From Antedon mediterranea (Eukaryota > Echinodermata > Crinoidea > Comatulida > Antedonidae): a stretch of DNA of 64,000 nt. This document shows positions 1-64,000 of the stretch, in pieces. Under the pieces are notes generated by a model. The model did not search any database and was not told the DNA's origin. It saw only the letters and a program-made list of their open reading frames with translations. The position numbers and the translations under genes were made by a program. Each line of letters starts with the position of its first letter. The first letter of the stretch is position 1. The DNA lies in the NCBI RefSeq assembly GCF_964355755.1, contig NC_092670.1:26525795-26589794 (forward strand), in the 5' to 3' direction.

Positions 1-785
1 ATGAATAAATGAAAGGCATCTGTTTCTGAATAAATTCTCACTTAAATGTTATTAAAATGAATGTAGTAACCTATATTATATTTAAATCAGTCACCAGAAA
101 TCACTTGATTTATAAAACACAAATTTTATTTAATTAATTTACTGACTTAGATCATTTATACATATTATACTACAGCAATTATTGATTATTACATTGGCAT
201 TTGCTAACATCTAGTGGTTGTACTAGTTATCCTAGATTGAACAGTTCCACTTTGAAAACACTGTGCTATGCTGTTTTGTATTCATGAATGCAACTGAAGT
301 ATAGAATGAACTATATATCTAATGCACTATATTTAATTTTATAAAAACGGCCGACTTTGTGTCTCATACTGAAGTAGACAAATGTCAAAAATCTGCTATT
401 GCTATGGACGGGTAACCCTATGGACTGCTGCTAATTGTTACAGATTAGGTGTACCATTTTATATAATGCATTTTAACATTAAGAATGGAATAAAGTATAA
501 ACATTTTGTATAATTATATTTATAAAATATAACTTCAATTTATAAATAATGGAATAATAGAAATTATATTTAGAAACCAAAATCATTTTTTAGGGTGGGG
601 GGGAGGGGATAGTCGGGTATTCAACAAACAGATTTCAAGGAACATACATTTTGATTAATATAATACCTAGAGTACTTTACCTTTTTAAGAATTGCTTTAG
701 TGATAGGTATAGTGATCCAAAAGGCAATTCATACCAAGGAGAGTTACCTTTATACTGGTGTCATATCAAAGTCTACCAAGAGTGT
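1..785. other. AT-rich non-coding stretch
   Basis: I see no coding region or recognisable repeat here. A G-run lies near 596-609 and a C/G-rich run near 818-829. The segment resembles ordinary intergenic or intronic animal DNA. Confidence 0.4.
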
Positions 786-1127
786 TTAGGTTGAACATTT
801 GACACTATTCTTTCTGGGGGGGGGGGGGGAAGCTTTATTCCACAGACTCCAACAATATCTTGATTTATTATGTTGTATTCCAAGCAAATATACCATATCA
901 TTTCCTATGATGCAATAATATACATTATGTGTCAGTAAATATGTTCCCTGACCCCTGCTACAGAAATCACCCTGGAATGGACCCTCAAATGAAGACAAAT
1001 AATAAGCTTTTGCATCGGGATGGTATATGAAAGGAGACGGTAATTTATTCAAAACATTAACCTGTGCATGTGTATAATAAGCAAAGTATACACCATTCCG
1101 TTCATTATCGTGACTGTATTTGGTCAT
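786..1127 (-). CDS. Unrecognised 113-codon ORF, possibly a host exon
   Basis: An open frame of 113 codons starts at an ATG (complement of 1127-1125) in a sensible context and ends just past a poly-C/G run that gives a short proline stretch. The composition is protein-like: many aromatic residues, three cysteines, several Asn, and a segment reading SPFIYHPDAKAYYLS. I recognise no domain, no signal peptide and no membrane segment. It could be a single exon, a captured gene fragment or chance. The proline tract at the end comes from a homopolymer, so the true C-terminus may lie elsewhere, for instance at a splice donor upstream of it. It differs from the surrounding DNA in having a long open frame, which is the only support. 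Confidence 0.3.
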   Translation of the reverse strand: MTKYSHDNERNGVYFAYYTHAQVNVLNKLPSPFIYHPDAKAYYLSSFEGPFQGDFCSRGQGTYLLTHNVYYCIIGNDMVYLLGIQHNKSRYCWSLWNKASPPPPRKNSVKCST

Positions 1128-2483
1128 TTTAACGTTCGGACTGCAAAACCAGACAGAGAAAAATATACGTCATTTTGAACTTTTCAACAATAAAAAATGG
1201 CTTCTCAGTACAAATCGAATGTATACATGGTGGGTCTAAGTTTTATTTTATAGTCACACTCTAAGACATTACTATAAGGCCAGTTAAACTGGCTTATGAG
1301 AGACATAAACTTATTGGCAGAGTATGACATACAATGAGCCAACATGAAAAGTTAAAGATTACACAGTATTATTTAAAATAATTTCTTTATGCGTTTCAAT
1401 TTTTTTTTTTTGGCAACACAGGTATCTGGAAAATTACAAAATAAAGTTCCAAATCATTGTCAACATAAAAGACAAATTACATAATGAATTGTAGTAGGGA
1501 CACTTAAACAATGATACAATTTCTTTGATCAAGTGGAATATTTCCATATCTATGTATATTTCTATACCACAACCAAAACGGAAAATTAAAAGGGTATAAG
1601 CGATACCCCATCAAACACAGATTGTTAAAACGTAATCAAAATGAATATCAATAAAGTTCCATGGACACACTGACTGTTTTGATTCAGTCTGTACCTTTAT
1701 TTCTCCTTTCTCCCTCTAGAGGGCAGTATCACTCCACTGTAAATTATTTGAATTAAAAATAAGTATCATGTGCATAAAACAAAGCCCTGTTAAGGTGTAG
1801 CCAACTTACCTAAATCAGAAAAAAATTGAAAATTTGCAACTGAAACATTGATTTCATGTACGGTATTATAAATGATGTCCATAAAATTGTTTGTTATTGT
1901 TCTTTCCTTTCCTCATTCAATTCAAAATCAAAGGTAAATTTGAAACTTAAAAAGGTGTAATAGTCATAACAAAATCGTTAGAGAGATATTTTGGCAATCG
2001 GGTGTTTCAGTGTGGCAGTAGTGGTAACTGTGGACTAGGTATTGGGTTGGCCATTGGTTCTGGTTGTCATCATCATAGTTACTACAGTATTTCCATTTGT
2101 TCGGTTGGATCTTTGTTATTTTTTAGACACTAGGTTTTCTTGAAAAGGGATGAATTACTTGCTACTGTGCGATGGCTATTCGACACTGTAATCATGGTAC
2201 CTTGACATTTGTGACTGTATGTCTGGGTGTGGTGGTGGCTGCGCATTGATTTTTCTCTTATTAGTAATACAGTGTCACCGGCATGAAAGTGTTTTGTTTT
2301 GAAGGATTCCTTCTTTTGAGCATTTTATTTCATCTGATATTTTGACTTCTTATCACGCCATGTGGGGTTGCTCTGTAGTTTCTAAAAGCCCCATTCCCTA
2401 CGTTTTTTAGATCTAATTTAAGATCACAAACTATATTTAATGTAAAAATAATACTATATGGTCCTATTGCGATAACTTTTTTC
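1128..2483. other. Non-coding stretch
   Basis: AT-rich sequence with short homopolymers (a T run near 1400-1411) and G/T-rich low-complexity sequence near 2010-2120 and 2220-2250. No gene or mobile-element end is recognisable. Confidence 0.35.
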
Positions 2484-3017
2484 GTCTTTAAACGGTTAAA
2501 AATGTGAAAAATAAGTCGATTCTAATAATTATAGCGGCCCGCTATAAATCCCAAAATGCATTGCGCGCGGATTGATATTTTTGTTTTTCACCTGTAATTC
2601 GCCCACTTTTCGATCGATCGTGAGGCCAAAACAAATGGAAGACTCCTAACTTTTCAGCGAAAATACCGGGTTTTCCCAAATTTGTATCAACGGAGTCTGG
2701 CAAAAATAGAAAGACAATTAATGCAGCAACTATACAACGTCAGGCTAGGTATATAGCTCGCGTACGATGTTCGTACGTTACCGATGTTTACCAGCTTGGC
2801 CTACAAAACTAAGCCTAGCCTAGGCTAGGCCTAAGACCGTCCACGAGAGGTCGATCGCCGCGAGCTACTTAGGTAGTGCATTGTTTCTCACTTTTTATCA
2901 TAATTTACCATAAAACGTACATTTAAGACAAGGAATGACATGGTTTAATGTTTTTAAAGTGATATATATGTATTATTTTCCAAAAAACGTCCAAAATTGC
3001 AGGGAAGGGGTCTTTAA
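2484..3017 (-). repeat. 0.5 kb repeat, inverted copy of 33020-33529
   Basis: Read on the minus strand, this begins TTAAAGACCCCTTCCC and matches 33020-33529 almost throughout, ending at the shared word GTTTAAAGAC. This copy is about 24 bp longer because of extra CTAGGC-rich sequence near 2760-2850. Both copies start at TTAA, which suggests a Kolobok- or piggyBac-type non-autonomous element with TTAA target preference, although I do not see a matching inverted terminus at the other end. Both lie directly beyond the 3' side of a gypsy pol fragment, in the same relative orientation. Confidence 0.7.
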
Positions 3018-3044
3018 GTATTTGTTCAGTGCTTAGTACTTGTC

Positions 3045-4127
3045 TCCAGGCTTAGTACTTGTCTCCAGTTTTGTTGTTCTGTGGTGGCTGTACGGTACAG
3101 CTTTATCAGGTTTAACATTATTCGTTCTATTTCACCGATTCCTGGAAACCAAACTCATGAAATGTGTTGTTTCCTTTTAATTACCCCTTGATGACCTTCA
3201 TGTGCGATATCGATTACTTTTTGTCGCAATGTCTTAAGGAATTACTACTCGATGGTCGCATAGCAGTATGTTCTTATCTGTGCTAATGCTAAGTTGGTGT
3301 CCAAGTTTGTAGAGGCTGTCTTTTTCTTTCTTTGGTGTTGCTAAAGATTCATTTTGAACTTTGTGCCATTTGTTGTGTTGGGTGGCCCAGATGCATTGTT
3401 GAAAAGGGTTGTCGTTCTATTTCTTCTATAGTGACTCCGAGTGTTCTTGGAAGTGCATTTGATGTGATCAGGTCTGCTGTATTTTCTTCTCTACTGGATG
3501 TTTGAGTTGTTGGTAGTGGATGTCGTGACATGTAGTCTGCGGGATTTGTTTTTCCAGGCTGATATGTCATACTGCATTCATAATCTTGTAGTTTCATAAG
3601 CCATCGCTCTATGCATAGGGGTGATTTTGAGGATGCTTTGTTAAACATAAGTAGTGTTCGATGGTCTGTGACAACAATAAATCTGCCACCATATACTGTA
3701 TGTGCAAGTGATTGCCAGGGCTTCCCGTTCAGTTTGTGAGTAGTGCTGTTCAATTGCGATCAATGATCTGCTGGCTAATGCTACTATGGCGGAAGTGTTA
3801 CCATTGTGCTTAATGATCATGGCACCGAAACCTACGGGCTGGCATCTACAACCAGTTCTGTACGGACTGCCGGATGTATGTTAATTTGCAGTGTTCTGTG
3901 ATTGTGTTTTTGATTTCTTGGAGGGCCTTAATGTGTGGTTCTTCCTAAGTCCATTGTGAGTTGATTTTAGTGAGCAAGCGGAGCAGGTTCGGATATAATG
4001 GCCAGTTTTGGTATGAATCGTGAGCAGTATGTAGCAAGGCCCAAGAAGCATTCTGAATTGCTTTCACTTTGTCTGGGCTTGGTGATAATCCGCCCCTTGC
4101 GGGGTTCGGGGTTAGGAGCCAGAACAT
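3045..4127 (-). pseudogene. Ty3/gypsy pol fragment (RT end, RNase H, start of integrase)
   Basis: On the minus strand from 4127 the frames read a connection-domain phrase (GLSPSPDKVKAIQNA), then degenerate RNase H, then a clean RNase H C-terminal part at 3753-3349 with FIVVTDHRTLLMF and PADYMSRHPLP. Past that, a broken frame gives an integrase zinc-finger start (HEGHQGVIK). Several stops and frameshifts separate the parts. The rest of the integrase is missing and the fragment stops just before the 0.5 kb repeat. The residues differ from gypsy elements A and B in this window, so it is a third family. It is a dead relic. Confidence 0.8.
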
Positions 4128-7099
4128 TTTAGCATTATTTAATCAATGGGAGTGATCTCTGATATCATTTACCTATGAAAAATTGTAGCATTAATTTTAA
4201 ATCAAATAGCAATCTCTAAGTATAAACAAGAAATATTTCTTTAAAAAAAACGCTGCTCGACATTTTAACATCATTGTTCTTTTGATTAATTTATGATTAA
4301 TTATTAAAAAGATGTCCTTTAATCGCAAAAATACATACAAATCACAGATAGTTCTTTAATTATGAATCACATGCCCATTTTTTCACTAGTTAATTGTATA
4401 CACAGCATTTGAAAGAAGACATGTGTACCTTTCCAACAATGTATTATTTGCCAACAAATATTAATCTACTATTTCAAAAATGGCATTTAAAAATGGTCAA
4501 TTTTGAACTTCAATGTACTGTAGCCTGTTTGGGTTCGTTTACGGACACCAAGTATCCAGATAACTTGTCATCTTTTGGGGCGTTAATCATGCCTTAACGA
4601 TCCTTAATGGCTTTTTTTAGTACAACCACCTGGGTTATCCGGACAAACCCCAGCCCGACAAATTTGGAGGGTTCGCTTGTCCTCAGGGGAGTTGAAGGCG
4701 ACCTTGCTGGATTAAACAATGTATTTTATAAGATAATCATGCAAATCAGGTTGAAAATAAGGCCATGAGTAGCCGGATAACTAGAAGTCTGATAGGGATA
4801 ATTTTGATTTAGCCTTGTCAGGAGAGACCTCAGGCATATCCAGATACTTTAAAAGGTTCATAAACACAACCTTTGTGTGTGACCTTAACCTCTAGGCATG
4901 CAACTGAATACCCTCTAGAGACAATGTGACTTCAAGGTGGTACAGTGAGAAAATTCTTCCCAGTCTGTTGATTCGCGTCAACCAATCAAAGGGCAAGAAT
5001 CCAAAATCGTTCAACCGTGAGCCCTCATAGACTCTCTTTTCCCAGACGGTTTTTTGGGTCCAGCAGCTGGGACCTATAAATTATAGTCGAGTTTACAAAT
5101 TCGCAAAACTGTCAGCATTAGATACTAAAGCTACCGCTATGAAACAGCTTATTAATGAATTTGTCCTCCTGGGACATAGCTAGCTAGACCAGTGGCGCAA
5201 AAAATACTGTGCAACAATATACAATACTGTACTCTTTATTCTTTAAAGATGTATTGTCCCTTGAAACACAAAAAAATGAAGGTCAAAATATTTTAAATTT
5301 AAATTGGCCATATCAAAGTAATATTAAAGTTATTCACTATAAGTCAAAAATTCGAGCCAAAAAACAACATTTTTACGTAATTAACAGCTAAATCAATTTG
5401 ATTACATTTCGTCTGGAAAATCGTCGCGAGCGAAAGTAAACAAACATTTCAAACCATGAGTATACATTATGCATGATGCTAATTAGGATATCGTGTGCGG
5501 CCCATCAATAAACATCAGTGTGCCAAATGTGAAAATGTACCATTCAGTGGTTTTGGAGGAGATTTTAAGCATTAATATAGATTATTATCAGTTTCCAAGA
5601 AATCATGTAGGCCTACTCCTGAAAAACAAATAAAATCGGCAAATTCTCAGCTGGTGCATCTTCCTATATATTAAAAAAAATCATCAAGCTGATTTGAAAA
5701 GGTTGTTTATCAACCCTCTCAGGTAGTTGAACAGAAAAGGGATAGTATTTATGCAGGCAGCTTTGTGCGGTTTGAGTCAATTTTACACAAAATTAGCACT
5801 AAAATGCAATGTAAGTTACAATCATATTATTGCGTAATAATTTTGTTTGCGAAACTTCACTTGTGTGTCACTTTGCATGAATATAAATACATAGTGAGAG
5901 TTGATTATCAAGATATAACTACTCAAAAAAACAACAACAAAATATTAAAATTATCTATAAAATTGGCCAAATCTCAGTTTTTGCATCTTCATAAATAAAA
6001 ACTCTCTAAAGCTGACAAGTTAAAAGCTTTAAATGTTGTGTTTAACAACCCTCTCAAATAGTTGGGAAAAATATAAATAGGGTATGTCAATTACAAGATA
6101 TTGTGTCTTAAAAATCTTGAAAAGTGCAATTATTACAACTAAATAATTGTAATTTTTCAGTTTTCCTCTCATTTTAAATTTCAAGTGTTCACAATATACA
6201 GTACTATATAGACTACTCACATAGAAAGGACTTTTAAAGATATTGGCTCATAAAGTAACTCCAGACCTAAAAAAAGTGCTCAAAATTGTCTGAATATTTC
6301 ATGAAAAACTTCAATAGATTAGTATGGGTAACATATTCATTTCACAATATCAACTTTCAAAATGTAGAAATCCATTTCTAGGAATCTTTTGAGCTACTGA
6401 TTATGGCCTACAAGTAGTTTATATAGTGATTTTGATTATTAACTTAATAAATTGATGTTATTGATGTCAATTGACATATTAATAATGAACGATGTACGTT
6501 TATTAATAGTGAGTACAATGTAACGTCTGCATGTCTGTACGAATTTGGTTCTGTACCCGATCTAGGCCTAGGACTTAACATTGTATTGAGCTAGAATAAT
6601 GATAATTATGTTTTCTATGGCCTTAACAGATTATCATTCATAATTACCTGCATTGTAATTTAGACTTAGCGGTACAATGATATTGATTTATTCTTATACA
6701 TATATTTTCACTGATTGTTATTTCAGGAGTGTGTGTTTTTAGTCTTTTTATTTAATTCATGTTCAATTGTTCAAAGTTCAGTTATGCAATAAACATTCTA
6801 CAACATTATACAGGTGATTATAGAGGTTCATTCCTTGAATGCGTCCCACGACAGTACTTTATAAAATGGGCCATTTATACTTGTAATAATTAAACCTGTA
6901 AAGTGCTTGCCAAGAAAGTATGCGAGTATGAATATGGCAGCCAACGTTGTTGTCTTGTTGTGGAGGATAGTTCTGTAGTATCAAGTTAAGAATTGGTTTT
7001 ATGCTGTAACTTTATGCATACAATGATAGAATACAGATAGTTATACTAATAGATAGTAAATAGCTTACAATAGTTTATGATGTTAATTTTTAATTAATA
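4128..7099. other. Non-coding stretch with repeat traces
   Basis: No gene is supported. At 5243 a TTAA followed by AGATGTATTGTCCC matches the left end of the TTAA MITE at 42229, and similarity continues weakly for about 60 bp; no right end is visible, so it looks like a decayed relative. Segments near 5636-5745 and 5955-6070 resemble each other (a shared phrase around CAACCCTCTCA), suggesting an old local duplication of about 320 bp. Short open frames here look accidental. Confidence 0.4.
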
Positions 7100-7608
7100 G
7101 AGAGGTTTCGCAATCTTACGAATACGATAACGAAAACGGATACGTCACGCACACGTATTCGTTATCGTAAGCCATAAAAAAATCTGTTTCGCATGGCAAC
7201 GAAATATTGAGGCGCATCCAAAATATGACTGCGGTAAATTTGAGCGAAGCGCAGGTACGTGTTGCTTGGTGCTTGGCTGCCTACTAGGCCTAGCGTAACA
7301 TCAAAGCGAGTGAGGACTTTGAAAACTGCTATTTATCAAAATTGACTTGGCATTTTAGTAAATTACTTTAGTAAATTACTTTCAATAAATCTATAATTAT
7401 ATTATAATCATGAATCATTCCTGATTCAAATGCAAAATGTGCAAAATAGATCAAAAACTATACTCGTTTTGTAGTTACGAATATGACTGGTGATATTCGT
7501 CAACACGAATACGCTTTACGAATATGAAATGGGGATCAGCTCAAAAGTTTCACAAATGTATGACGTATCCGTTTTCGTTATCGTATTTGTAAGGTTGCGA
7601 AACCTCCC
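7100..7608. mobile_element. Mariner/Tc1-like MITE, 509 bp
   Basis: The left end GAGAGGTTTCGCA and right end TGCGAAACCTCCC are inverted repeats that extend about 45 bp inward (through GATAACGAAAACGGATACGT). Flanking TA dinucleotides at 7098-7099 and 7609-7610 fit a TA target duplication, typical of Tc1/mariner elements. The terminal repeat is itself partly self-complementary because GAATACGATAACG recurs inverted within 60 bp, and more ACGAATA words lie inside near 7477-7525. There is no transposase, so it is non-autonomous. Confidence 0.75.
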
Positions 7609-9675
7609 TATTATTATTATTAGCTTACTAGTTTGAGTCGGTCAAATGGAAATTGGTGGTTATGCATAAAATAATCACAATTATTAAAATAACGTTGATG
7701 TAAATATAAATTGTATTGAAGATATTAATGATTGTGTGGTGACACAACGTAAGATGTTATATATAATAATGGTTTAAAAAAAGATGAAATTATCTTTGAT
7801 ATTTTAGGAGACATGATCATTATAGTCATTTGTGTCTTTGGTTGGTTGGTCATTTCCGATTATTGACCCTATAATGTGTTTCAATAGATCATCATGGAAG
7901 CGTTCCTATCATTAACCAGAAAAAGGATAGCATTTGTATACATTAGGGATACATTAATTCCACTACATCATTTGGATTCATATACAATTTACATTGTATT
8001 TCACCGACAGTTATAAACAGATCATACAAAATTTAATTTAATGCTTTTTAAATGGCGTATATAACATGACATCTGGAAAAAAACAACAAAAATAAAAGGA
8101 ACAAAATTAGGCCAGTGGTGGGAGCTAAATTTGGCTACTGCAGCCTAACCACCTAATAGTAAAACTGACTGCTATAATTATTCTTATATTCTGAGATAGC
8201 CATGCAAAATAACCCTATGATATATACATACTCCACCTCGGTTACTCCCCCCTAGCTGTCCCAGATGTACCACAATAGGTAGATTTGATTTTATCAAACC
8301 TACACAATACTTCAATAGTTCTATATTTGTCAATTACAACAAGGGTTTTTTCGATCAAATTTATTGTCATGTATTTTACACGATGGTGGTAAAATATGCT
8401 TCCGATAGATAATTTGTATAAGAAATGCCTTTCTATTTGCTGAGAGGTTTCATAATATTGAGCACTTGAAATTCTGGCTGCTTGAATTGCTTTGAATGTT
8501 ACCACTTGTATACACAATTTTGAGTTTTAATCGTTAGTCTTTCAAGGGTACTTGTACGCTTGACGCTTGACTAATCCTCTCAATTTTTTTTGTTTTTGTT
8601 ATTCTGTAACGTTTTAATTAATAAACTTTCGTTTGGTGCCGATTTTGTGATCGAAACACGGTGGTGTCCAATGCTAGTCTACTGTAGAGTGTGGATGAAC
8701 ATAGTGAAGTCCAGTGGGGGATCTAGGATCTGACGAAGGGGGTGGACACAAAAGTGGCAAACAAGGTGTGTAGCACCGAGCGGGGGTGGGTTTTGGAGGG
8801 GGTGTTCCTCAGAAAATTGTTGAAAAAATAGATGCTTACACACTGTTTAATCGGCTAGAGCAACTGTTTCCATCACATTTAATAACATTAACATATGTTA
8901 CATAATGTAAATTGAAATAAATCCTTCCTAAATACTGTACCGATCTTTTCCGACAAACTAATAATAAACTTTGATCGAAAAACACTTCAAACGAAATGAA
9001 CATTTGGTAATGCGGTACTTTGAAAATGCCTCGATACTGCATGTGTTGTGTACTGTGTTTTGGTGGTCTGTTATATATACCCTACAGCCGGGTGAATAAC
9101 TCAATGTAATTTAGTATACAATGATTGCAGCAATCACCGTGTCTATAACACAAATCAATAAAACCCCAAATACACCAAACACTTTTTTTCGGCCGTGTAC
9201 ATACAAGACATTTCATGTTTATTTTCTGCCTATGAAATAATAAAAGAACACAATGTTTCTCGTTTATTTTTATCGTTTATACTGCATACAATTATTATAA
9301 AAAAAATCTTCATAAGCGAGAAAAAAGTTCACAATATTACACTCCACCCTGTACGTACAACGGCGTAAATATTTGTACAGTAGGGGAGTTCCGGGCAGGA
9401 GGTTGTGCACGACGATGGTTAAATAAAGTGAACGGTACCGAGTAATTAAATGTGTTGCATATTTATTGCTTAAGCATAACAAGTGGTGCAAGACCCGGAA
9501 TCAATATTTTTATATTGATTTGGATGATCTGATATATGTTAAGTTTGAAATATATTATGGTGTTTTTATTATGAGTCGATAACCATTGACACTGTAGGCC
9601 TATACTTACTAGTAATGAGAGGTATTGTTGATCTGGCAATGATTGTTTTCGCCAGGTAGATTGATTATTTTTGTT
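7609..9675. other. Non-coding stretch with a possible hAT-like end
   Basis: No supported gene. Near 8704 a CAGTGGGGGATCTAGGATC-like word followed by G-rich sequence to about 8810 resembles the left end of the hAT-like element at 35121, but I find no partner end. The short open frames here have no recognisable motifs. Confidence 0.35.
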
Positions 9676-9779
9676 GGGATTCAGAACTGTTGTTGCTGGG
9701 ATTCAGAACTGTTGTTGCTGGGATTCAGAACTGTTGTTGCTGGGATTCAGAACTGTTGTTGCTGGGATTCAGAACTGTG
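9676..9779 (+). repeat. 22-bp minisatellite, about 5 copies
   Basis: The unit GGGATTCAGAACTGTTGTTG plus CT starts at 9676, 9698, 9720, 9742 and 9764; the last copy is partial. It lies 220 bp upstream of the gag start of gypsy element A, in what would be its leader or 5' LTR side. The open frame that crosses it cycles through all three frames and is not a protein. Confidence 0.9.
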
Positions 9780-9995
9780 GGGTGTTGAATTCAGAACTTT
9801 TTTTTGAGGCGGATATTTTCATGTGCTGGTTTGGACATTTACGGATTACGGAATTAACCAACGGCTGTGACTGTTGGATTGGAAACGGCAGTAGTTGTGT
9901 GGTTGTATATCTTATGTAATAATATTTCTATTTATTTATCTTATTTTTATAATTGGATAGGTTCTAAATGGAATAATTGATTTGAAATTGGCAAC

Positions 9996-10721
9996 ATGGC
10001 ATTTAAATATGATATGGGTGGGTCTGGGTTGAAATATTCAGGGGATGCGAATGATGATTTAGAATCCTTTATACAGAGATTTTCAGACCATGCTTCATTG
10101 CGGGATTATACAGAACCCAAAGCCCTTTTAGCGTTGAAAACTGTTATAGTTGGTCATGCGAAAGTGTTTCTAGATACAATAGAGGAGGAACATAAGAATT
10201 CCATAACTAAAATACGGGACTTGTTAAAAGCAAATTTTGAGGGTCAATCCTGGAAATGGGGTATTGAATCGCAGTTGTTAACTAGAAAACAATTACATTC
10301 TGAAACCATTGATAAATATGCGTCGGATATTATGTTATGGGGTAAACAGATAAAGAAATCAGATTCTGAGCTCCTGTCTATTTTTATGAGAGGGTTATTG
10401 CCGAACATTCGGGAATTTGTTTTTTCTAAAGAACCTCAATCTTTTCAAAATGCTTTAGATGCAGCTCGGCTAGCCATATCCGTCCAGCGTACTGTCGATG
10501 AACCTTCCTCTGGTACTTTTATAAATAACCTTCCCAAGTCCCGTGTTGTTGGTAATGAAAATACAACTTTAGATACGCTCGCGGGGATGGTCGCGCAAGT
10601 TTCTAATATATTAGACAGCATAGAATCGTCTAGTCGGGTTCAGGAGGTGATTCCTCCTTTTAATAGTAATCCTTATGATAGGAAAAATGCCGGTAGATCT
10701 AGTCGGACATTTAACTCCTGA
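9996..10721 (+). CDS. gag: gag capsid-like protein of gypsy A
   Basis: This 241-residue open frame starts at an ATG (context AACATGG). It has the helical look of retrotransposon capsid proteins: residues 20-150 contain the Ty3-gag style phrases LESFIQRF, AKVFLDTIEEE and LLPNIREFVF. The frame closes at a TGA, and the next 85 bp in the same frame encode a zinc knuckle, so the stop is probably a mutation that removed the nucleocapsid part. The protein would package element RNA in the cytoplasm. Identification rests on position before protease and pol plus these motifs. Confidence 0.75.
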   Translation: MAFKYDMGGSGLKYSGDANDDLESFIQRFSDHASLRDYTEPKALLALKTVIVGHAKVFLDTIEEEHKNSITKIRDLLKANFEGQSWKWGIESQLLTRKQLHSETIDKYASDIMLWGKQIKKSDSELLSIFMRGLLPNIREFVFSKEPQSFQNALDAARLAISVQRTVDEPSSGTFINNLPKSRVVGNENTTLDTLAGMVAQVSNILDSIESSSRVQEVIPPFNSNPYDRKNAGRSSRTFNS

Positions 10722-10806
10722 ATTATTTGTTGGCGTTGTGGTTTTCGGGGTCATATGCGAGTGGCATGTTATGCTAGAAAAGACAGGGATGACCGTCCAT
10801 TAAACT
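10722..10806 (+). pseudogene. Zinc knuckle (nucleocapsid part of gag, gypsy A)
   Basis: Directly after the gag stop, the same frame reads CWRCGFRGHMRVAC, a CX2CX4HX4C knuckle, followed by a basic tail and a TAG at 10804-10806. It belongs to gag and is cut off from it by the single TGA. Confidence 0.8.
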
Positions 10807-10979
10807 AGAAACCCTGTTTGCAGGTAATTTTTGTAAAACCGTTATGAACATTGAAAGGGACAATGCAAATAAGGTAAAAAATAAACCTTATCAATATGAT
10901 AAAAGGTATTTGTCCAAATATTGGGGTAGGAGTAAATATAATAGACCTATCAGTCATTTTTCTCGTAATGCTGAATTGC

Positions 10980-11410
10980 ATAACAATATGGAGGGTTCAT
11001 GTTGCTTTATCGCGCTTAAATTCAATTTATATTTTTGTCGAAGGTAAACAGGCAAAATGTTTAGTAGATACAGGTGCCTCTATAAATCTTATTGATCATG
11101 ATTGGTTGACTAGGAATTTACCGGCTGTAGCTTCTAGTCTAGCTTCGGCAAATATTGATAAAGCACGAACAGCTAATGGCAGTGATCTTATCATTAGTGG
11201 TTCTATATCCTTGAATTAAAGTTAACAATAAATGGTAATAGTTTCGTTCCTCCTATGCACGTTGCTGGGGAATTGTCTGAAGTTATAATTTTAGGCTCTC
11301 AATTTTTGCATGACCATGGGGCCAACATTAACTGTTTTGACTTTACAGAAAAAGTGTCAAATGCGAGTAGTTGCACGACAGGAAATTCCCGCACGTTCTT
11401 AATCTACAGT
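10980..11410 (+). pseudogene. Aspartic protease (retropepsin) of gypsy A
   Basis: The frame ending at 11219 contains CLVDTGASINLIDHDWL, with the DTG catalytic triplet of retropepsins. After a frameshift near 11214 the next frame supplies the C-terminal half, with VIILGSQFLHDHGANINC. Retropepsin would cleave Gag-Pol during particle maturation. Broken by at least one frameshift. Confidence 0.8.
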
Positions 11411-11848
11411 TCTTTCTTGGCTCTCAAATAAATTACCGAAGTGCACAGTCGGGTTATGTCAGGGTGGGCGACGCATTGCGGCAAAAGGTGTTTTGGTTGT
11501 CAATACTGCTTCCTGTGTTATTGATAACTGTGTGAATATATTGGTAATGAATACGACAGATAAACCGGTAACATTGTATCCACGCACTAAAATTAGGTAC
11601 TTTCACTGTGATTGATGAGAATTTTGTCTGTCCATTTACGACCATTTCCAATAGGCCTAGTGTAGTAAGTGCTGTTTATCCTTTAACAATTCAGATGATA
11701 TGGACGTGGACCCACTAATTCAAGAGGTTTTGGCTTAAGTAAAGCTTGATACTTCTCATATGACCGTTAATGAAGTGGTGGGGATATTGAACTACATTAC
11801 TTTCCAGAAATACCGCTTGGTAGATACTCGGGGGTTGAACATACAATT

Positions 11849-13060
11849 TTGACTAACAACCATGCGCCAACAAGATCGCGACCATACAGGCAAGCCCCTC
11901 ATATGCAAGAACGGATAAGGTGTCAAGTTAATGAAATGTTACAACAAGGGGTTATTAGAGAATCCACTTGTTCATGGAGTTTTCCGGTCTGTATGATTCC
12001 GAAAGCCGGGACAGATAAATATAGATTTTGTATTGATTTTAGACGCCTGAACGACATTAGTGCCAGGGACAATTTCCCTTTACCAAATATTAACGATGCA
12101 GTTGACAATTTAGGGACAGCAAAGTCGAAAAATATTTAGATTTAGCCTCGGGGTACTGGCAGATTGAGTTGAGCGAGAATTCAAAGGCTAAAACTGCTTT
12201 TATTACCCAAGATAGACTTTATGAACGGGCAATGCAGGAAATATTACGAGGGTTGAATTGGAAATTTGTTTTATGTTATCTGGATGACATAATTATTTTC
12301 AGTAATAGTTGGGAGGAACATTTATGCCAGTTAGAACAAGTGATGGATAGACTTAGAACAAGTGATGGATAGACTTAGAACAAGTGATGGATAGACTTAG
12401 AACAAGTGATGGATAGACTTAGAACAAGTGATGGATAGACTTAGAACAAGTGATGGATAGACTTAGAACAAGTGATGGATAGACTTAGAACAAGTGATGG
12501 ATAGACTTAGAACAAGTGATGGATAGACTTAGAACAAGTGATGGATAGACTTAGAACAAGTGATGGATAGACTTAGAACAAGTGATGGATAGACTTAGAA
12601 CAAGTGATGGATAGACTTAGAACAAGTGATGGATAGACTTAGAACAAGTGATGGATAGACTTAGAACAAGTGATGGATAGACTTAGAACAAGTGATGGAT
12701 AGACTTAGAACAAGTGATGGACAGACTTCGGGACTAAAATTACAACAAAGGAAATGTATGTTTGGTCAAAGGCAGGTTAAATACTTAGGTCACATAGTAA
12801 GTGAAAACGGGGTGGCCACCGATCCTGAGAAATTACAAATTGTTCGTGACTATCCTACGCCTAAAAAATTATCTGAAGTGCGCTCTTTTCTTGGTTTTGT
12901 AGGCTATTATAGGAAATACATAAAACATTTTTGGAAAATTGCTGACCCTTTAACTAATTTGACTAGGAAGGGGGTGGGTTTTTCCTGGACGGAACAATGC
13001 AATAGAGCATTTGAGTTGTTAAAACAAGCATTATTGGAACCCCAATTTTGGCTTTTCCAC
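11849..13060 (+). pseudogene. Reverse transcriptase of gypsy A, interrupted
   Basis: The first block (11849-12139) carries PYRQAPHM, GVIRESTCSWSFPVCMIPK and YRFCIDFRRLN, the fingers and palm entry of Ty3 RT. After a frameshift, LDLASGYWQIEL (motif A, with its Asp) and KTAFITQD follow; then about 16 residues normally present before ERAMQEILRGL are missing. The YLDD active-site box is present (VLCYLDDIIIF, about 12270-12300). Right after it the frame runs into an 18-copy 22-bp minisatellite and stops at 12370. The thumb and connection (KYLGHIVS, SFLGFVGYYRKYIKHF) resume at 12730-13060. Dead as a polymerase. Confidence 0.9.
12331..12726 (+). repeat. 22-bp minisatellite inside RT, 18 copies
   Basis: The unit TTAGAACAAGTGATGGATAG plus AC repeats 18 times in exact 22-bp steps from 12331; only the last copy differs (ACAGAC for ATAGAC). 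One unit is the normal RT sequence (coding LEQVMDRL), so 17 extra units were added. 17 x 22 = 374 bp is not a multiple of 3, and every unit holds stops in other frames, so the expansion kills the ORF. The near-identity of units points to a recent expansion or an assembly artefact. Confidence 0.95.
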
Positions 13061-13712
13061 GCTTTGATGGGACTGAGTTTATATTACAGACTGATGCTAG
13101 TCATTTAGGATTAGGATTTATTTTGGCCCAGTATCAGGAAGGCAAAGAAAGGGTGATTTCATACGGGGGTCGAGCACTTCATAATGCGGAGCGGAATTAT
13201 ACCACCACTGAACTTGAGGCGTTGGCGGTTGTAGAAGGTATAAAGAAATATGCCCCTTATCTTCAGTATAGTGTTAAATTCAATGGCTTAAATGGCTATT
13301 TTCTAATAAACAAGCAAGCGGTCGTTTAGCCAAATGGGCCCTCAAACTCCAGTCCTACAACTTCGAAGTAGTACATGTCGAAGGACGTAATAATAGTAAT
13401 GTTGATGCTCTTAGTAGATTAAATGAATACACTTCTATAGAACCTTGTTTGACATGTGGACAACCTGATATTGTGACCTCTGTGGGACCCATTTCTCTAT
13501 GGGAGAACACTTATCAGGATAGTATATGTTGTGACGGCGCGCAATCGGTTTCTTGTTGCGCTCCCAAAATTGCTGCTTCATCACTAAGGAAGGGTAACCG
13601 AAATAAATACAAAGGGGAGCTACTAAATAATACCCCAAATTTTCCAAGTGAAATAAATTTAGAGTCATTTAAGGAGGCATTGATGATCGATCCGGATTCT
13701 AGTGTAATGTAA
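13040..13712 (+). pseudogene. RNase H and pol linker of gypsy A
   Basis: The frame at 13048-13329 reads ILQTDASHLGLG (first catalytic Asp), then GRALHNAERNYTTTELEALAVV (catalytic Glu). After a frameshift near 13300 the next frame gives GRLAKWALKLQSYNFEVVHV and NVDALSRLN, the classic end of gypsy RNase H. The same frame runs on to 13712 as the linker before integrase. RNase H would degrade the RNA strand during reverse transcription. Confidence 0.85.
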
Positions 13713-13765
13713 GCATATTTACTGAAGGGAGATTTTCTTAAGGATGATAAGGCTAGGGAAGTATA

Positions 13766-15030
13766 GTGCTACAGTCTGATCAATATTTTGTTCAAAATGG
13801 CCTACTGTATCACATTTGGCATACTCCTTCTAAATGGCACGAGCCTGAAAGAAATGTAGTGAGGTTATACGTTCCCGGTACATTTGTAGACTTGGTATTA
13901 AATCAATGCCATGATCATGTTCTTTCTGCTCATTTTGGGTTTCAACGAACGTATGACCGAATTCGTCAAAGATATTTTTGGAAGGGCATATATCGGGATA
14001 TAGATAATTGGTACGATCTTGTATTTCCTGCGCGCAACGGAAAACACATAGACAAAGGTACTTGCACCCCTAATTACAATGAAAGTTCCCAGTGCATTTG
14101 AACGGGTTAGTGTAGATATTCTTGGGCCTTTACTTGTTACAATGACCGGGAATCGATATGTATTATGCTTTACTGATCATTGTACTAGATGGCCCATGCT
14201 AGTGCCGTTGAAAGAGACGGGAGCAGCTACGTTGGCCAAATCTCTTTTTGAATATGTTGTCTGTGTACATGGTTGTCCGGAAACTCTGTTGAGTGATCGC
14301 GGATCAAACTTTCTTAGTAAGATTGTTCTAGAAGTATGTAGAGTAATGCAAACACATAAAATAAATACCAGCGCATATCATCCTCAATGCAACGCCATAC
14401 AAGAGAGATACAATGCTGTTATCTTAGATAACATTTCACATTATGTAAATGAATATCATAATGATTGGGATAAATATTTACCGGCTATACAGTTCGCTTA
14501 TTGTACAGCTCCGGCTACGAACTCTGTTGGTTATAGTCCCTTTTTCCTTTTATATGGCAGGGAAGCTAGGCTTCCGCTCGATGTGACCTTATGTGACCTT
14601 ATTAAAACAATGCCATTATCCCGAAAAAACATTACGATATCATATGCATGTGTTAATAAGTCAGTTGGAGCTATTTAGAGCTGTTTCTAAAAATCGGGCT
14701 GAGTTAAATCAAGCTAAAATGAAGGAGCGATATGACGAACGTGTCCGCGATGTATCATACCAAGTGGGCGATTCGGTTTGGGTGTATATACCTGCGTTAC
14801 AGAAAGGGTTATCGCGTAAATTAATGAAATTTTGGTCTGGCCCTTATCTGTTAATTGAGAAAACGGGGCCTGTGCCTGATAATTTTCGTGTTCGGAACTT
14901 AGCTAATAATAAACTGCTGAAAGCACTGGTTCATGTGAACCGGATGAAATTTGCATATAACCGATATGCGCGACCCAGTAATAATAATCCACCTACGGAT
15001 CCGGAACAAGTGCGTGAGGCGTATTCTTAA
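13766..15030 (+). pseudogene. Integrase of gypsy A in three frames
   Basis: Part one (13766-14101) has the zinc-binding His pair region (CHDHVLSAHFGFQRTYDRI, FWKGIYRDI), but a frameshift removes the CXXC pair. Part two (14079-14678) is the rve core: VSVDILGP, LLSDRGSNF and a Glu in IQERYN give the D,D,E triad. Part three (14593-15030) is the C-terminal domain with YQVGDSVWVY, FWSGPYLLIEK and ALVHVNRMKF. The parts overlap by frameshift. Integrase would insert the element cDNA into chromatin. The disrupted zinc finger and frameshifts make it non-functional. Confidence 0.9.
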
Positions 15031-16200
15031 ACCGGACTTTAGTCGTAGTTCGAGCTAAAACTTTAAAAATGACGTCATTTAAATTCATAAACCGAATTTC
15101 AACTAAATCGCCGACTAAATCAGGCCAACCTCAACTAAATCGAGACTGATTTTGATTGATTTTTTAGTCCTCGAAGGGGCAGGCTAAATGGTCGACTAAA
15201 TGGTATTTAAACAAGGTTTATAAAAAATGTAACAGTCATTGAGTTGTTATATTGGCCAGATATTGAAGAATGAAATATCTACATTTATATTAGCTTAATT
15301 TAATTTATTTACAACCGTATACAAATTACATTATTTTCTTCGCGTAAGTCCGACTTGAACTACGTCACGCCATAGCGACAATGGGAGATGCGGAAATTCA
15401 CCATGTGATGGAATGTTTAGGGGGCCTTGCGCTTTCTTGTCACGCTATGAAGTATGTGGTTCGTCGCGATCATACTTTGTTGGAGGCCTATAAAATATGA
15501 AAGTTACCGTACCGCCATGGCTCCTAAATATATTTTGAAGATTTTGTTTGTTGTTAATCAAAAGTACTTCAGTGTTAAATTAATACTGATCTTGTTCTAA
15601 TAATTAAACGATTAAAATTATTTTTTATGTATATAGTCTTAATGCGTAAAAAGTTTTGTAAGAAAATGGAAAGTGATATCAATGCGCAAAATTTCGTCTG
15701 CTCCTCAAATACTCTCTTGTCATTGTCTTTGTTACCCAGACGTGTGCAACTCGACTAAAAGCTTGACTTCATTAAGTCGAACTGAAAACTACAACTACTT
15801 TGTTTATGAATTGAATTTGAATTAATATAGATAAATATTTTGGCACTTATGGCATTTCATACGTATACTACTTGATTTTGGATACTCTGTCTGGGGAAAC
15901 ATGTACAAGTCACGTGGTTTGACACCAAGAATTCTTGGTGCATACGATTATCCAGTTGACTAGTTTCAGCCACATGCCATTGGCTACTCACTCGTACGCT
16001 GTTTTAATATTCATATTTCAGAATTTCAAAGACTTGACAACTAAGATGATGCGCATGCGCTATGTTACGTTTAGACAATGTGTACTTCTGAAGGCTAGAA
16101 ATGATATGCCTAGTAGTCTAGTAAACATTTAATGTGAATTTTCCCAAGAACATGAAAACTCGTCTTGATATGAAAGGTTAGCTTCTCCGCAAATCAAACA
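15031..16200. other. Non-coding stretch after gypsy A
   Basis: GACTAAA-type words recur between 15045 and 15200 (near 15110, 15188) and in inverted or direct form near 15750-15790, hinting at a decayed inverted-repeat element of about 0.75 kb. I could not define its ends. No gene is supported. Confidence 0.3.
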
Positions 16201-16608
16201 TTGAATGGATCATTTAATTCTGGGGTTTTTCCTTCATCTTGGAAACACGCTAATATTGTCCCAATTCACAAGAGTGGTCCCAAAAAACTAATCTGTAACT
16301 ATCGTCCTATTTCGTTATTGCCTACTATGTCTAAGATTTTTGAGCGCATTGTGCATGATGGTTTGTCATCACATGTTGCTAATGCTTTAAGTCCTAGGCA
16401 GCATGGTTTTGTCTCTGGGAGATCATGTCAAACCAACCTTGCACTGCTTCTTGCTACATCATACGATGCAATTAACAGCAAGAAGCAGTGCGATGTGATT
16501 TACACTGATTTCTCTAAGGCTTTTGATTCCGTTTCCCATGATTTGAATAAACAGTCGTTGAGACATGTTTTTAATAGTTATCACATTTTGAAAAACCCTC
16601 ATAAATAA
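16201..16608 (+). pseudogene. Non-LTR retrotransposon RT fragment
   Basis: The frame reads GVFPSSWKHANIVPIHKSG, YRPISLLPTMSKIFERIV, RQHGFVSGRSCQTNL and YTDFSKAFDSVSHD. These are RT motifs 0-2 and motif A (first catalytic Asp) of a CR1/Jockey-type LINE. The frame then ends within 25 codons and the YADD motif and the rest are absent. Both ends are truncated. The endonuclease is missing too. Confidence 0.85.
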
Positions 16609-16934
16609 TAGACTCTACCAATGTTGATCTGCAGCAAAGAACAACAGATCGTAAATCACACGAGGCGGTGTTTTTTGGTTTTACTGTACAGTACTATAAT
16701 CCGATTACGAACTTGTTAAATAATTTCATAGGCATGGATGATTCGCCAAGCAAGTAGGCCTATACGTTTAATAAAAAATGTAAGAAAATTACCTAAGATT
16801 GTCGTAAGCTAATTTGTTCAAACTTGTTATATAAATGGCAATAATCCACCCATTCCGGCATGCACGATATCTAGCCGGACCTGTTTTAGCGACTGTTTCA
16901 ACGCGAAAATCAGTTTTGGCCCCGGACCAAATTT

Positions 16935-17015
16935 CGCGTTACAGTCCCACTCCAATTAAAGATCACTTTACTTTAAAACACCTCCAATTAGCGACCATTT
17001 ATTAATTGGTAGGAG
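16935..17015 (+). repeat. Single copy of the array unit at 18657-18935
   Basis: The phrase TCCCACTCCAATTAAAGATC, followed by CACTTTA and CCTCCAATTAGCGACC, matches the unit at about 18795-18865 almost exactly. The two lie either side of the 17039-18621 block, which suggests that block was inserted into, or is flanked by, a tandem family. Confidence 0.7.
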
Positions 17016-17038
17016 TAAAGACAAGAATAACTAGATTT

Positions 17039-18547
17039 GAACTCGTCACTTTGACGAGTTCGGGTTATCCACGCAAACGCAACATGCACATACTTTAAAC
17101 TATATGAACTTCGACAATTGTTATGCCATCCTATGACATAAATTAAGTATGTTTACAGTGTTGAACTGTACCTATTTTGTAGCATACAGCATTACAGTAT
17201 TTACAGAATACATTGTATGTTATATACAGTGTAGCATAGACGAAATTACGATACCAATCTTTTAAATCCTATTATTAACACGATGACGTCATAAAATTGA
17301 CATATAAAGATAACAATTTTTGAAGATAATTATCTAAATAATTACATTAATACAAATTTGAAGAATTTTGGGCGTGTAAAAGAGAGATGCGCTCTCGTTT
17401 AAACGCAATAAACTTTTACGCAAGAGATGAAAATATGACTTTTTGAATTCAACTGCCCATATGATGACGTCACAACATCTGATTGGCAAAATATTTACAT
17501 GAATTTGTATCTACAATCCAATAGCTTCCATAAAATGTTTTAATCATGATTATCACTTTTTATTCTGACGAGCTATAACAGATTGAAATTTACTGTAAAG
17601 ATGAAAATAGGTGACCCAAGTTATTTACGTTTTTAGACATGATGACGTCATAAAAATTAAAATATTTTTAATTCATGCGAAAGACAGTTGATTGACGTAG
17701 ACAATATTCCAATTTCGGGGGAAATGGAATACGTATAAGCAAGATGCGCTTTGTTGAATGTGATGAGCAATAACGAAAGAGTAAAAAATCCTATATTTTA
17801 CATTCGTGTGGCCATATGATGACGTCATAACAAACGAGAGGTAAAGATTCGGCATGAATTCATATCTACAACATATCTGCTTACATATTAAGTTAAAAAA
17901 AATGGAAGTCACCATTGATTCTGAGGAGCTATAATAGATTGAAAATAGCCATAATTTTGACAATATTTTGTAACTTTTTCAACTAAAACGCGCGTAAATG
18001 GTATAAATCAACGTTTTCGTATGGCGTCATTTTAATTTGAAATGATGTCAATATTTATAAAAATGAATAGGAAAGGCTGGAAAATGACAATTCAAGAGAA
18101 AAAACATGATTTCGTATTCCGTGCGCACCTTACGCGTAAAATTTTTCGCGCGCGCAGAAATGTTTGACATGCTCAAAATGTCATGATCGGCGTAGAAAAT
18201 TGATTAGAAATTAATTTTGCGCATTTTGAAACTTTAAATGCGCGTGCGCGCGTAACTTCTGGTTAAACATGCCATTTTTAATCGATAGAAAGTTTGCCCT
18301 TGATATGACTTAAATGTTCACCAAGTGTCAATACAAAATGACTTTTGGTTTATAATCTATGATCAATCATTGAAATTCATAAAATCGCGCGTAACTTATG
18401 CTGCGCGACTCTAATGTCATATAACGAAGTTTCTTGCACATCTACAACTACAGGTCAATCTTATGACAAAGTTATACAATCGTATGTTGACCAGAATTAG
18501 AGATACGCTGCGAACAAAATTCAGGGAAAGAAAGAAGATTAAGAAAG

Positions 18548-18578
<31 letters not shown>

Positions 18579-18621
18579 ATCCTGACAATAACAAGGGGTT
18601 ATCCGCCAAGTGCGGATAACC
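17039..18621 (+). repeat. Hairpin-bounded repeat with TGACGTCA every ~180 bp
   Basis: The palindrome TGACGTCA occurs at 17284, 17465, 17643 and 17820, with a variant TGGCGTCA at 18022: spacings 181, 178, 177 and 202. A second phrase, GAGCTATAA(C/T)AGATTGAAA, recurs at about 17570 and 17928. The block begins at a 23-bp hairpin (17039-17061, GAACTCGTC stem) and ends at a 25-bp hairpin (18597-18621, GGTTATCCGC stem) just after an A-rich tract at 18548-18579. It is non-coding. It could be a divergent satellite-like module or a non-autonomous element. Confidence 0.6.
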
Positions 18622-18656
18622 AATAAATAGTTTTAATTATGTGAAAAAATTAAGTA

Positions 18657-18935
18657 ACTGTACTGGTCCTCTTCCTCACTTACTTTCCTTACTTAAAACA
18701 CCTCTAATATTAGCAAACATTTTATTAACTGGTAGGAATAAAGATAAGAATGATAAATAGTTTTAATTATGTGACAAAATACAAGTAATTGGACTGGTCC
18801 CACTCCAATTAAAGATCACTTTACTTAAAACACCTCCAATTAGCGACCATTTTATTAATTGGTATTTGGGGTACTGTAATTGGTCCTCTTGCAATTAAAG
18901 ATCATTTTACAAGACACCTCAAATTATCAACCATT
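18657..18935 (+). repeat. Short tandem array, about 3 diverged units
   Basis: Three units share ACTGGTCC or ATTGGTCC followed by CAATTAAAGATCA-like and ACACCTC(C)AATTA-like phrases (starting near 18657, 18792 and 18876). The same unit occurs once at 16935-17015. Function unknown. Confidence 0.65.
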
Positions 18936-19923
18936 ATATTTTTTTTTCAAATTACGTCCAGGTGCGGGCAAAAAATTTCTATTGATCATACATTCCAATA
19001 ATCATCGATCTATAGTTTCCCCTATCCCCTATATTTCATAATTTTTGGGATTTTATTTGTGTTACACGAGCTTGTTGAAAATAAGCACTTTCTTATCAGT
19101 GGGGGAGATAGTTCAAATTACACAGTAAAATCTCTATTCTTTTGTACACAAATTGTGTAAATAGAGAGGTATTTTAAAAAGCTATGAAAACTAAACGGTG
19201 TGGCAAAAAACGTTATCGGATGACTAAATATAGGTAATATAACTTGAATTTTACATTTCTGGCATTTTTATTCAACTTCAGATTTTTGTTTTCATGCTAT
19301 AGCAAAAATTATCCACAGTATATCCACCATCTTTTTTCACCTTCTAGGGAGTTACCAGACATGTTATTACATTAGGTTAACTACCAAACTACTGAAAAAA
19401 AGTCTTCCTGGTTTTTATGGCAGAATATTGCCAAATTTTGTATTTGACCATATTAAGGGATATTCATGTTTTTTCGTCTTGATTTATGTTACAAATAATT
19501 GATTTATATACAATTAACCAGATATTATATTTAAAGTTCATGCCTGTACTTGAGCTTTAAATTGATATGTCTGTTCTGTAAACAACAGGTCGTATAATAA
19601 GACTACAGTATGTCTCCTGATATAACAATATTATATTATTAATATTTATTTCAAGTTCAAATTTATTCACATAATGCAAACATATACAAAATATAAAAGA
19701 TACAAGTGGTTGGAAATTAAGTAAATAATAGTTGCATTATGCCTGGAGAATACCATTCACCAGAAAGAATAAAAAAGTTAAAAATAATAATAATAAGCAT
19801 AAGGTGAAGGTTAGCTACTGACAGACAGGGACGGACATGTACGACGATACAAACACGACAAACTGTATTTATATGATTTGCCTAATTAAATTTAATTATA
19901 AGTTATTAATATGATCAAAATAA
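18936..19923. other. Non-coding stretch
   Basis: AT-rich sequence with no recognisable gene. The part from about 19650 to 19923 is likely the 3' untranslated end of the minus-strand LINE whose coding end lies at 19924. Confidence 0.4.
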
Positions 19924-20420
19924 TTAATTTACTTTATATTTTGATATTAGATAAGATTTGTAGTTTATTTTTAGAGTATTATTTGTTTTGCTATTAGTTA
20001 TTGACGGATTAAGAGAGTTCCAGAGTAGGGGACCGGTATGTAGTATAGAGTTAAGTATTTGCTTACTGTTATAGTTTTTGGAAATGTAGTTGTTTGCGTT
20101 CCTAGTGTTATATTTGTGTAGTTCGTTATTTTTAGTGAAGAAACCGTTGAAAGTGGATGGTAGTTTGTTATTTGAGTACCTAAACATGAAGAGGGCAGTT
20201 TGCAATTTATTAATGTCAAAAATGTTTAGGGTATTTAGGGTGTGAAAAAGAGGTTTAGAGTGGGAGAGGTATTTTGAGAGAGTACAAATGCAAAGGGCCC
20301 TTTTTTGGAGTTTGAAAAGTTTGTCTATTTTGGTTGTTTCCGTGCTGGTCCATGGACAGAGAGTTCAATGTTTTGAGTTAGTGGCTGCCCATGCAATGTT
20401 GCAGTAAGAGAGATGTGGAA
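19924..20420 (-). pseudogene. C-terminal end of a LINE ORF2
   Basis: Reading from 20420 downward, broken frames give YCNIAWAATN, LFKLQKRALCICTLSKY and PLFHTLNTLNIFDINKLQTALFM; the last 93 codons are open and hold HKYNTRNANN and GPLLWNSLNPSI. These are hallmark phrases of the region after RT in CR1/Jockey-like LINE ORF2 proteins. The RT itself is absent. A small A/T-rich tail with AATAATAATAA near 19780 could be the 3' tail. Confidence 0.8.
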
Positions 20421-20723
20421 GTATTTGGATTGACATATTTTTTTGTTTTGTTTTGTGATTCAAGTTGGTATTCTAGGGAATTATAATTACCCTAATGGGA
20501 GTTGGTAAATGTCCAGCAGCCTAGTTTTTACAGGGTTAAGGTGATATGACAGTAGATGGTCCTACTTTGTTATCAATGAAAACTGCCTGGGTGGTTGCAA
20601 CCATTTTCAACAGCTGGGGCGGATTGCAATAAAGGTCTTAACCGCGGTCTTAGACTTAAGCCCAAGATGAAACCCTTAGCAACGATGGTCTTAGATTTAA
20701 GACCATTGCAATAAGAAGTATAA

Positions 20724-21480
20724 GGCCCTGTTTCTGCTGCCAACTAAATACCGTATATTATACGGTATTTTTTGAATACCGTATATATACGGTATATTTT
20801 TGGCAGCAGAAACTGCGCTCATAAAAAATATACCGTATTTTGTATACCCGTTTCTGCTGCCAATAAAAAATACCGTATTTTTTTTTTACATGACAAAAGG
20901 TCAACATTCGTGTTTTTATTTTCTGTCGCTGTCAGCTCTTTTACACACGTGTATATATATATTCGGCGAAAATGTGGAGCGAAGACGTCACAGTTTTACT
21001 AAATAAATTTGTGTGGGGAAGCTAAAATGTCTGGCCAACTAAAAGGTAATAAAAAGGGACAACCACGTTTATAAAGACATTTCTAAAAAAATAAAGCAGG
21101 AGTATGGAATAGACTTGTCTCCAAAGCAAGTAAGCTCAAAGCTGAAGAGCCTGCGAAAGCAGTACAATATTGCAAAATACAATAACTCGGGGAGGGAACG
21201 AATTAATTGTCCCCATTACGATGTTTTCTGTGCTCTCACAACATCTCTATCACTAGGGCTAGGCTGTTGAAAGTGAGACGTAAAACTTCCTTCATTGCGA
21301 CTTTTAATTATCGATCAAATAAATGGATGGCAATTTGGGTAAAGAAGATGAAATTTAACACGACCACCCAAGAAGTATTGTTAGCAGAAACGGGGTACTA
21401 AAAAATACGGTATAAAAAATACTGTATTTTATACCGTATTTTTATACCGTATTTTGAGCAGTTGCAGCAGAAACAGGCCC
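20724..21480 (+). mobile_element. Harbinger-like element, 757 bp, with SANT remnant
   Basis: The ends GGCCCTGTTTCTGCTGC and GCAGCAGAAACAGGCCC are inverted repeats (two bases transposed at the tip), with TAA at 20721-20723 and again at 21481-21483. A 3-bp TAA/TTA target duplication is typical of PIF/Harbinger. ATACCGTAT words, several in palindromic pairs, crowd both subterminal regions (20749-20880 and 21400-21455) and look like transposase binding sites. The interior keeps part of a Myb/SANT-like gene but no DDE transposase. Confidence 0.8.
20972..21269 (+). pseudogene. Myb/SANT-like DNA-binding protein remnant
   Basis: From the ATG at 20972 the frame reads MWSEDVTVLLNKF, the first SANT helix with its tryptophan. 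After a frameshift near 21016 another frame continues HVYKDISKKIKQEYG, SSKLKSLRKQYNIAKY and CPHYDVF to a stop at 21269. This pattern fits the Myb/SANT-like protein that Harbinger transposons encode beside their transposase, where it helps bring the transposase to DNA. The frameshift and the missing C-terminus make it a pseudogene. Confidence 0.75.
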
Positions 21481-22344
21481 TAAAGCAGTCCCACCATCAG
21501 GGTTTTTTTTCCAGTCACCTTTAGGGTCAAATCTATTATTTTAACTGCTCCCTTGTGTATAAAAGAGAGAAAATAGTGACTTAAGCTCCAGTCCCACGAT
21601 CGATCGGGTTTTTTCTTCCGTCTTCCAAAGGGACTTGTATTGATTGATAGGACGTCGGGAGAAGAGTGTTGCAATCCCACAGTCATTTCTTCACTTGGTC
21701 ACTAATGACCTACTTTTTGAAAAGAATGTCATAAGCTTGCAATTTAGGGACAATCTTTGTATATTGTAGGTATTCAAGGATTGACCTTGTCAACCATTGT
21801 GTAAATACTTTCTCTGCTCTCTGCTTTGCTATTCTATTTATCATTGAGAATTCAATTGTGATATTGTATATTCTTAATACAAATCGAAATGGATTTAGTG
21901 TTACTTTCGAAAGTTTTGATCATTTTGTATATGGTAAGAGAACTAAATAAACGCAAGCAGAAGAAAAAAACGATTGCAAAAGAAACGCAGTGTGTGGGTG
22001 AAACCATGGATACAGCGGCGAAATTCCCATGGAGCATACCATGATTTAATAAAGGGACTGGAAGTAGAAGACATAGAAAAATATAATAATTTTATCTATA
22101 ATTATATATAAATATATAATATATTATGATTTTTAATAACACTTTATAATCTTTGTATTCCATTCAACTCCTAACTAAAGTTATTTCAGGTATCTATAAT
22201 CAAAAGATATATAGTGAACTATATTATATCTCTCTGCTACAATATTCAGATGTTGATCCCTACCAAGCCAAATTCCTGCCCATCTGATTGGCTATTGGTG
22301 TAAAAAACTGGTGTCAGTTTCGTTAATAATAGGACATGCACTAA

Positions 22345-23408
22345 GGCCCTGTTCAGACCCATGGCGTTAGACCGTTTTAGCGTACGACGCTAAAAGAATG
22401 TGTGTCTGAACAGTTGGGGATTAGCGTACAACGGTTGTAGCGTTGTAGCGGAAAACGGTTGATAGTACCGTTTTAACGTACGACGCTACTGTAAGTCAAC
22501 GTTGTATCCAATCAGAACGTTTCCTGTTATGACGCGAAACAAGGTTTGACCTAGGCTGACATCTTGTATCGTCAATGTGTGAGATGGATTTCAATAACAA
22601 AAAGGCCAGAATAAATAAGGCCTAACTACACTACAAATACAACTGTTATAAAGGCTACAAACTATTATCAACTGGTCGGATTACCATTATATTTTCTAAC
22701 AAATGACATACGGTAAATACATGCACCTTGTATTTAAACATAGGGACTACGATCCCATCCGCTTTTAGGCCTATAGCCATTCACGCATTTCATTCAAGCT
22801 AAAAACTAGCGTGGGACATCAAGTCACTCATTCATACAAGGCAGACTACACTGGACAAGTTTAATGCTGAAAACCCCCTAACTCCTAAAAAAATCAGTAA
22901 ACAAACAAGGGGAGCTGTGTCCCTTTTATTAGCAAGTTAAGGGATATTTTTAACCGACTGGACCAAAGAATATATATCTTTGACTGGACTGCATAGACTA
23001 ATCACAATCATATTTTTTTTCATCATTACGAGGCCTGCTTTATTTTCGTAACACAAGAGCCTGGGGAGAATGTTTTTTACTACAAAATAAAAACAATAGA
23101 AACAGAAATTTGGCTTTACTATATTTTTCTGAAATAAATGCTAAGGTATGTTTTATTTACGGCAAATTTTGTCATAATTGTAGGGCTGAGATCTAGGCCT
23201 ATATACAGTGGAAATAATGATGAAAACACGTGGGTAAGAGCAAATGAATATGCAACTAGAAACAACCTGGATGACGTACTTCCGTTGTAACGATAATCGT
23301 ACGCTATGGGTCTGAACACCTCGTTTTTTTCTCTGCGGTTTGTAATGTGACCTTGATAGTAACGTTGTACGCTAAAACGGTCTAACGCCATGGGTCTGAA
23401 CAGAGCCT
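22345..23408. mobile_element. Harbinger-like MITE, ~1.06 kb
   Basis: The left end GGCCCTGTTCAGACCCATGG and right end CCATGGGTCTGAACAGAGCC are mirrored for over 40 bp, through GCGTTAGACCGTTTTAGCGT. It sits exactly where the two inner inverted arms would otherwise meet, with TAA on both sides; a related uninterrupted arm reads GCGGTAAAACTT. No transposase is recognisable inside. A 3-bp TAA duplication fits PIF/Harbinger. Confidence 0.75.
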
Positions 23409-24366
23409 TAAACTTATAAGTCACTATTTTCTCTCTTTTATACACAAGGGAGCAGTTAAAATAATAGATTTGACCCTAAAGGTGACTGGAAACAGGCACT
23501 TTCCATCAATCAATACAGTGTCCCTTTGGAAGACGGAAGAAAAAACCCGATCGATCGTGGGACTGGAGCTTTATAAGTTTTACCGCATGTCCTATTATTA
23601 ACAAAACTGACACCAGTTTTTTACACCAGTAGCCAATCAGATGGGCAGGAATTTTGCTTGGTAGGAATCATCATCTGAATACCGTATTGTAGCAATGTAA
23701 GAGATGTAATATAGTTCACTATATATCTTTTGATTATAGATATCTGAAACAATTTTAGTTAGGAGTTGAATGGAATACAAAGATTATAAAGTGTTATTAA
23801 AAGTCATAATCAATAAAAATAAATTATATATTAATTATAGATAAACAGGTTGTTTATTCATTATTATTAATCCCATTGGGGCTACTAGTGACCTACAGTA
23901 CATGGGGGTACTGTGCAGTACATCCACAGAACAATTAACATTCTTGGTTTGGAGACCAGTGAATACACTTGCTTTTAGCACAGTTCAGTTAAAATATTGA
24001 AAGGCTATATACAGGTCAGAATGACAAAACTAAAATTGTCTATAGAATCAATTATTATCGGGAAGTGTTATGGAATAATACGTTAAACCACACTGTGTTT
24101 CTTCAGTTGTTTTTCTTCTGATTCCTTTTATTTAGTTACTTAACAACCATATACAAAATAATCAAAACTTTCGAAAGTAACATAAAATCCATTTTAATTT
24201 TTATAAACGATACACAATATCACACTTGAATTCTGAATGATAAATGAACAGCAAAGCAGAGAAAGTATTTCAACACAAGGGTTGATATACAATAAACATT
24301 GCTTTGGTCAACACTAATGTACATTTTCTGGCAAATCCTTGAATACCTAAAAAGGATTGTCCCTAA

Positions 24367-24636
24367 AGCCTGGTTTCCATTAAAATCGCTACAGCGTTTC
24401 CATTAAAATCGCTACACGCGCAGATGTCGCCGACGCAATCGGGAAGGCTCCCCGATTCATCGCAGACAAATCGGCAAAGTTCAACCATGTTCAACTTTGC
24501 CGATTTTGTCGGCGATGAATGGTATACGCGTGTACCAAAGAATATTTAGTGCTCGCGTACTAGATCCCCGATAAATTATAGCGTTTCCATAGAATCGCTA
24601 CGCTCTGTCGTGTAGCGATTTAATGGAAACCAGGCT
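24367..24636. mobile_element. Harbinger-like MITE, 270 bp, TAA duplication
   Basis: The left end AGCCTGGTTTCCATTAAA is mirrored by the right end TTTAATGGAAACCAGGCT (one indel). TAA lies at 24364-24366 and 24637-24639. The mirrored arm of the host repeat at 21738-21755 has the same flanks with a single TTA (minus-strand TAA) and no insertion, so the empty site is visible in this window. The interior contains a second inverted pair around GCCGATTTGTC. Non-coding. Confidence 0.9.
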
Positions 24637-24639
24637 TAA

Positions 24640-25777
24640 ATTGCAAGCATATTGGCATTCTATTCAAAAAGTAGGTCATTAGTAACCAAGTAAAGAAATA
24701 ACTGTGGGATCAGGACACTCTTCTCCTGACATCCTATCAATCAATACAAGTCCCTTTGGAAGAATGAAGAACAAACCCGATGGTGGGACTGGAGCTTTAT
24801 AGCCTTAGAATTTCAGCGCCGTGGTCTTAGATTCTAAGCCTCCTCCAGGCAGGCTTACGCTAACCGCGCGACGCGAGCGCTCCTGGCTAGCTAGTAATAT
24901 CATGGCAAAATTAACTTCTTTAAATACTGCTGTGAATTGATTTTATGATACTAGTGTAGAAAAGGGGTATTGAACTATAAGACGTGTATTATTATTTTTA
25001 TCTACCAATTGTTTCAATAGATAAAATCTATATAGGCCCACACCTACCTGACGATCAATTACTATTAGCGGTCCACAACCGCACCAACAAGCTGTACGCA
25101 TATTGTCCATACGCGGCCTAGCGCTACACTATTTTGACCAAGAAAAGACTGCATATAGTAGCATATTTAAAATTAATTTTTTTACAAATATTTGTTGGTA
25201 AACTTTAAGAATGTATCAATTAACCAATATTTACTATCAAATTACATACAATTTTGTTGCCAATATTTTTAATTATTTGCTAAAATCTCCTAGTATTTAC
25301 GTAATCAAACGCTATTGAATAGGCAGTGTGTCCATTCATGAATTAAAATGGCCTCAATATGTCCTACTGAGGAGCTTGTCGCTACTCCTTATTGTTAAAT
25401 TACTCTATTTGCACTTGTTGGTATAGCGCCCTCATTTGTCGGTAACTATAGGCTGGTTTGATTGTTTGAAATTCTTTACTAATAAAGTCTCAGTTAAGAC
25501 CGCTATATTGCAATCGACTTTATTTGCTGAGAGGCTTAACTAAGACTTTCGCGAGGGGCTTAGGCTTAGATCAAAGTCTATATATTGCAATCCGCCCCTG
25601 CCCTGGTGTTACATGTTACACTACTATTCAATGCTGAAAATTGTCCGGTGGACACTTTTAAACACCGGACACATTTCAAACTTCTACCGACCTACTCATT
25701 TTTGGGATTTACCCAAAACGTGGCCAACACAATAATTTTTTTTTTGGCCTAATGATGATGGTGATAGAGACAGGTTA
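24640..25777. other. Non-coding stretch
   Basis: Holds the end of the nested inverted arms, AT-rich sequence, and the right edge of the outer repeat near 25606. No gene is supported before the gypsy B gag fragment. Confidence 0.35.
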
Positions 25778-26374
25778 GTGTGTGGCGTAAACCATACGAC
25801 CATACAGAAAGCTATGCTAGCTAAAGGTGACACTTTAACTCTAGACTCTGCTGTTGAAATGGCTCAGGCAATGGAAGCAGCAGAAAAGAATACGGAACGT
25901 TTAACTAAGCATTCAGCAAATGATGTGCAAATCAATGCATTTACTCGTCATCACAACAAGCAATCTTCACCGAAGAATGCTTCACCGAGTACATATCAAC
26001 CAAAAAAGTCGTACTCACAGTTTAAACCGAAATATCAGCGTACTTGCCGGAACTGTAGATTAAATCAATCACCTAAATCATGTCCAGCTTTTGGCAAACA
26101 ATGCCATAACTGTCGAAAGTTAAAGCATTATGCTAAGTTGTGTCGGTCGACACGTGTCCATGAAATACAGGACTATGAAACAGAACACGAACATATAACA
26201 CAGCCACAGGGACCCTTCTATATCGATGAAGTAAAATACCTTGCCAATAATGAAGCAACTGTCGCAGTGACGTATAAACAAACAACGCTTGCAGTTAAAG
26301 CTGGATACTGGTGCAAAATGCAATGTACTCCCTCTCAACATTTTAAACAAAATCGCACCGAACGCACAAATTGA
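25778..26374 (+). pseudogene. gag C-terminal part with zinc knuckles, gypsy B
   Basis: The open frame starts inside gag (AVEMAQAMEAAEKNTERL helix) and reaches a cysteine-rich region: CRNC...CPAFGKQC followed by CHNCRKLKHYAKLC, a CX2CX4HX4C knuckle. The N-terminal capsid part is missing. At the end the frame runs into protease in the wrong register, so a frameshift near 26300 separates it from the DTG motif. The role would be RNA binding and packaging. Confidence 0.8.
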
Positions 26375-26489
26375 TAGTGATACAGTTACACTAGTATGCT
26401 TTGGTGGAACTAAGCTCCAAAGTAAAGGAACTGTTAAATTGATGTGCAGAATCGCTAATATACTCAACAGATTACACAATTCAGAATAG
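26289..26489 (+). pseudogene. Aspartic protease fragment of gypsy B
   Basis: This frame reads LKLDTGAKCNVLPLNIL with the catalytic DTG, then VTLVCFGGTKLQSKGTVKL, the flap and second strand region. It stops at 26489 before the ILG motif. A further frameshift probably links it to the RT frame, which opens at 26531 in LAFSNDVHEV. Confidence 0.75.
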
Positions 26490-26530
26490 TTGACAAGCAC
26501 ACATCTGCTATTTTAGGTCTTAAAGACTGT

Positions 26531-27832
26531 ATGCAGTTTGGATTGCTAGCCTTCAGCAACGATGTCCATGAAGTCACAGATAGAACATTTTCTGACGAAA
26601 TACTGACAAAGTATCGAGATCTGTTTGACACAACATTGGGTAAGCAACCAGTAACTTACCACATAACAGTAAATAAAGAAATAGACCCAATCGTCAGACC
26701 ACCACGAAAGGTTCCAATCGCAATGAAAAACAAAATTATTAACGAACTCAAACGCATGACTGATCAAGGGGTCATATCAGCAACCAATGAACCAACACCA
26801 TGGGTATCGTCTATGGTGGCAACACACAAAAAAGGGACTGATGAAATCCGCTTGTCATCATTTTGGCAGATCCCTCTTGATGATTACTCTTCGAAACTAA
26901 CAACATTCAACACGATCATTGGTCGATACAGGTTTCTCAGAATGCCGTATGGCCTAAGTTCGGGATCTGAAGTATTTCAGAGAACAATTGAGGACCTTTT
27001 TATAAACCTTCCATGTTTCATTGCCATAGACGACATCCTTGACTATGGGAAGACTCACCTTGAACATGATGCTAATCTTAGAAAGATACTAGACAGAGCG
27101 CGGAGCATTAACTTAAAACTTAACCCTGCCAAATGTCGATTTCGAGTTAACGAAGTCACATACCTTGGTCACGTATTTTCAGGCAGTGGCATGAAGCCAG
27201 ACCCAAAGAAAGTAGCAGCAATAATTGACATGCATGAACCAGAAGACATTACAGCCGTGCAGCGATTTCTAGGTATGGTTAATTATCTTGCAAAATACAT
27301 ACCTGATCTTAGCGACCTCGCCACCCCTCTCAGACAGCTGACACGAAAAGAAATAGCATGGCACTGGCAAGAGAATCATATCAATGCATTTGCCACAATC
27401 AAAACAAAGATCGCAGAAGCACCAACACTTAAATACTTTGATGTTACTAAACCCATTACTTTGACATGCGATGCTTCAAAATTTGGTCTTGGGTGTGCCT
27501 GCTTACAAGACAAAGGTCCAGTTGCTTATTCATCAAGGACAATGACCAGCGCCGAACAGCGCTATAGCCAAATCGAGAAGGAACTTCTAGCCATAGTTTG
27601 TGCATGTAACAAGTTTAAAGACTATATCTATGGGAAGCAAATAACTGTTGAAACAGATCATAAACCCCTGATCACTATAATGAGGAAGCCTATACATGCT
27701 GTCCCAGCTCATCTTCAAAGAATGCGCTTACAATTACAGAAATATGACATTAACCTTTTATATAAGCGTGGAGCAGAATTATATGTAGCAGATACTCTCT
27801 CGAGCACCACTTGCAAATTATGGCCAAAGTAA
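26531..27832 (+). pseudogene. RT-RNase H of gypsy B, motif A deleted
   Basis: A 433-residue frame is open throughout. It has PPRKVPIAMKNKI, TDQGVISATNEPTPWVSSMV and KKGTDEIRL, then jumps directly to SSFWQIPLDDYSSKLTTF; about 45 residues, including motif A with the first catalytic Asp, are missing without a frame change. The YXDD box reads AIDD (CFIAIDDILDYGKT). Connection and RNase H follow: LTCDASKFGLGCACL, SSRTMTSAEQRYSQIEKELLA and VETDHKPLITIM hold the catalytic acids. RNase H looks intact; RT cannot work. The frame ends in YVADTLSSTT just before the foldback insertion. Confidence 0.9.
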
Positions 27833-28579
27833 TGATGAAGCAGAGTATTTCGAAGTTATAGACAGGTTCCATTTCTCAAAAAACGGCCTAGAAAACGAAT
27901 CAAGAAGCATTTTTGGGTAGAAGCTGGGATCCACTTGATTTAGGATATTTCGACCTCACTGATTACGAATATGGCGGATCCCAAGCGAAATTCGGCCATC
28001 TAAGCCCTTAATTTGCATAATTAAAAATGGCGGCCATTTTTTATAATTACCCTATATCTCGAGAACCACTAGTCACAGATAATTAATTTTGGTTTCAAAA
28101 TGTTTTAAATATATGTTTTTATATTCACTTTAATGACACATTTTCTCAAAAAATGGATGCAAGTCTTATTTCTGACATTTTGACCTTTGACCTTGATTTA
28201 TCGTATCTCAGTAACCAATAATCGGAGAGACACGAAATAGGGCTCAAATTGTTCAGAAACTATACATTTATATTTATTATAATGAAATGTTTTTACAAAA
28301 AATGGCCGATTCTACAACTATTGACCTTTGAACTATTAGTCAAATATAAAAATATAATAATAATATAACTTTGAAAATTGTGGTCTTATGAATTTTGTTT
28401 TTGTTTTAAATTGTTTAAAACATGTGTGTTTCTATCCAGTCTAATGGCACATTTTGTACAAGAATAGCCGATAGTATGGTTATTGACCTTTAAACTACAG
28501 CATAGGCCTACTGTATACTAAATATAATTGCATATCTATGAAATTATTTATACACAATAATAATTAGTAAAATTATAAA

Positions 28580-29130
28580 ATTCACTGCCATCAAATATGA
28601 TGTATTATGATTTATATAGATTTTAAAAAATTTGAACACGCAAGTTACATTTGTTGAAATTTGAAATTACCTGCCATCAATATGATGGAGTATGATTATA
28701 GATTTTTTTTAATGTGAACATGTCAGCTACATTTGGAAATTACCTGCCATCAATATGATGGATTATGATTATAGATTTAAAAAAGAATTTGAACACGTAA
28801 GCTACATTTGAAAATTACCTGCACCATCAATATGATAGATTATGATTATAGATTTAAAAAAAGAATTGTAGCACGTCAGCTACATTTGGAAATTTGGAAA
28901 TTACCTGCTATCAATATGATGGATTATGATTGTATAGATTTAAAAGAAAATGTGGACACGTAAGCTACATTTGAAAATTACCTGCCATCAATATGATGGA
29001 TTATGATTATAGATTTAAAAAAGAATTTGAACACGTCAGCTACATTTGGAAATTACCTGCCATCAATATGATGGATTATGATTGTATAGGTTTGAAAGAA
29101 AATGTGAACACGTAAGCTACATTTGGAATG
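28580..29130 (+). repeat. Tandem units (71-86 bp), mirrored at 30605-31150
   Basis: The phrase CTGC(C)ATCAATATGATGG recurs near 28585, 28671, 28742, 28817, 28904, 28980 and 29055, each followed by ATTATGATT(G)TATAGATTTAAA and GAACACGT(A/C)AGCTACATTT. The mirrored array lies at about 30605-31150. The inner CATCAATATGATG is itself palindromic, so each unit can form a small hairpin. Tandem units inside the arms are typical of foldback transposons. Confidence 0.85.
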
Positions 29131-29148
29131 AACATGTTAAGGGCATCA

Positions 29149-30156
29149 GTTTTGATCATTCATGCAAAGGTTTCCATCATCTTTAGCGTTGTTACAGCGG
29201 CATAAAGCTGTACATGGTAGTTTTGACTTCTTGCACCTACATCTATTGGTTATGCATCGTGTTTTGCGTCCACAATAAATCATCTCTAACGAAAGAGTAG
29301 GAATAGCTTCATTTTTCAGAAGCACTGGTTGAAGTTTACCATTAGATAGCTCCCAACCAAAATCTGTTGGTGATGGCAAATGCTGGATATTGGCGATACA
29401 GCTTTTTTCCATACGAGTGCTTGGAAGTGTGCTCTTTTTATATGTTGGTGCACTGCATAGCTTGTTGGAGGTAATGCCCCTGGTTTGTTTTTTTTTTAAA
29501 CATGGCATGCCAAACTTCATTGGTACTTTTAACTTGACCAACACCGTAAACGTAGCAAATGAATCTTTCCGATTTCATAATAACTTGGTCACTGATAGGT
29601 TTCTCCCAGGTCTTTAATTAGTTCATAATTTTTGTTTAATACTTCCCATGCCGATGCCTTTGAGTGACCACTTAGATATGAGCAGGGAAGAGTTAAATTA
29701 CTGTATGTATGTATTAATGTAATTTAACTCTTCCCTGGATATGAGGTAGTATTGCATCCACTAATAGTGTGGAATGGAATCAGTGCTTTTGCAGAACCAT
29801 CCGGCAAGGCTTGAAAAATGTCTTTTATAGATACTTTCTTTTTTTGGATGTCCCTGTCATCATCCATTTGGATACCATGCTTTGGTAGTGAGACACTAGA
29901 ATCACTAGTACGTCTGTATCCCTAGAAGCAACTACAACTGTGTCGTATCGGACATTGGCAGCATGACAAGTCGCGTGTCCGCTTCTTCATGATCTGCTAC
30001 CAGAGACAACGTATTCGTGTAGACTTTTGATGATTTAACAACTGATTCTTCCATAAATCCACCAGCTGTGACAATTTCTTTGTCTATAGGAGCTTGGCGA
30101 ATCAACTCCTCTGATAGAAATCGTGCCAGATCTGCTTTATTTTCTTGTAATGCCAA
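29149..30156 (-). pseudogene. HEEADTRL/CXC-type protein gene fragment
   Basis: Reading from 30156 downward: a frame with SLVADHEEADTRLV, a frameshift, then VVVASRDTDVLVILVSLPKHG, ALPDGSAKALIPFHTISGCNTTSY, a 55-bp palindrome that adds a stop, SGHSKASAWEVLN, more frameshifts, and finally 29544-29149 with KLCSAP, PSPTDFGWEL and a cysteine cluster CRCKKSKLPCTALCRC...NLCMN. From memory, proteins with HEEADTRL, SRDTDV and a C-terminal CXC cluster are common, mostly uncharacterised and TE-like in marine invertebrates and may contain a PIN/FEN-like nuclease fold; that assignment is tentative. The C-terminal third is repeated, inverted, in the right arm (about 30232-30600). Confidence 0.65.
29683..29737. 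mobile_element. Micro-palindromic insertion, 55 bp, 8-bp TSD
   Basis: The ends CAGGGAAGAGTTAAATTAC and GTAATTTAACTCTTCCCTG are perfectly inverted around a 17-bp centre rich in TATG. The direct repeat GATATGAG lies at 29675-29682 and 29738-29745. Removing 55 + 8 bp restores the reading frame TSYLSGHSKASAWE of the surrounding minus-strand gene, so the insertion is real. hAT-like by its CAGGG tip and 8-bp duplication. Confidence 0.9.
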
Positions 30157-31859
30157 AAAGTTCGACCAGCAATTTGGCTGGCTGTGTTTTGGTTCATCTT
30201 TGTCTGGTGGTGTCCTTTATCGACAGTTTTAAGTTAGGCATGCCATGTTTAAAAAAAAAACAAAACCAGAGGCATACCTCCAACAAGCTATGCAGTGCAC
30301 CAGCATATAAAAAGAGCACACTTCCAATCACTCGTATGGAAAAAAGCTGTATCGTCAATCCAGCATTTGCCATTACCAACATATTTTGGTTGGGAGCTAT
30401 CTAATGGTAAACTTCAACCAGTGCTTCTGAAAAATGAAGCTATTCCTACTTCGTTAGAGATGATTTATTGTGGATGCAAGACACGATGCATAACCATATA
30501 GATGTAGGTGCAAGAAGTCAAAACTACCATATACAGCTTTATGCTGCTGTAACAAAGGCTAAAGATGACGGAAACCTTTGCATGAATGATCAAAACTGAT
30601 GCCCTTAACATGTTCATTCCAAATGTAGCTTACGTGTTCACATTTTCTTTCAAACCTATACAATCATAATCCATCATATTGATGGCAGGTAATTTCCAAA
30701 TTTCCAAATGTAGCTGACGTGTTCAAATTGTTTTTTAAATCTATAATCATAATCCATCATATTGATGGCAGGTAATTTTCAAATGTAGCTTACGTGTTCA
30801 CATCTTTAAAAATCTATAATCATAATCCATCATATTGATGGCAGGTAATTTTCAAATGTAGCTTACGTGTTCACATTTTCTTTCAAACCTATACAATCAT
30901 AATCCATCATATTGATAGCAGGTAATTTCCAAATTTCCAAATGTAGCTGACGTGTTCAAATTCTTTTTTAAATCTATAATCATAATCCATCATATTGATG
31001 GCAGGTAATTTCCAAATGTTGCTGACATGTTCACATCTTTAAAAATCTATAATCATACTCCATCATATTGATAGCAGGTAATTTCCAAATGTAACTTGCA
31101 TGTTCATTTTTTTTTTAATCTACATAAATCATAATACATCATATTTGATGGCAGTGAATTTTATAATTTTACTAAATTATTATTGTGTATAAATAATTTC
31201 ATAGTTATGCAATTATATTATATTTATTATACAGTAGGTCTATGCTGTAGTTCAAAGGTCAATAACCATATGTCATAAGACCAACATTTTCAGAGTTATA
31301 TTATTATATTTGACTAATAGTTCAAAGGTCAATAGTTGTAGAATCGGCCATTTTTTGTAAAAACATTTCATTATAATAAATATGAATGTATAGTTTCTGA
31401 ACAATTTGAGCCCTATTTCGTGTCTCTCCGATTATTGGTTACTGAGATACGATAAATCAAGGTCAAAGGTCAAAATGTCAGAAATAAGATTTGCATCCAT
31501 TTTTTGAGAAAATGTGTCATTAAAGTGAATATAAAAACATATATTTAAAACATTTTGACACCAAAATAAATTATCTGTGACTAGTGGTTCTCGAGATATA
31601 AGGTAATTATAAAAAATGGCCGCCATTTTTAATTATGCAAATTAAGGGCTTAGATGGCCGAATTTCGCTTGGGATCCGCAATATTCGTAATCAGCGAGGT
31701 CGAAATATCCTAAATCAAGTGGATCCCAGCTTCTACCCAAAAATGCTTCTTGCACCATATTTCAGAGGAAATAGAACTTGTCTATTATGTCTGTCCTACA
31801 AATATCAGAGCCCAGACAACAAGAATTAGCAACTGCTACACAAAACGATACTACACTGC

Positions 31860-32996
31860 AGAGGCGATGAACTTTCCATTCAAGATAATGGTGTAATATT
31901 AAAAAGCTTGAAAGCTATAATCCCAGAATCGTTACACTAAATTGTTGCACGAAGGTCATCCTTCAGCAGACGCAACACAACGTCGCGGAAGAGACATAGT
32001 TTTTTGGTCCAAAATGAGCTCTGACATAGATCAATATGTCCAGTCATGTTCAGTATGCAATAGCATGAAACCACACTTACAGAAGGAACCGCTACAAAGC
32101 TATCCAACTCCAGAAACACCCTTTCAAACCATCGGTGTTGACTTATTTGTTTGGAACGATTTAAACTATTTAGCGATTGGAGATTCTTACTCTACATGGT
32201 TTGATTTCTGTTCCCTACCTAACATAACAGCACATGCGGTAATCCTTAAACTAAAGAGCAGATTCGCTACTCATGGTGTACCCATAACATAATCACTGAT
32301 AATGCCAGACAGTTTGACTGCGCAAAATTTCGTGCTTTCGTCACTGAATGGAACTTTCATCATATCACCAGCCGTCCAACCTTTCCACAATTAAATGGAT
32401 TAGCGGAAAGCGCTATCAAACGTGCAAAAATATTTCTTGAGAAAACCAAACACGAAAGCTCCGATTTATACAAAAACTTATTAAATATTCGCAACATACC
32501 CACCACCCCCAGTTTAGGATCACCAGCTCAACGTCTCATGTCGCAAAGACTTCGAACTCCAATACCAACATCACAACCGCTCTTAAACCCACAAGTTATT
32601 ACTAATGTTACAAACTCTCTAAACCACCGTCATACCATAACAAAAAAGTCTTATGATAAGCACGCAAAATCTCTTCGACCTCTCAACCCAAATGAAACAG
32701 TACGCATCCAAACGAAAGCTGGCCACAACAAGATTGGTACTATAGTTCGTAACACAAACCACCCACGATCTTATATTGTCCATGTTAATGGCAGTGACTA
32801 TCGTCGTAACCGTCTTCATTTATTACCCGTCTCAGAAAGCAACGACCGCCTCAACATAACACCTACAACCTCCGATCGAGAAGATTTTCCATACTACCAT
32901 GACATCCAACCCACTCGCAATAATGTAAATAACTGTTTAATCACCACACGCTCTGGAAGAATATCACGGCCTAATCCTAGATACATCCAGAAATGA
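31860..32996 (+). pseudogene. Integrase of gypsy B, one frameshift
   Basis: The zinc finger reads LLHEGHPSADATQRRGRD...YVQSCSVCNSMKP (HHCC complete). The core has the acids in IGVDLFVW, ITDNARQF and NGLAESAIK, the D,D,E triad. The C-terminal part includes ETVRIQTKAGHNKIGTIV and SYIVHVNG. Two blemishes are seen: a stop just before the zinc finger (around 31938) and a 1-base frameshift near 32285 between VPIT and ITDN. Otherwise this is the best preserved integrase in the window. It would catalyse strand transfer of the retroelement cDNA. Confidence 0.9.
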
Positions 32997-33019
32997 ACTT
33001 TAAACTTTACCATGATAAG

Positions 33020-33529
33020 TTAAAGACCCCTTCCCTGCAATTTTGGACGTTTTTTGGAAAATAATACATATATATCACTTTAAAAACATTAAACCATGTC
33101 ATTCCTTGTCTTAAATGTACGTTTTATGGTAAATTATGATAAAAAGTGAGAAACAATGCACTACCTAAGTGGCTCGCGGCGATCGACCTCTCGTGGATGG
33201 TCTTTAGGCCTGGCCTAGCTGGTAAACATCGGTAACGTACAAACATCATACGCTAGCTATATACCTAGCCTGACGTTGTATAGTTGCTGCATTAATTGTC
33301 TTTCTATTTTTGCCAGACTCCGTTGATACAAATTGGGGAAAACCCGGTATTTTCGCTGAAAAGTTAGGAGTCTTCCATTTGTTTTGGCCTCACGATCGAT
33401 CGAAAAGTGGGCGAATTACAGGTGAAAAACAAAAATATCAATCCGCGCGCAATGCATTTTGGGATTTATAGCGGGCCGCTATACTTATTAGAATCGACTT
33501 ATTTTTCACATTTTTAACCGTTTAAAGAC
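33020..33529 (+). repeat. 0.5 kb repeat, inverted partner of 2484-3017
   Basis: Starts at TTAAAGACCCCTTCCC and ends at CCGTTTAAAGAC; nearly identical to the minus strand of 2484-3017, apart from about 24 bp of CTAGGC-rich sequence missing here. It follows the gypsy B integrase stop by 24 bp. Non-coding. TTAA at its start suggests a TTAA-specific non-autonomous element. Confidence 0.7.
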
Positions 33530-33604
33530 ATTGAGAAAGACTTACATAAAGAAAGACTTACATTAACAAGGACTAGTAGACACTAACACAATAACAAACC
33601 ATCC

Positions 33605-34684
33605 AGGTGTCACGAAACCTAAGACCACGAAAGCTAAGACCCCCTAAGACCTAAGATCACGAAAGCTAAGACCCAAGACCTAAGATTACAAATTCTAAGA
33701 TATACTACAGCTTAAAAACAATACTTGTTTATCCATACATAATTTTAAACACAGTAGGTTTCATTTATTACCATAAATATAATTTAATACTACCGCAAAA
33801 CATAGATAAACTCACATTATTTTCGCCCGTTGAGTAAATGTATATTTTTTCTTTACCACAAACAAACTTGACGGGTTGTTTGTTGGTATATATTTACTCC
33901 ATTGTGTTGGTTCAGAAGATGTTTTTCTTACGCACCTGCCTTTCTTGTATTTTGACTCCAAATTTGTTGACTAACTTTATCCTGAACACCACACTTTACA
34001 ATTAGGACTTATAGGCCTAAGTACTTTCAGAAGGAGAAACACATAATAACAAATAAATAAATCCTTTAAATTGATGATTTTACAGATGTGTTTCTTTGTA
34101 TACTGTAATGTAACTCCTCGAGCTCCCCATGCTCAATGTTTTTGTTTCTATGGAGCGCCAAAAGAGCAACAATAATAGTACAAGTATAAAAACAGAAAGA
34201 AAACGAAACAAAAAAACTTATCATGATTTTTAAATTAAAATTTATTTGCCAGTATTTATTTCCTCGTACTTGCATGATTATACTATTATCATTACAATTT
34301 TAATTTTACATTGTTCCATCCACACTGTAGATGGACTCCACAGAGTTTTAAGCCCTCTATATAATTTTTGCTCTTTTGACGTTCCATAGAAACAAAAACA
34401 TTGAACATGGGGTATGGCCTACTGTAGGCTAGTCATTTTGTGTGCGAGAAAAACGTCTGTAAAATCATCAATTTAAAAATGTATTTGTTACTTTTTATGT
34501 AATTCTTTTTCATGAAAGTGCCAATTCTAAGGTGTGGTATTCAGAATAAATGTTGGGAGTTAAAATACAAGAAAGGCAGGTGCAAAAGATAAATATTTGT
34601 AATCTTAGGTCTTAGGTCTTAGCTTTCTTGATCTTAGGTCTTAGGGGGTCTTAGCTTTCGTGGTCTTAGGTTTCGTGACACCCA
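33605..34684. mobile_element. MULE-like inverted-repeat element, 9-bp TSD
   Basis: The left end AGGTGTCACGAAACCTAAGA and the right end TCTTAGGTTTCGTGACACCC are mirrored for about 100 bp and consist of repeated AAGCTAAGACC / CCTAAGACCTAAGATC words. The direct repeat AAACCATCC (9 bp) lies at 33596-33604 and 34685-34693, the length typical of Mutator-like elements. A second inverted pair inside (34000-34165 with 34375-34560) is homologous to the arms at 34790-38190. No transposase is present. Confidence 0.8.
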
Positions 34685-35120
34685 AAACCATCCTGCCATA
34701 AACAGAATAAAATGGAAACAAATTGTGGAAAGCGTAATGTCGGAAGACGGAAAACGTTAACATGCATGACATGCATGTTTCAACTAGAATGAAACAAAAG
34801 ATGGCGCTAGTTCCATTTCGCACCTGTCGTTTATTTCGACTCAAAATTGGTTAAGTAACTTTATCGTGAGTACCACACCTTAGAATTAGGCCTCAAAAAT
34901 ACTTTTACGAAGGAGATTACACAAAAAGTAAAAAATAAATCCTTTAAATTAATGAATTTACAGACGTGTTTCTCGCACATCGGTTCGTGAATTTCGCATA
35001 CTCCATGTTCAATGTTGTTGTTTCTATGGAGCGCCAAAAGAGCAATCATAATAGAGGAATAAATACTCAGTAAATTACGTATATTGAATGCATTTATTGG
35101 TGAAAATTACGTTCAATTTT

Positions 35121-36435
35121 CAGGGGCGGATCCAGGATTTTGAAATAGGGGGGGCGTAGGTTTGCGAGCGAAGCGAGCAAACACTGGCTGGGGGCCAGGG
35201 GGCCGCCAAGGGCCCCCGGTCGGGGTCCAGGGGCCGAAGGCCCCTGGAAATTTTGGCGTTCTAGCGCATTGTAAGTCGTTTAAAACGATTTACAAACAAT
35301 TCATAATGTCATTTACCAAACACTCTAAAGCTCGCAAATTACGACATGTGGAACATGCAGCTGATACTTACCTAGGGTACCAAAGCAAGCTAACAACTTG
35401 CCTGTACTTTACATCTAAATTTTTACAACGCGACGATGTTTTTCAGCTTTTATATAAGCATAAACTTGTCCTAGCCTAGGCCGGTATTATTTTCTTACAC
35501 GCGCGCCGGGTCGATCGCGGTGACGTCTACTTCTTCGCATCCATCATCCATGCAGCTAAAGTAAAATGACGTCACGTTAAAGCGGGTCGTCACAGAGTCT
35601 CATGCATATTAATGAAGCAAACTTGCTGAGAGTGTTTTCCACCACCACGCAACACATGCGACGCGAGATTTATCGAAACTCCGAGCCATCGACTGACGAT
35701 CATGTTTTTGACAATTAAAATCACGGCATATTCAACGACCTGGTTTAAACGATCGTTTAAAAATTAGCGGTCCGGCTCGATCATCATTACATTATATTTA
35801 GTGATTTGAAAAAAACAAAACACCCCTTTTGTCATCGCGATTTGTTTATGAGACTCATCGACGGAAAAGCAAATAAAACACTACAAGGCCCGGTCATGAA
35901 ATGCTGCATGCAGCATTGTTAATATTTTAATAGTAATATGTTTTAATAAAATATAGGCCTAACGGGATAATTTTCATAGGCACTAAAGTCCTAGCCTTTG
36001 TTTTTATTGTATTTAATAAATGGGCGCGTAGTGTAGCACTGACCATGTGACTTCATAAACTCTATTGATCGTCGGAGGTACGTACCGCTACTCTACAACG
36101 GGAGTGACGATCACAAAGGATGCCGACCTGCTTAGTAAAACGCGACCAAGCTCACCACGTGGCTTTTATCAACTTGCTCCTTTTAGTTTTACACTTAACT
36201 GTGAATGATCGTTGGTAACGCTAGAGATTGATAGTACACAAAGGATGTCGACGTACATGCTTGGTGAAATGCGATCAAGCTGACGATGTGCTCCGACGTA
36301 CTATTTTCACTATGAAAATGACCGTCGAAACGATACGTGTTTTTAAAATCTATTTAATTTAAAAAAAAAAAAAAAAAATCTTTAAAAAATAGGGGGGGCG
36401 TACGCCCCACACGCCCCCCGCTAGATCCGCCACTG
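35121..36435. mobile_element. hAT-like non-autonomous element, ~1.3 kb
   Basis: The left tip CAGGGGCGGATCCAGGATTT and the right tip CTAGATCCGCCACTG have the CAG...CTG tips and GGCGGATC core common in animal hAT elements. G-rich then C-rich blocks follow (35146-35250 and 36390-36420). The GC-rich left block GCGAGCGAAGCGAGCA, GGGGGCCAGGGGGCCGCC recurs at 56518-56600. Candidate flanks (TCAATTTT, ATTTTATC) do not match exactly, so the target duplication has decayed. No transposase motif is seen. Confidence 0.7.
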
Positions 36436-36816
36436 ATTTTATCATATTTTGTCAATGTCAATGCAACAAAAACATTACTGTTGATACTGTACATGGTTTT
36501 TGCAGGAACTTTTAGGAATGAAAATCGACAAATTCATCATCATATTACATGTGGGTATACCTGATCTAAATAATATTCGTCTTAGTCTTACTCTTAGACC
36601 TAGGGTTGGTTGCTATTTGAAAACAGCAAATTATTAGCAGTAAAATGTTACAGCATTTTTATTGACAAAATATATTAAAATTAAACGTGTATTTCAATAA
36701 TAAATGCATTAAAAGAAGACGCATTCCACTGAGTTTTTAACCATCTATTGTTGTTGCTCTTTTGGCACTCCATAGAAATGAAAATATTGAACTTCGCGAG
36801 TATGCTAGGCTAAATT

Positions 36817-37971
36817 GGGTGCAGGTCAAGTCGGCCCCAAACCGTCTCGGCCAAAGTCAAGTCGGCCCCATGTCAAGTCGGCCCCAAGTCAACTCGGCCT
36901 CAAGTCAACTCGGCCTCACGTCAACTCGGCCAAAAACTAATCGGTCAACTCGGCCACAATAAAGTATGGAACGCAAAAAGTGCTTAATATTATTATGATT
37001 ATTACTATCCACTCTTTAAAAAAAATTAAGAAATAAGAAAATAAAAAAATGATATCATTACCGATATGAATAGAAGTACCCGCGTTTTACAAAAACACGT
37101 GCAGGTACCACATTTTAGTAAATCGAAGACCATCAAGGAGCTATTATAGCTCCATGGTTCCACCATTTGGCCATAGAAAAATGATCGTACTGTACATATC
37201 GTTTTTGTCCATGATTTGCGTTTTAAAAAAAGGGGAATCCCTGGTCAGCGAAAACACGTAGCAGTTGTAGATATCGAAATAGCTGCCAAAGGCACAGGGA
37301 GGCACAGCTACGAATTGGTTTCAGATGTTGTCGCCTAATCAAATGCATACACTGAAGAAATCTATGCGTGATTCAACCATAGAGTTAACATTAATTAATA
37401 CCTCAATGATTCAACCAAAAAATCCAACCAAACAATCTTATTACACCTAATATATGTCCTCGCATATCGGACATGTTTATTGAATTTTGACGCACGAACG
37501 AACATACGCACCCACGTACGTGCATCATCATATTGCGTGTATGCCTACAATGTGTTCCTATTTATTATCCAAATGTTCATATATTGTAATAATTAATAAC
37601 AGTATGAATGCTAGCTTATTAATCAATTTTTTGTTATGCGCAATTTCAGTACAATTTGTGCAATTTGAAATTTTATTAAACATAAATAAAGAAAAATTTG
37701 TGAAATCCTTTTTTTTTTGCTAAATGTATTATTGTCTAAATATTAATATTCATTAAAAGTCAGAATTATTCATAGGTAATAAAATGTGAAGAAATATTAT
37801 TCTATCAATCCCCTTCTTTTGCACCTTTTGCATTCCATACTTTAACGGGACCGAGTTGACCGATTATTTTTTGGCCGAGTTGACGCGAGGCCGAGTTGAC
37901 TTGAGGCCGAGTTGACTTGGGGCCGACTTGACTTTGGCCGAGACGGTTTAGGGCCGACTTGGATCGAAATC
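36817..37971. mobile_element. Foldback element with minisatellite arms, 8-bp TSD
   Basis: The left arm (36817-36965) repeats 16-17 bp words of the type CAAGTCGGCCCC and CAAGTCAACTCGGCCTC; the right arm (37840-37971) carries the inverse (GAGGCCGAGTTGACTTG). The direct repeat GCTAAATT lies at 36809-36816 and 37972-37979. A 23-bp palindrome with CAAGGAG...CTCCATG ends sits inside at 37134-37156. The loop is AT-rich and non-coding. Minisatellite arms resemble Drosophila FB and sea-urchin TU foldback elements. Confidence 0.85.
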
Positions 37972-38407
37972 GCTAAATTCGCAAACGGTATGCGAGAAAC
38001 ATGTCTGTAAAATCATCAATTTAAGGATTTATTTGTTACTTTTTATGTGATTCTTCTTCATAAAAGTACTTATGAGGCCCAATTTTAAGGTGTGGTATTC
38101 ACAATAAGTTGCTTAACAATTTGGAGTCAAAAGGAAGTCGAAATAAAAACAGGTGCGAAACGGAACTAGCGCCCAAAAGATAGTTTGTTGTTATAACATG
38201 GAGTAAACAAGCATTTACGTTTAAATAACTCTTACGGAGACCCAAACATAACAATAACAAACACTTCCGTGTAAATAGCTCTTATATAGAGCCGTGCTCA
38301 ATCAGGCAGAACGAGCAACTTCGCGCGCGCACATCATCACTGGATTTCATGTCATCATCCCATGACAACCGCGGGAGAATGATTACACGAACATTACAAC
38401 ATTGTAC

Positions 38408-38432
38408 CAGGGAGTTGTTATTCAACTCCCTG
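38408..38432. mobile_element. Micro-palindromic insertion, 25 bp, 7-bp TSD
   Basis: CAGGGAGTTG and CAACTCCCTG form the two halves around a 5-bp centre. The direct repeat ATTGTAC lies at 38401-38407 and 38433-38439. Same tip type as the insertions at 29683, 51423 and 63350. Confidence 0.85.
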
Positions 38433-38628
38433 ATTGTACAACGAGCATGAGCTCGAGCATGCTTTCAATCTTAGCCGTAGATAGGCCTACACTCCACTCA
38501 CCATTTAGAGGGCGTTAGGAGCCAAAATTTACTATATTAAAAGTTAATAACTTCAATCAACTACTGGATTGATTATAGCCTACCTGGGCCTAGTTGGCGC
38601 TAATGCAGTTGTTTCTTATTATTATCAC

Positions 38629-38651
38629 CATGGAGTAAGCTTTACTCCATG
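38629..38651. mobile_element. Micro-palindromic insertion, 23 bp, 7-bp TSD
   Basis: CATGGAGTAA and TTACTCCATG are the inverted halves. The direct repeat TTATCAC lies at 38622-38628 and 38652-38658. Same length and tip as the insertion at 50638. Confidence 0.85.
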
Positions 38652-38993
38652 TTATCACAATATTATTCATTAGGCCCCAAGATGATTAAAACTTACGTTT
38701 GTGTCTCTTCTGATAGACCTATTAGGCCTAGAACACATTATGTTTGTGAGCGGACCAAAGATTTTATATAGCCGAAGCGGACATATTTTAGACAATTTTT
38801 TAATTATAGAGGGCGCGCTCTGCTGGGGAGCCACAGAGCCATATATATAAAGAGTTACGACATTGGATTATAGTCACGTGATATGCAGATCAAAATGTGT
38901 CAAACTTGTCTCCATTAATGCATGTAAAGTATAGGAGCAACAAAATACTTTACGAAAGCCTATTAGGGCCAACAAAAAAATAATATTGCTTTC

Positions 38994-39458
38994 ACAAATT
39001 CGAAATAACGAATTATTAATTCGTTTTTTCGAATTATTAATTCGTTATTTCGAATTTATTTAAGTAATTTGAAATTTCGAATTAATAATTCGAAATTTCT
39101 CGAAATTTCGAATTATTTATTTCGTTATTTCAAATTATTAATTCGAAATTTCGAATATTAATTCGAAATTTCGAATTATTAATTCGAAATTTCGAATTAT
39201 TAATTCGAAATTTCGAATTAGTAATTCGTTATTTCGAATTCATAATTCGAAATTTCGAATTAGTAATTCGAAATTTCGAATTAGTAATTCGTTATTTCGA
39301 ATTAATAATTCGAAATTTCGAATTAGTAATTCGTTATTTCGAATTAATAATTCGAAATTTCAAATTAGTAATTCGAAATTTCAAATTAGTAATTCGTTAA
39401 TTCAAATTTTTAATTCGTTATTTCGAATTAATAATTCGAAATTTCGAATTAATAATTT
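38994..39458. repeat. AATTCGAAATTTCG palindrome array (mirrored at 44293-44482)
   Basis: Words of about 20 bp such as TTCGAATTATTAATTCG and AATTCGAAATTTCGAATT repeat about twenty times here, and about nine times in the mirrored right arm, which explains most of the arm-length difference. Every unit is self-complementary. It lies between the terminal repeat and the transposase start, the usual place of subterminal transposase-binding sites. Confidence 0.9.
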
Positions 39459-39525
39459 GACCTCTGCCCTTTCTAATGACATCCCAACCATCCCGGATTA
39501 CTTTAGCTAATGCAATCTGGTCACC

Positions 39526-40338
39526 ATGCGTCCTGAAAACCATTGGATTAGATTATATTTCAATCGTAGCTTAAATTATCAAGAGATTATTGAAATGTTA
39601 GCAGAAGATCATGATATTTTGATAAGTAAACGAACATTAAAGCGAAGGCTGAAAAAAATGTGCCTTAGTCGAAGAAAACGGCATTCTGACGAACTGGAAG
39701 TCGCTGCGTTCATTGAAAGTCAATTACAGACGTCAGGGATGCTACATGGGTACAGGTGGAGGCACATTCGTTGCACACAAAATGGGTTAAACATAGATAA
39801 AGAGACGGTCAGAATAATTTTAAACCTTCTTGACCCAGAGGGTGTCGAAGCAAGAAGAAGACGACGACTACACAGAAGAATTTATCATGTACCTGGCCCA
39901 AACTATATCTGGCATATCGACTCGTACGACAAACTTAAGCCATACGGCATTTGTATAAATGGCTGTATAGACGGATTCTCTAGACACATAATATGGCTAG
40001 AAGCTTACTTTACTAGCAGCAATCCAAAAGTTAAAGCCGGCTATTACGTAAATTCTGTTCGCCAAAAAATGGGTTGTCCAAAGTCTATTAGAACAGATTT
40101 CGGAACTGAAAATTCTATTGTTGGTCCAATGCAACAATTTCTTTGTAATGAGAACAGCAGTTTTATACAAGGAACAAGTCAGCATAATCAACGAATTGAG
40201 AGTTGGTGGGGCATTCTCAGAAAACACTTTACTCAGTTTTGGATGGACGCCTTTAAACAACAAAAGAATGACGGTAGATATGATGGAGGTCTTATAGACA
40301 AATCTTTATTACAATTTTGTTTTATGAAAATTATCCAG
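39526..40338 (+). CDS. Integrase-core transposase, exon 1, left-arm copy
   Basis: 271 codons from an ATG in a good context (TCACCATGC) to a splice donor: CAG then GTAAGC at 40339-40344. Residues 14-50 look like a helix-turn-helix (NYQEIIEMLAEDHDILISKR). The rve-like catalytic core follows, with D132 (WHIDSYDK), D191 (IRTDFGTEN) and E225 (NQRIESWWG), a complete DDE triad. GTSQHN before the Glu is characteristic. This copy is fully open but has no second exon on its side: past the donor it meets gypsy sequence. It would cut and join element ends in the nucleus. The exon boundary is supported by the mirrored gene, where exon 2 survives. Confidence 0.8.
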
Positions 40339-40429
40339 GTAAGCAGTACAGCAATTACATTGTGTGCTATGCATTATAGTCCCCAAGTACTACGCGATAA
40401 AGCTACGACGCTATATAGTAAGAACCTGT

Positions 40430-41690
40430 TACATATATACTGACAATAATCCATTGACCTATGTATTGACCACGGCCAAACTTAATGCTACGGGACACCG
40501 CTGGGTAGCAGAATTAGCGGATTATCATTCAGATAAAATATAGACCAGGTCGAATACATCAGGATGCCGACACCTTGTCAAGAATCCCGCTTGATCTAAA
40601 ACAATTGGAAAAGTTGTGTTCGGAAGAAATATCTGAAGAGGTCATGCAAGCGGCAGTCCATGGTGTGAATGCTTAGGCAGAAGGCTTAACTACATGGTCA
40701 GATCATAGATCCAGATATTGAGAAACCCTTAAGACCCTTAATTAATAACCTCTGCCCAGAAGATATAAAGACAGTTCTAACACAAGATCCAGCCATTAAT
40801 AGAGTCCTAAAGTATAAGGCCAAGGGGCGCTGGCCAACTCGAAAAGAAAGAAAGAACGAGACCAAAACAAAAACGTCAATCATGCATGAGTGGAAACAAG
40901 CTGCAAGTTGGACATGATGGTATTCTCCGACGCTGCACCACAACACGTTCTCAGATCGTCCTTCCAGAAAAATACAAACAGTTAGTATACACAGAATTGC
41001 ATAGTAACATGGGACAACTTGGTCCAGAACGAGTTGTACATATGGCACGAGAGGGGTTTTATTGGCCACATATGGAAGCAGAAATAGAGGATTACATCAC
41101 ATCTGCCGATGTCTGATCCAGAAGAAACCAGTTCGTATAACCAGAGCTCCTTTAGTCAATATCATTACGACTCAACCCTTTGAACTTGTTTCTATCGATT
41201 ATGTACACTTGAAAAAGAGCAAAGGCGGATATGAGTATATTTTAGTAATTATGGACCACTTTACTCGATTTGCGCAAGCATATCCGACAAGGAATAAGAG
41301 CGGTAAAATTGCAGCCAACTTAATCTTCAATGACTTTATACTGCGATTTTGATTTCCAAAGACATTGCACCATGACCAGGGTCGGGAATTTGAAAATCAC
41401 TTATTTACCAATCTTGAAGCTTACTCTGGGATCTAACATTCACGTACCCCACCTTATCACCCTCAAGGCAATGGCCAAGTGGAAAGGTTAAATCGAACGT
41501 TGCTTGGAATGTTACGAACCTTGTCCGAAAACCAGAAGGACAACTGGAAGGAATCACTCAATAAAGTTGTGCATGCTTATAACTGCACTCGCCATGATTC
41601 AACAGGGTACTCACCATTTTATCTACTCTACGGCAGACCTCCTTGTCTACCTTGAGATACCCCCCCCCCCCCTCAATCCTTCGGGCTGAG
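40430..41690 (+). pseudogene. Ty3/gypsy relic C (RNase H end, integrase)
   Basis: Frames in order read YTDNNPLTYVLTTAKLNATG and YRPGRIHQDADTLSRIP (RNase H end), then [20 protein letters not shown] (integrase zinc finger), [20 protein letters not shown] (core, first Asp), LHHDQGREFEN (second Asp), [12 protein letters not shown] (Glu) and [14 protein letters not shown]. Multiple stops and frameshifts. It ends at a poly-C tract near 41659-41671. It lies inside the transposon 38952-44526, upstream of the HECT exon, and probably interrupted that gene. Confidence 0.85.
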
Positions 41691-41977
41691 AATGAATATC
41701 CAAAGTAAAATTAGGTATCCCCAGGGCTCGAAACGAAACGATACAATACCGTATTTCCTTACAGTTATATAATATAGCCCTTCGAGAGAGAAACAAGGTT
41801 GTGTGTATTCACGAACAAACTTTACCTTGAAGAACTATACCGCTATACCCTATTTGTAATTCCTTGTACCAAAACGAAAGTATGCTAATAAGAGCGGTGA
41901 AAGGGTAAATGGTAGACGAAAAAAGTATACATTTTTTATTTCATAATGTTTATCATTTTTATTTTTATGCATTTTAG

Positions 41978-42228
41978 ATAAAAAGACCAAGACATCCCTT
42001 GGAGACTTCCTAACATTTGTTACTGGTGCTGACTCAATTCCCCCTCTTGGTTTTAGCAACCAGATACATATAAAATTTTTTAGTAAGGAGCGAAAGATGA
42101 GAGGTCACCCGACAGCCAGTACATGTGGGTTGGATTTACACCTCCCCCGTGGATATGACGATCCATTGGAATTCACAACTCTAATGGAGGAAGCCATCAT
42201 AAATGGCAAGGGTTTTGGAAAACTTTAA
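41978..42228 (+). CDS. HECT E3 ubiquitin-ligase C-terminal exon
   Basis: A pyrimidine-rich tract ending in ATTTTAG (to 41977) is followed by an exon in phase 1 with 83 codons to TAA at 42226-42228. It reads LGDFLTFVTGADSIPPLGF, then HPTASTCGLDLHLPRGYDDP and EEAIINGKGFGKL. ASTC followed by a LHLP strand is the catalytic-cysteine loop of HECT C-lobes (Cys at 42124-42126), and the short GFGK-type end resembles G2E3-like HECT proteins. HECT ligases accept ubiquitin on that Cys and pass it to substrates. Earlier exons are not visible; gypsy relic C lies where they should be. Because it sits inside the transposon and converges on the transposase, it may be a transposon gene or a captured host exon. 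Confidence 0.75.
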
Positions 42229-42579
42229 AGATGTATTGTCCCCCAAAATCATGAAGAATAAAGATTTTTTAAATCTGACTTTGAATAGGCCATTTTGCAG
42301 TTTTAATGAAGTTGTTTCCATAAGAAAAAAAAACGAGAAAAAAAAATTATTTTACCTATAGAAAGACAAAACAGTTAAACAGTTAAATTACCCCAAAACT
42401 CATTGTCTTCCAGCCAATTTGACCATTTATTTGCTTTAAATTACAGTTTTCTTAATAGGTAAATAATTTTTTTTCAGACCCATTTTTTTGTGAAAGTGAA
42501 AAACTATTATGTGACATTAAAATAACATATTCAACAAAACAATTAAAAAAAAATATTTTTTCAGGGGGACAATATATCT
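42229..42579. mobile_element. Kolobok-like TTAA MITE, 351 bp
   Basis: The ends AGATGTATTGTCCCCC and GGGGGACAATATATCT are inverted with one mismatch, flanked by TTAA at 42225-42228 and 42580-42583. The target TTAA overlaps the HECT stop codon (CTTTAA), and because TTAA is duplicated the stop is kept. The interior is AT-rich and non-coding. A decayed relative begins at 5247. Confidence 0.9.
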
Positions 42580-42904
42580 TTAAATTATGATCAAATTTTA
42601 GTAGCCAACATTTTTGTAATTGTTTCAGAAATAAAATACTGTTATTAAAGTTTCAATAAACAAAATGTTGTTAAATTACATCTGTTTTACTGTATTGTAC
42701 AGCTACATAACACAATTCTGTCTGATCATCACCAACTGAACATATTAATATAAATAAATATAATTGTTTATATTGTATTCATTACATTGTGTTCGTTGCA
42801 ATTCTAACTTTGTATTGGAAATAATATCACAGCGACAATTAATTAATAAAAAAAACGATTTATAACATGATAATGTGATATCACGTGCTTGCTGTGGCAT
42901 TTGA

Positions 42905-44255
42905 TCAGATGACGTCAAGAAACATATTTCTAAGACTGCTGTATAACTGCAAACCTTCATCACATGTTTTCGGCATCGATAGCTGCCTTTTTTCCAAGAA
43001 TATGGAACATAAGTCGAACACGTCCTTATCGCATGGAATCTGGCTTTTGAAGATGGATTCACTTTCACAAACTTCAACTTTAGCCACATCAACGGGAATA
43101 ATACACTCTTGTCCCCCGAATAAGTATGGTACATTGTACATCAATGTCGGGCGTCCAAACGGACCATGGCTATTTCTCGATTTTGAGATGCGATGGGCAT
43201 TCCACTCATTTGCAACCGTGTCCAGTTCATCCTTTAAAAAAGGCAAATATAATACAGTACAGTAAAAACAAATAGTTTAATGACAGTTTAGACCGTGAAA
43301 AAAAAAACAATATCGTAAATAAAAGAGGAGTGATTTAATTCTAGGCTAATATTGTTTGCTTTTCAAATTGTTGCGAAAGCCCAAATTATTATTATAATTG
43401 TCGTACTTGGGGACTATAATGCATAGCACACAATGTAATTGCTGTACTGCTTACCTGGATAATTTTCATAAAACAAAATTGTAATAAAGATTTGTCTATA
43501 AGACCTCCATCATATCTACCGTCATTCTTTTGTTGTTTAAAAGCGTCCATCCAAAACTGAGTAAAGTGTTTTCTGAGAATGCCCCACCAACTCTCAATTC
43601 GTTGATTATGCTGACTTGTTCCTTGTATAAAACATACAAAGAAATTGTTGCATTGGACCAACAATAGAATTTTCAGTTCCGAAATCTGTTCTAATAGACT
43701 TTGGGCAACCCATTTTTGGCGAACAGAATTTACGTAATAGCCGGCTATAACTTTTGGATTGCTGCTAGTAAAGTAAGCTTCTAGCCATATTATGTGTCTA
43801 GAGAATCCGTCTATACAGCCATTTATACAAATGCCGTATGGCTTAAGTTTGTCGTACGAGTCGATATGCCAGATATAGTTTGGGCCAGGTACATGATAAA
43901 TTCTTCTGTGTAGTCGTCGTCTTCTTCTTGCTTCGACACCCTCTGGGTCAAGAAGGTTTAAAATTATTCTGACCGTCTCTTTATCTATGTTTAACCCATT
44001 TTGTGTGCAACGAATGTGCATCCACCTGTACCCATGTAGCATCCCTGACGTCTGTAATTGGCTTTCAATGAACGCAGTGACTTCCAGTTCGTCAGAATGC
44101 CGTTTTCTTCGACTAAGGCACATTTTTTTCAGCCTTCGCTTTAATGTTCGTTTACTTATCAAAATATCATGATCTTCTGCTAACATTTCAATAATCTCTT
44201 GATAATTTAAGCTACGATTGAAATATAATCTAATCCAATGGTTTTCAGGACGCAT
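42905..44255 (-). pseudogene. Integrase-core transposase, two exons, right-arm copy
   Basis: Exon 1 (44255-43455) is a mirrored copy of 39526-40338, ends with CAG and a GTAAGC donor, and exon 2 (43231-42905) starts after TTTTTTAAAG. The joined frame reads FCFMKIIQ then DELDTVANEWNAHRI, both in phase 0; exon 2 continues FGRPTLMYNVPYLFG and IIPVDVAKVEV to a stop. The intron is about 221 bp. Exon 1 has a 1-base deletion after VRQK and an 11-base deletion before GTSQHN: together 12 bases, so the frame stays open but the segment with the second catalytic Asp is scrambled. Full length would be about 379 residues. Catalytically dead. Confidence 0.8.
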
Positions 44256-45545
44256 GGTGACCAGATTGCATTAGCTAAAGTAATCCGGGATTCGAAATTT
44301 CGAATTAATAATTCGAAATTTCGAATTAATAATTTGAAATAACGAAATAAATAATTCGAAATTTCGAATTAATAATTCGAAATTTCGAATTATTAATTCG
44401 AAATTTCAAATTACTTAAATAAATTCGAAATAACGAATTAATAATTCGAAAAAACGAATTAATAATTCGTTATTTCGAATTTGTGAAAGCAATATTATTT
44501 TTTTGTTGGCCCTAATAGGCTTTCGTAATACTTTCAACTTTTTCTTATAATATTTAAAAAAATGTAATTGCACATTTTACGGTAAAATATCGACGTGCAC
44601 AGCGTACAGAAGTACTTGCGCCAAAGAATATTGCGCGCGCGTGCGCTAATACATTATAACGTTCTATTGATTGATTTTGGAACAAATCATCCCATAACTA
44701 CGTCCTATTAATAAAAATTATGTAATATTTTCAATTCATAATGCATGCTTTGATGACTAAATAAAATAATAATGTGTTGAGGATATATTTGTTAATATAC
44801 TGAAAAGGGTATGAACAATATTAAAATAATAAAGGCAAATTATTACAAATGAAATGATGAACGAGTCTCTGAATGTTAATAACGTTGGCGGCGCAGTTTG
44901 TGTAAAAAACACACAGAAAGCCATATACTGCATAAAAATAGGGGTGAATTTTTTTGTTTTTTGTATTGGTTCATTCTTTGATGTATCCTAACTTCCATGT
45001 AGGCCCTAGCATTTATTTGTTTGTTATTACAACAAATATATATATATTTTAACAAATCAATACCATTAATAAAATTATTTACTAAAATAAAAACGGAATC
45101 TAAGCGTTATTTCATTGACAACAAAATCTAAAAATAATGCATGAACTAATAGGAAAACGCTATACAAAAGAGACGCGCGCGCCCTCAGCGTGCGAATTCT
45201 TTGACACAAAAATGGCTTCTAATTTTCAATGTCGTAACTCTTTATATATATGGCTCTGGGGAGCCAGAGCAATTATATAAAGAGTTACGACATTGGATTT
45301 AAGTCACGTGATATGCAGATCAATTTGTGTCAAACTTGTCTCCGTTAATGCATGTAAAGTATAGGAGCAAGAAATTACTTTAAACTTTTTCTTATATTAA
45401 AAAAAATGTAATTGCACATTTTACGGTGGAATATCGACGTGCACAGCGTACAGAACCACTTGCGCCAAAGAATATTGCGCGCGCGTACGCTAGTACATTA
45501 TAACGTTCGATTGATTGATTTTGGAACAAAACATCCCATAACTAG

Positions 45546-48205
45546 GTAATTGTTCCTTCTAACCTAAAAATTCCCGACTCTACACAAGTTACCTCAGACA
45601 AACAGGTTATGGCTAACTTGATTAAAATTTATTGGAGTAACTTGGGTAATCAAACTGGTGTCAATACTTATAATGATATAGTTATCAATAGTCATGTTTC
45701 TGATGTTAGGGAAAATTATATAAATTATGTTAACGATGATCCACAAAAAGTACTGGATGATATAAGAATTTCATTTGAAGATGTTAAAAGTTCAATACTT
45801 CGTTCTAAAAACAATAAAGCACCTGGTGTTGATGGCATCACTAACGAATTGTTAAAGAACGGAGGTGACTGCCTTATTAGGTCACTTACATATCTTTTTA
45901 ACTATTTTGTTAAATCAGAGAAAATTCCCACCGAGTGGAATAAAGGGATCATTATACCTATCCATAAAAAAGGTAGCAAGAACGATTTAAATAACTATAG
46001 AGGTATCACATTATCATCATGTGTTGCTAAAATTTTCAATCGTATTATTTGTGATCGTATCTCAGAATTTCTTGAGAGTAATAGTATTCTTACGGAAATC
46101 CAGGGAGGCTTTAGGAAAAATCATAGATGTGAGGACCACATATTTACACTTAAAAGCATATTGGCTACGCGAAATGCGGAAAATAAGTTAACATACTTAG
46201 CCTTCCTGGACTTCGGTAAGGCTTTTGACACGGTTTGGCGTAATGGCCTTTTGTCAATAGCATGGAATACTGGTATCCGTGGTAAAGTCTGGAAAATTAT
46301 TGATCAAATGTAATGTTAAGTTTGGTGATATTGTAACTGATTATTTTGATGTCGATGAAGGGGTTAAGCAAGGCTGCGTATTATCACCGACCTTATTCTG
46401 TATTTTTATAAATGAACTCTCCAAAATGTTATATAATGAAAATGTCGGATGTCATACTTTAGGCACAAAAATTAGCTGTCTTTTTTGGGCTGACGACGTT
46501 GTCTTGATTGCTAAAGATGAAAATGATCTGGAGAAAATGTTATCTATCGCTGGAATTTTCTCAAAAAAATGGAAACTTAACTTTAATTATGACAAATCAA
46601 ATGTTGTGGTTGTTGGTAAACGTACTAATAAAACTAAACAATGGCCTCTTGTAAACCACTTCATCAAAGAAGTAGATTGTTACAAATACTTGGGAGTGAA
46701 TATTTCAAGAAACTTCTCCGAAAGTATACATGTTAATGATGTAGTTAGAAAAGGAAATAGATTAATTGGATATTATATCAAGTCCATTATTAATGAGCAA
46801 GAAGATTTTAATAGGATTTATTTTGGTAATATCTTGTGGAAAACTATAGCACTACCTTCAATTAACTATGCATGTGCAATATCAGCTTATAGTGCCAGTG
46901 ATTACAAAAAAATCGAAAACATTCAGCTACAAATGGCTAAAACACTACTAAAAGCACCGAGGAACACGCCATCATTGGTTCTGTTGGGTGACTTAGGATG
47001 GGATAGCATTGAAAATACCCATAATGAAATAAAAATTAAATATTTTGACAGGCTTATCAACTTAGAAGCCCATCGTTGGCCAAAGCTGCTGTTGCATGCA
47101 TTATTTACCTTGCATGACAATAATGTTAATATAAAATGGCGATGGTTAAACTCAATTAAAAGTATTCTGAATAATACTGGATTTAATCATGTATTTTCAA
47201 ATAACATACCTATAGATTCAGCATGGTTTAAATCTTTTAAGTGTGTTAATCGTCAAATGTATGAATTGGATTGGTTTAATAAAAGCTGTACCAAACCATC
47301 ATTATCACTTTATGTTAAATTAAAAAAAATGCCTGAGTTAGAAAATTATCTTACTGTTAAAACTGATTTTCATGGTGCTCAATTGAAATTTAAGGCAAGG
47401 TCAAATACTCTTCAACTTGAAAGTAGATTAAGTAAATGGGATATGAATAATACTGGTAATTGTATGTTATGTAAGGATGAACCTGAAGATTTATATCATT
47501 TTATGTTAAATTGTATAGTACTACAAGAAGTGCGAATTTCAGAATTTGAATGCTTGGAACAAAACCTTAATGATTCTGGTCTTTCAGATCTATGGAATTC
47601 ACTCCAGTTAAATAATTCAGAGGTTATCTTAATGATTATACTTGGTGGTGATTGTTCTGTTCTCATTCCAACAATGTCGATTAATATGGTAAACAAAGCC
47701 CATGACATTCTTGATAAATTCTGCAAATCATATCTTAAGAAAGCATGGGCCTTTAAACAACGTCTAACATTATCGAATGATTTTTTTAAATTTTTTATTG
47801 TATGTAAGTTGGTTTAGTTATCTTAATTCTGTTTACAGTCATCAAATAATTCACCACAGCTGAAATAATTTAATCTATGCTTTCCTGTTCATTGATGTCC
47901 CTAATTTGGGTTCCTATTGTTCCTTATTATTTTTGCTGGTAGACACTGTGTATCAAGAATGTGTATATCTTAACATAGATTCTAAGTACTGTATATTCCT
48001 TTGTTCATATACTAATTGATATGCTAATTTAGTGTCCAAGCTTATGTAGGTTGCATTTAATTGGTTTTAGTATTACAGTTTATTTTTAATTTGGTTTTAT
48101 CGAACTTCCGTTTTATCTGAGTATTATCTGTTTTAATCTAGTCTATCTTTATTTTTATACTCATATTTTTTATATTGTATGTTTAATTGTTTTAAGGATA
48201 ATAAA
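45546..48205 (+). pseudogene. LINE copy 1: RT domain and 3' end, 5'-truncated
   Basis: It starts abruptly inside ORF2, at the position matching 62104 in copy 2. RT motifs: NNKAPGVDGI, GIIIPIHKKGSKNDLNNYRG, LAFLDFGKAFDT (motif A), VKQGCVLSPTLF and LFWADDVVLIAK (active site WADD). Near 46303 a 17-bp deletion relative to copy 2 shifts the frame, so the protein splits at 46313; the second frame runs to 47817. A CX2C...HX4C-type finger (CMLCKDEPEDLYHFMLNC) lies near the C-terminus. The 3' untranslated region extends to about 48205, with TAATAATAA-like tail words. It is an APE-type non-LTR element of the I/Jockey group, clade not assigned. Confidence 0.9.
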
Positions 48206-48214
48206 TAATAATAA

Positions 48215-50365
48215 ATGAAAACTTCTATAGCGCCGGTATCCTCCACCCATGTGGCGCTCATGGCGCTTTGTGCATTAACAACGTGCGAGAACATCAGCGA
48301 ATAGCGACGTCTTTAGGTTGGTCTTGAAACTGTTTAGACTAGTTGAGCATTTAACTGTTGCTGGTAAGCTGTTCCATACACTTGCGGCCGCAACGTAAAA
48401 AGATCTCTGACCCCACTGATTTTTCGCTCTACGCTCTTGAAGAAGGTTTTGTGACAATGATCGTAGGCCTCTGCGGGATGATTCGTAACGATCCACAAGG
48501 TCAGATAAATAAGCAGGAGCACTGTCATTTAGGATCTTGAATACAAACAACGCAAGTTTGTACTTAATACGTTGTTGAACAGGCAACCAATGCAAATCCA
48601 TCAGGACAGGAGTTATGTGAGCGTTTGATTTTGTATAAGTTACAATTATAGCTGCCATATTTTGCAAGCGCTGCAAACGTTGTATTTGAGATTTTGGTAT
48701 GCCAAACAACAAGGCATTACCAATGTCAATTTTAGAAGTGACAAATGAGTGTACAATCAATTCAGCTGTTTTCTTGTTAAGATTACCGCGAATACGACCA
48801 AGGTTCCTAATCGATATGCATGCTGCTTTGGATACAGTTGTTATTTGTGCTTCCATAGTGAGATTACTATCCAGCATGATTCCCAGATTCCGGACCACCG
48901 ATGAGGGAGCGATGTTAGAGTTTCCGATTCTGATATGTGTGATGTTGATTTTGGAGATGTTACATTTAGACCCGACGATAATAAACTCTGTCTTTCCATC
49001 ATTCAACTTTAGGTAATTTGTTGTCATCCAATTGCGAACATCTTCTATACAGGCTTCCATCTTACTGATTGCTGCAGCAACATCCCTTTGCACTGGATTT
49101 ACTGACACATAAATCTGTGTATCATCTGCATAGAAATGGAAATGTAGACTGTGTTTGCGAATAATGTCACCAAGGGGAAGCGTATAAATGGAAAACTGGC
49201 CAGGCCCAATTACTGACCCCTGTGGTACACCATATTCCAGGCAAGCTTCATATGAGAATGCATCATTGATACAGACTAGCTGACGTCTTCCTGTAAGATA
49301 TGACTGGAACCAGTTAAGAGCAACACCATTTATGCCAATGCGATTTCTCAGACGGGTTATCAGTCTTTGGTGATCAACTGTATCAAACGCTGCTGACAAA
49401 TCCAACAACACCAATAGCGTTATTTTCCCATCATTCATTCCTTATAACAAATCATTCTGTACCTTTAAAAGGGAACTCTCCGTGCTATGACATGCACGAT
49501 ATGCCGACTGGTAATTCTCATTTAAATTATGCTTTTGAAGATATGGAGTAATGCGTGATGTCACTACACGCTCCAGAGTCTTTCCAAGAAAAGAAAGATT
49601 CGACACCGGGCGGTAATTTTTCAGCGTGTTATGATCCAAGTTTTGCTTTTTTATTAAAGGACGAACGTGAGCAATTTTCAGTTCATCTGGCACTATGCCG
49701 GTATTAAGAGAATGGTTAATGATTTCCGTTATTATTGGAACGAATGCGTCTATACACTTCTTCAGTATAGAAGTAGGAACTGGATCTAACCTGCATGATT
49801 TTGTTGGTGATTTCATCAGAATGTTGCGGATCTCATCTTGAGATGCTGGTATAAATGTTGTGAGATGCTGATGAACAGCTGTCACAGGCTCATTAAATGA
49901 CATGTCATCAATCTTGAAGTCGTCTCTGATGATCTTGATCTTGTCTGTGAAAAACTGACAGAACCTGTTCGCAAGATCTAAGTCAGAAAGACTATCTGGG
50001 AGAGGTGATACCTGGCGATGATGAAGGAATTGGTTAACAATTTTGAAAAGTCCTTTCTGATCTGCTGCATGTTCTTCACACAAGCCAATGTAGTAGTTGG
50101 CCTTTGCCTTTCTTACCATGGAATTTACATTCCTCTTCTGTGCAATGTAAGCTTGACGATCTATTTCCAGATGAGAGATTCTCCATTTCTTTTCAAGCTT
50201 ACGCTTTGTTCTTTTCTCAGCATAGATGTCACTGTTATACCAACTAGTGTTTGGTCGGACCTTTACTGTTCTCTTTTTCGGTGGTGAGTGTTTGTCAAGA
50301 AGTTCACTCAAAGTGGTGGATGCACCATTATTATGTGTGCCGCTGTTCAAAAAGCGTTTTCCAAA
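48215..50365 (-). pseudogene. CR1/L2-type LINE ORF2, one nonsense codon
   Basis: From about 50350 down to 48275 a single frame of about 691 codons is broken only by one TAA at 49444-49442. Upstream of the stop: CRLDPVPTSILKKC, HVRPLIKKQNLD and NYRPVSNLSFLGKTLERVV (RT fingers). Downstream: LLDLSAAFDTVDH (motif A), YGVPQGSVIGP, FHFYADDTQIYVS (active site YADD), LGIMLDSNLTM, LHWLPVQQRIKYKL and SVWNSLPATVK. The endonuclease is missing (5' truncation at about 50365). The 3' end at about 48215 abuts the 3' end of LINE copy 1, tail to tail, with a shared AATAATAATAAATG tail. Confidence 0.9.
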
Positions 50366-50637
50366 TAAATTATTTTATTTTTTATTTTACACGTCCCATT
50401 AATAACAATTATTTAATATTTTCAATGCATAATGCATGCTTTGATGACTAAATAAAGTGTCGTGGATATATTTGTTAATATATTGAATAGGTATGAACAA
50501 TATTAAAATAATAAAGGCAAATTATTACAAATGAAATGATGAACAAGTCTCTGAAAGTTTGTGTCAAAAACACACAGAAAGCCATTATACTGTATAAAAA
50601 GAGGGGTGAATTTGTGTGTTTTTTGTATTGGTTCATG

Positions 50638-50660
50638 CATGGAGGTATAATACCTCCATG
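50638..50660. mobile_element. Micro-palindromic insertion, 23 bp, 7-bp TSD
   Basis: CATGGAGGTA and TACCTCCATG are the halves around TAA. The direct repeat GTTCATG lies at 50631-50637 and 50661-50667. The paralogous site in tandem copy 1 (about 44968-44976, GGTTCATTC) has no insertion. Confidence 0.9.
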
Positions 50661-50954
50661 GTTCATGCTTTGATGTATCCTGACTTGCATGTAGGCCCTA
50701 GCATTTATTCTTTTGTTATTATAGACACAATATATATATGTTACCAAATTAATACCATTAATAACTTTATTTACTAAAATAAAAACGGAATCTAAGCGTT
50801 ATTTCATTGACAACAAAATCTAAAAATAATGCATGAACTATAGGAAAACGCTATACAAAAGAGACGCGCGCGCCCTCAGCGTGCGAATTCTTTGACACAA
50901 AAATGGCTTCTAATTTTCAATGTCGTAACGCTTTATATATGGCTCTGGGGGGAG

Positions 50955-51214
50955 CAGAGCCATATATATAAAGAGTTACGATAGTGGGGTGCCTTAGGGT
51001 CAAAAACGTTACACGGATGACAAAGTTTTCAAATTTTGCACATATGTTCACTTGGACATTTAAAAAATCACTGTAGCCAAGAAAAAAAATTTATTCACAA
51101 TATACATGTTAGTATTTGGTCTAACAAACTATTTCTCCCAAAAGTGACTGGAAATCATAATATTGACCTTTGACCCGATAACCTCAAATTTCGTTACCGT
51201 GGTGCCAGCGGGAA
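50955..51214 (+). repeat. Third hAT-like left end and a DR1-bearing segment
   Basis: CAGAGCCATATATATAAAGA restarts at 50954-50955, again preceded by GGGGGAGC, but similarity to copies 1 and 2 ends after about 35 bp. The following sequence contains TGACCTTTGACCC at 51164-51176 and the module phrase TTTCTCCCAAAAGTGACTGG, so it belongs to the DR1-module family. No right end is found. Confidence 0.55.
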
Positions 51215-51422
51215 GGGGCGGGGCGGGGGCTACAGGGGCGTATTCCCCCCCCCCCCTCGTCGGGGAACACGGGTAGGCGTACTTTCTGTCGGGGAATATA
51301 ATATACAGTAAAAATCGTTCGCGTTCACTTCGTAGCTTCAGCGCCTAGAAAACCGAGACGTTCCATGACGTCAAGTACGTCAGAGGGCTATTGCACTTTA
51401 TATGCATTCATTATTGCCAAAC

Positions 51423-51450
51423 CAGGGAGTTGCTAATTAACACCTCCCTG
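51423..51450. mobile_element. Micro-palindromic insertion, 28 bp
   Basis: CAGGGAG...CTCCCTG with inner GTTGCTAAT/ATTAACAC halves that pair imperfectly. The flanks GCCAAAC and ATCAAAC agree in 5 of 7 bases. The mirrored arm copies near 57470, 60720 and 61040 lack the palindrome, so it is an insertion in this arm. Confidence 0.7.
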
Positions 51451-52344
51451 ATCAAACTACTAAAACAATAGCTAGGTACGCACTTGTCTGGCGGTGTCCC
51501 TCTTTGTACGAATCGTTCAACGTTGTGGGTGTCCAGACGCGTGATATCATGTTCCATCTAGGACCAAAATGTGTACTGTAGTTACCTTCCAGGCGAAGTT
51601 TACCGACGGTTACGTGTACTGTGTGAGTGTGTGTCGACGTACGCACAGCAAAAACGAATAATGTTCGTATGTTGACCAATTTTTTAATTTACAAATAACC
51701 CTCTGTACCGTGGGGCACCTAAAATAAATATTTCAAACATTACTAAACAAAAAATAAACATGCCATTTTCGCTTAGCCAACATCTTATTATAGTTAAGTT
51801 GTTAAATTTTCAATGTCCTGTATGTCATGAACTTTTCACCACTCAGAAGTCCAGATGGTACGCACGCATAGCCTACAGTTAGGAGGTATAAACTGATTTC
51901 CCCAACTGAAAATGGTCTACGCTCGCGGACGCACCCCTGCTCCACCCAAATAAAGGCAAAACGGACCACTTTTTTAAGCCTCTAGGCCTGATGTTTCCAA
52001 AGTAAAAGATGCAATTTTTGAAGACCTGCAGCTCTAGTTTTAAAAATTTTCTTAGCTCAGCCTCAACCATAAAACAAGTGCATTTTCCGGGACCGAACAG
52101 CTATATTTTTCAAAAATTTCTTAGCTCATCACAACCATTATAGGGACTAACTATTTTGTTTCATGTTTTGAAGTATAATAAGTCCAACTTCCAACTTATT
52201 TTATTATGTGTATTGCCGACAATACATGATGTCATGTAACTCTCAAATTAAATAATACCTATATTGTTATATATCCGAAACATAACACCTGTTTTATACT
52301 ATCACAACACCTATTGTGTTGCAAGAACAGAAATTATTATGAGC

Positions 52345-52425
52345 CCAGAGCCATAAAGAGTTAAAACTTTGAAGATTAGAAGCTATTTTTGTGTCAAAAA
52401 CTTCGCACGCCTGTTTTCCTGTCGA
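52345..52425 (-). repeat. Reversed end of the hAT-like family
   Basis: CAGAGCCATAAAGAGTT followed by GAAGATTAGAAGC and TTTTTGTGTCAAA matches the reverse complement of the right end of tandem copies 1 and 2 (45190-45258). It is a decayed end in opposite orientation, next to the 52440 foldback arm. Confidence 0.6.
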
Positions 52426-53629
52426 CGTTAATAGTGGAGTCTGTTAGGGATATTTTGGTTCACTTTTTTCCAAAAGCATCAAATTTGGTATACAGGTTGC
52501 CCACCCTATACAAATTAAATTTTTGATGGGCGCCAAGCAAAATGACCCCTTGGGTCACCTAATTTGCATAATTTTAAATGGCGGACACTTTCGCTTAAAC
52601 AGTCTATATCTCTGAAACTACTGGTCATAGAGAGTTGATTTTTAGCTCAAAATGTTCAGAACATAAACATTCCTATTTACTCTAATGAAGTATTTTTGAA
52701 AGAAAATGACCGGAAGTACCAGTTTTAACCTTTGACCCATATTTTAAGGCATTGCCATATCTCAGTAAATAGTTGTCACAGACAGTTTATTTAAGTGTCA
52801 AATTGTTCAGAATATATATGTTACTATTTAGTTTAATGAAACATTTTATCCAAAAATGACCGGAAGTACTCAGTTTTGCCTTTGACCGTTACGGTGTAAT
52901 TACCAACCTTGTTACGGTTAATATATTTTGATATCCATAAAACTACTTGTCATAGAGAGTTAATGTTGGTGTCAAAATGTTCAGAACATAAACATTTCTA
53001 TTTACTATAATAAAGTTTTTTCTAAAATAATGACCAGAAATACCATATTTGACCTTTGACCTGTTTTTTCAGGCAAATTGCCATATCACATTATTGGATT
53101 GGCGTGGAAAGTTCATTTTGGTGTCAGATTGTTCAGAATATATGTTACTATTATGTTTAATAGAAGATTTTTCCAAAAAATGTCAGGAAGTACAGTTGAC
53201 CTGTTTCATACATAAAATTATAAATTTGTTCAAGTTAACTGTATATTTATATTATTTTGCAATCCACTTTTGAGCACTTGTCGAAGATGGCTACTTTGCA
53301 TGTGCAATTGAACGAAGTATACTGAATGAAGTTGAATATAGTCCTATTTGTAGTGAGTCTAGAGTAACGCAAATGAGAGAAAATTGTATAGACAAAAAAT
53401 ACCCAATCTCATTCTCATCTAATCGAGTACTTAAATGAAGTCTTCTACACATTTAGCAATAATGTTTACTGATGAAATCTATTCAAGTTTTGTTTTGGAA
53501 AGTTAGTGTTTCCATCACTTGTGTTTGTTTGGTTGTTACATTCAGGGTAATTGTCCTATATTGCATTTCTTCGCTGAGTATCTTTCTTTAATTAAGTATA
53601 GTTAAGTTTGTTCATGACCAAATTAACGG

Positions 53630-53864
53630 CAAAACACCACATCAAACAATGGAATACTTTTATTTAATTACACATAATGCTAGTACCAGATTTAGTAATA
53701 GATATAATTTTGCAATTCCGAAAGCTCGCACAGATGCTGGTAAATTTAGAATTTCTTTTAATGGAGCTCAACTTTGGAATAATTTACCCTTAGTTATAAA
53801 ATGTACCTCTTCTAGATTTAAATTCATAAATGAAGTTAAATGTTTACTTTTACAAAAATATTAA
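53630..53864 (+). pseudogene. LINE ORF2 C-terminal fragment
   Basis: The frame reads ITHNASTRFSNRYNFAIP, GKFRISFNGAQLWNNLP and FKFINEVKCLLLQKY, then stops. This is the tail region found after RT in CR1/Jockey-like ORF2. The downstream 54000-54100 sequence, with GTGAATAAAGTTGAT, may be its 3' UTR with a polyadenylation signal (AATAAA near 54077). Lies in the spacer of the foldback element. Confidence 0.75.
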
Positions 53865-54278
53865 TGTTAGCCCTTGTTTACGTTATTTCTTTCATATAGT
53901 TGCTGTTTCTTTCTTATTGAATTATTGTTGATAGATGAAAATGTATGCATTATGACTAATTTATTTTTTGTGACAGGAGTCAAACCTTGATTAGTGAAAG
54001 CTATTTTTTGGCTCCTTTTCACACACACATCTTTCACACATTTTATTGTATTGTACTATTTATGTATGATGATGTGAATAAAGTTGATATAAGTATAAGT
54101 TTAAAGGGCCTTCAAACTGGGGTATAACCTAATAATTAAAAGTATGGACATTTTCGAGATGCACAATATAAAAACTAGACTACTGTTGCCATATCACGAA
54201 CCACAACTGAAAAATATATTTTTTCCACCAGACCTAAAGTAATCCTTGGTCCGCCAAACTTGGCAGAATTCTCGAATT

Positions 54279-54846
54279 TTAATTTTTAAAAATGTGGCCA
54301 TCATCTGGACACGATTTGGGTATTACAGTTTTGTTACTTATGACATTACGCCTTAGTATCATCTTTTTCATTATTGCCTTTGTGTAACATAATGTATTGA
54401 TGAGCTGTTTTAACCTCAAGAACAGATTTACTTTTATTACTTTCATTTCTTTTATGTACATTTTCAAAGTATTGAATGATGTGTCCTTTCTCATATCGAG
54501 TATTTGGAAAATAATGGCTTATTCAAACTTCTTTAGCAATCCTTGAACAGTCTGGTTGGTTCAGTCACCATAAGCACATGTATGGTAATTGTAATATTTT
54601 CAGTGTTCTCGTAAAGACAAAATGCCCCATCATGTTCTGAGCTTGAGTATGATATTGTTTCTTAGAAATGAGGCTAAACCTTTTTGTTGATTTTTGCACA
54701 ACATTTCCATTCATAAAATGTGCATTGTTCACATAGTCAAGGACATGCAATACAGAGTTCATTTTAAGTTTGAAAAAAGGGCAATATATGAAAAAGAGGA
54801 TACTAGAGCGTAACATGTCATTAGTAACAAAACTGTTCCTATTCAT
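54279..54846 (-). other. Two unrecognised minus-strand frames in the foldback spacer
   Basis: Frames at 54846-54565 (93 codons, with FKLKMNSVLHVLDYVNNAHF and KSTKRFSLISKKQYH) and 54494-54279 (71 codons) are separated by stops but have a protein-like composition on the same strand. They could be pieces of one gene carried by the element, as the HEEADTRL/CXC gene is in the related element at 27858-31785. I recognise no family. Confidence 0.3.
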
Positions 54847-56092
54847 CCAATCTCTTCTAGATGATTACTGTATATGGTCGATTTCTTTTTTTTTTTAATT
54901 TGAAAATCTTTGAGAACCACCAAGCTGGACGGTCCTTGGATGACTTAGGTCTGGAGGACAGAAATCTTCGGTGTCTTTTCCCCATTCAGTGGTTGTTCGT
55001 GTTATGGCAACAAAGAGAAATGTAGCAACATGAAATTGTTATGCAACAGCAAACACAAGTGACGGAAACACTAACTTTCCAAAACAAAACTTTTACTGGA
55101 TTTCATCAGTAGGCCTACACATTATTGCTAAATATGTGGAAGACTTCATTTAAGTACTCGATTAGATGAGATTGGGTATTTTTTGTATATACAATTTTCT
55201 CATTTCTCATTTACATTACTCTAGACTCACTACAAATAGGACAATCTATTCAACTTTGTTCAGTATACTTTGTTCAATTGCACATGCAAAACAGCCATCT
55301 TCGACAAGTGCTCAAAAGTGGGTTGCAAAATAATATCATAAATATACAGTTAACTATACAATTAACTGAACAAATTTATAAATTTTATGTATTTAACAAG
55401 TCAATAACTATACTTCCTGACATTTTTTTGAAAAGTCTTCTATTAAGCAGAATAGAAACATATATATTCTGAACAATCTGACACCAAAATGAACTTTCCA
55501 CTCCAACCCAATAATGTGATATGGCAATTTGCCTGAAAAAGCAGGTCAAAGGTCAAATATGGTATTTCTGGTCATTATTTGAGAAAAAACTTTATTATAG
55601 TAAATAGAAATGTTTATGTTCTGAAAATTTTGACACCAAAATTAACTCTCTATGACAAGTAGTTTTATGGATATCAAAATATATTAACCGTAACAAGGTT
55701 GGTAATTACACCGTAACGGTCAAAGGCAAAACTGAGTACTTCCGGTCAATTTTGGATAAAATGTTTCATTAAATTAAATAGTAACATATATATTCTGAAC
55801 AATTTGACACTTAAATAAACTGTCTGTGACAACTATTTACTGAGATATGGTAATGCCTTAAAATATGGGTCAAAGGTTAAAACTGGTACTTCCGGTCATT
55901 TTGAAAAAAAAAACTTCATTAGAGTAAATAGGAATGTTTATGTTCTGAACATTTTGGGCTAAAAATCAACTCTCTATGACCAGTATTTTTAGAGATATAG
56001 ACTGTTTAAGCGAAAATGTCCGCCATTTTAAATTATGCAAATTAGGTGACCCAAGGGGTCATTTTGCTTGGTGCCCATCAAAAATTGAATTT

Positions 56093-56459
56093 CTAAGTAA
56101 CATTAATAAAGCACACACCATACTCAAACCACGCCAAGACTTGGATAATTCTAGTGACAACCCTACTGAGCATCGTTCAGGTAAAGAGACTCGCTTTCCT
56201 TCAAAAACTAAGAGACAACGGCGGATTAAACATCATCGGTGATCTCGCCCAAACCAGCAATACAGTGAAGATTATGGCTCTCAATATCCATACAAGCAGC
56301 ATTATAATCAGCAATTCAGACAACAGCAATACAATGATGAGGATTCCAGGGACAGTTGGAATACATATCATACTGGTAATTTCGCCAGGCCCATTGAACA
56401 TGGCTGTGATTTTTGTGGACTTTCGAACCATATAACTGATGAATGTAGACACTCTGAAC
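56093..56459 (+). pseudogene. Retroelement ORF1/gag fragment with zinc knuckle
   Basis: After a basic stretch (KETRFPSKTKRQRRIK) and an in-frame TGA at 56240, the frame continues YKQHYNQQFRQQQYNDED and CDFCGLSNHITDEC, a CX2CX4HX4C knuckle, then HSEP. This fits a LINE ORF1 or gag nucleocapsid tail. It is cut by the hAT-like tip at 56460. It may come from the LINE family seen at 61255, but that cannot be shown here. Confidence 0.6.
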
Positions 56460-56640
56460 CAGGGGTGGCGCCAGGATCTTCCCGACGCGGGGGCTACATT
56501 CCCCGACGAGGGGGCTATGCGAGCGAAGCGAGCATCACAAGGCTGGGGGCCAGGGGGCCGCCAAGGGCCCCCGGTGGGGGTCCAGGGGGCGAAGCCCCCG
56601 GAAGCAACGCGTTCTAGCGTCATTTGAGGTCATTTTAATC
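56460..56640 (+). mobile_element. hAT-like left tip with GC-rich block
   Basis: CAGGGGTGGCGCCAGGAT resembles the tip at 35121 (CAGGGGCGGATCCAGGAT). GCGAGCGAAGCGAGCA then GGGGGCCAGGGGGCCGCCAA and GGGGTCCAGGGG follow, almost identical to 35164-35250. A similar tip (GTGGTGCCAGCGGG) lies at 51200 before the left arm. I find no matching right tip. The frames over the GC block are low-complexity shadows. Confidence 0.65.
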
Positions 56641-58349
56641 AGATTTAGGGTAGCCATTTTTTCCATTTTTTATAATGCATAAATAAAATACTGCGTGCAA
56701 AAAAACGATGCGCGATGACTGTTTCAATCCATCTTTTTCAATTTAAAAAATAAAAGTTCAAAGAAAATTTAGAAAAATAGAGTTGGAGGTCCTGGAAATT
56801 GGACTTATTATTCTTCAAAACATGAAACAAAATATATAAGTCCCTATTTATCATGGTTGTGACTGAGCTAAGAAATGTTTGAAAAATAGAGATGTTAGGT
56901 CCCGGAAAATGCACTTCTTGTACTTCGAAATATGACCAGCTTTATTGTTGGGGCTGAGCTATGAAAATGTTTAAAACTAGAGCTGCAGGTCTTCAAAAAA
57001 TTGCATTTTATACTTTGGAAACATCAGGCCCAGAGGCTTAAAAAACGCAAGCGTAGACCTTTTCAGTCGGGGAAATAAGTTTATTCCTCCCAAGTGTATG
57101 CCTGCGTACCATCTGGAATTTCGAGTGGTGAGAAATTCATGACATACAGGACATTGAAAATTTAATAACTTAGCTATAATAAGATGTTGGCTAAGCGAAA
57201 ATGGCATGTTTTTTTGTTTAGTAAAGGATGAAATATTCATTTTAGGTGCCCCACGGTACAGAAGGTTACTTGTAAATTAAAAAATTGGTGAACATACGAA
57301 CAATTAACATAATTCGTTTTTGCTGCAACTAGTGTAGCGTACGTCGACACAGTACACGACGTAATCGTCGGTAAACTTCATGATATCACGACCCAACGTT
57401 GAACGATTCGTACAAAGGGGTACCGCCAGACAAGTGCGTACCTATAGCTATTGTTTATAGTAGTAATTTAGATCGCTGGCAATAATTTCACTCTGACGTA
57501 CTCTCACGGTCAATGAAACGTCGAGGTTTTCTAGGCGCTGAAGCTACGAAGTGAACGCGAACGAATTATATTCCCCGACAAAAAGTACCCAAACCGTCGG
57601 TAAACTTCGCCTGGAAAATAACTACATTACACATTTTTGTCCCTGGATGGAACTTGATATCACGCGTCTCGACCCAACGTTGAACGATTCGTACAAATAG
57701 TCCAGTCCCTAAGGGGAGAAAAAGGGGTGGGATGTTACCAAACTGGATACAAATTTTTCAGTATAGCAGTTTGGTAGAGTATAGTGTGAAGATGCCAAAA
57801 CAAAGTTACTGGAAATCTGATTTGACCTCTGTGACCTCTGACCTCAATTTTTATATTTTTCTATTATATAACTAAAAATCGCCATATCTTGGAAACGCAA
57901 GGACATTTTACATTTATTTTTTTTTTAAAATGCTTGGAAGATATATATTTATATTCGCTATAATGAAAATAATTGTACAAAAATGGCCGCAAAGGCTTTA
58001 TTTTTCAGTTTGACCTTTGACCTTGATTGCCTAATATCTCAATAACACGCAATCTCAGAGATTTGAGAATGGGCTCAAAATGTTAAGAAAATAAATCTAA
58101 TATTTAGTCTAATAGAAACTTTTTCAAAAAATTACCATAAATTAAGCTTTTTTGACCCTTGACCTCTAATGTTTGAATATGTCAATATCTCGGTAATTAT
58201 TTGTCATAAAAAGTTCAGTTTGGTGTCAAATTGTTTAGAATATACACATTTATATTTGCTCTAACAAAATATTTTGTCAGAATTCAATTGGAAATGTCAT
58301 TTTGAGCTATGACCCATCGTTTTGCATATATTTAGCAATCAATAATCTA

Positions 58350-58616
58350 AAAAAAGAGATCGAGAGAGGAGAAGGGGCTGGGGTGGATGGAGAGACACAT
58401 ATTTTTGTTACATGTTACACAAATATTAAACTCTGTCTACACTATAACATTTTTATGCGACAAAAAAATGTGATGTGCCCATATATGGACACGATGAATG
58501 ACATATCACTACCATATTTGGGCACATCACACCTTTTTTGTTAAACTAGTTTATAGTGTAGACAAACATGTAAAAAATATGTGTCTCTCCATCACCCCAA
58601 CCACCTCCCCCTCTCT
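58350..58616. mobile_element. Nested palindromic MITE with inner TGTCTACACTATAA pair
   Basis: The outer mirrored pair is GGGGTGGATGGAGAGACACAT (58378 region) with ATGTGTCTCTCCATCACCCC (58579-58598). The inner pair is TGTCTACACTATAA (58434) with TTATAGTGTAGACA (58551-58564). GATGTGCCCATAT pairs with ATATTTGGGCACATC in the middle. The whole 266 bp can fold into one hairpin. Non-coding. Confidence 0.75.
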
Positions 58617-59099
58617 CGCCTTTCCAATGCTACTGCATGCATCTATACACATCAAAATGACCGGAATTGTACTGGAAAGTTTTTAGCTACATTTGAAAAT
58701 AAGTCCCAGAGGATGGGTGTATTGTAATGTTATCAGAATTATGGCAATTGTTTGTAATGGGAAAGTTTTAAAACTACATTTGAAATATTTGCTAATAATA
58801 TCACATGCTATTAAAGATATACTTATTTTCCCCCTGACAAAAGTAATTTTGACAAATATTTTTGTTGAATATGCAATTTTAATGTCACACATAATAGTTT
58901 CACCAAAAATTGGATTGAAAAAAAAATGATATAGTGCATACCCACAAAAACTGTAATTTAAAGCAAAAAATAGGCTGGAAGTCAATTGTGATTTTGGTTA
59001 AATTAACTGTTTATTTTGTCTTTAAAGTGATATTTACTCTATTTTTTAGATTAGCTCTTTGATTAAACACCTCTTCCAATGCAGTGAAGATCTTAAGTG

Positions 59100-59700
59100 T
59101 CGCCTTGTCTTACTAATCTTCCTTAACTTCTCTTTGAACAATCGTAATCAATATTTGTTGAGGTATAATATTTCCCTCTAATATGGTAATGCCTGTTTTA
59201 TTGAGTCAAATGCTTTCTGATAATCTCTAAATCAAAGATTTGGTGATATTCATTTCCTTTTTATTTTAGTTGATTGACCAACTGTATAAGATGGTCCTAC
59301 TGTATAAAGCCTTATATATTGGTTTATTTACTTCTAGTCGGTCTCTGATTTTGTTTTTTGATTACTTTTGTAAATTATTTGTGTACATGTGATAATGTTC
59401 GTTTGGTCGGTAATGGTTGATGTCAGTTTTGTCATGTTTTTGTGGATTAAAGTATAATTATCATTGCTTCTCTTAATTTCTTCTGGTTTCAAAGATTTTG
59501 TTGTATAGTGTTATGAGCTGGATGTGTTATTGCCTCATCAAGCCAAGATGGTAATTTTGACTGCTCACTGGTTTGTTTTCCTTTTATATTCCACTACAGT
59601 ATGTTCTTGAAAAGAAATCAGCTTTGTAATTAATTTGTCTTTGATCCTTTTCAGATTTCTAATATTTTAAACATATGTTTTTCTTTTCTTCGCTTTTTCC
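59100..59700 (-). pseudogene. Highly decayed LINE RT relic
   Basis: On the minus strand, broken frames read SYTVGQSTKIKRK (59300-59260), then FRDYQKAFDSIKQALPY (about 59225-59175), the motif A region of non-LTR RT with its Asp. Other parts are full of stops. It lies in the loop of the foldback element 57698-60669. Confidence 0.55.
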
Positions 59701-60669
59701 TCACTGTTTCAAGCATTTTATTTTGTCAGCATACTTCAAGCAATTAATTGATAATTAGGTCATATGTTTTATGAGTATCAAATCGCATTGGTTAATTCTT
59801 CTTTTCTTTCTTTAAGAGCCTGATTTTCTTTCTTTTTTTTTTAATGTTATTTAACTTTTAAGTTTATTTAATTTTTTGTTGATATTAAGTGTTGCTCTTA
59901 CGGTGTAGGCCTACCATGCGATGGAATTATATATTAAAATTAAATTAAACATTAAGTTTTAAAAAAATTGTAAAAGGCTAGATAGGATATTGAATGTAGT
60001 TCTGGTCCATTAAATCTATATTTTAGGTATATTATTATAAGTATGACACACGCACGCTTAACAGTATATCCTGGTCATACCTCAAACTGGCATTTCCAGT
60101 AAAAATATGATAACATCTTCTATTAGAGCTAATATAAATGTTTACATTTTGAACATTTTGACACCAAGTTGAACTTTTTATGACATTTGGTTACAGAGAT
60201 ACAGACATATTTAAACATTAAAGGTCAAAGGTCAGTAAATGACATTTCCTGTGGATTTGGAAGAACATGTTTAATTAGAGTATATATAAATATGTATGCT
60301 CTTAACAATTTGAAACAAATTTCAAGAAATTTTGACCAGTAGTTATTGAGATATAGTAAGCCGAGGTCAAAGGTCAAAACATTGAGAAATTACATTTCCG
60401 GTCGTTTTTTGGAAAAAAGTTCTATTAGAGCGAATATAAATATGTACCCTCTGATCTATTTGACACCAATATCATTTCAATTGTCAAACCCGTTGCGGAG
60501 ATATGGCTGTTTAAGATAGAAATATAAAAATTGAGGTCAGAGGTCACAGAGGTCAAATCAGATTTCCAGTAACTTTGTTTTGGTATCTCCATATCATGTT
60601 CTATCAACATGCCAAAGGGCACACTTGTATCCACTATGGTAACATCATTTCCCCTTAGGGACTGGACTA

Positions 60670-61254
60670 AAAGGGATACTGCCAGACAAGTGCGTACCTA
60701 GCTAATGTTTAGTAGTAAGTTAGATCGCTGGCAATAATGAATGCATATAAATTGCATAATAGCACTCTGACGTACTCTCACGGTCAATGAGACGTCGCGG
60801 TTTTCTAGGCGCTGAAGCTACCAAGTGAACGCGAACGTTTTTTACTGTATATTATATTCCCCGACTAAAAGTACCCGTGTTCCCTTCGGTAACCGTCGGT
60901 AAACTTTGCCTGGAAAATAACTACATTACACATTTTGGTCCCTGGATGGAACATGATATCACGCGTCTCGACCCAACGGTGAACGATTCGTACAAAGGGA
61001 TACCGCCAAACAAGTGCGTACTAGCTATTGTTTAGTAGTTAGATCTCTGGCAATAATGAATGCATAAAAGTGCATAATAGCCCTCTGACGTACTCTCACG
61101 GTCAATGGAACGTCGTGGTTTTCTAGGCGCTGAAGCTATATGAAGTGAACGCGAACGTTTTTTACTGTATGTTATATTCCCCGACAAAAAGTACCCGTGT
61201 TCCCCGACGGGGGGGGGGGGGGGGGGGAGGGGGGGGGAGGGGCTACTCTCTGAA
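60670..61254. other. Tandem units and G-run before LINE copy 2
   Basis: Contains the last 370-bp tandem units and a G-run (61209-61242), then the abrupt start of LINE copy 2. CTCTGAA occurs both here (61248-61254) and at 56453-56459. Confidence 0.5.
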
Positions 61255-64000
61255 ATAATTCAAATTGAAAATGAAGTTGAAAATTGTGACCCACTTATCT
61301 TAATTGTAGGCGATTTTAATGGCAGAATAGGTAATAATGTAAGTAATGGTGATCCCATAATTAATTCTAATGGGGAGCGTTTGATAAATTTTAGTATTGA
61401 CACAGGGCTAAATATTCTAAACTGCTCACAAAAATGTTTTGGAAAGATAACTTGGTTTAGACACCCACACTCAAGCTGCATTGATTATGTGCTTTCCTCG
61501 TGTAGTGTCGATAAATTTATACATAAAATGGTCATCGATGAGGAAAGAAACTACCACATGGGTAGTGACCATAATGTGCTACTAGCCTATCTTAAATTTG
61601 AATATAATACTAATGTAAAAAATTCGAATGATAATAAACGACAAGTTTGGAATATTAAAAGCGATCAAGACTGGTCTGCTTACAAAAATTCAATTATTGA
61701 TAAATTTGACAACATTTGGTTTAATAATAACCTTGAGGATATTAGTGATATAAATTATGGTTGGGAAAAATGGAAAGATACTCTTATTTCAGTTACTAAT
61801 AATACAATTGGCTTTAAGGATGTTAAAAGCAAAAGTAAACAATGGTGGGATAAGACAATAGACACTGCCATTCAAGAACGTAAACGTGCTTGTAAGGAGC
61901 ATCGTGCATGGTCTAAACATAATAGGGCAGATCTTGATAAGGGGATGCTTTATGGAAGGATTATAAAATGAAAAAAACTCAAGCGAAAAATGTAATAAAA
62001 AATAAAATGATGCAATTGAAAGTTGACAAAAGTGTTGCCATAGCGAAAGCAGGTGGTCAGAGTTCTAAAGACTTTTGGAACGAATTAAGGGGGCCTAAGA
62101 AGGTAATTGTTCCTTCTAACCTAAAAATTCCCGACTCTACACAAGTTACCTCAGACAAACAGGTTATGGCTAACTTGATTAAAATTTATTGGAGTAACTT
62201 GGGTAATCAAACTGGTGTCAATACTTATAATGATATAGTTATCAATAGTCATGTTTCTGATGTTAGGGAAAATTATATAAATTATGTTAATGATGATCCA
62301 CAAAAAGTACTGGATGATATAAGAATTTCATTTGAAGATGTTAAAAGTTCAATACTTCGTTCTAAAAACAATAAAGCACCTGGTGTTGATGGCATCACTA
62401 ACGAATTGTTAAAGAACGGAGGTGACTGCTTTATTAGGTCACTTACATATCTTTTTAACTATTTTGTTAAATCAGAGAAAATTCCCACCGAGTGGAATAA
62501 AGGGATCATTATACCTATCCATAAAAAAGGTAGCAAGAACGATTTAAATAACTATAGAGGTATCACATTATCATCATGTGTTGCTAAAATTTTCAATCGT
62601 ATTATTTGTGATCGTATCTCAGAATTTCTTGAGAGTAATAGTATTCTTACGGAAATCCAGGGAGGCTTTAGGAAAAATCATAGATGTGAGGACCACATAT
62701 TTACACTTAAAAGCATATTGGCTACGCGAAATGCGGAAAATAAGTTAACATACTTAGCCTTCCTGGATTTCCGTAAGGCTTTTGACACGGTTTGGCGTAA
62801 TGGCCTTTTGTCAATAGCATGGAATACTGGTATCCGTGGTAAAGTCTGGAAAATTATTGATAAACTTTATACAAACGTCAAATGTAATGTTAAGTTTGGT
62901 GATATTGTAACTGATTATTTTGATGTCGATGAAGGGGTTAAGCAAGGCTGCGTATTATCACCGACCTTATTCTGTATTTTTATAAATGAACTCTCCAAAA
63001 TGTTATATAATGAAAATGTCGGATGTCATACTTTAGGCACAAAAATTAGCTGTCTTTTTTGGGCTGACGACGTTGTCTTGATTGCTAAAGATGAAAATGA
63101 TCTGGAGAAAATGTTATCTATCGCTGGAATTTTCTCAAAAAAATGGAAACTTAACTTTAATTATGACAAATCAAATGTTGTGGTTGTTGGTAAACGTACT
63201 AATAAAACTAAACAATGGCCTCTTGTAAACCACTTCATCAAAAAAGTAGATTGTTACAAATACTTGGGAGTGAATATTTCAAGAAACTTCTCCGAAAGTA
63301 TACATGTTAATGATGTAGTTAGAAAAGGAAATAGATTAATTGGATATATCAGGGAAGAGTTAATTGTAATTTAACTCTTCCCTGGATATATCAAGTCCAT
63401 TATTAATGAGCAAGAAGATTTTAATAGGATTTATTTTGGTAATATCTTGTGGAAAACTATAGCACTACCTTCAATTAACTATGCATGTGCAATATCAGCT
63501 TATAGTGCCAGTGATTACAAAAAAATCGAAAACATTCAGCTACAAATGGCTAAAACACTACTAAAAGCACCGAGGAACACGCCATCATTGGCTCTGTTGG
63601 GTGACTTAGGATGGGATAGCATTGAAAATACCCATAATGAAATAAAAATTAAATATTTTGACAGGCTTATCAACTTAGAAGCCCATCGTTGGCCAAAGCT
63701 GCTGTTGCATGCATTATTTACCTTGCATGACAATAATGTTAATATAAAATGGCGATGGTTAAACTCAATTAAAAGTATTCTGAATAATACTGGATTTAAT
63801 CATGTATTTTCAAATAACATACCTATAGATCCAGCATGGTTTAAATCTTTTAAGTGTGTTAATCGTCAAATGTATGAATTGGATTGGTTGAATAAAAGCT
63901 GTACCAAACCATCATTATCACTTTATGTTAAATTTAAAAAAATGCCTGAGTTAGAAAATTATCTTACTGTTAAAACTGATTTTCATGGTGCTCAATTGAA
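61255..64000 (+). pseudogene. LINE copy 2: endonuclease end, RT, runs off window
   Basis: It starts inside the APE endonuclease: DPLILIVGDFNGRIGN, ITWFRHPHSSCIDYVL and MGSDHNVLLAYL. A 1-base frameshift at about 61968 (the overlap ATGA) precedes the RT frame 61968-63374, with NNKAPGVDGI, LAFLDFRKAFDT, VKQGCVLSPTLF and LFWADDVVLIAK. At 63350 a 35-bp palindrome breaks the frame (GYIREELIVI then stop); ORF2 sequence continues to 64000. From 62104 on it is nearly identical to copy 1 at 45546, so both are recent. The 17 bp missing from copy 1 are present here. Confidence 0.9.
63350..63384. mobile_element. Micro-palindromic insertion, 35 bp, 7-8 bp TSD
   Basis: CAGGGAAGAGTTAA and TTAACTCTTCCCTG are inverted around a 7-bp centre. 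GATATAT lies at 63343-63349 and 63385-63391; with the shared C it can be read as GATATATC (8 bp). LINE copy 1 has no insertion at the same codons (46772-46786). It shares its first 14 bases with the insertion at 29683. Confidence 0.9.

Follow-up and report, generated by a model that had tools for sequence, protein, structure and literature searches.

The window, by which is meant the whole 64,000-nucleotide stretch of the Antedon mediterranea genome analysed here, abounds in retroelements. One LINE occupies 62101-64000, and a sister copy at 45544-47387 on the plus strand differs from it by nine substitutions. The named relatives of the window's LINE protein are mostly from echinoderms and a hemichordate (Antedon, Amphiura, Saccoglossus), with one from a tick. 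Between 39130 and 44480 lie two inverted copies of an integrase-core gene, 93% alike over about 1.1 kb; the integrase core (PF24764) is shown for the left copy. Arrays of the palindrome ATTCGAAATTTCGAAT flank each gene copy, and the whole resembles a large foldback element.

The window also carries a series of tiny palindromes, most of them set between short direct repeats, and these are the subject of the present analysis. They are called scars below, in keeping with the interpretation we favour, and their flanking repeats are called target-site duplications (TSDs). A preliminary description listed five with flanking repeats of 7-8 bp, and its coordinates, tips and repeats all proved exact. 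The palindrome at 29683-29737 has 19-nt tips CAGGGAAGAGTTAAATTAC, which define what we call family A, with 17 nt of filler between them; its 8-bp TSD, GATATGAG, stands on the plus strand at 29675-29682 and 29738-29745. The palindrome at 38408-38432, with tip CAGGGAGTTG, lies between plus-strand copies of ATTGTAC at 38401-38407 and 38433-38439. At 38629-38651 the tip is CATGGAGTAA and the TSD is TTATCAC (38622-38628 and 38652-38658), and at 50638-50660 the tip is CATGGAGGTAT and the TSD is GTTCATG (50631-50637 and 50661-50667). The fifth, at 63350-63384, belongs to family A, is flanked by GATATAT (63343-63349 and 63385-63391) and sits inside the reverse-transcriptase frame of the LINE. A sixth exact case, missing from that first list, is a decayed scar at 37378-37408 with the 7-bp TSD ATTCAAC at 37371-37377 and 37409-37415. 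Two further palindromes look like older scars. The one at 51423-51450, again with tip CAGGGAGTTG, is a probable scar whose flanks are imperfect, as had been reported, and match at five of seven positions; the other, CAAGGAGCTATTATAGCTCCATG at 37134-37156, is a possible old scar without a recognisable TSD.

Among 164 perfect inverted repeats in the window (arm of at least 8, loop of at most 40), only the five listed palindromes have an exact flanking repeat of at least 7 bp, while the 53-64 inverted repeats of three simulated sequences yielded a single flanking repeat, of 5 bp. A looser scan for CA...TG palindromes returned 121, six of them with a flanking repeat under a rule of at least 6 bp and at most one mismatch; all six repeats are in fact exact and 7-8 bp long. 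Under the same rule thirty simulated sequences averaged 1.03 such cases, and none exceeded 4. When the tips were loosened to at most two mismatches each, a near-exact 7-bp repeat was found at 11 of 2208 tip pairs in the window, against 3-15 for 17 control motifs, and an exact one at 5, against 0-6. This is no excess over the controls, and therefore the tips alone cannot separate old scars from noise. In a 200-kb sample of the genome taken by position, a flanking repeat of at least 6 bp occurs at 14 of 690 inverted repeats, and two of the 14 are exact scars of the kind described here, with tips CATAGAG and CATGGAG. As six scars lie in the 64-kb window against two in the 200-kb sample, the window is scar-rich.

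Three of the sites (50638, 63350 and 51423) have related copies within the window that are free of the insert. The clearest is 50638, where the related copy at 44700-45270 lacks the 23-bp palindrome and has a clean single target copy, GTTCAT(T/G). At 63350 and 51423 the related copies are likewise insert-free, with flanks a few bases off the simple prediction of one TSD. The 63350 palindrome breaks the LINE frame, and the sister copy without it differs by only nine substitutions over about 1.84 kb, so this scar is probably young. The sister copy also differs by three bases beyond the insert, in having one extra TAT unit, and our explanation is that one TAT unit of a pair was lost. The 51423 palindrome is absent from related copies at 60881-61230 and 60661-60890 (minus strand); a third related copy, at 57211-57710, aligns poorly at the site. 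The scar at 29683 has another history, as it sits in a repeat, and at least 40 places match scar plus flanks at 98-100%. It is one old event, subsequently multiplied by the repeat that carries it. The preliminary description would have counted it as a refutation if every palindrome were the same old remnant at shared sites; this applies to 29683 alone. The 55-bp scar lies within near-identical repeat copies at 29640-29790 and at loci L002-L008, a scar spread by another element.

The family-A tip was followed through the genome. The 19-nt sequence CAGGGAAGAGTTAAATTAC has 391 matches (194 + 197) in 354 Mb, where its reversed control has none (0 + 0); a scan of viral contigs gave no match. The first 100 of the 391 places, in contig order, were considered. 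Two mark the ends of one intact element of 2593 bp, two belong to a single locus (L030), and 17 were left out of individual reading; of these, 11 coincide with copies of the 29683 repeat and six are pairs with its 55-bp spacing. The remaining 79 were read as 69 sequences, comprising 67 loci and two window sites. A second end is present in 64 of the 69, in a 19-mer search that favours sites with one well-kept end, and clustering by flanks leaves 44 distinct sites. TSDs are exact at 32 of these (26 of 7 bp and six of 8 bp), differ by one mismatch at five and are worse at seven, whereas swapping the flanks in 1000 rounds yielded no exact 7-bp match. The 44 sites hold 40 different inserts of 26-72 bp. 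Exact retention of the tip was scored at 88 ends and is 20 nt in 29, 21 nt in eight and 22 nt in one, and never longer. As the donor repeat described below is 33 nt, both the commonest exact retention, 20 nt, and the longest, 22 nt, fall short of its full length. The exception is a nested insert (L082), which keeps 28 nt of the repeat when one mismatch is allowed. Symmetrised TSDs have T2/A6 in 44 of 52 and G1/C7 in 32 of 52, giving a GTNNNAC core.

Five loci lack a second end: two in a tandem array, L078, in which a later insertion lies inside the scar, L094, which is truncated, and L091, a one-sided scar consisting of TSD, 20 nt of tip and TSD. The array (L055 and L056, G000:C1:23594970-23595621) consists of half scars repeated about every 37 bp and gives the impression of a satellite that began from a scar. 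A longer stretch of L078 (L098, G000:C2:16375000-16375800) displays a scar flanked by GTTCCAC that was later hit, at TTAA, by an insertion with GGGTCTTTCACACC ends. The locus L030 (G000:C1:3582010-3582650) has both family-A tips 427 bp apart, with flanks that are inverted rather than direct, and resembles a larger foldback.

A second tip class is more numerous. The pattern CATGGAG N5-35 CTCCATG has 2,207 matches in the genome against 13 for its control. From the first 43 places listed, 40 were read, the other three, which fall in two close pairs, being passed over. TSDs are exact at 31 of the 40 (30 of 7 bp and one of 8 bp), have one mismatch at two and are lacking at seven; swapped flanks give a mean of 0.023 exact. 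There are 35 different inserts among the 40 sites, and two pairs of sites have common flanks. Symmetrised TSDs have T2/A6 in 50 of 60 and G1/C7 in 29 of 60, so that the consensus is again GTNNNAC. Applying 31/40 to the 2,207 matches suggests some 1,700 exact scars of this class, an estimate drawn from the first places in contig order.

Long elements with family-A ends do exist. The 33-nt terminal repeat has 20 matches in the genome at up to three mismatches, of which 12 are arranged head to head as six pairs spanning 2419-3197 bp. All six of these intact donors have an exact TSD, four of 7 bp and two of 8 bp (GGAATAC, GTGAGAG, CTTTTAAG, GTAAAAG, GTTTAAT and GTTCGAAC), and they are 91-99.8% alike over aligned blocks. 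Scaling the 44 distinct sites per 100 places up to all 391 tips, an estimate that again uses the first places in contig order, suggests about 170 distinct family-A scars to set against these six donors. For CA[GT]GGA ends, no long element with an exact TSD was seen among the matches listed for the window and the 200 kb of sampled genome.

The coding capacity of the donors is poor, and no frame of more than 100 codons occurs in any of the six. The longest (L103) has a frame, ending NNQDALENYFSIERSCLGRWENLTVTTY, that matches a P-transposase profile at the NQDxLENxFS motif. The match is short, weak and decayed; it scores 16.5 bits, with an E value of 1.7e-5 among the small set of the donors' own frames, and none of 3160 shuffled frames matches. 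A Pfam search did not recognise this frame as P-type, the best hit being RT_RNaseH at E 0.031, and the six frames of another donor (L029) have no transposase or THAP domain in Pfam. The P-type transposase domain PF21787 has 35 matches in the genome. At the four P-type loci inspected, no family-A ends lie within the 6-7 kb taken, the ends there being of other kinds or unrecognised, and among the donors and P-type loci inspected none was found to combine the two family-A ends with a P-type transposase. In 292 kb of fetched sequence there is no P-type transposase, save a chance-level match at E 0.0071, and searches with P transposases returned no protein named Antedon among the matches listed (120 each). 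Three P-type transposase copies (G000:C1:2823415, C3:37950354 and C8:6208861) have equal scores and a 794-aa open frame and are possibly a young family; the first lies in a 5.5-kb inverted-repeat structure. Elsewhere, a 764-bp element (L016:5693-6456) has perfect ends starting CAAAGAATATATATCA and a 7-bp flanking repeat, GTTGTAG, and is perhaps another non-autonomous P-type family.

The tiny palindromes are, very probably, the repaired excision sites of P-superfamily transposons. An element would insert, duplicating 7 and sometimes 8 bp of target, with a preference for GTNNNAC. Its transposase would later excise it, cutting at the outer 3' ends and, on the other strand, about 20 nt inside the terminal inverted repeat, so that each flank would keep a transposon tip as a 3' overhang. 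Error-prone end joining would then unite the two identical, facing tips, whether bluntly, by way of a few self-complementary bases or with an AT-rich filler between them, and the product would read TSD, tip, joint, inverted tip, TSD. From such a course of events one would expect intact donors that have these ends, joints that vary and an upper limit to the length of retained tip. The order of parts in the scars, their TSDs, their variable joints, the retention limit of family A and the existence of intact family-A donors that have these tips and TSDs are all observed; the geometry of the cut, the end-joining pathway and the identity of the transposase as P-type are what we infer. The different tips (CAGGGAAGAG, CAGGGAGTTG, CATGGAG and others) would come from related element families, the classes outside family A presumably having arisen in the same way, and scars inside other repeats would be multiplied along with them. 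It is also likely, though here our confidence is lower, that inherited end-joining scars from several related P-type families number in the thousands in this genome, that intact donors have nearly vanished and that there are tens of scars for every intact copy.

The preliminary description had proposed that the palindromes behave as mobile units. On this reading they would be ultra-short micro-MITEs of 20-60 bp moved by a transposase in trans. The target duplications at scattered sites count in its favour, and a few inserts do recur: CATGGAGGTATACCTCCATG is found at four of the 40 CATGGAG places, and four family-A inserts are found at two sites each. A mobile unit would share one sequence, however, and the joints are mostly site-specific (40 different inserts at 44 sites and 35 at 40), with filler and trimmed arms. 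Recurrent joints are, moreover, also known from experimental P excision, where the available part of one study records a single short-microhomology joint in 14 of 66 isolates (PMC2895639). Long donors with the same tips exist, and the one-sided scar at L091 cannot be a mobile palindrome. We therefore regard mobility of the palindromes themselves as very improbable. The other suggestion in that description, that they are the joined ends left by elements that had lost their interior, stands in substance, but the hAT-like origin attached to it does not. Duplications of 8 bp do occur, and the CAGGG tips, which resemble hAT ends, also speak for it. Yet at the six window sites the palindrome arm matches the reverse complement of the TSD at only 0-5 of 7-8 positions, exact TSDs are mostly of 7 bp (26 of 32 in family A and 30 of 31 in the CATGGAG class), and the transposon end is kept exactly over as much as 22 nt. 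Footprints of hAT excision are thus extremely unlikely.

A third competitor is internal deletion by interrupted gap repair, in place of end joining of the cut tips. Its products also retain both ends, and in wild-type flies most products of a P excision assay are reported, in the part of the source available, to reflect incomplete repair synthesis followed by joining (PMC2895639); the 28 nt kept at L082, with one mismatch, could be read in the same way. Interrupted synthesis should leave scattered endpoints, whereas none of the 88 family-A ends exceeds 22 of 33 nt exactly and 29 stop at 20, and we consider this origin highly improbable. Chance palindromes were rejected alongside these three explanations.

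If excision and end joining of P-type elements is the correct account, the scars would constitute a natural and dated archive of the repair of transposase breaks in an echinoderm germ line, with the responsible transposases making their inner cut at about 20 nt and not at 17. In flies, the joints left by P excision have served laboratories as a model of alternative end joining; in Antedon they would form an abundant, inherited class of repeat in a wild animal. Target, retained tip and repair joint are all preserved in every scar, and by counting scars one could study the end-joining preferences of the germ line, how far P-type transposases outside flies stagger their cuts, and how excision weighs against transposon survival. 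For those who annotate genomes, the lesson is that short palindromes flanked by TSDs need not be mobile elements. The mechanism is already known from the fly; what look new are the tips, the retention of about 20 nt, how abundant the scars are and how few family-A donors remain intact. No report of naturally accumulated P-type scars as a class of repeat was found among the open-licence PMC papers listed, as judged by title and start of abstract.

Several known systems invite comparison. The footprints of hAT elements (Ac/Ds) are also small palindromes at sites from which an element was excised, but according to the available text of PMC5873905 the palindrome is copied from the target flank after hairpin opening and not from the transposon end. 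Zebrafish Pdre2/THAP9 is likewise a P-type system in a non-insect animal, with short terminal repeats starting CA and target duplications; it differs in its 13-bp repeats (CATACCTGTCAAC) and 8-bp TSD, and the portion of the source available makes no mention of palindromic scars (PMC10983969). Galileo, a Drosophila member of the P superfamily, has TSDs mostly of 7 and some of 8 bp with the consensus GTATTAC, as given in the accessible part of PMC4168063, and so shares with the Antedon elements the dominance of 7-bp TSDs, the few of 8 bp and the GTNNNAC type of target. Its terminal repeats are long and variable, whereas the donors here are 2.4-3.2 kb long with identical 33-bp ends. In those ends, short terminal inverted repeats starting CA, the family-A donors resemble the P superfamily, Drosophila P having 31 bp.

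The closest parallel is Drosophila P itself, here as described in the available parts of two sources. Its transposase cleaves within the 31-bp repeat, 17 nt in (PMC7776569), and excision leaves the donor flanks with 17-nt 3' tails (PMC2895639). In a recombination-deficient mutant the joints of P{wa} read TSD, tip, joint, inverted tip, TSD, and a table in the same source has both TSDs and a palindrome arm of at least 10 in 35 of 66 sequenced junctions (PMC2895639). These junctions, as far as they are reported there, share with the Antedon scars the two TSDs around a tip palindrome and joints formed by microhomology, bluntly or with AT-rich filler, and the lengths are similar, 25-44 bp in the 35 isolates against 26-72 bp in family A. 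The fly junctions are laboratory-induced, with an 8-bp TSD and 17-nt tips, whereas the Antedon scars are inherited and have mostly 7-bp TSDs, tips of up to about 20 nt and other sequences.
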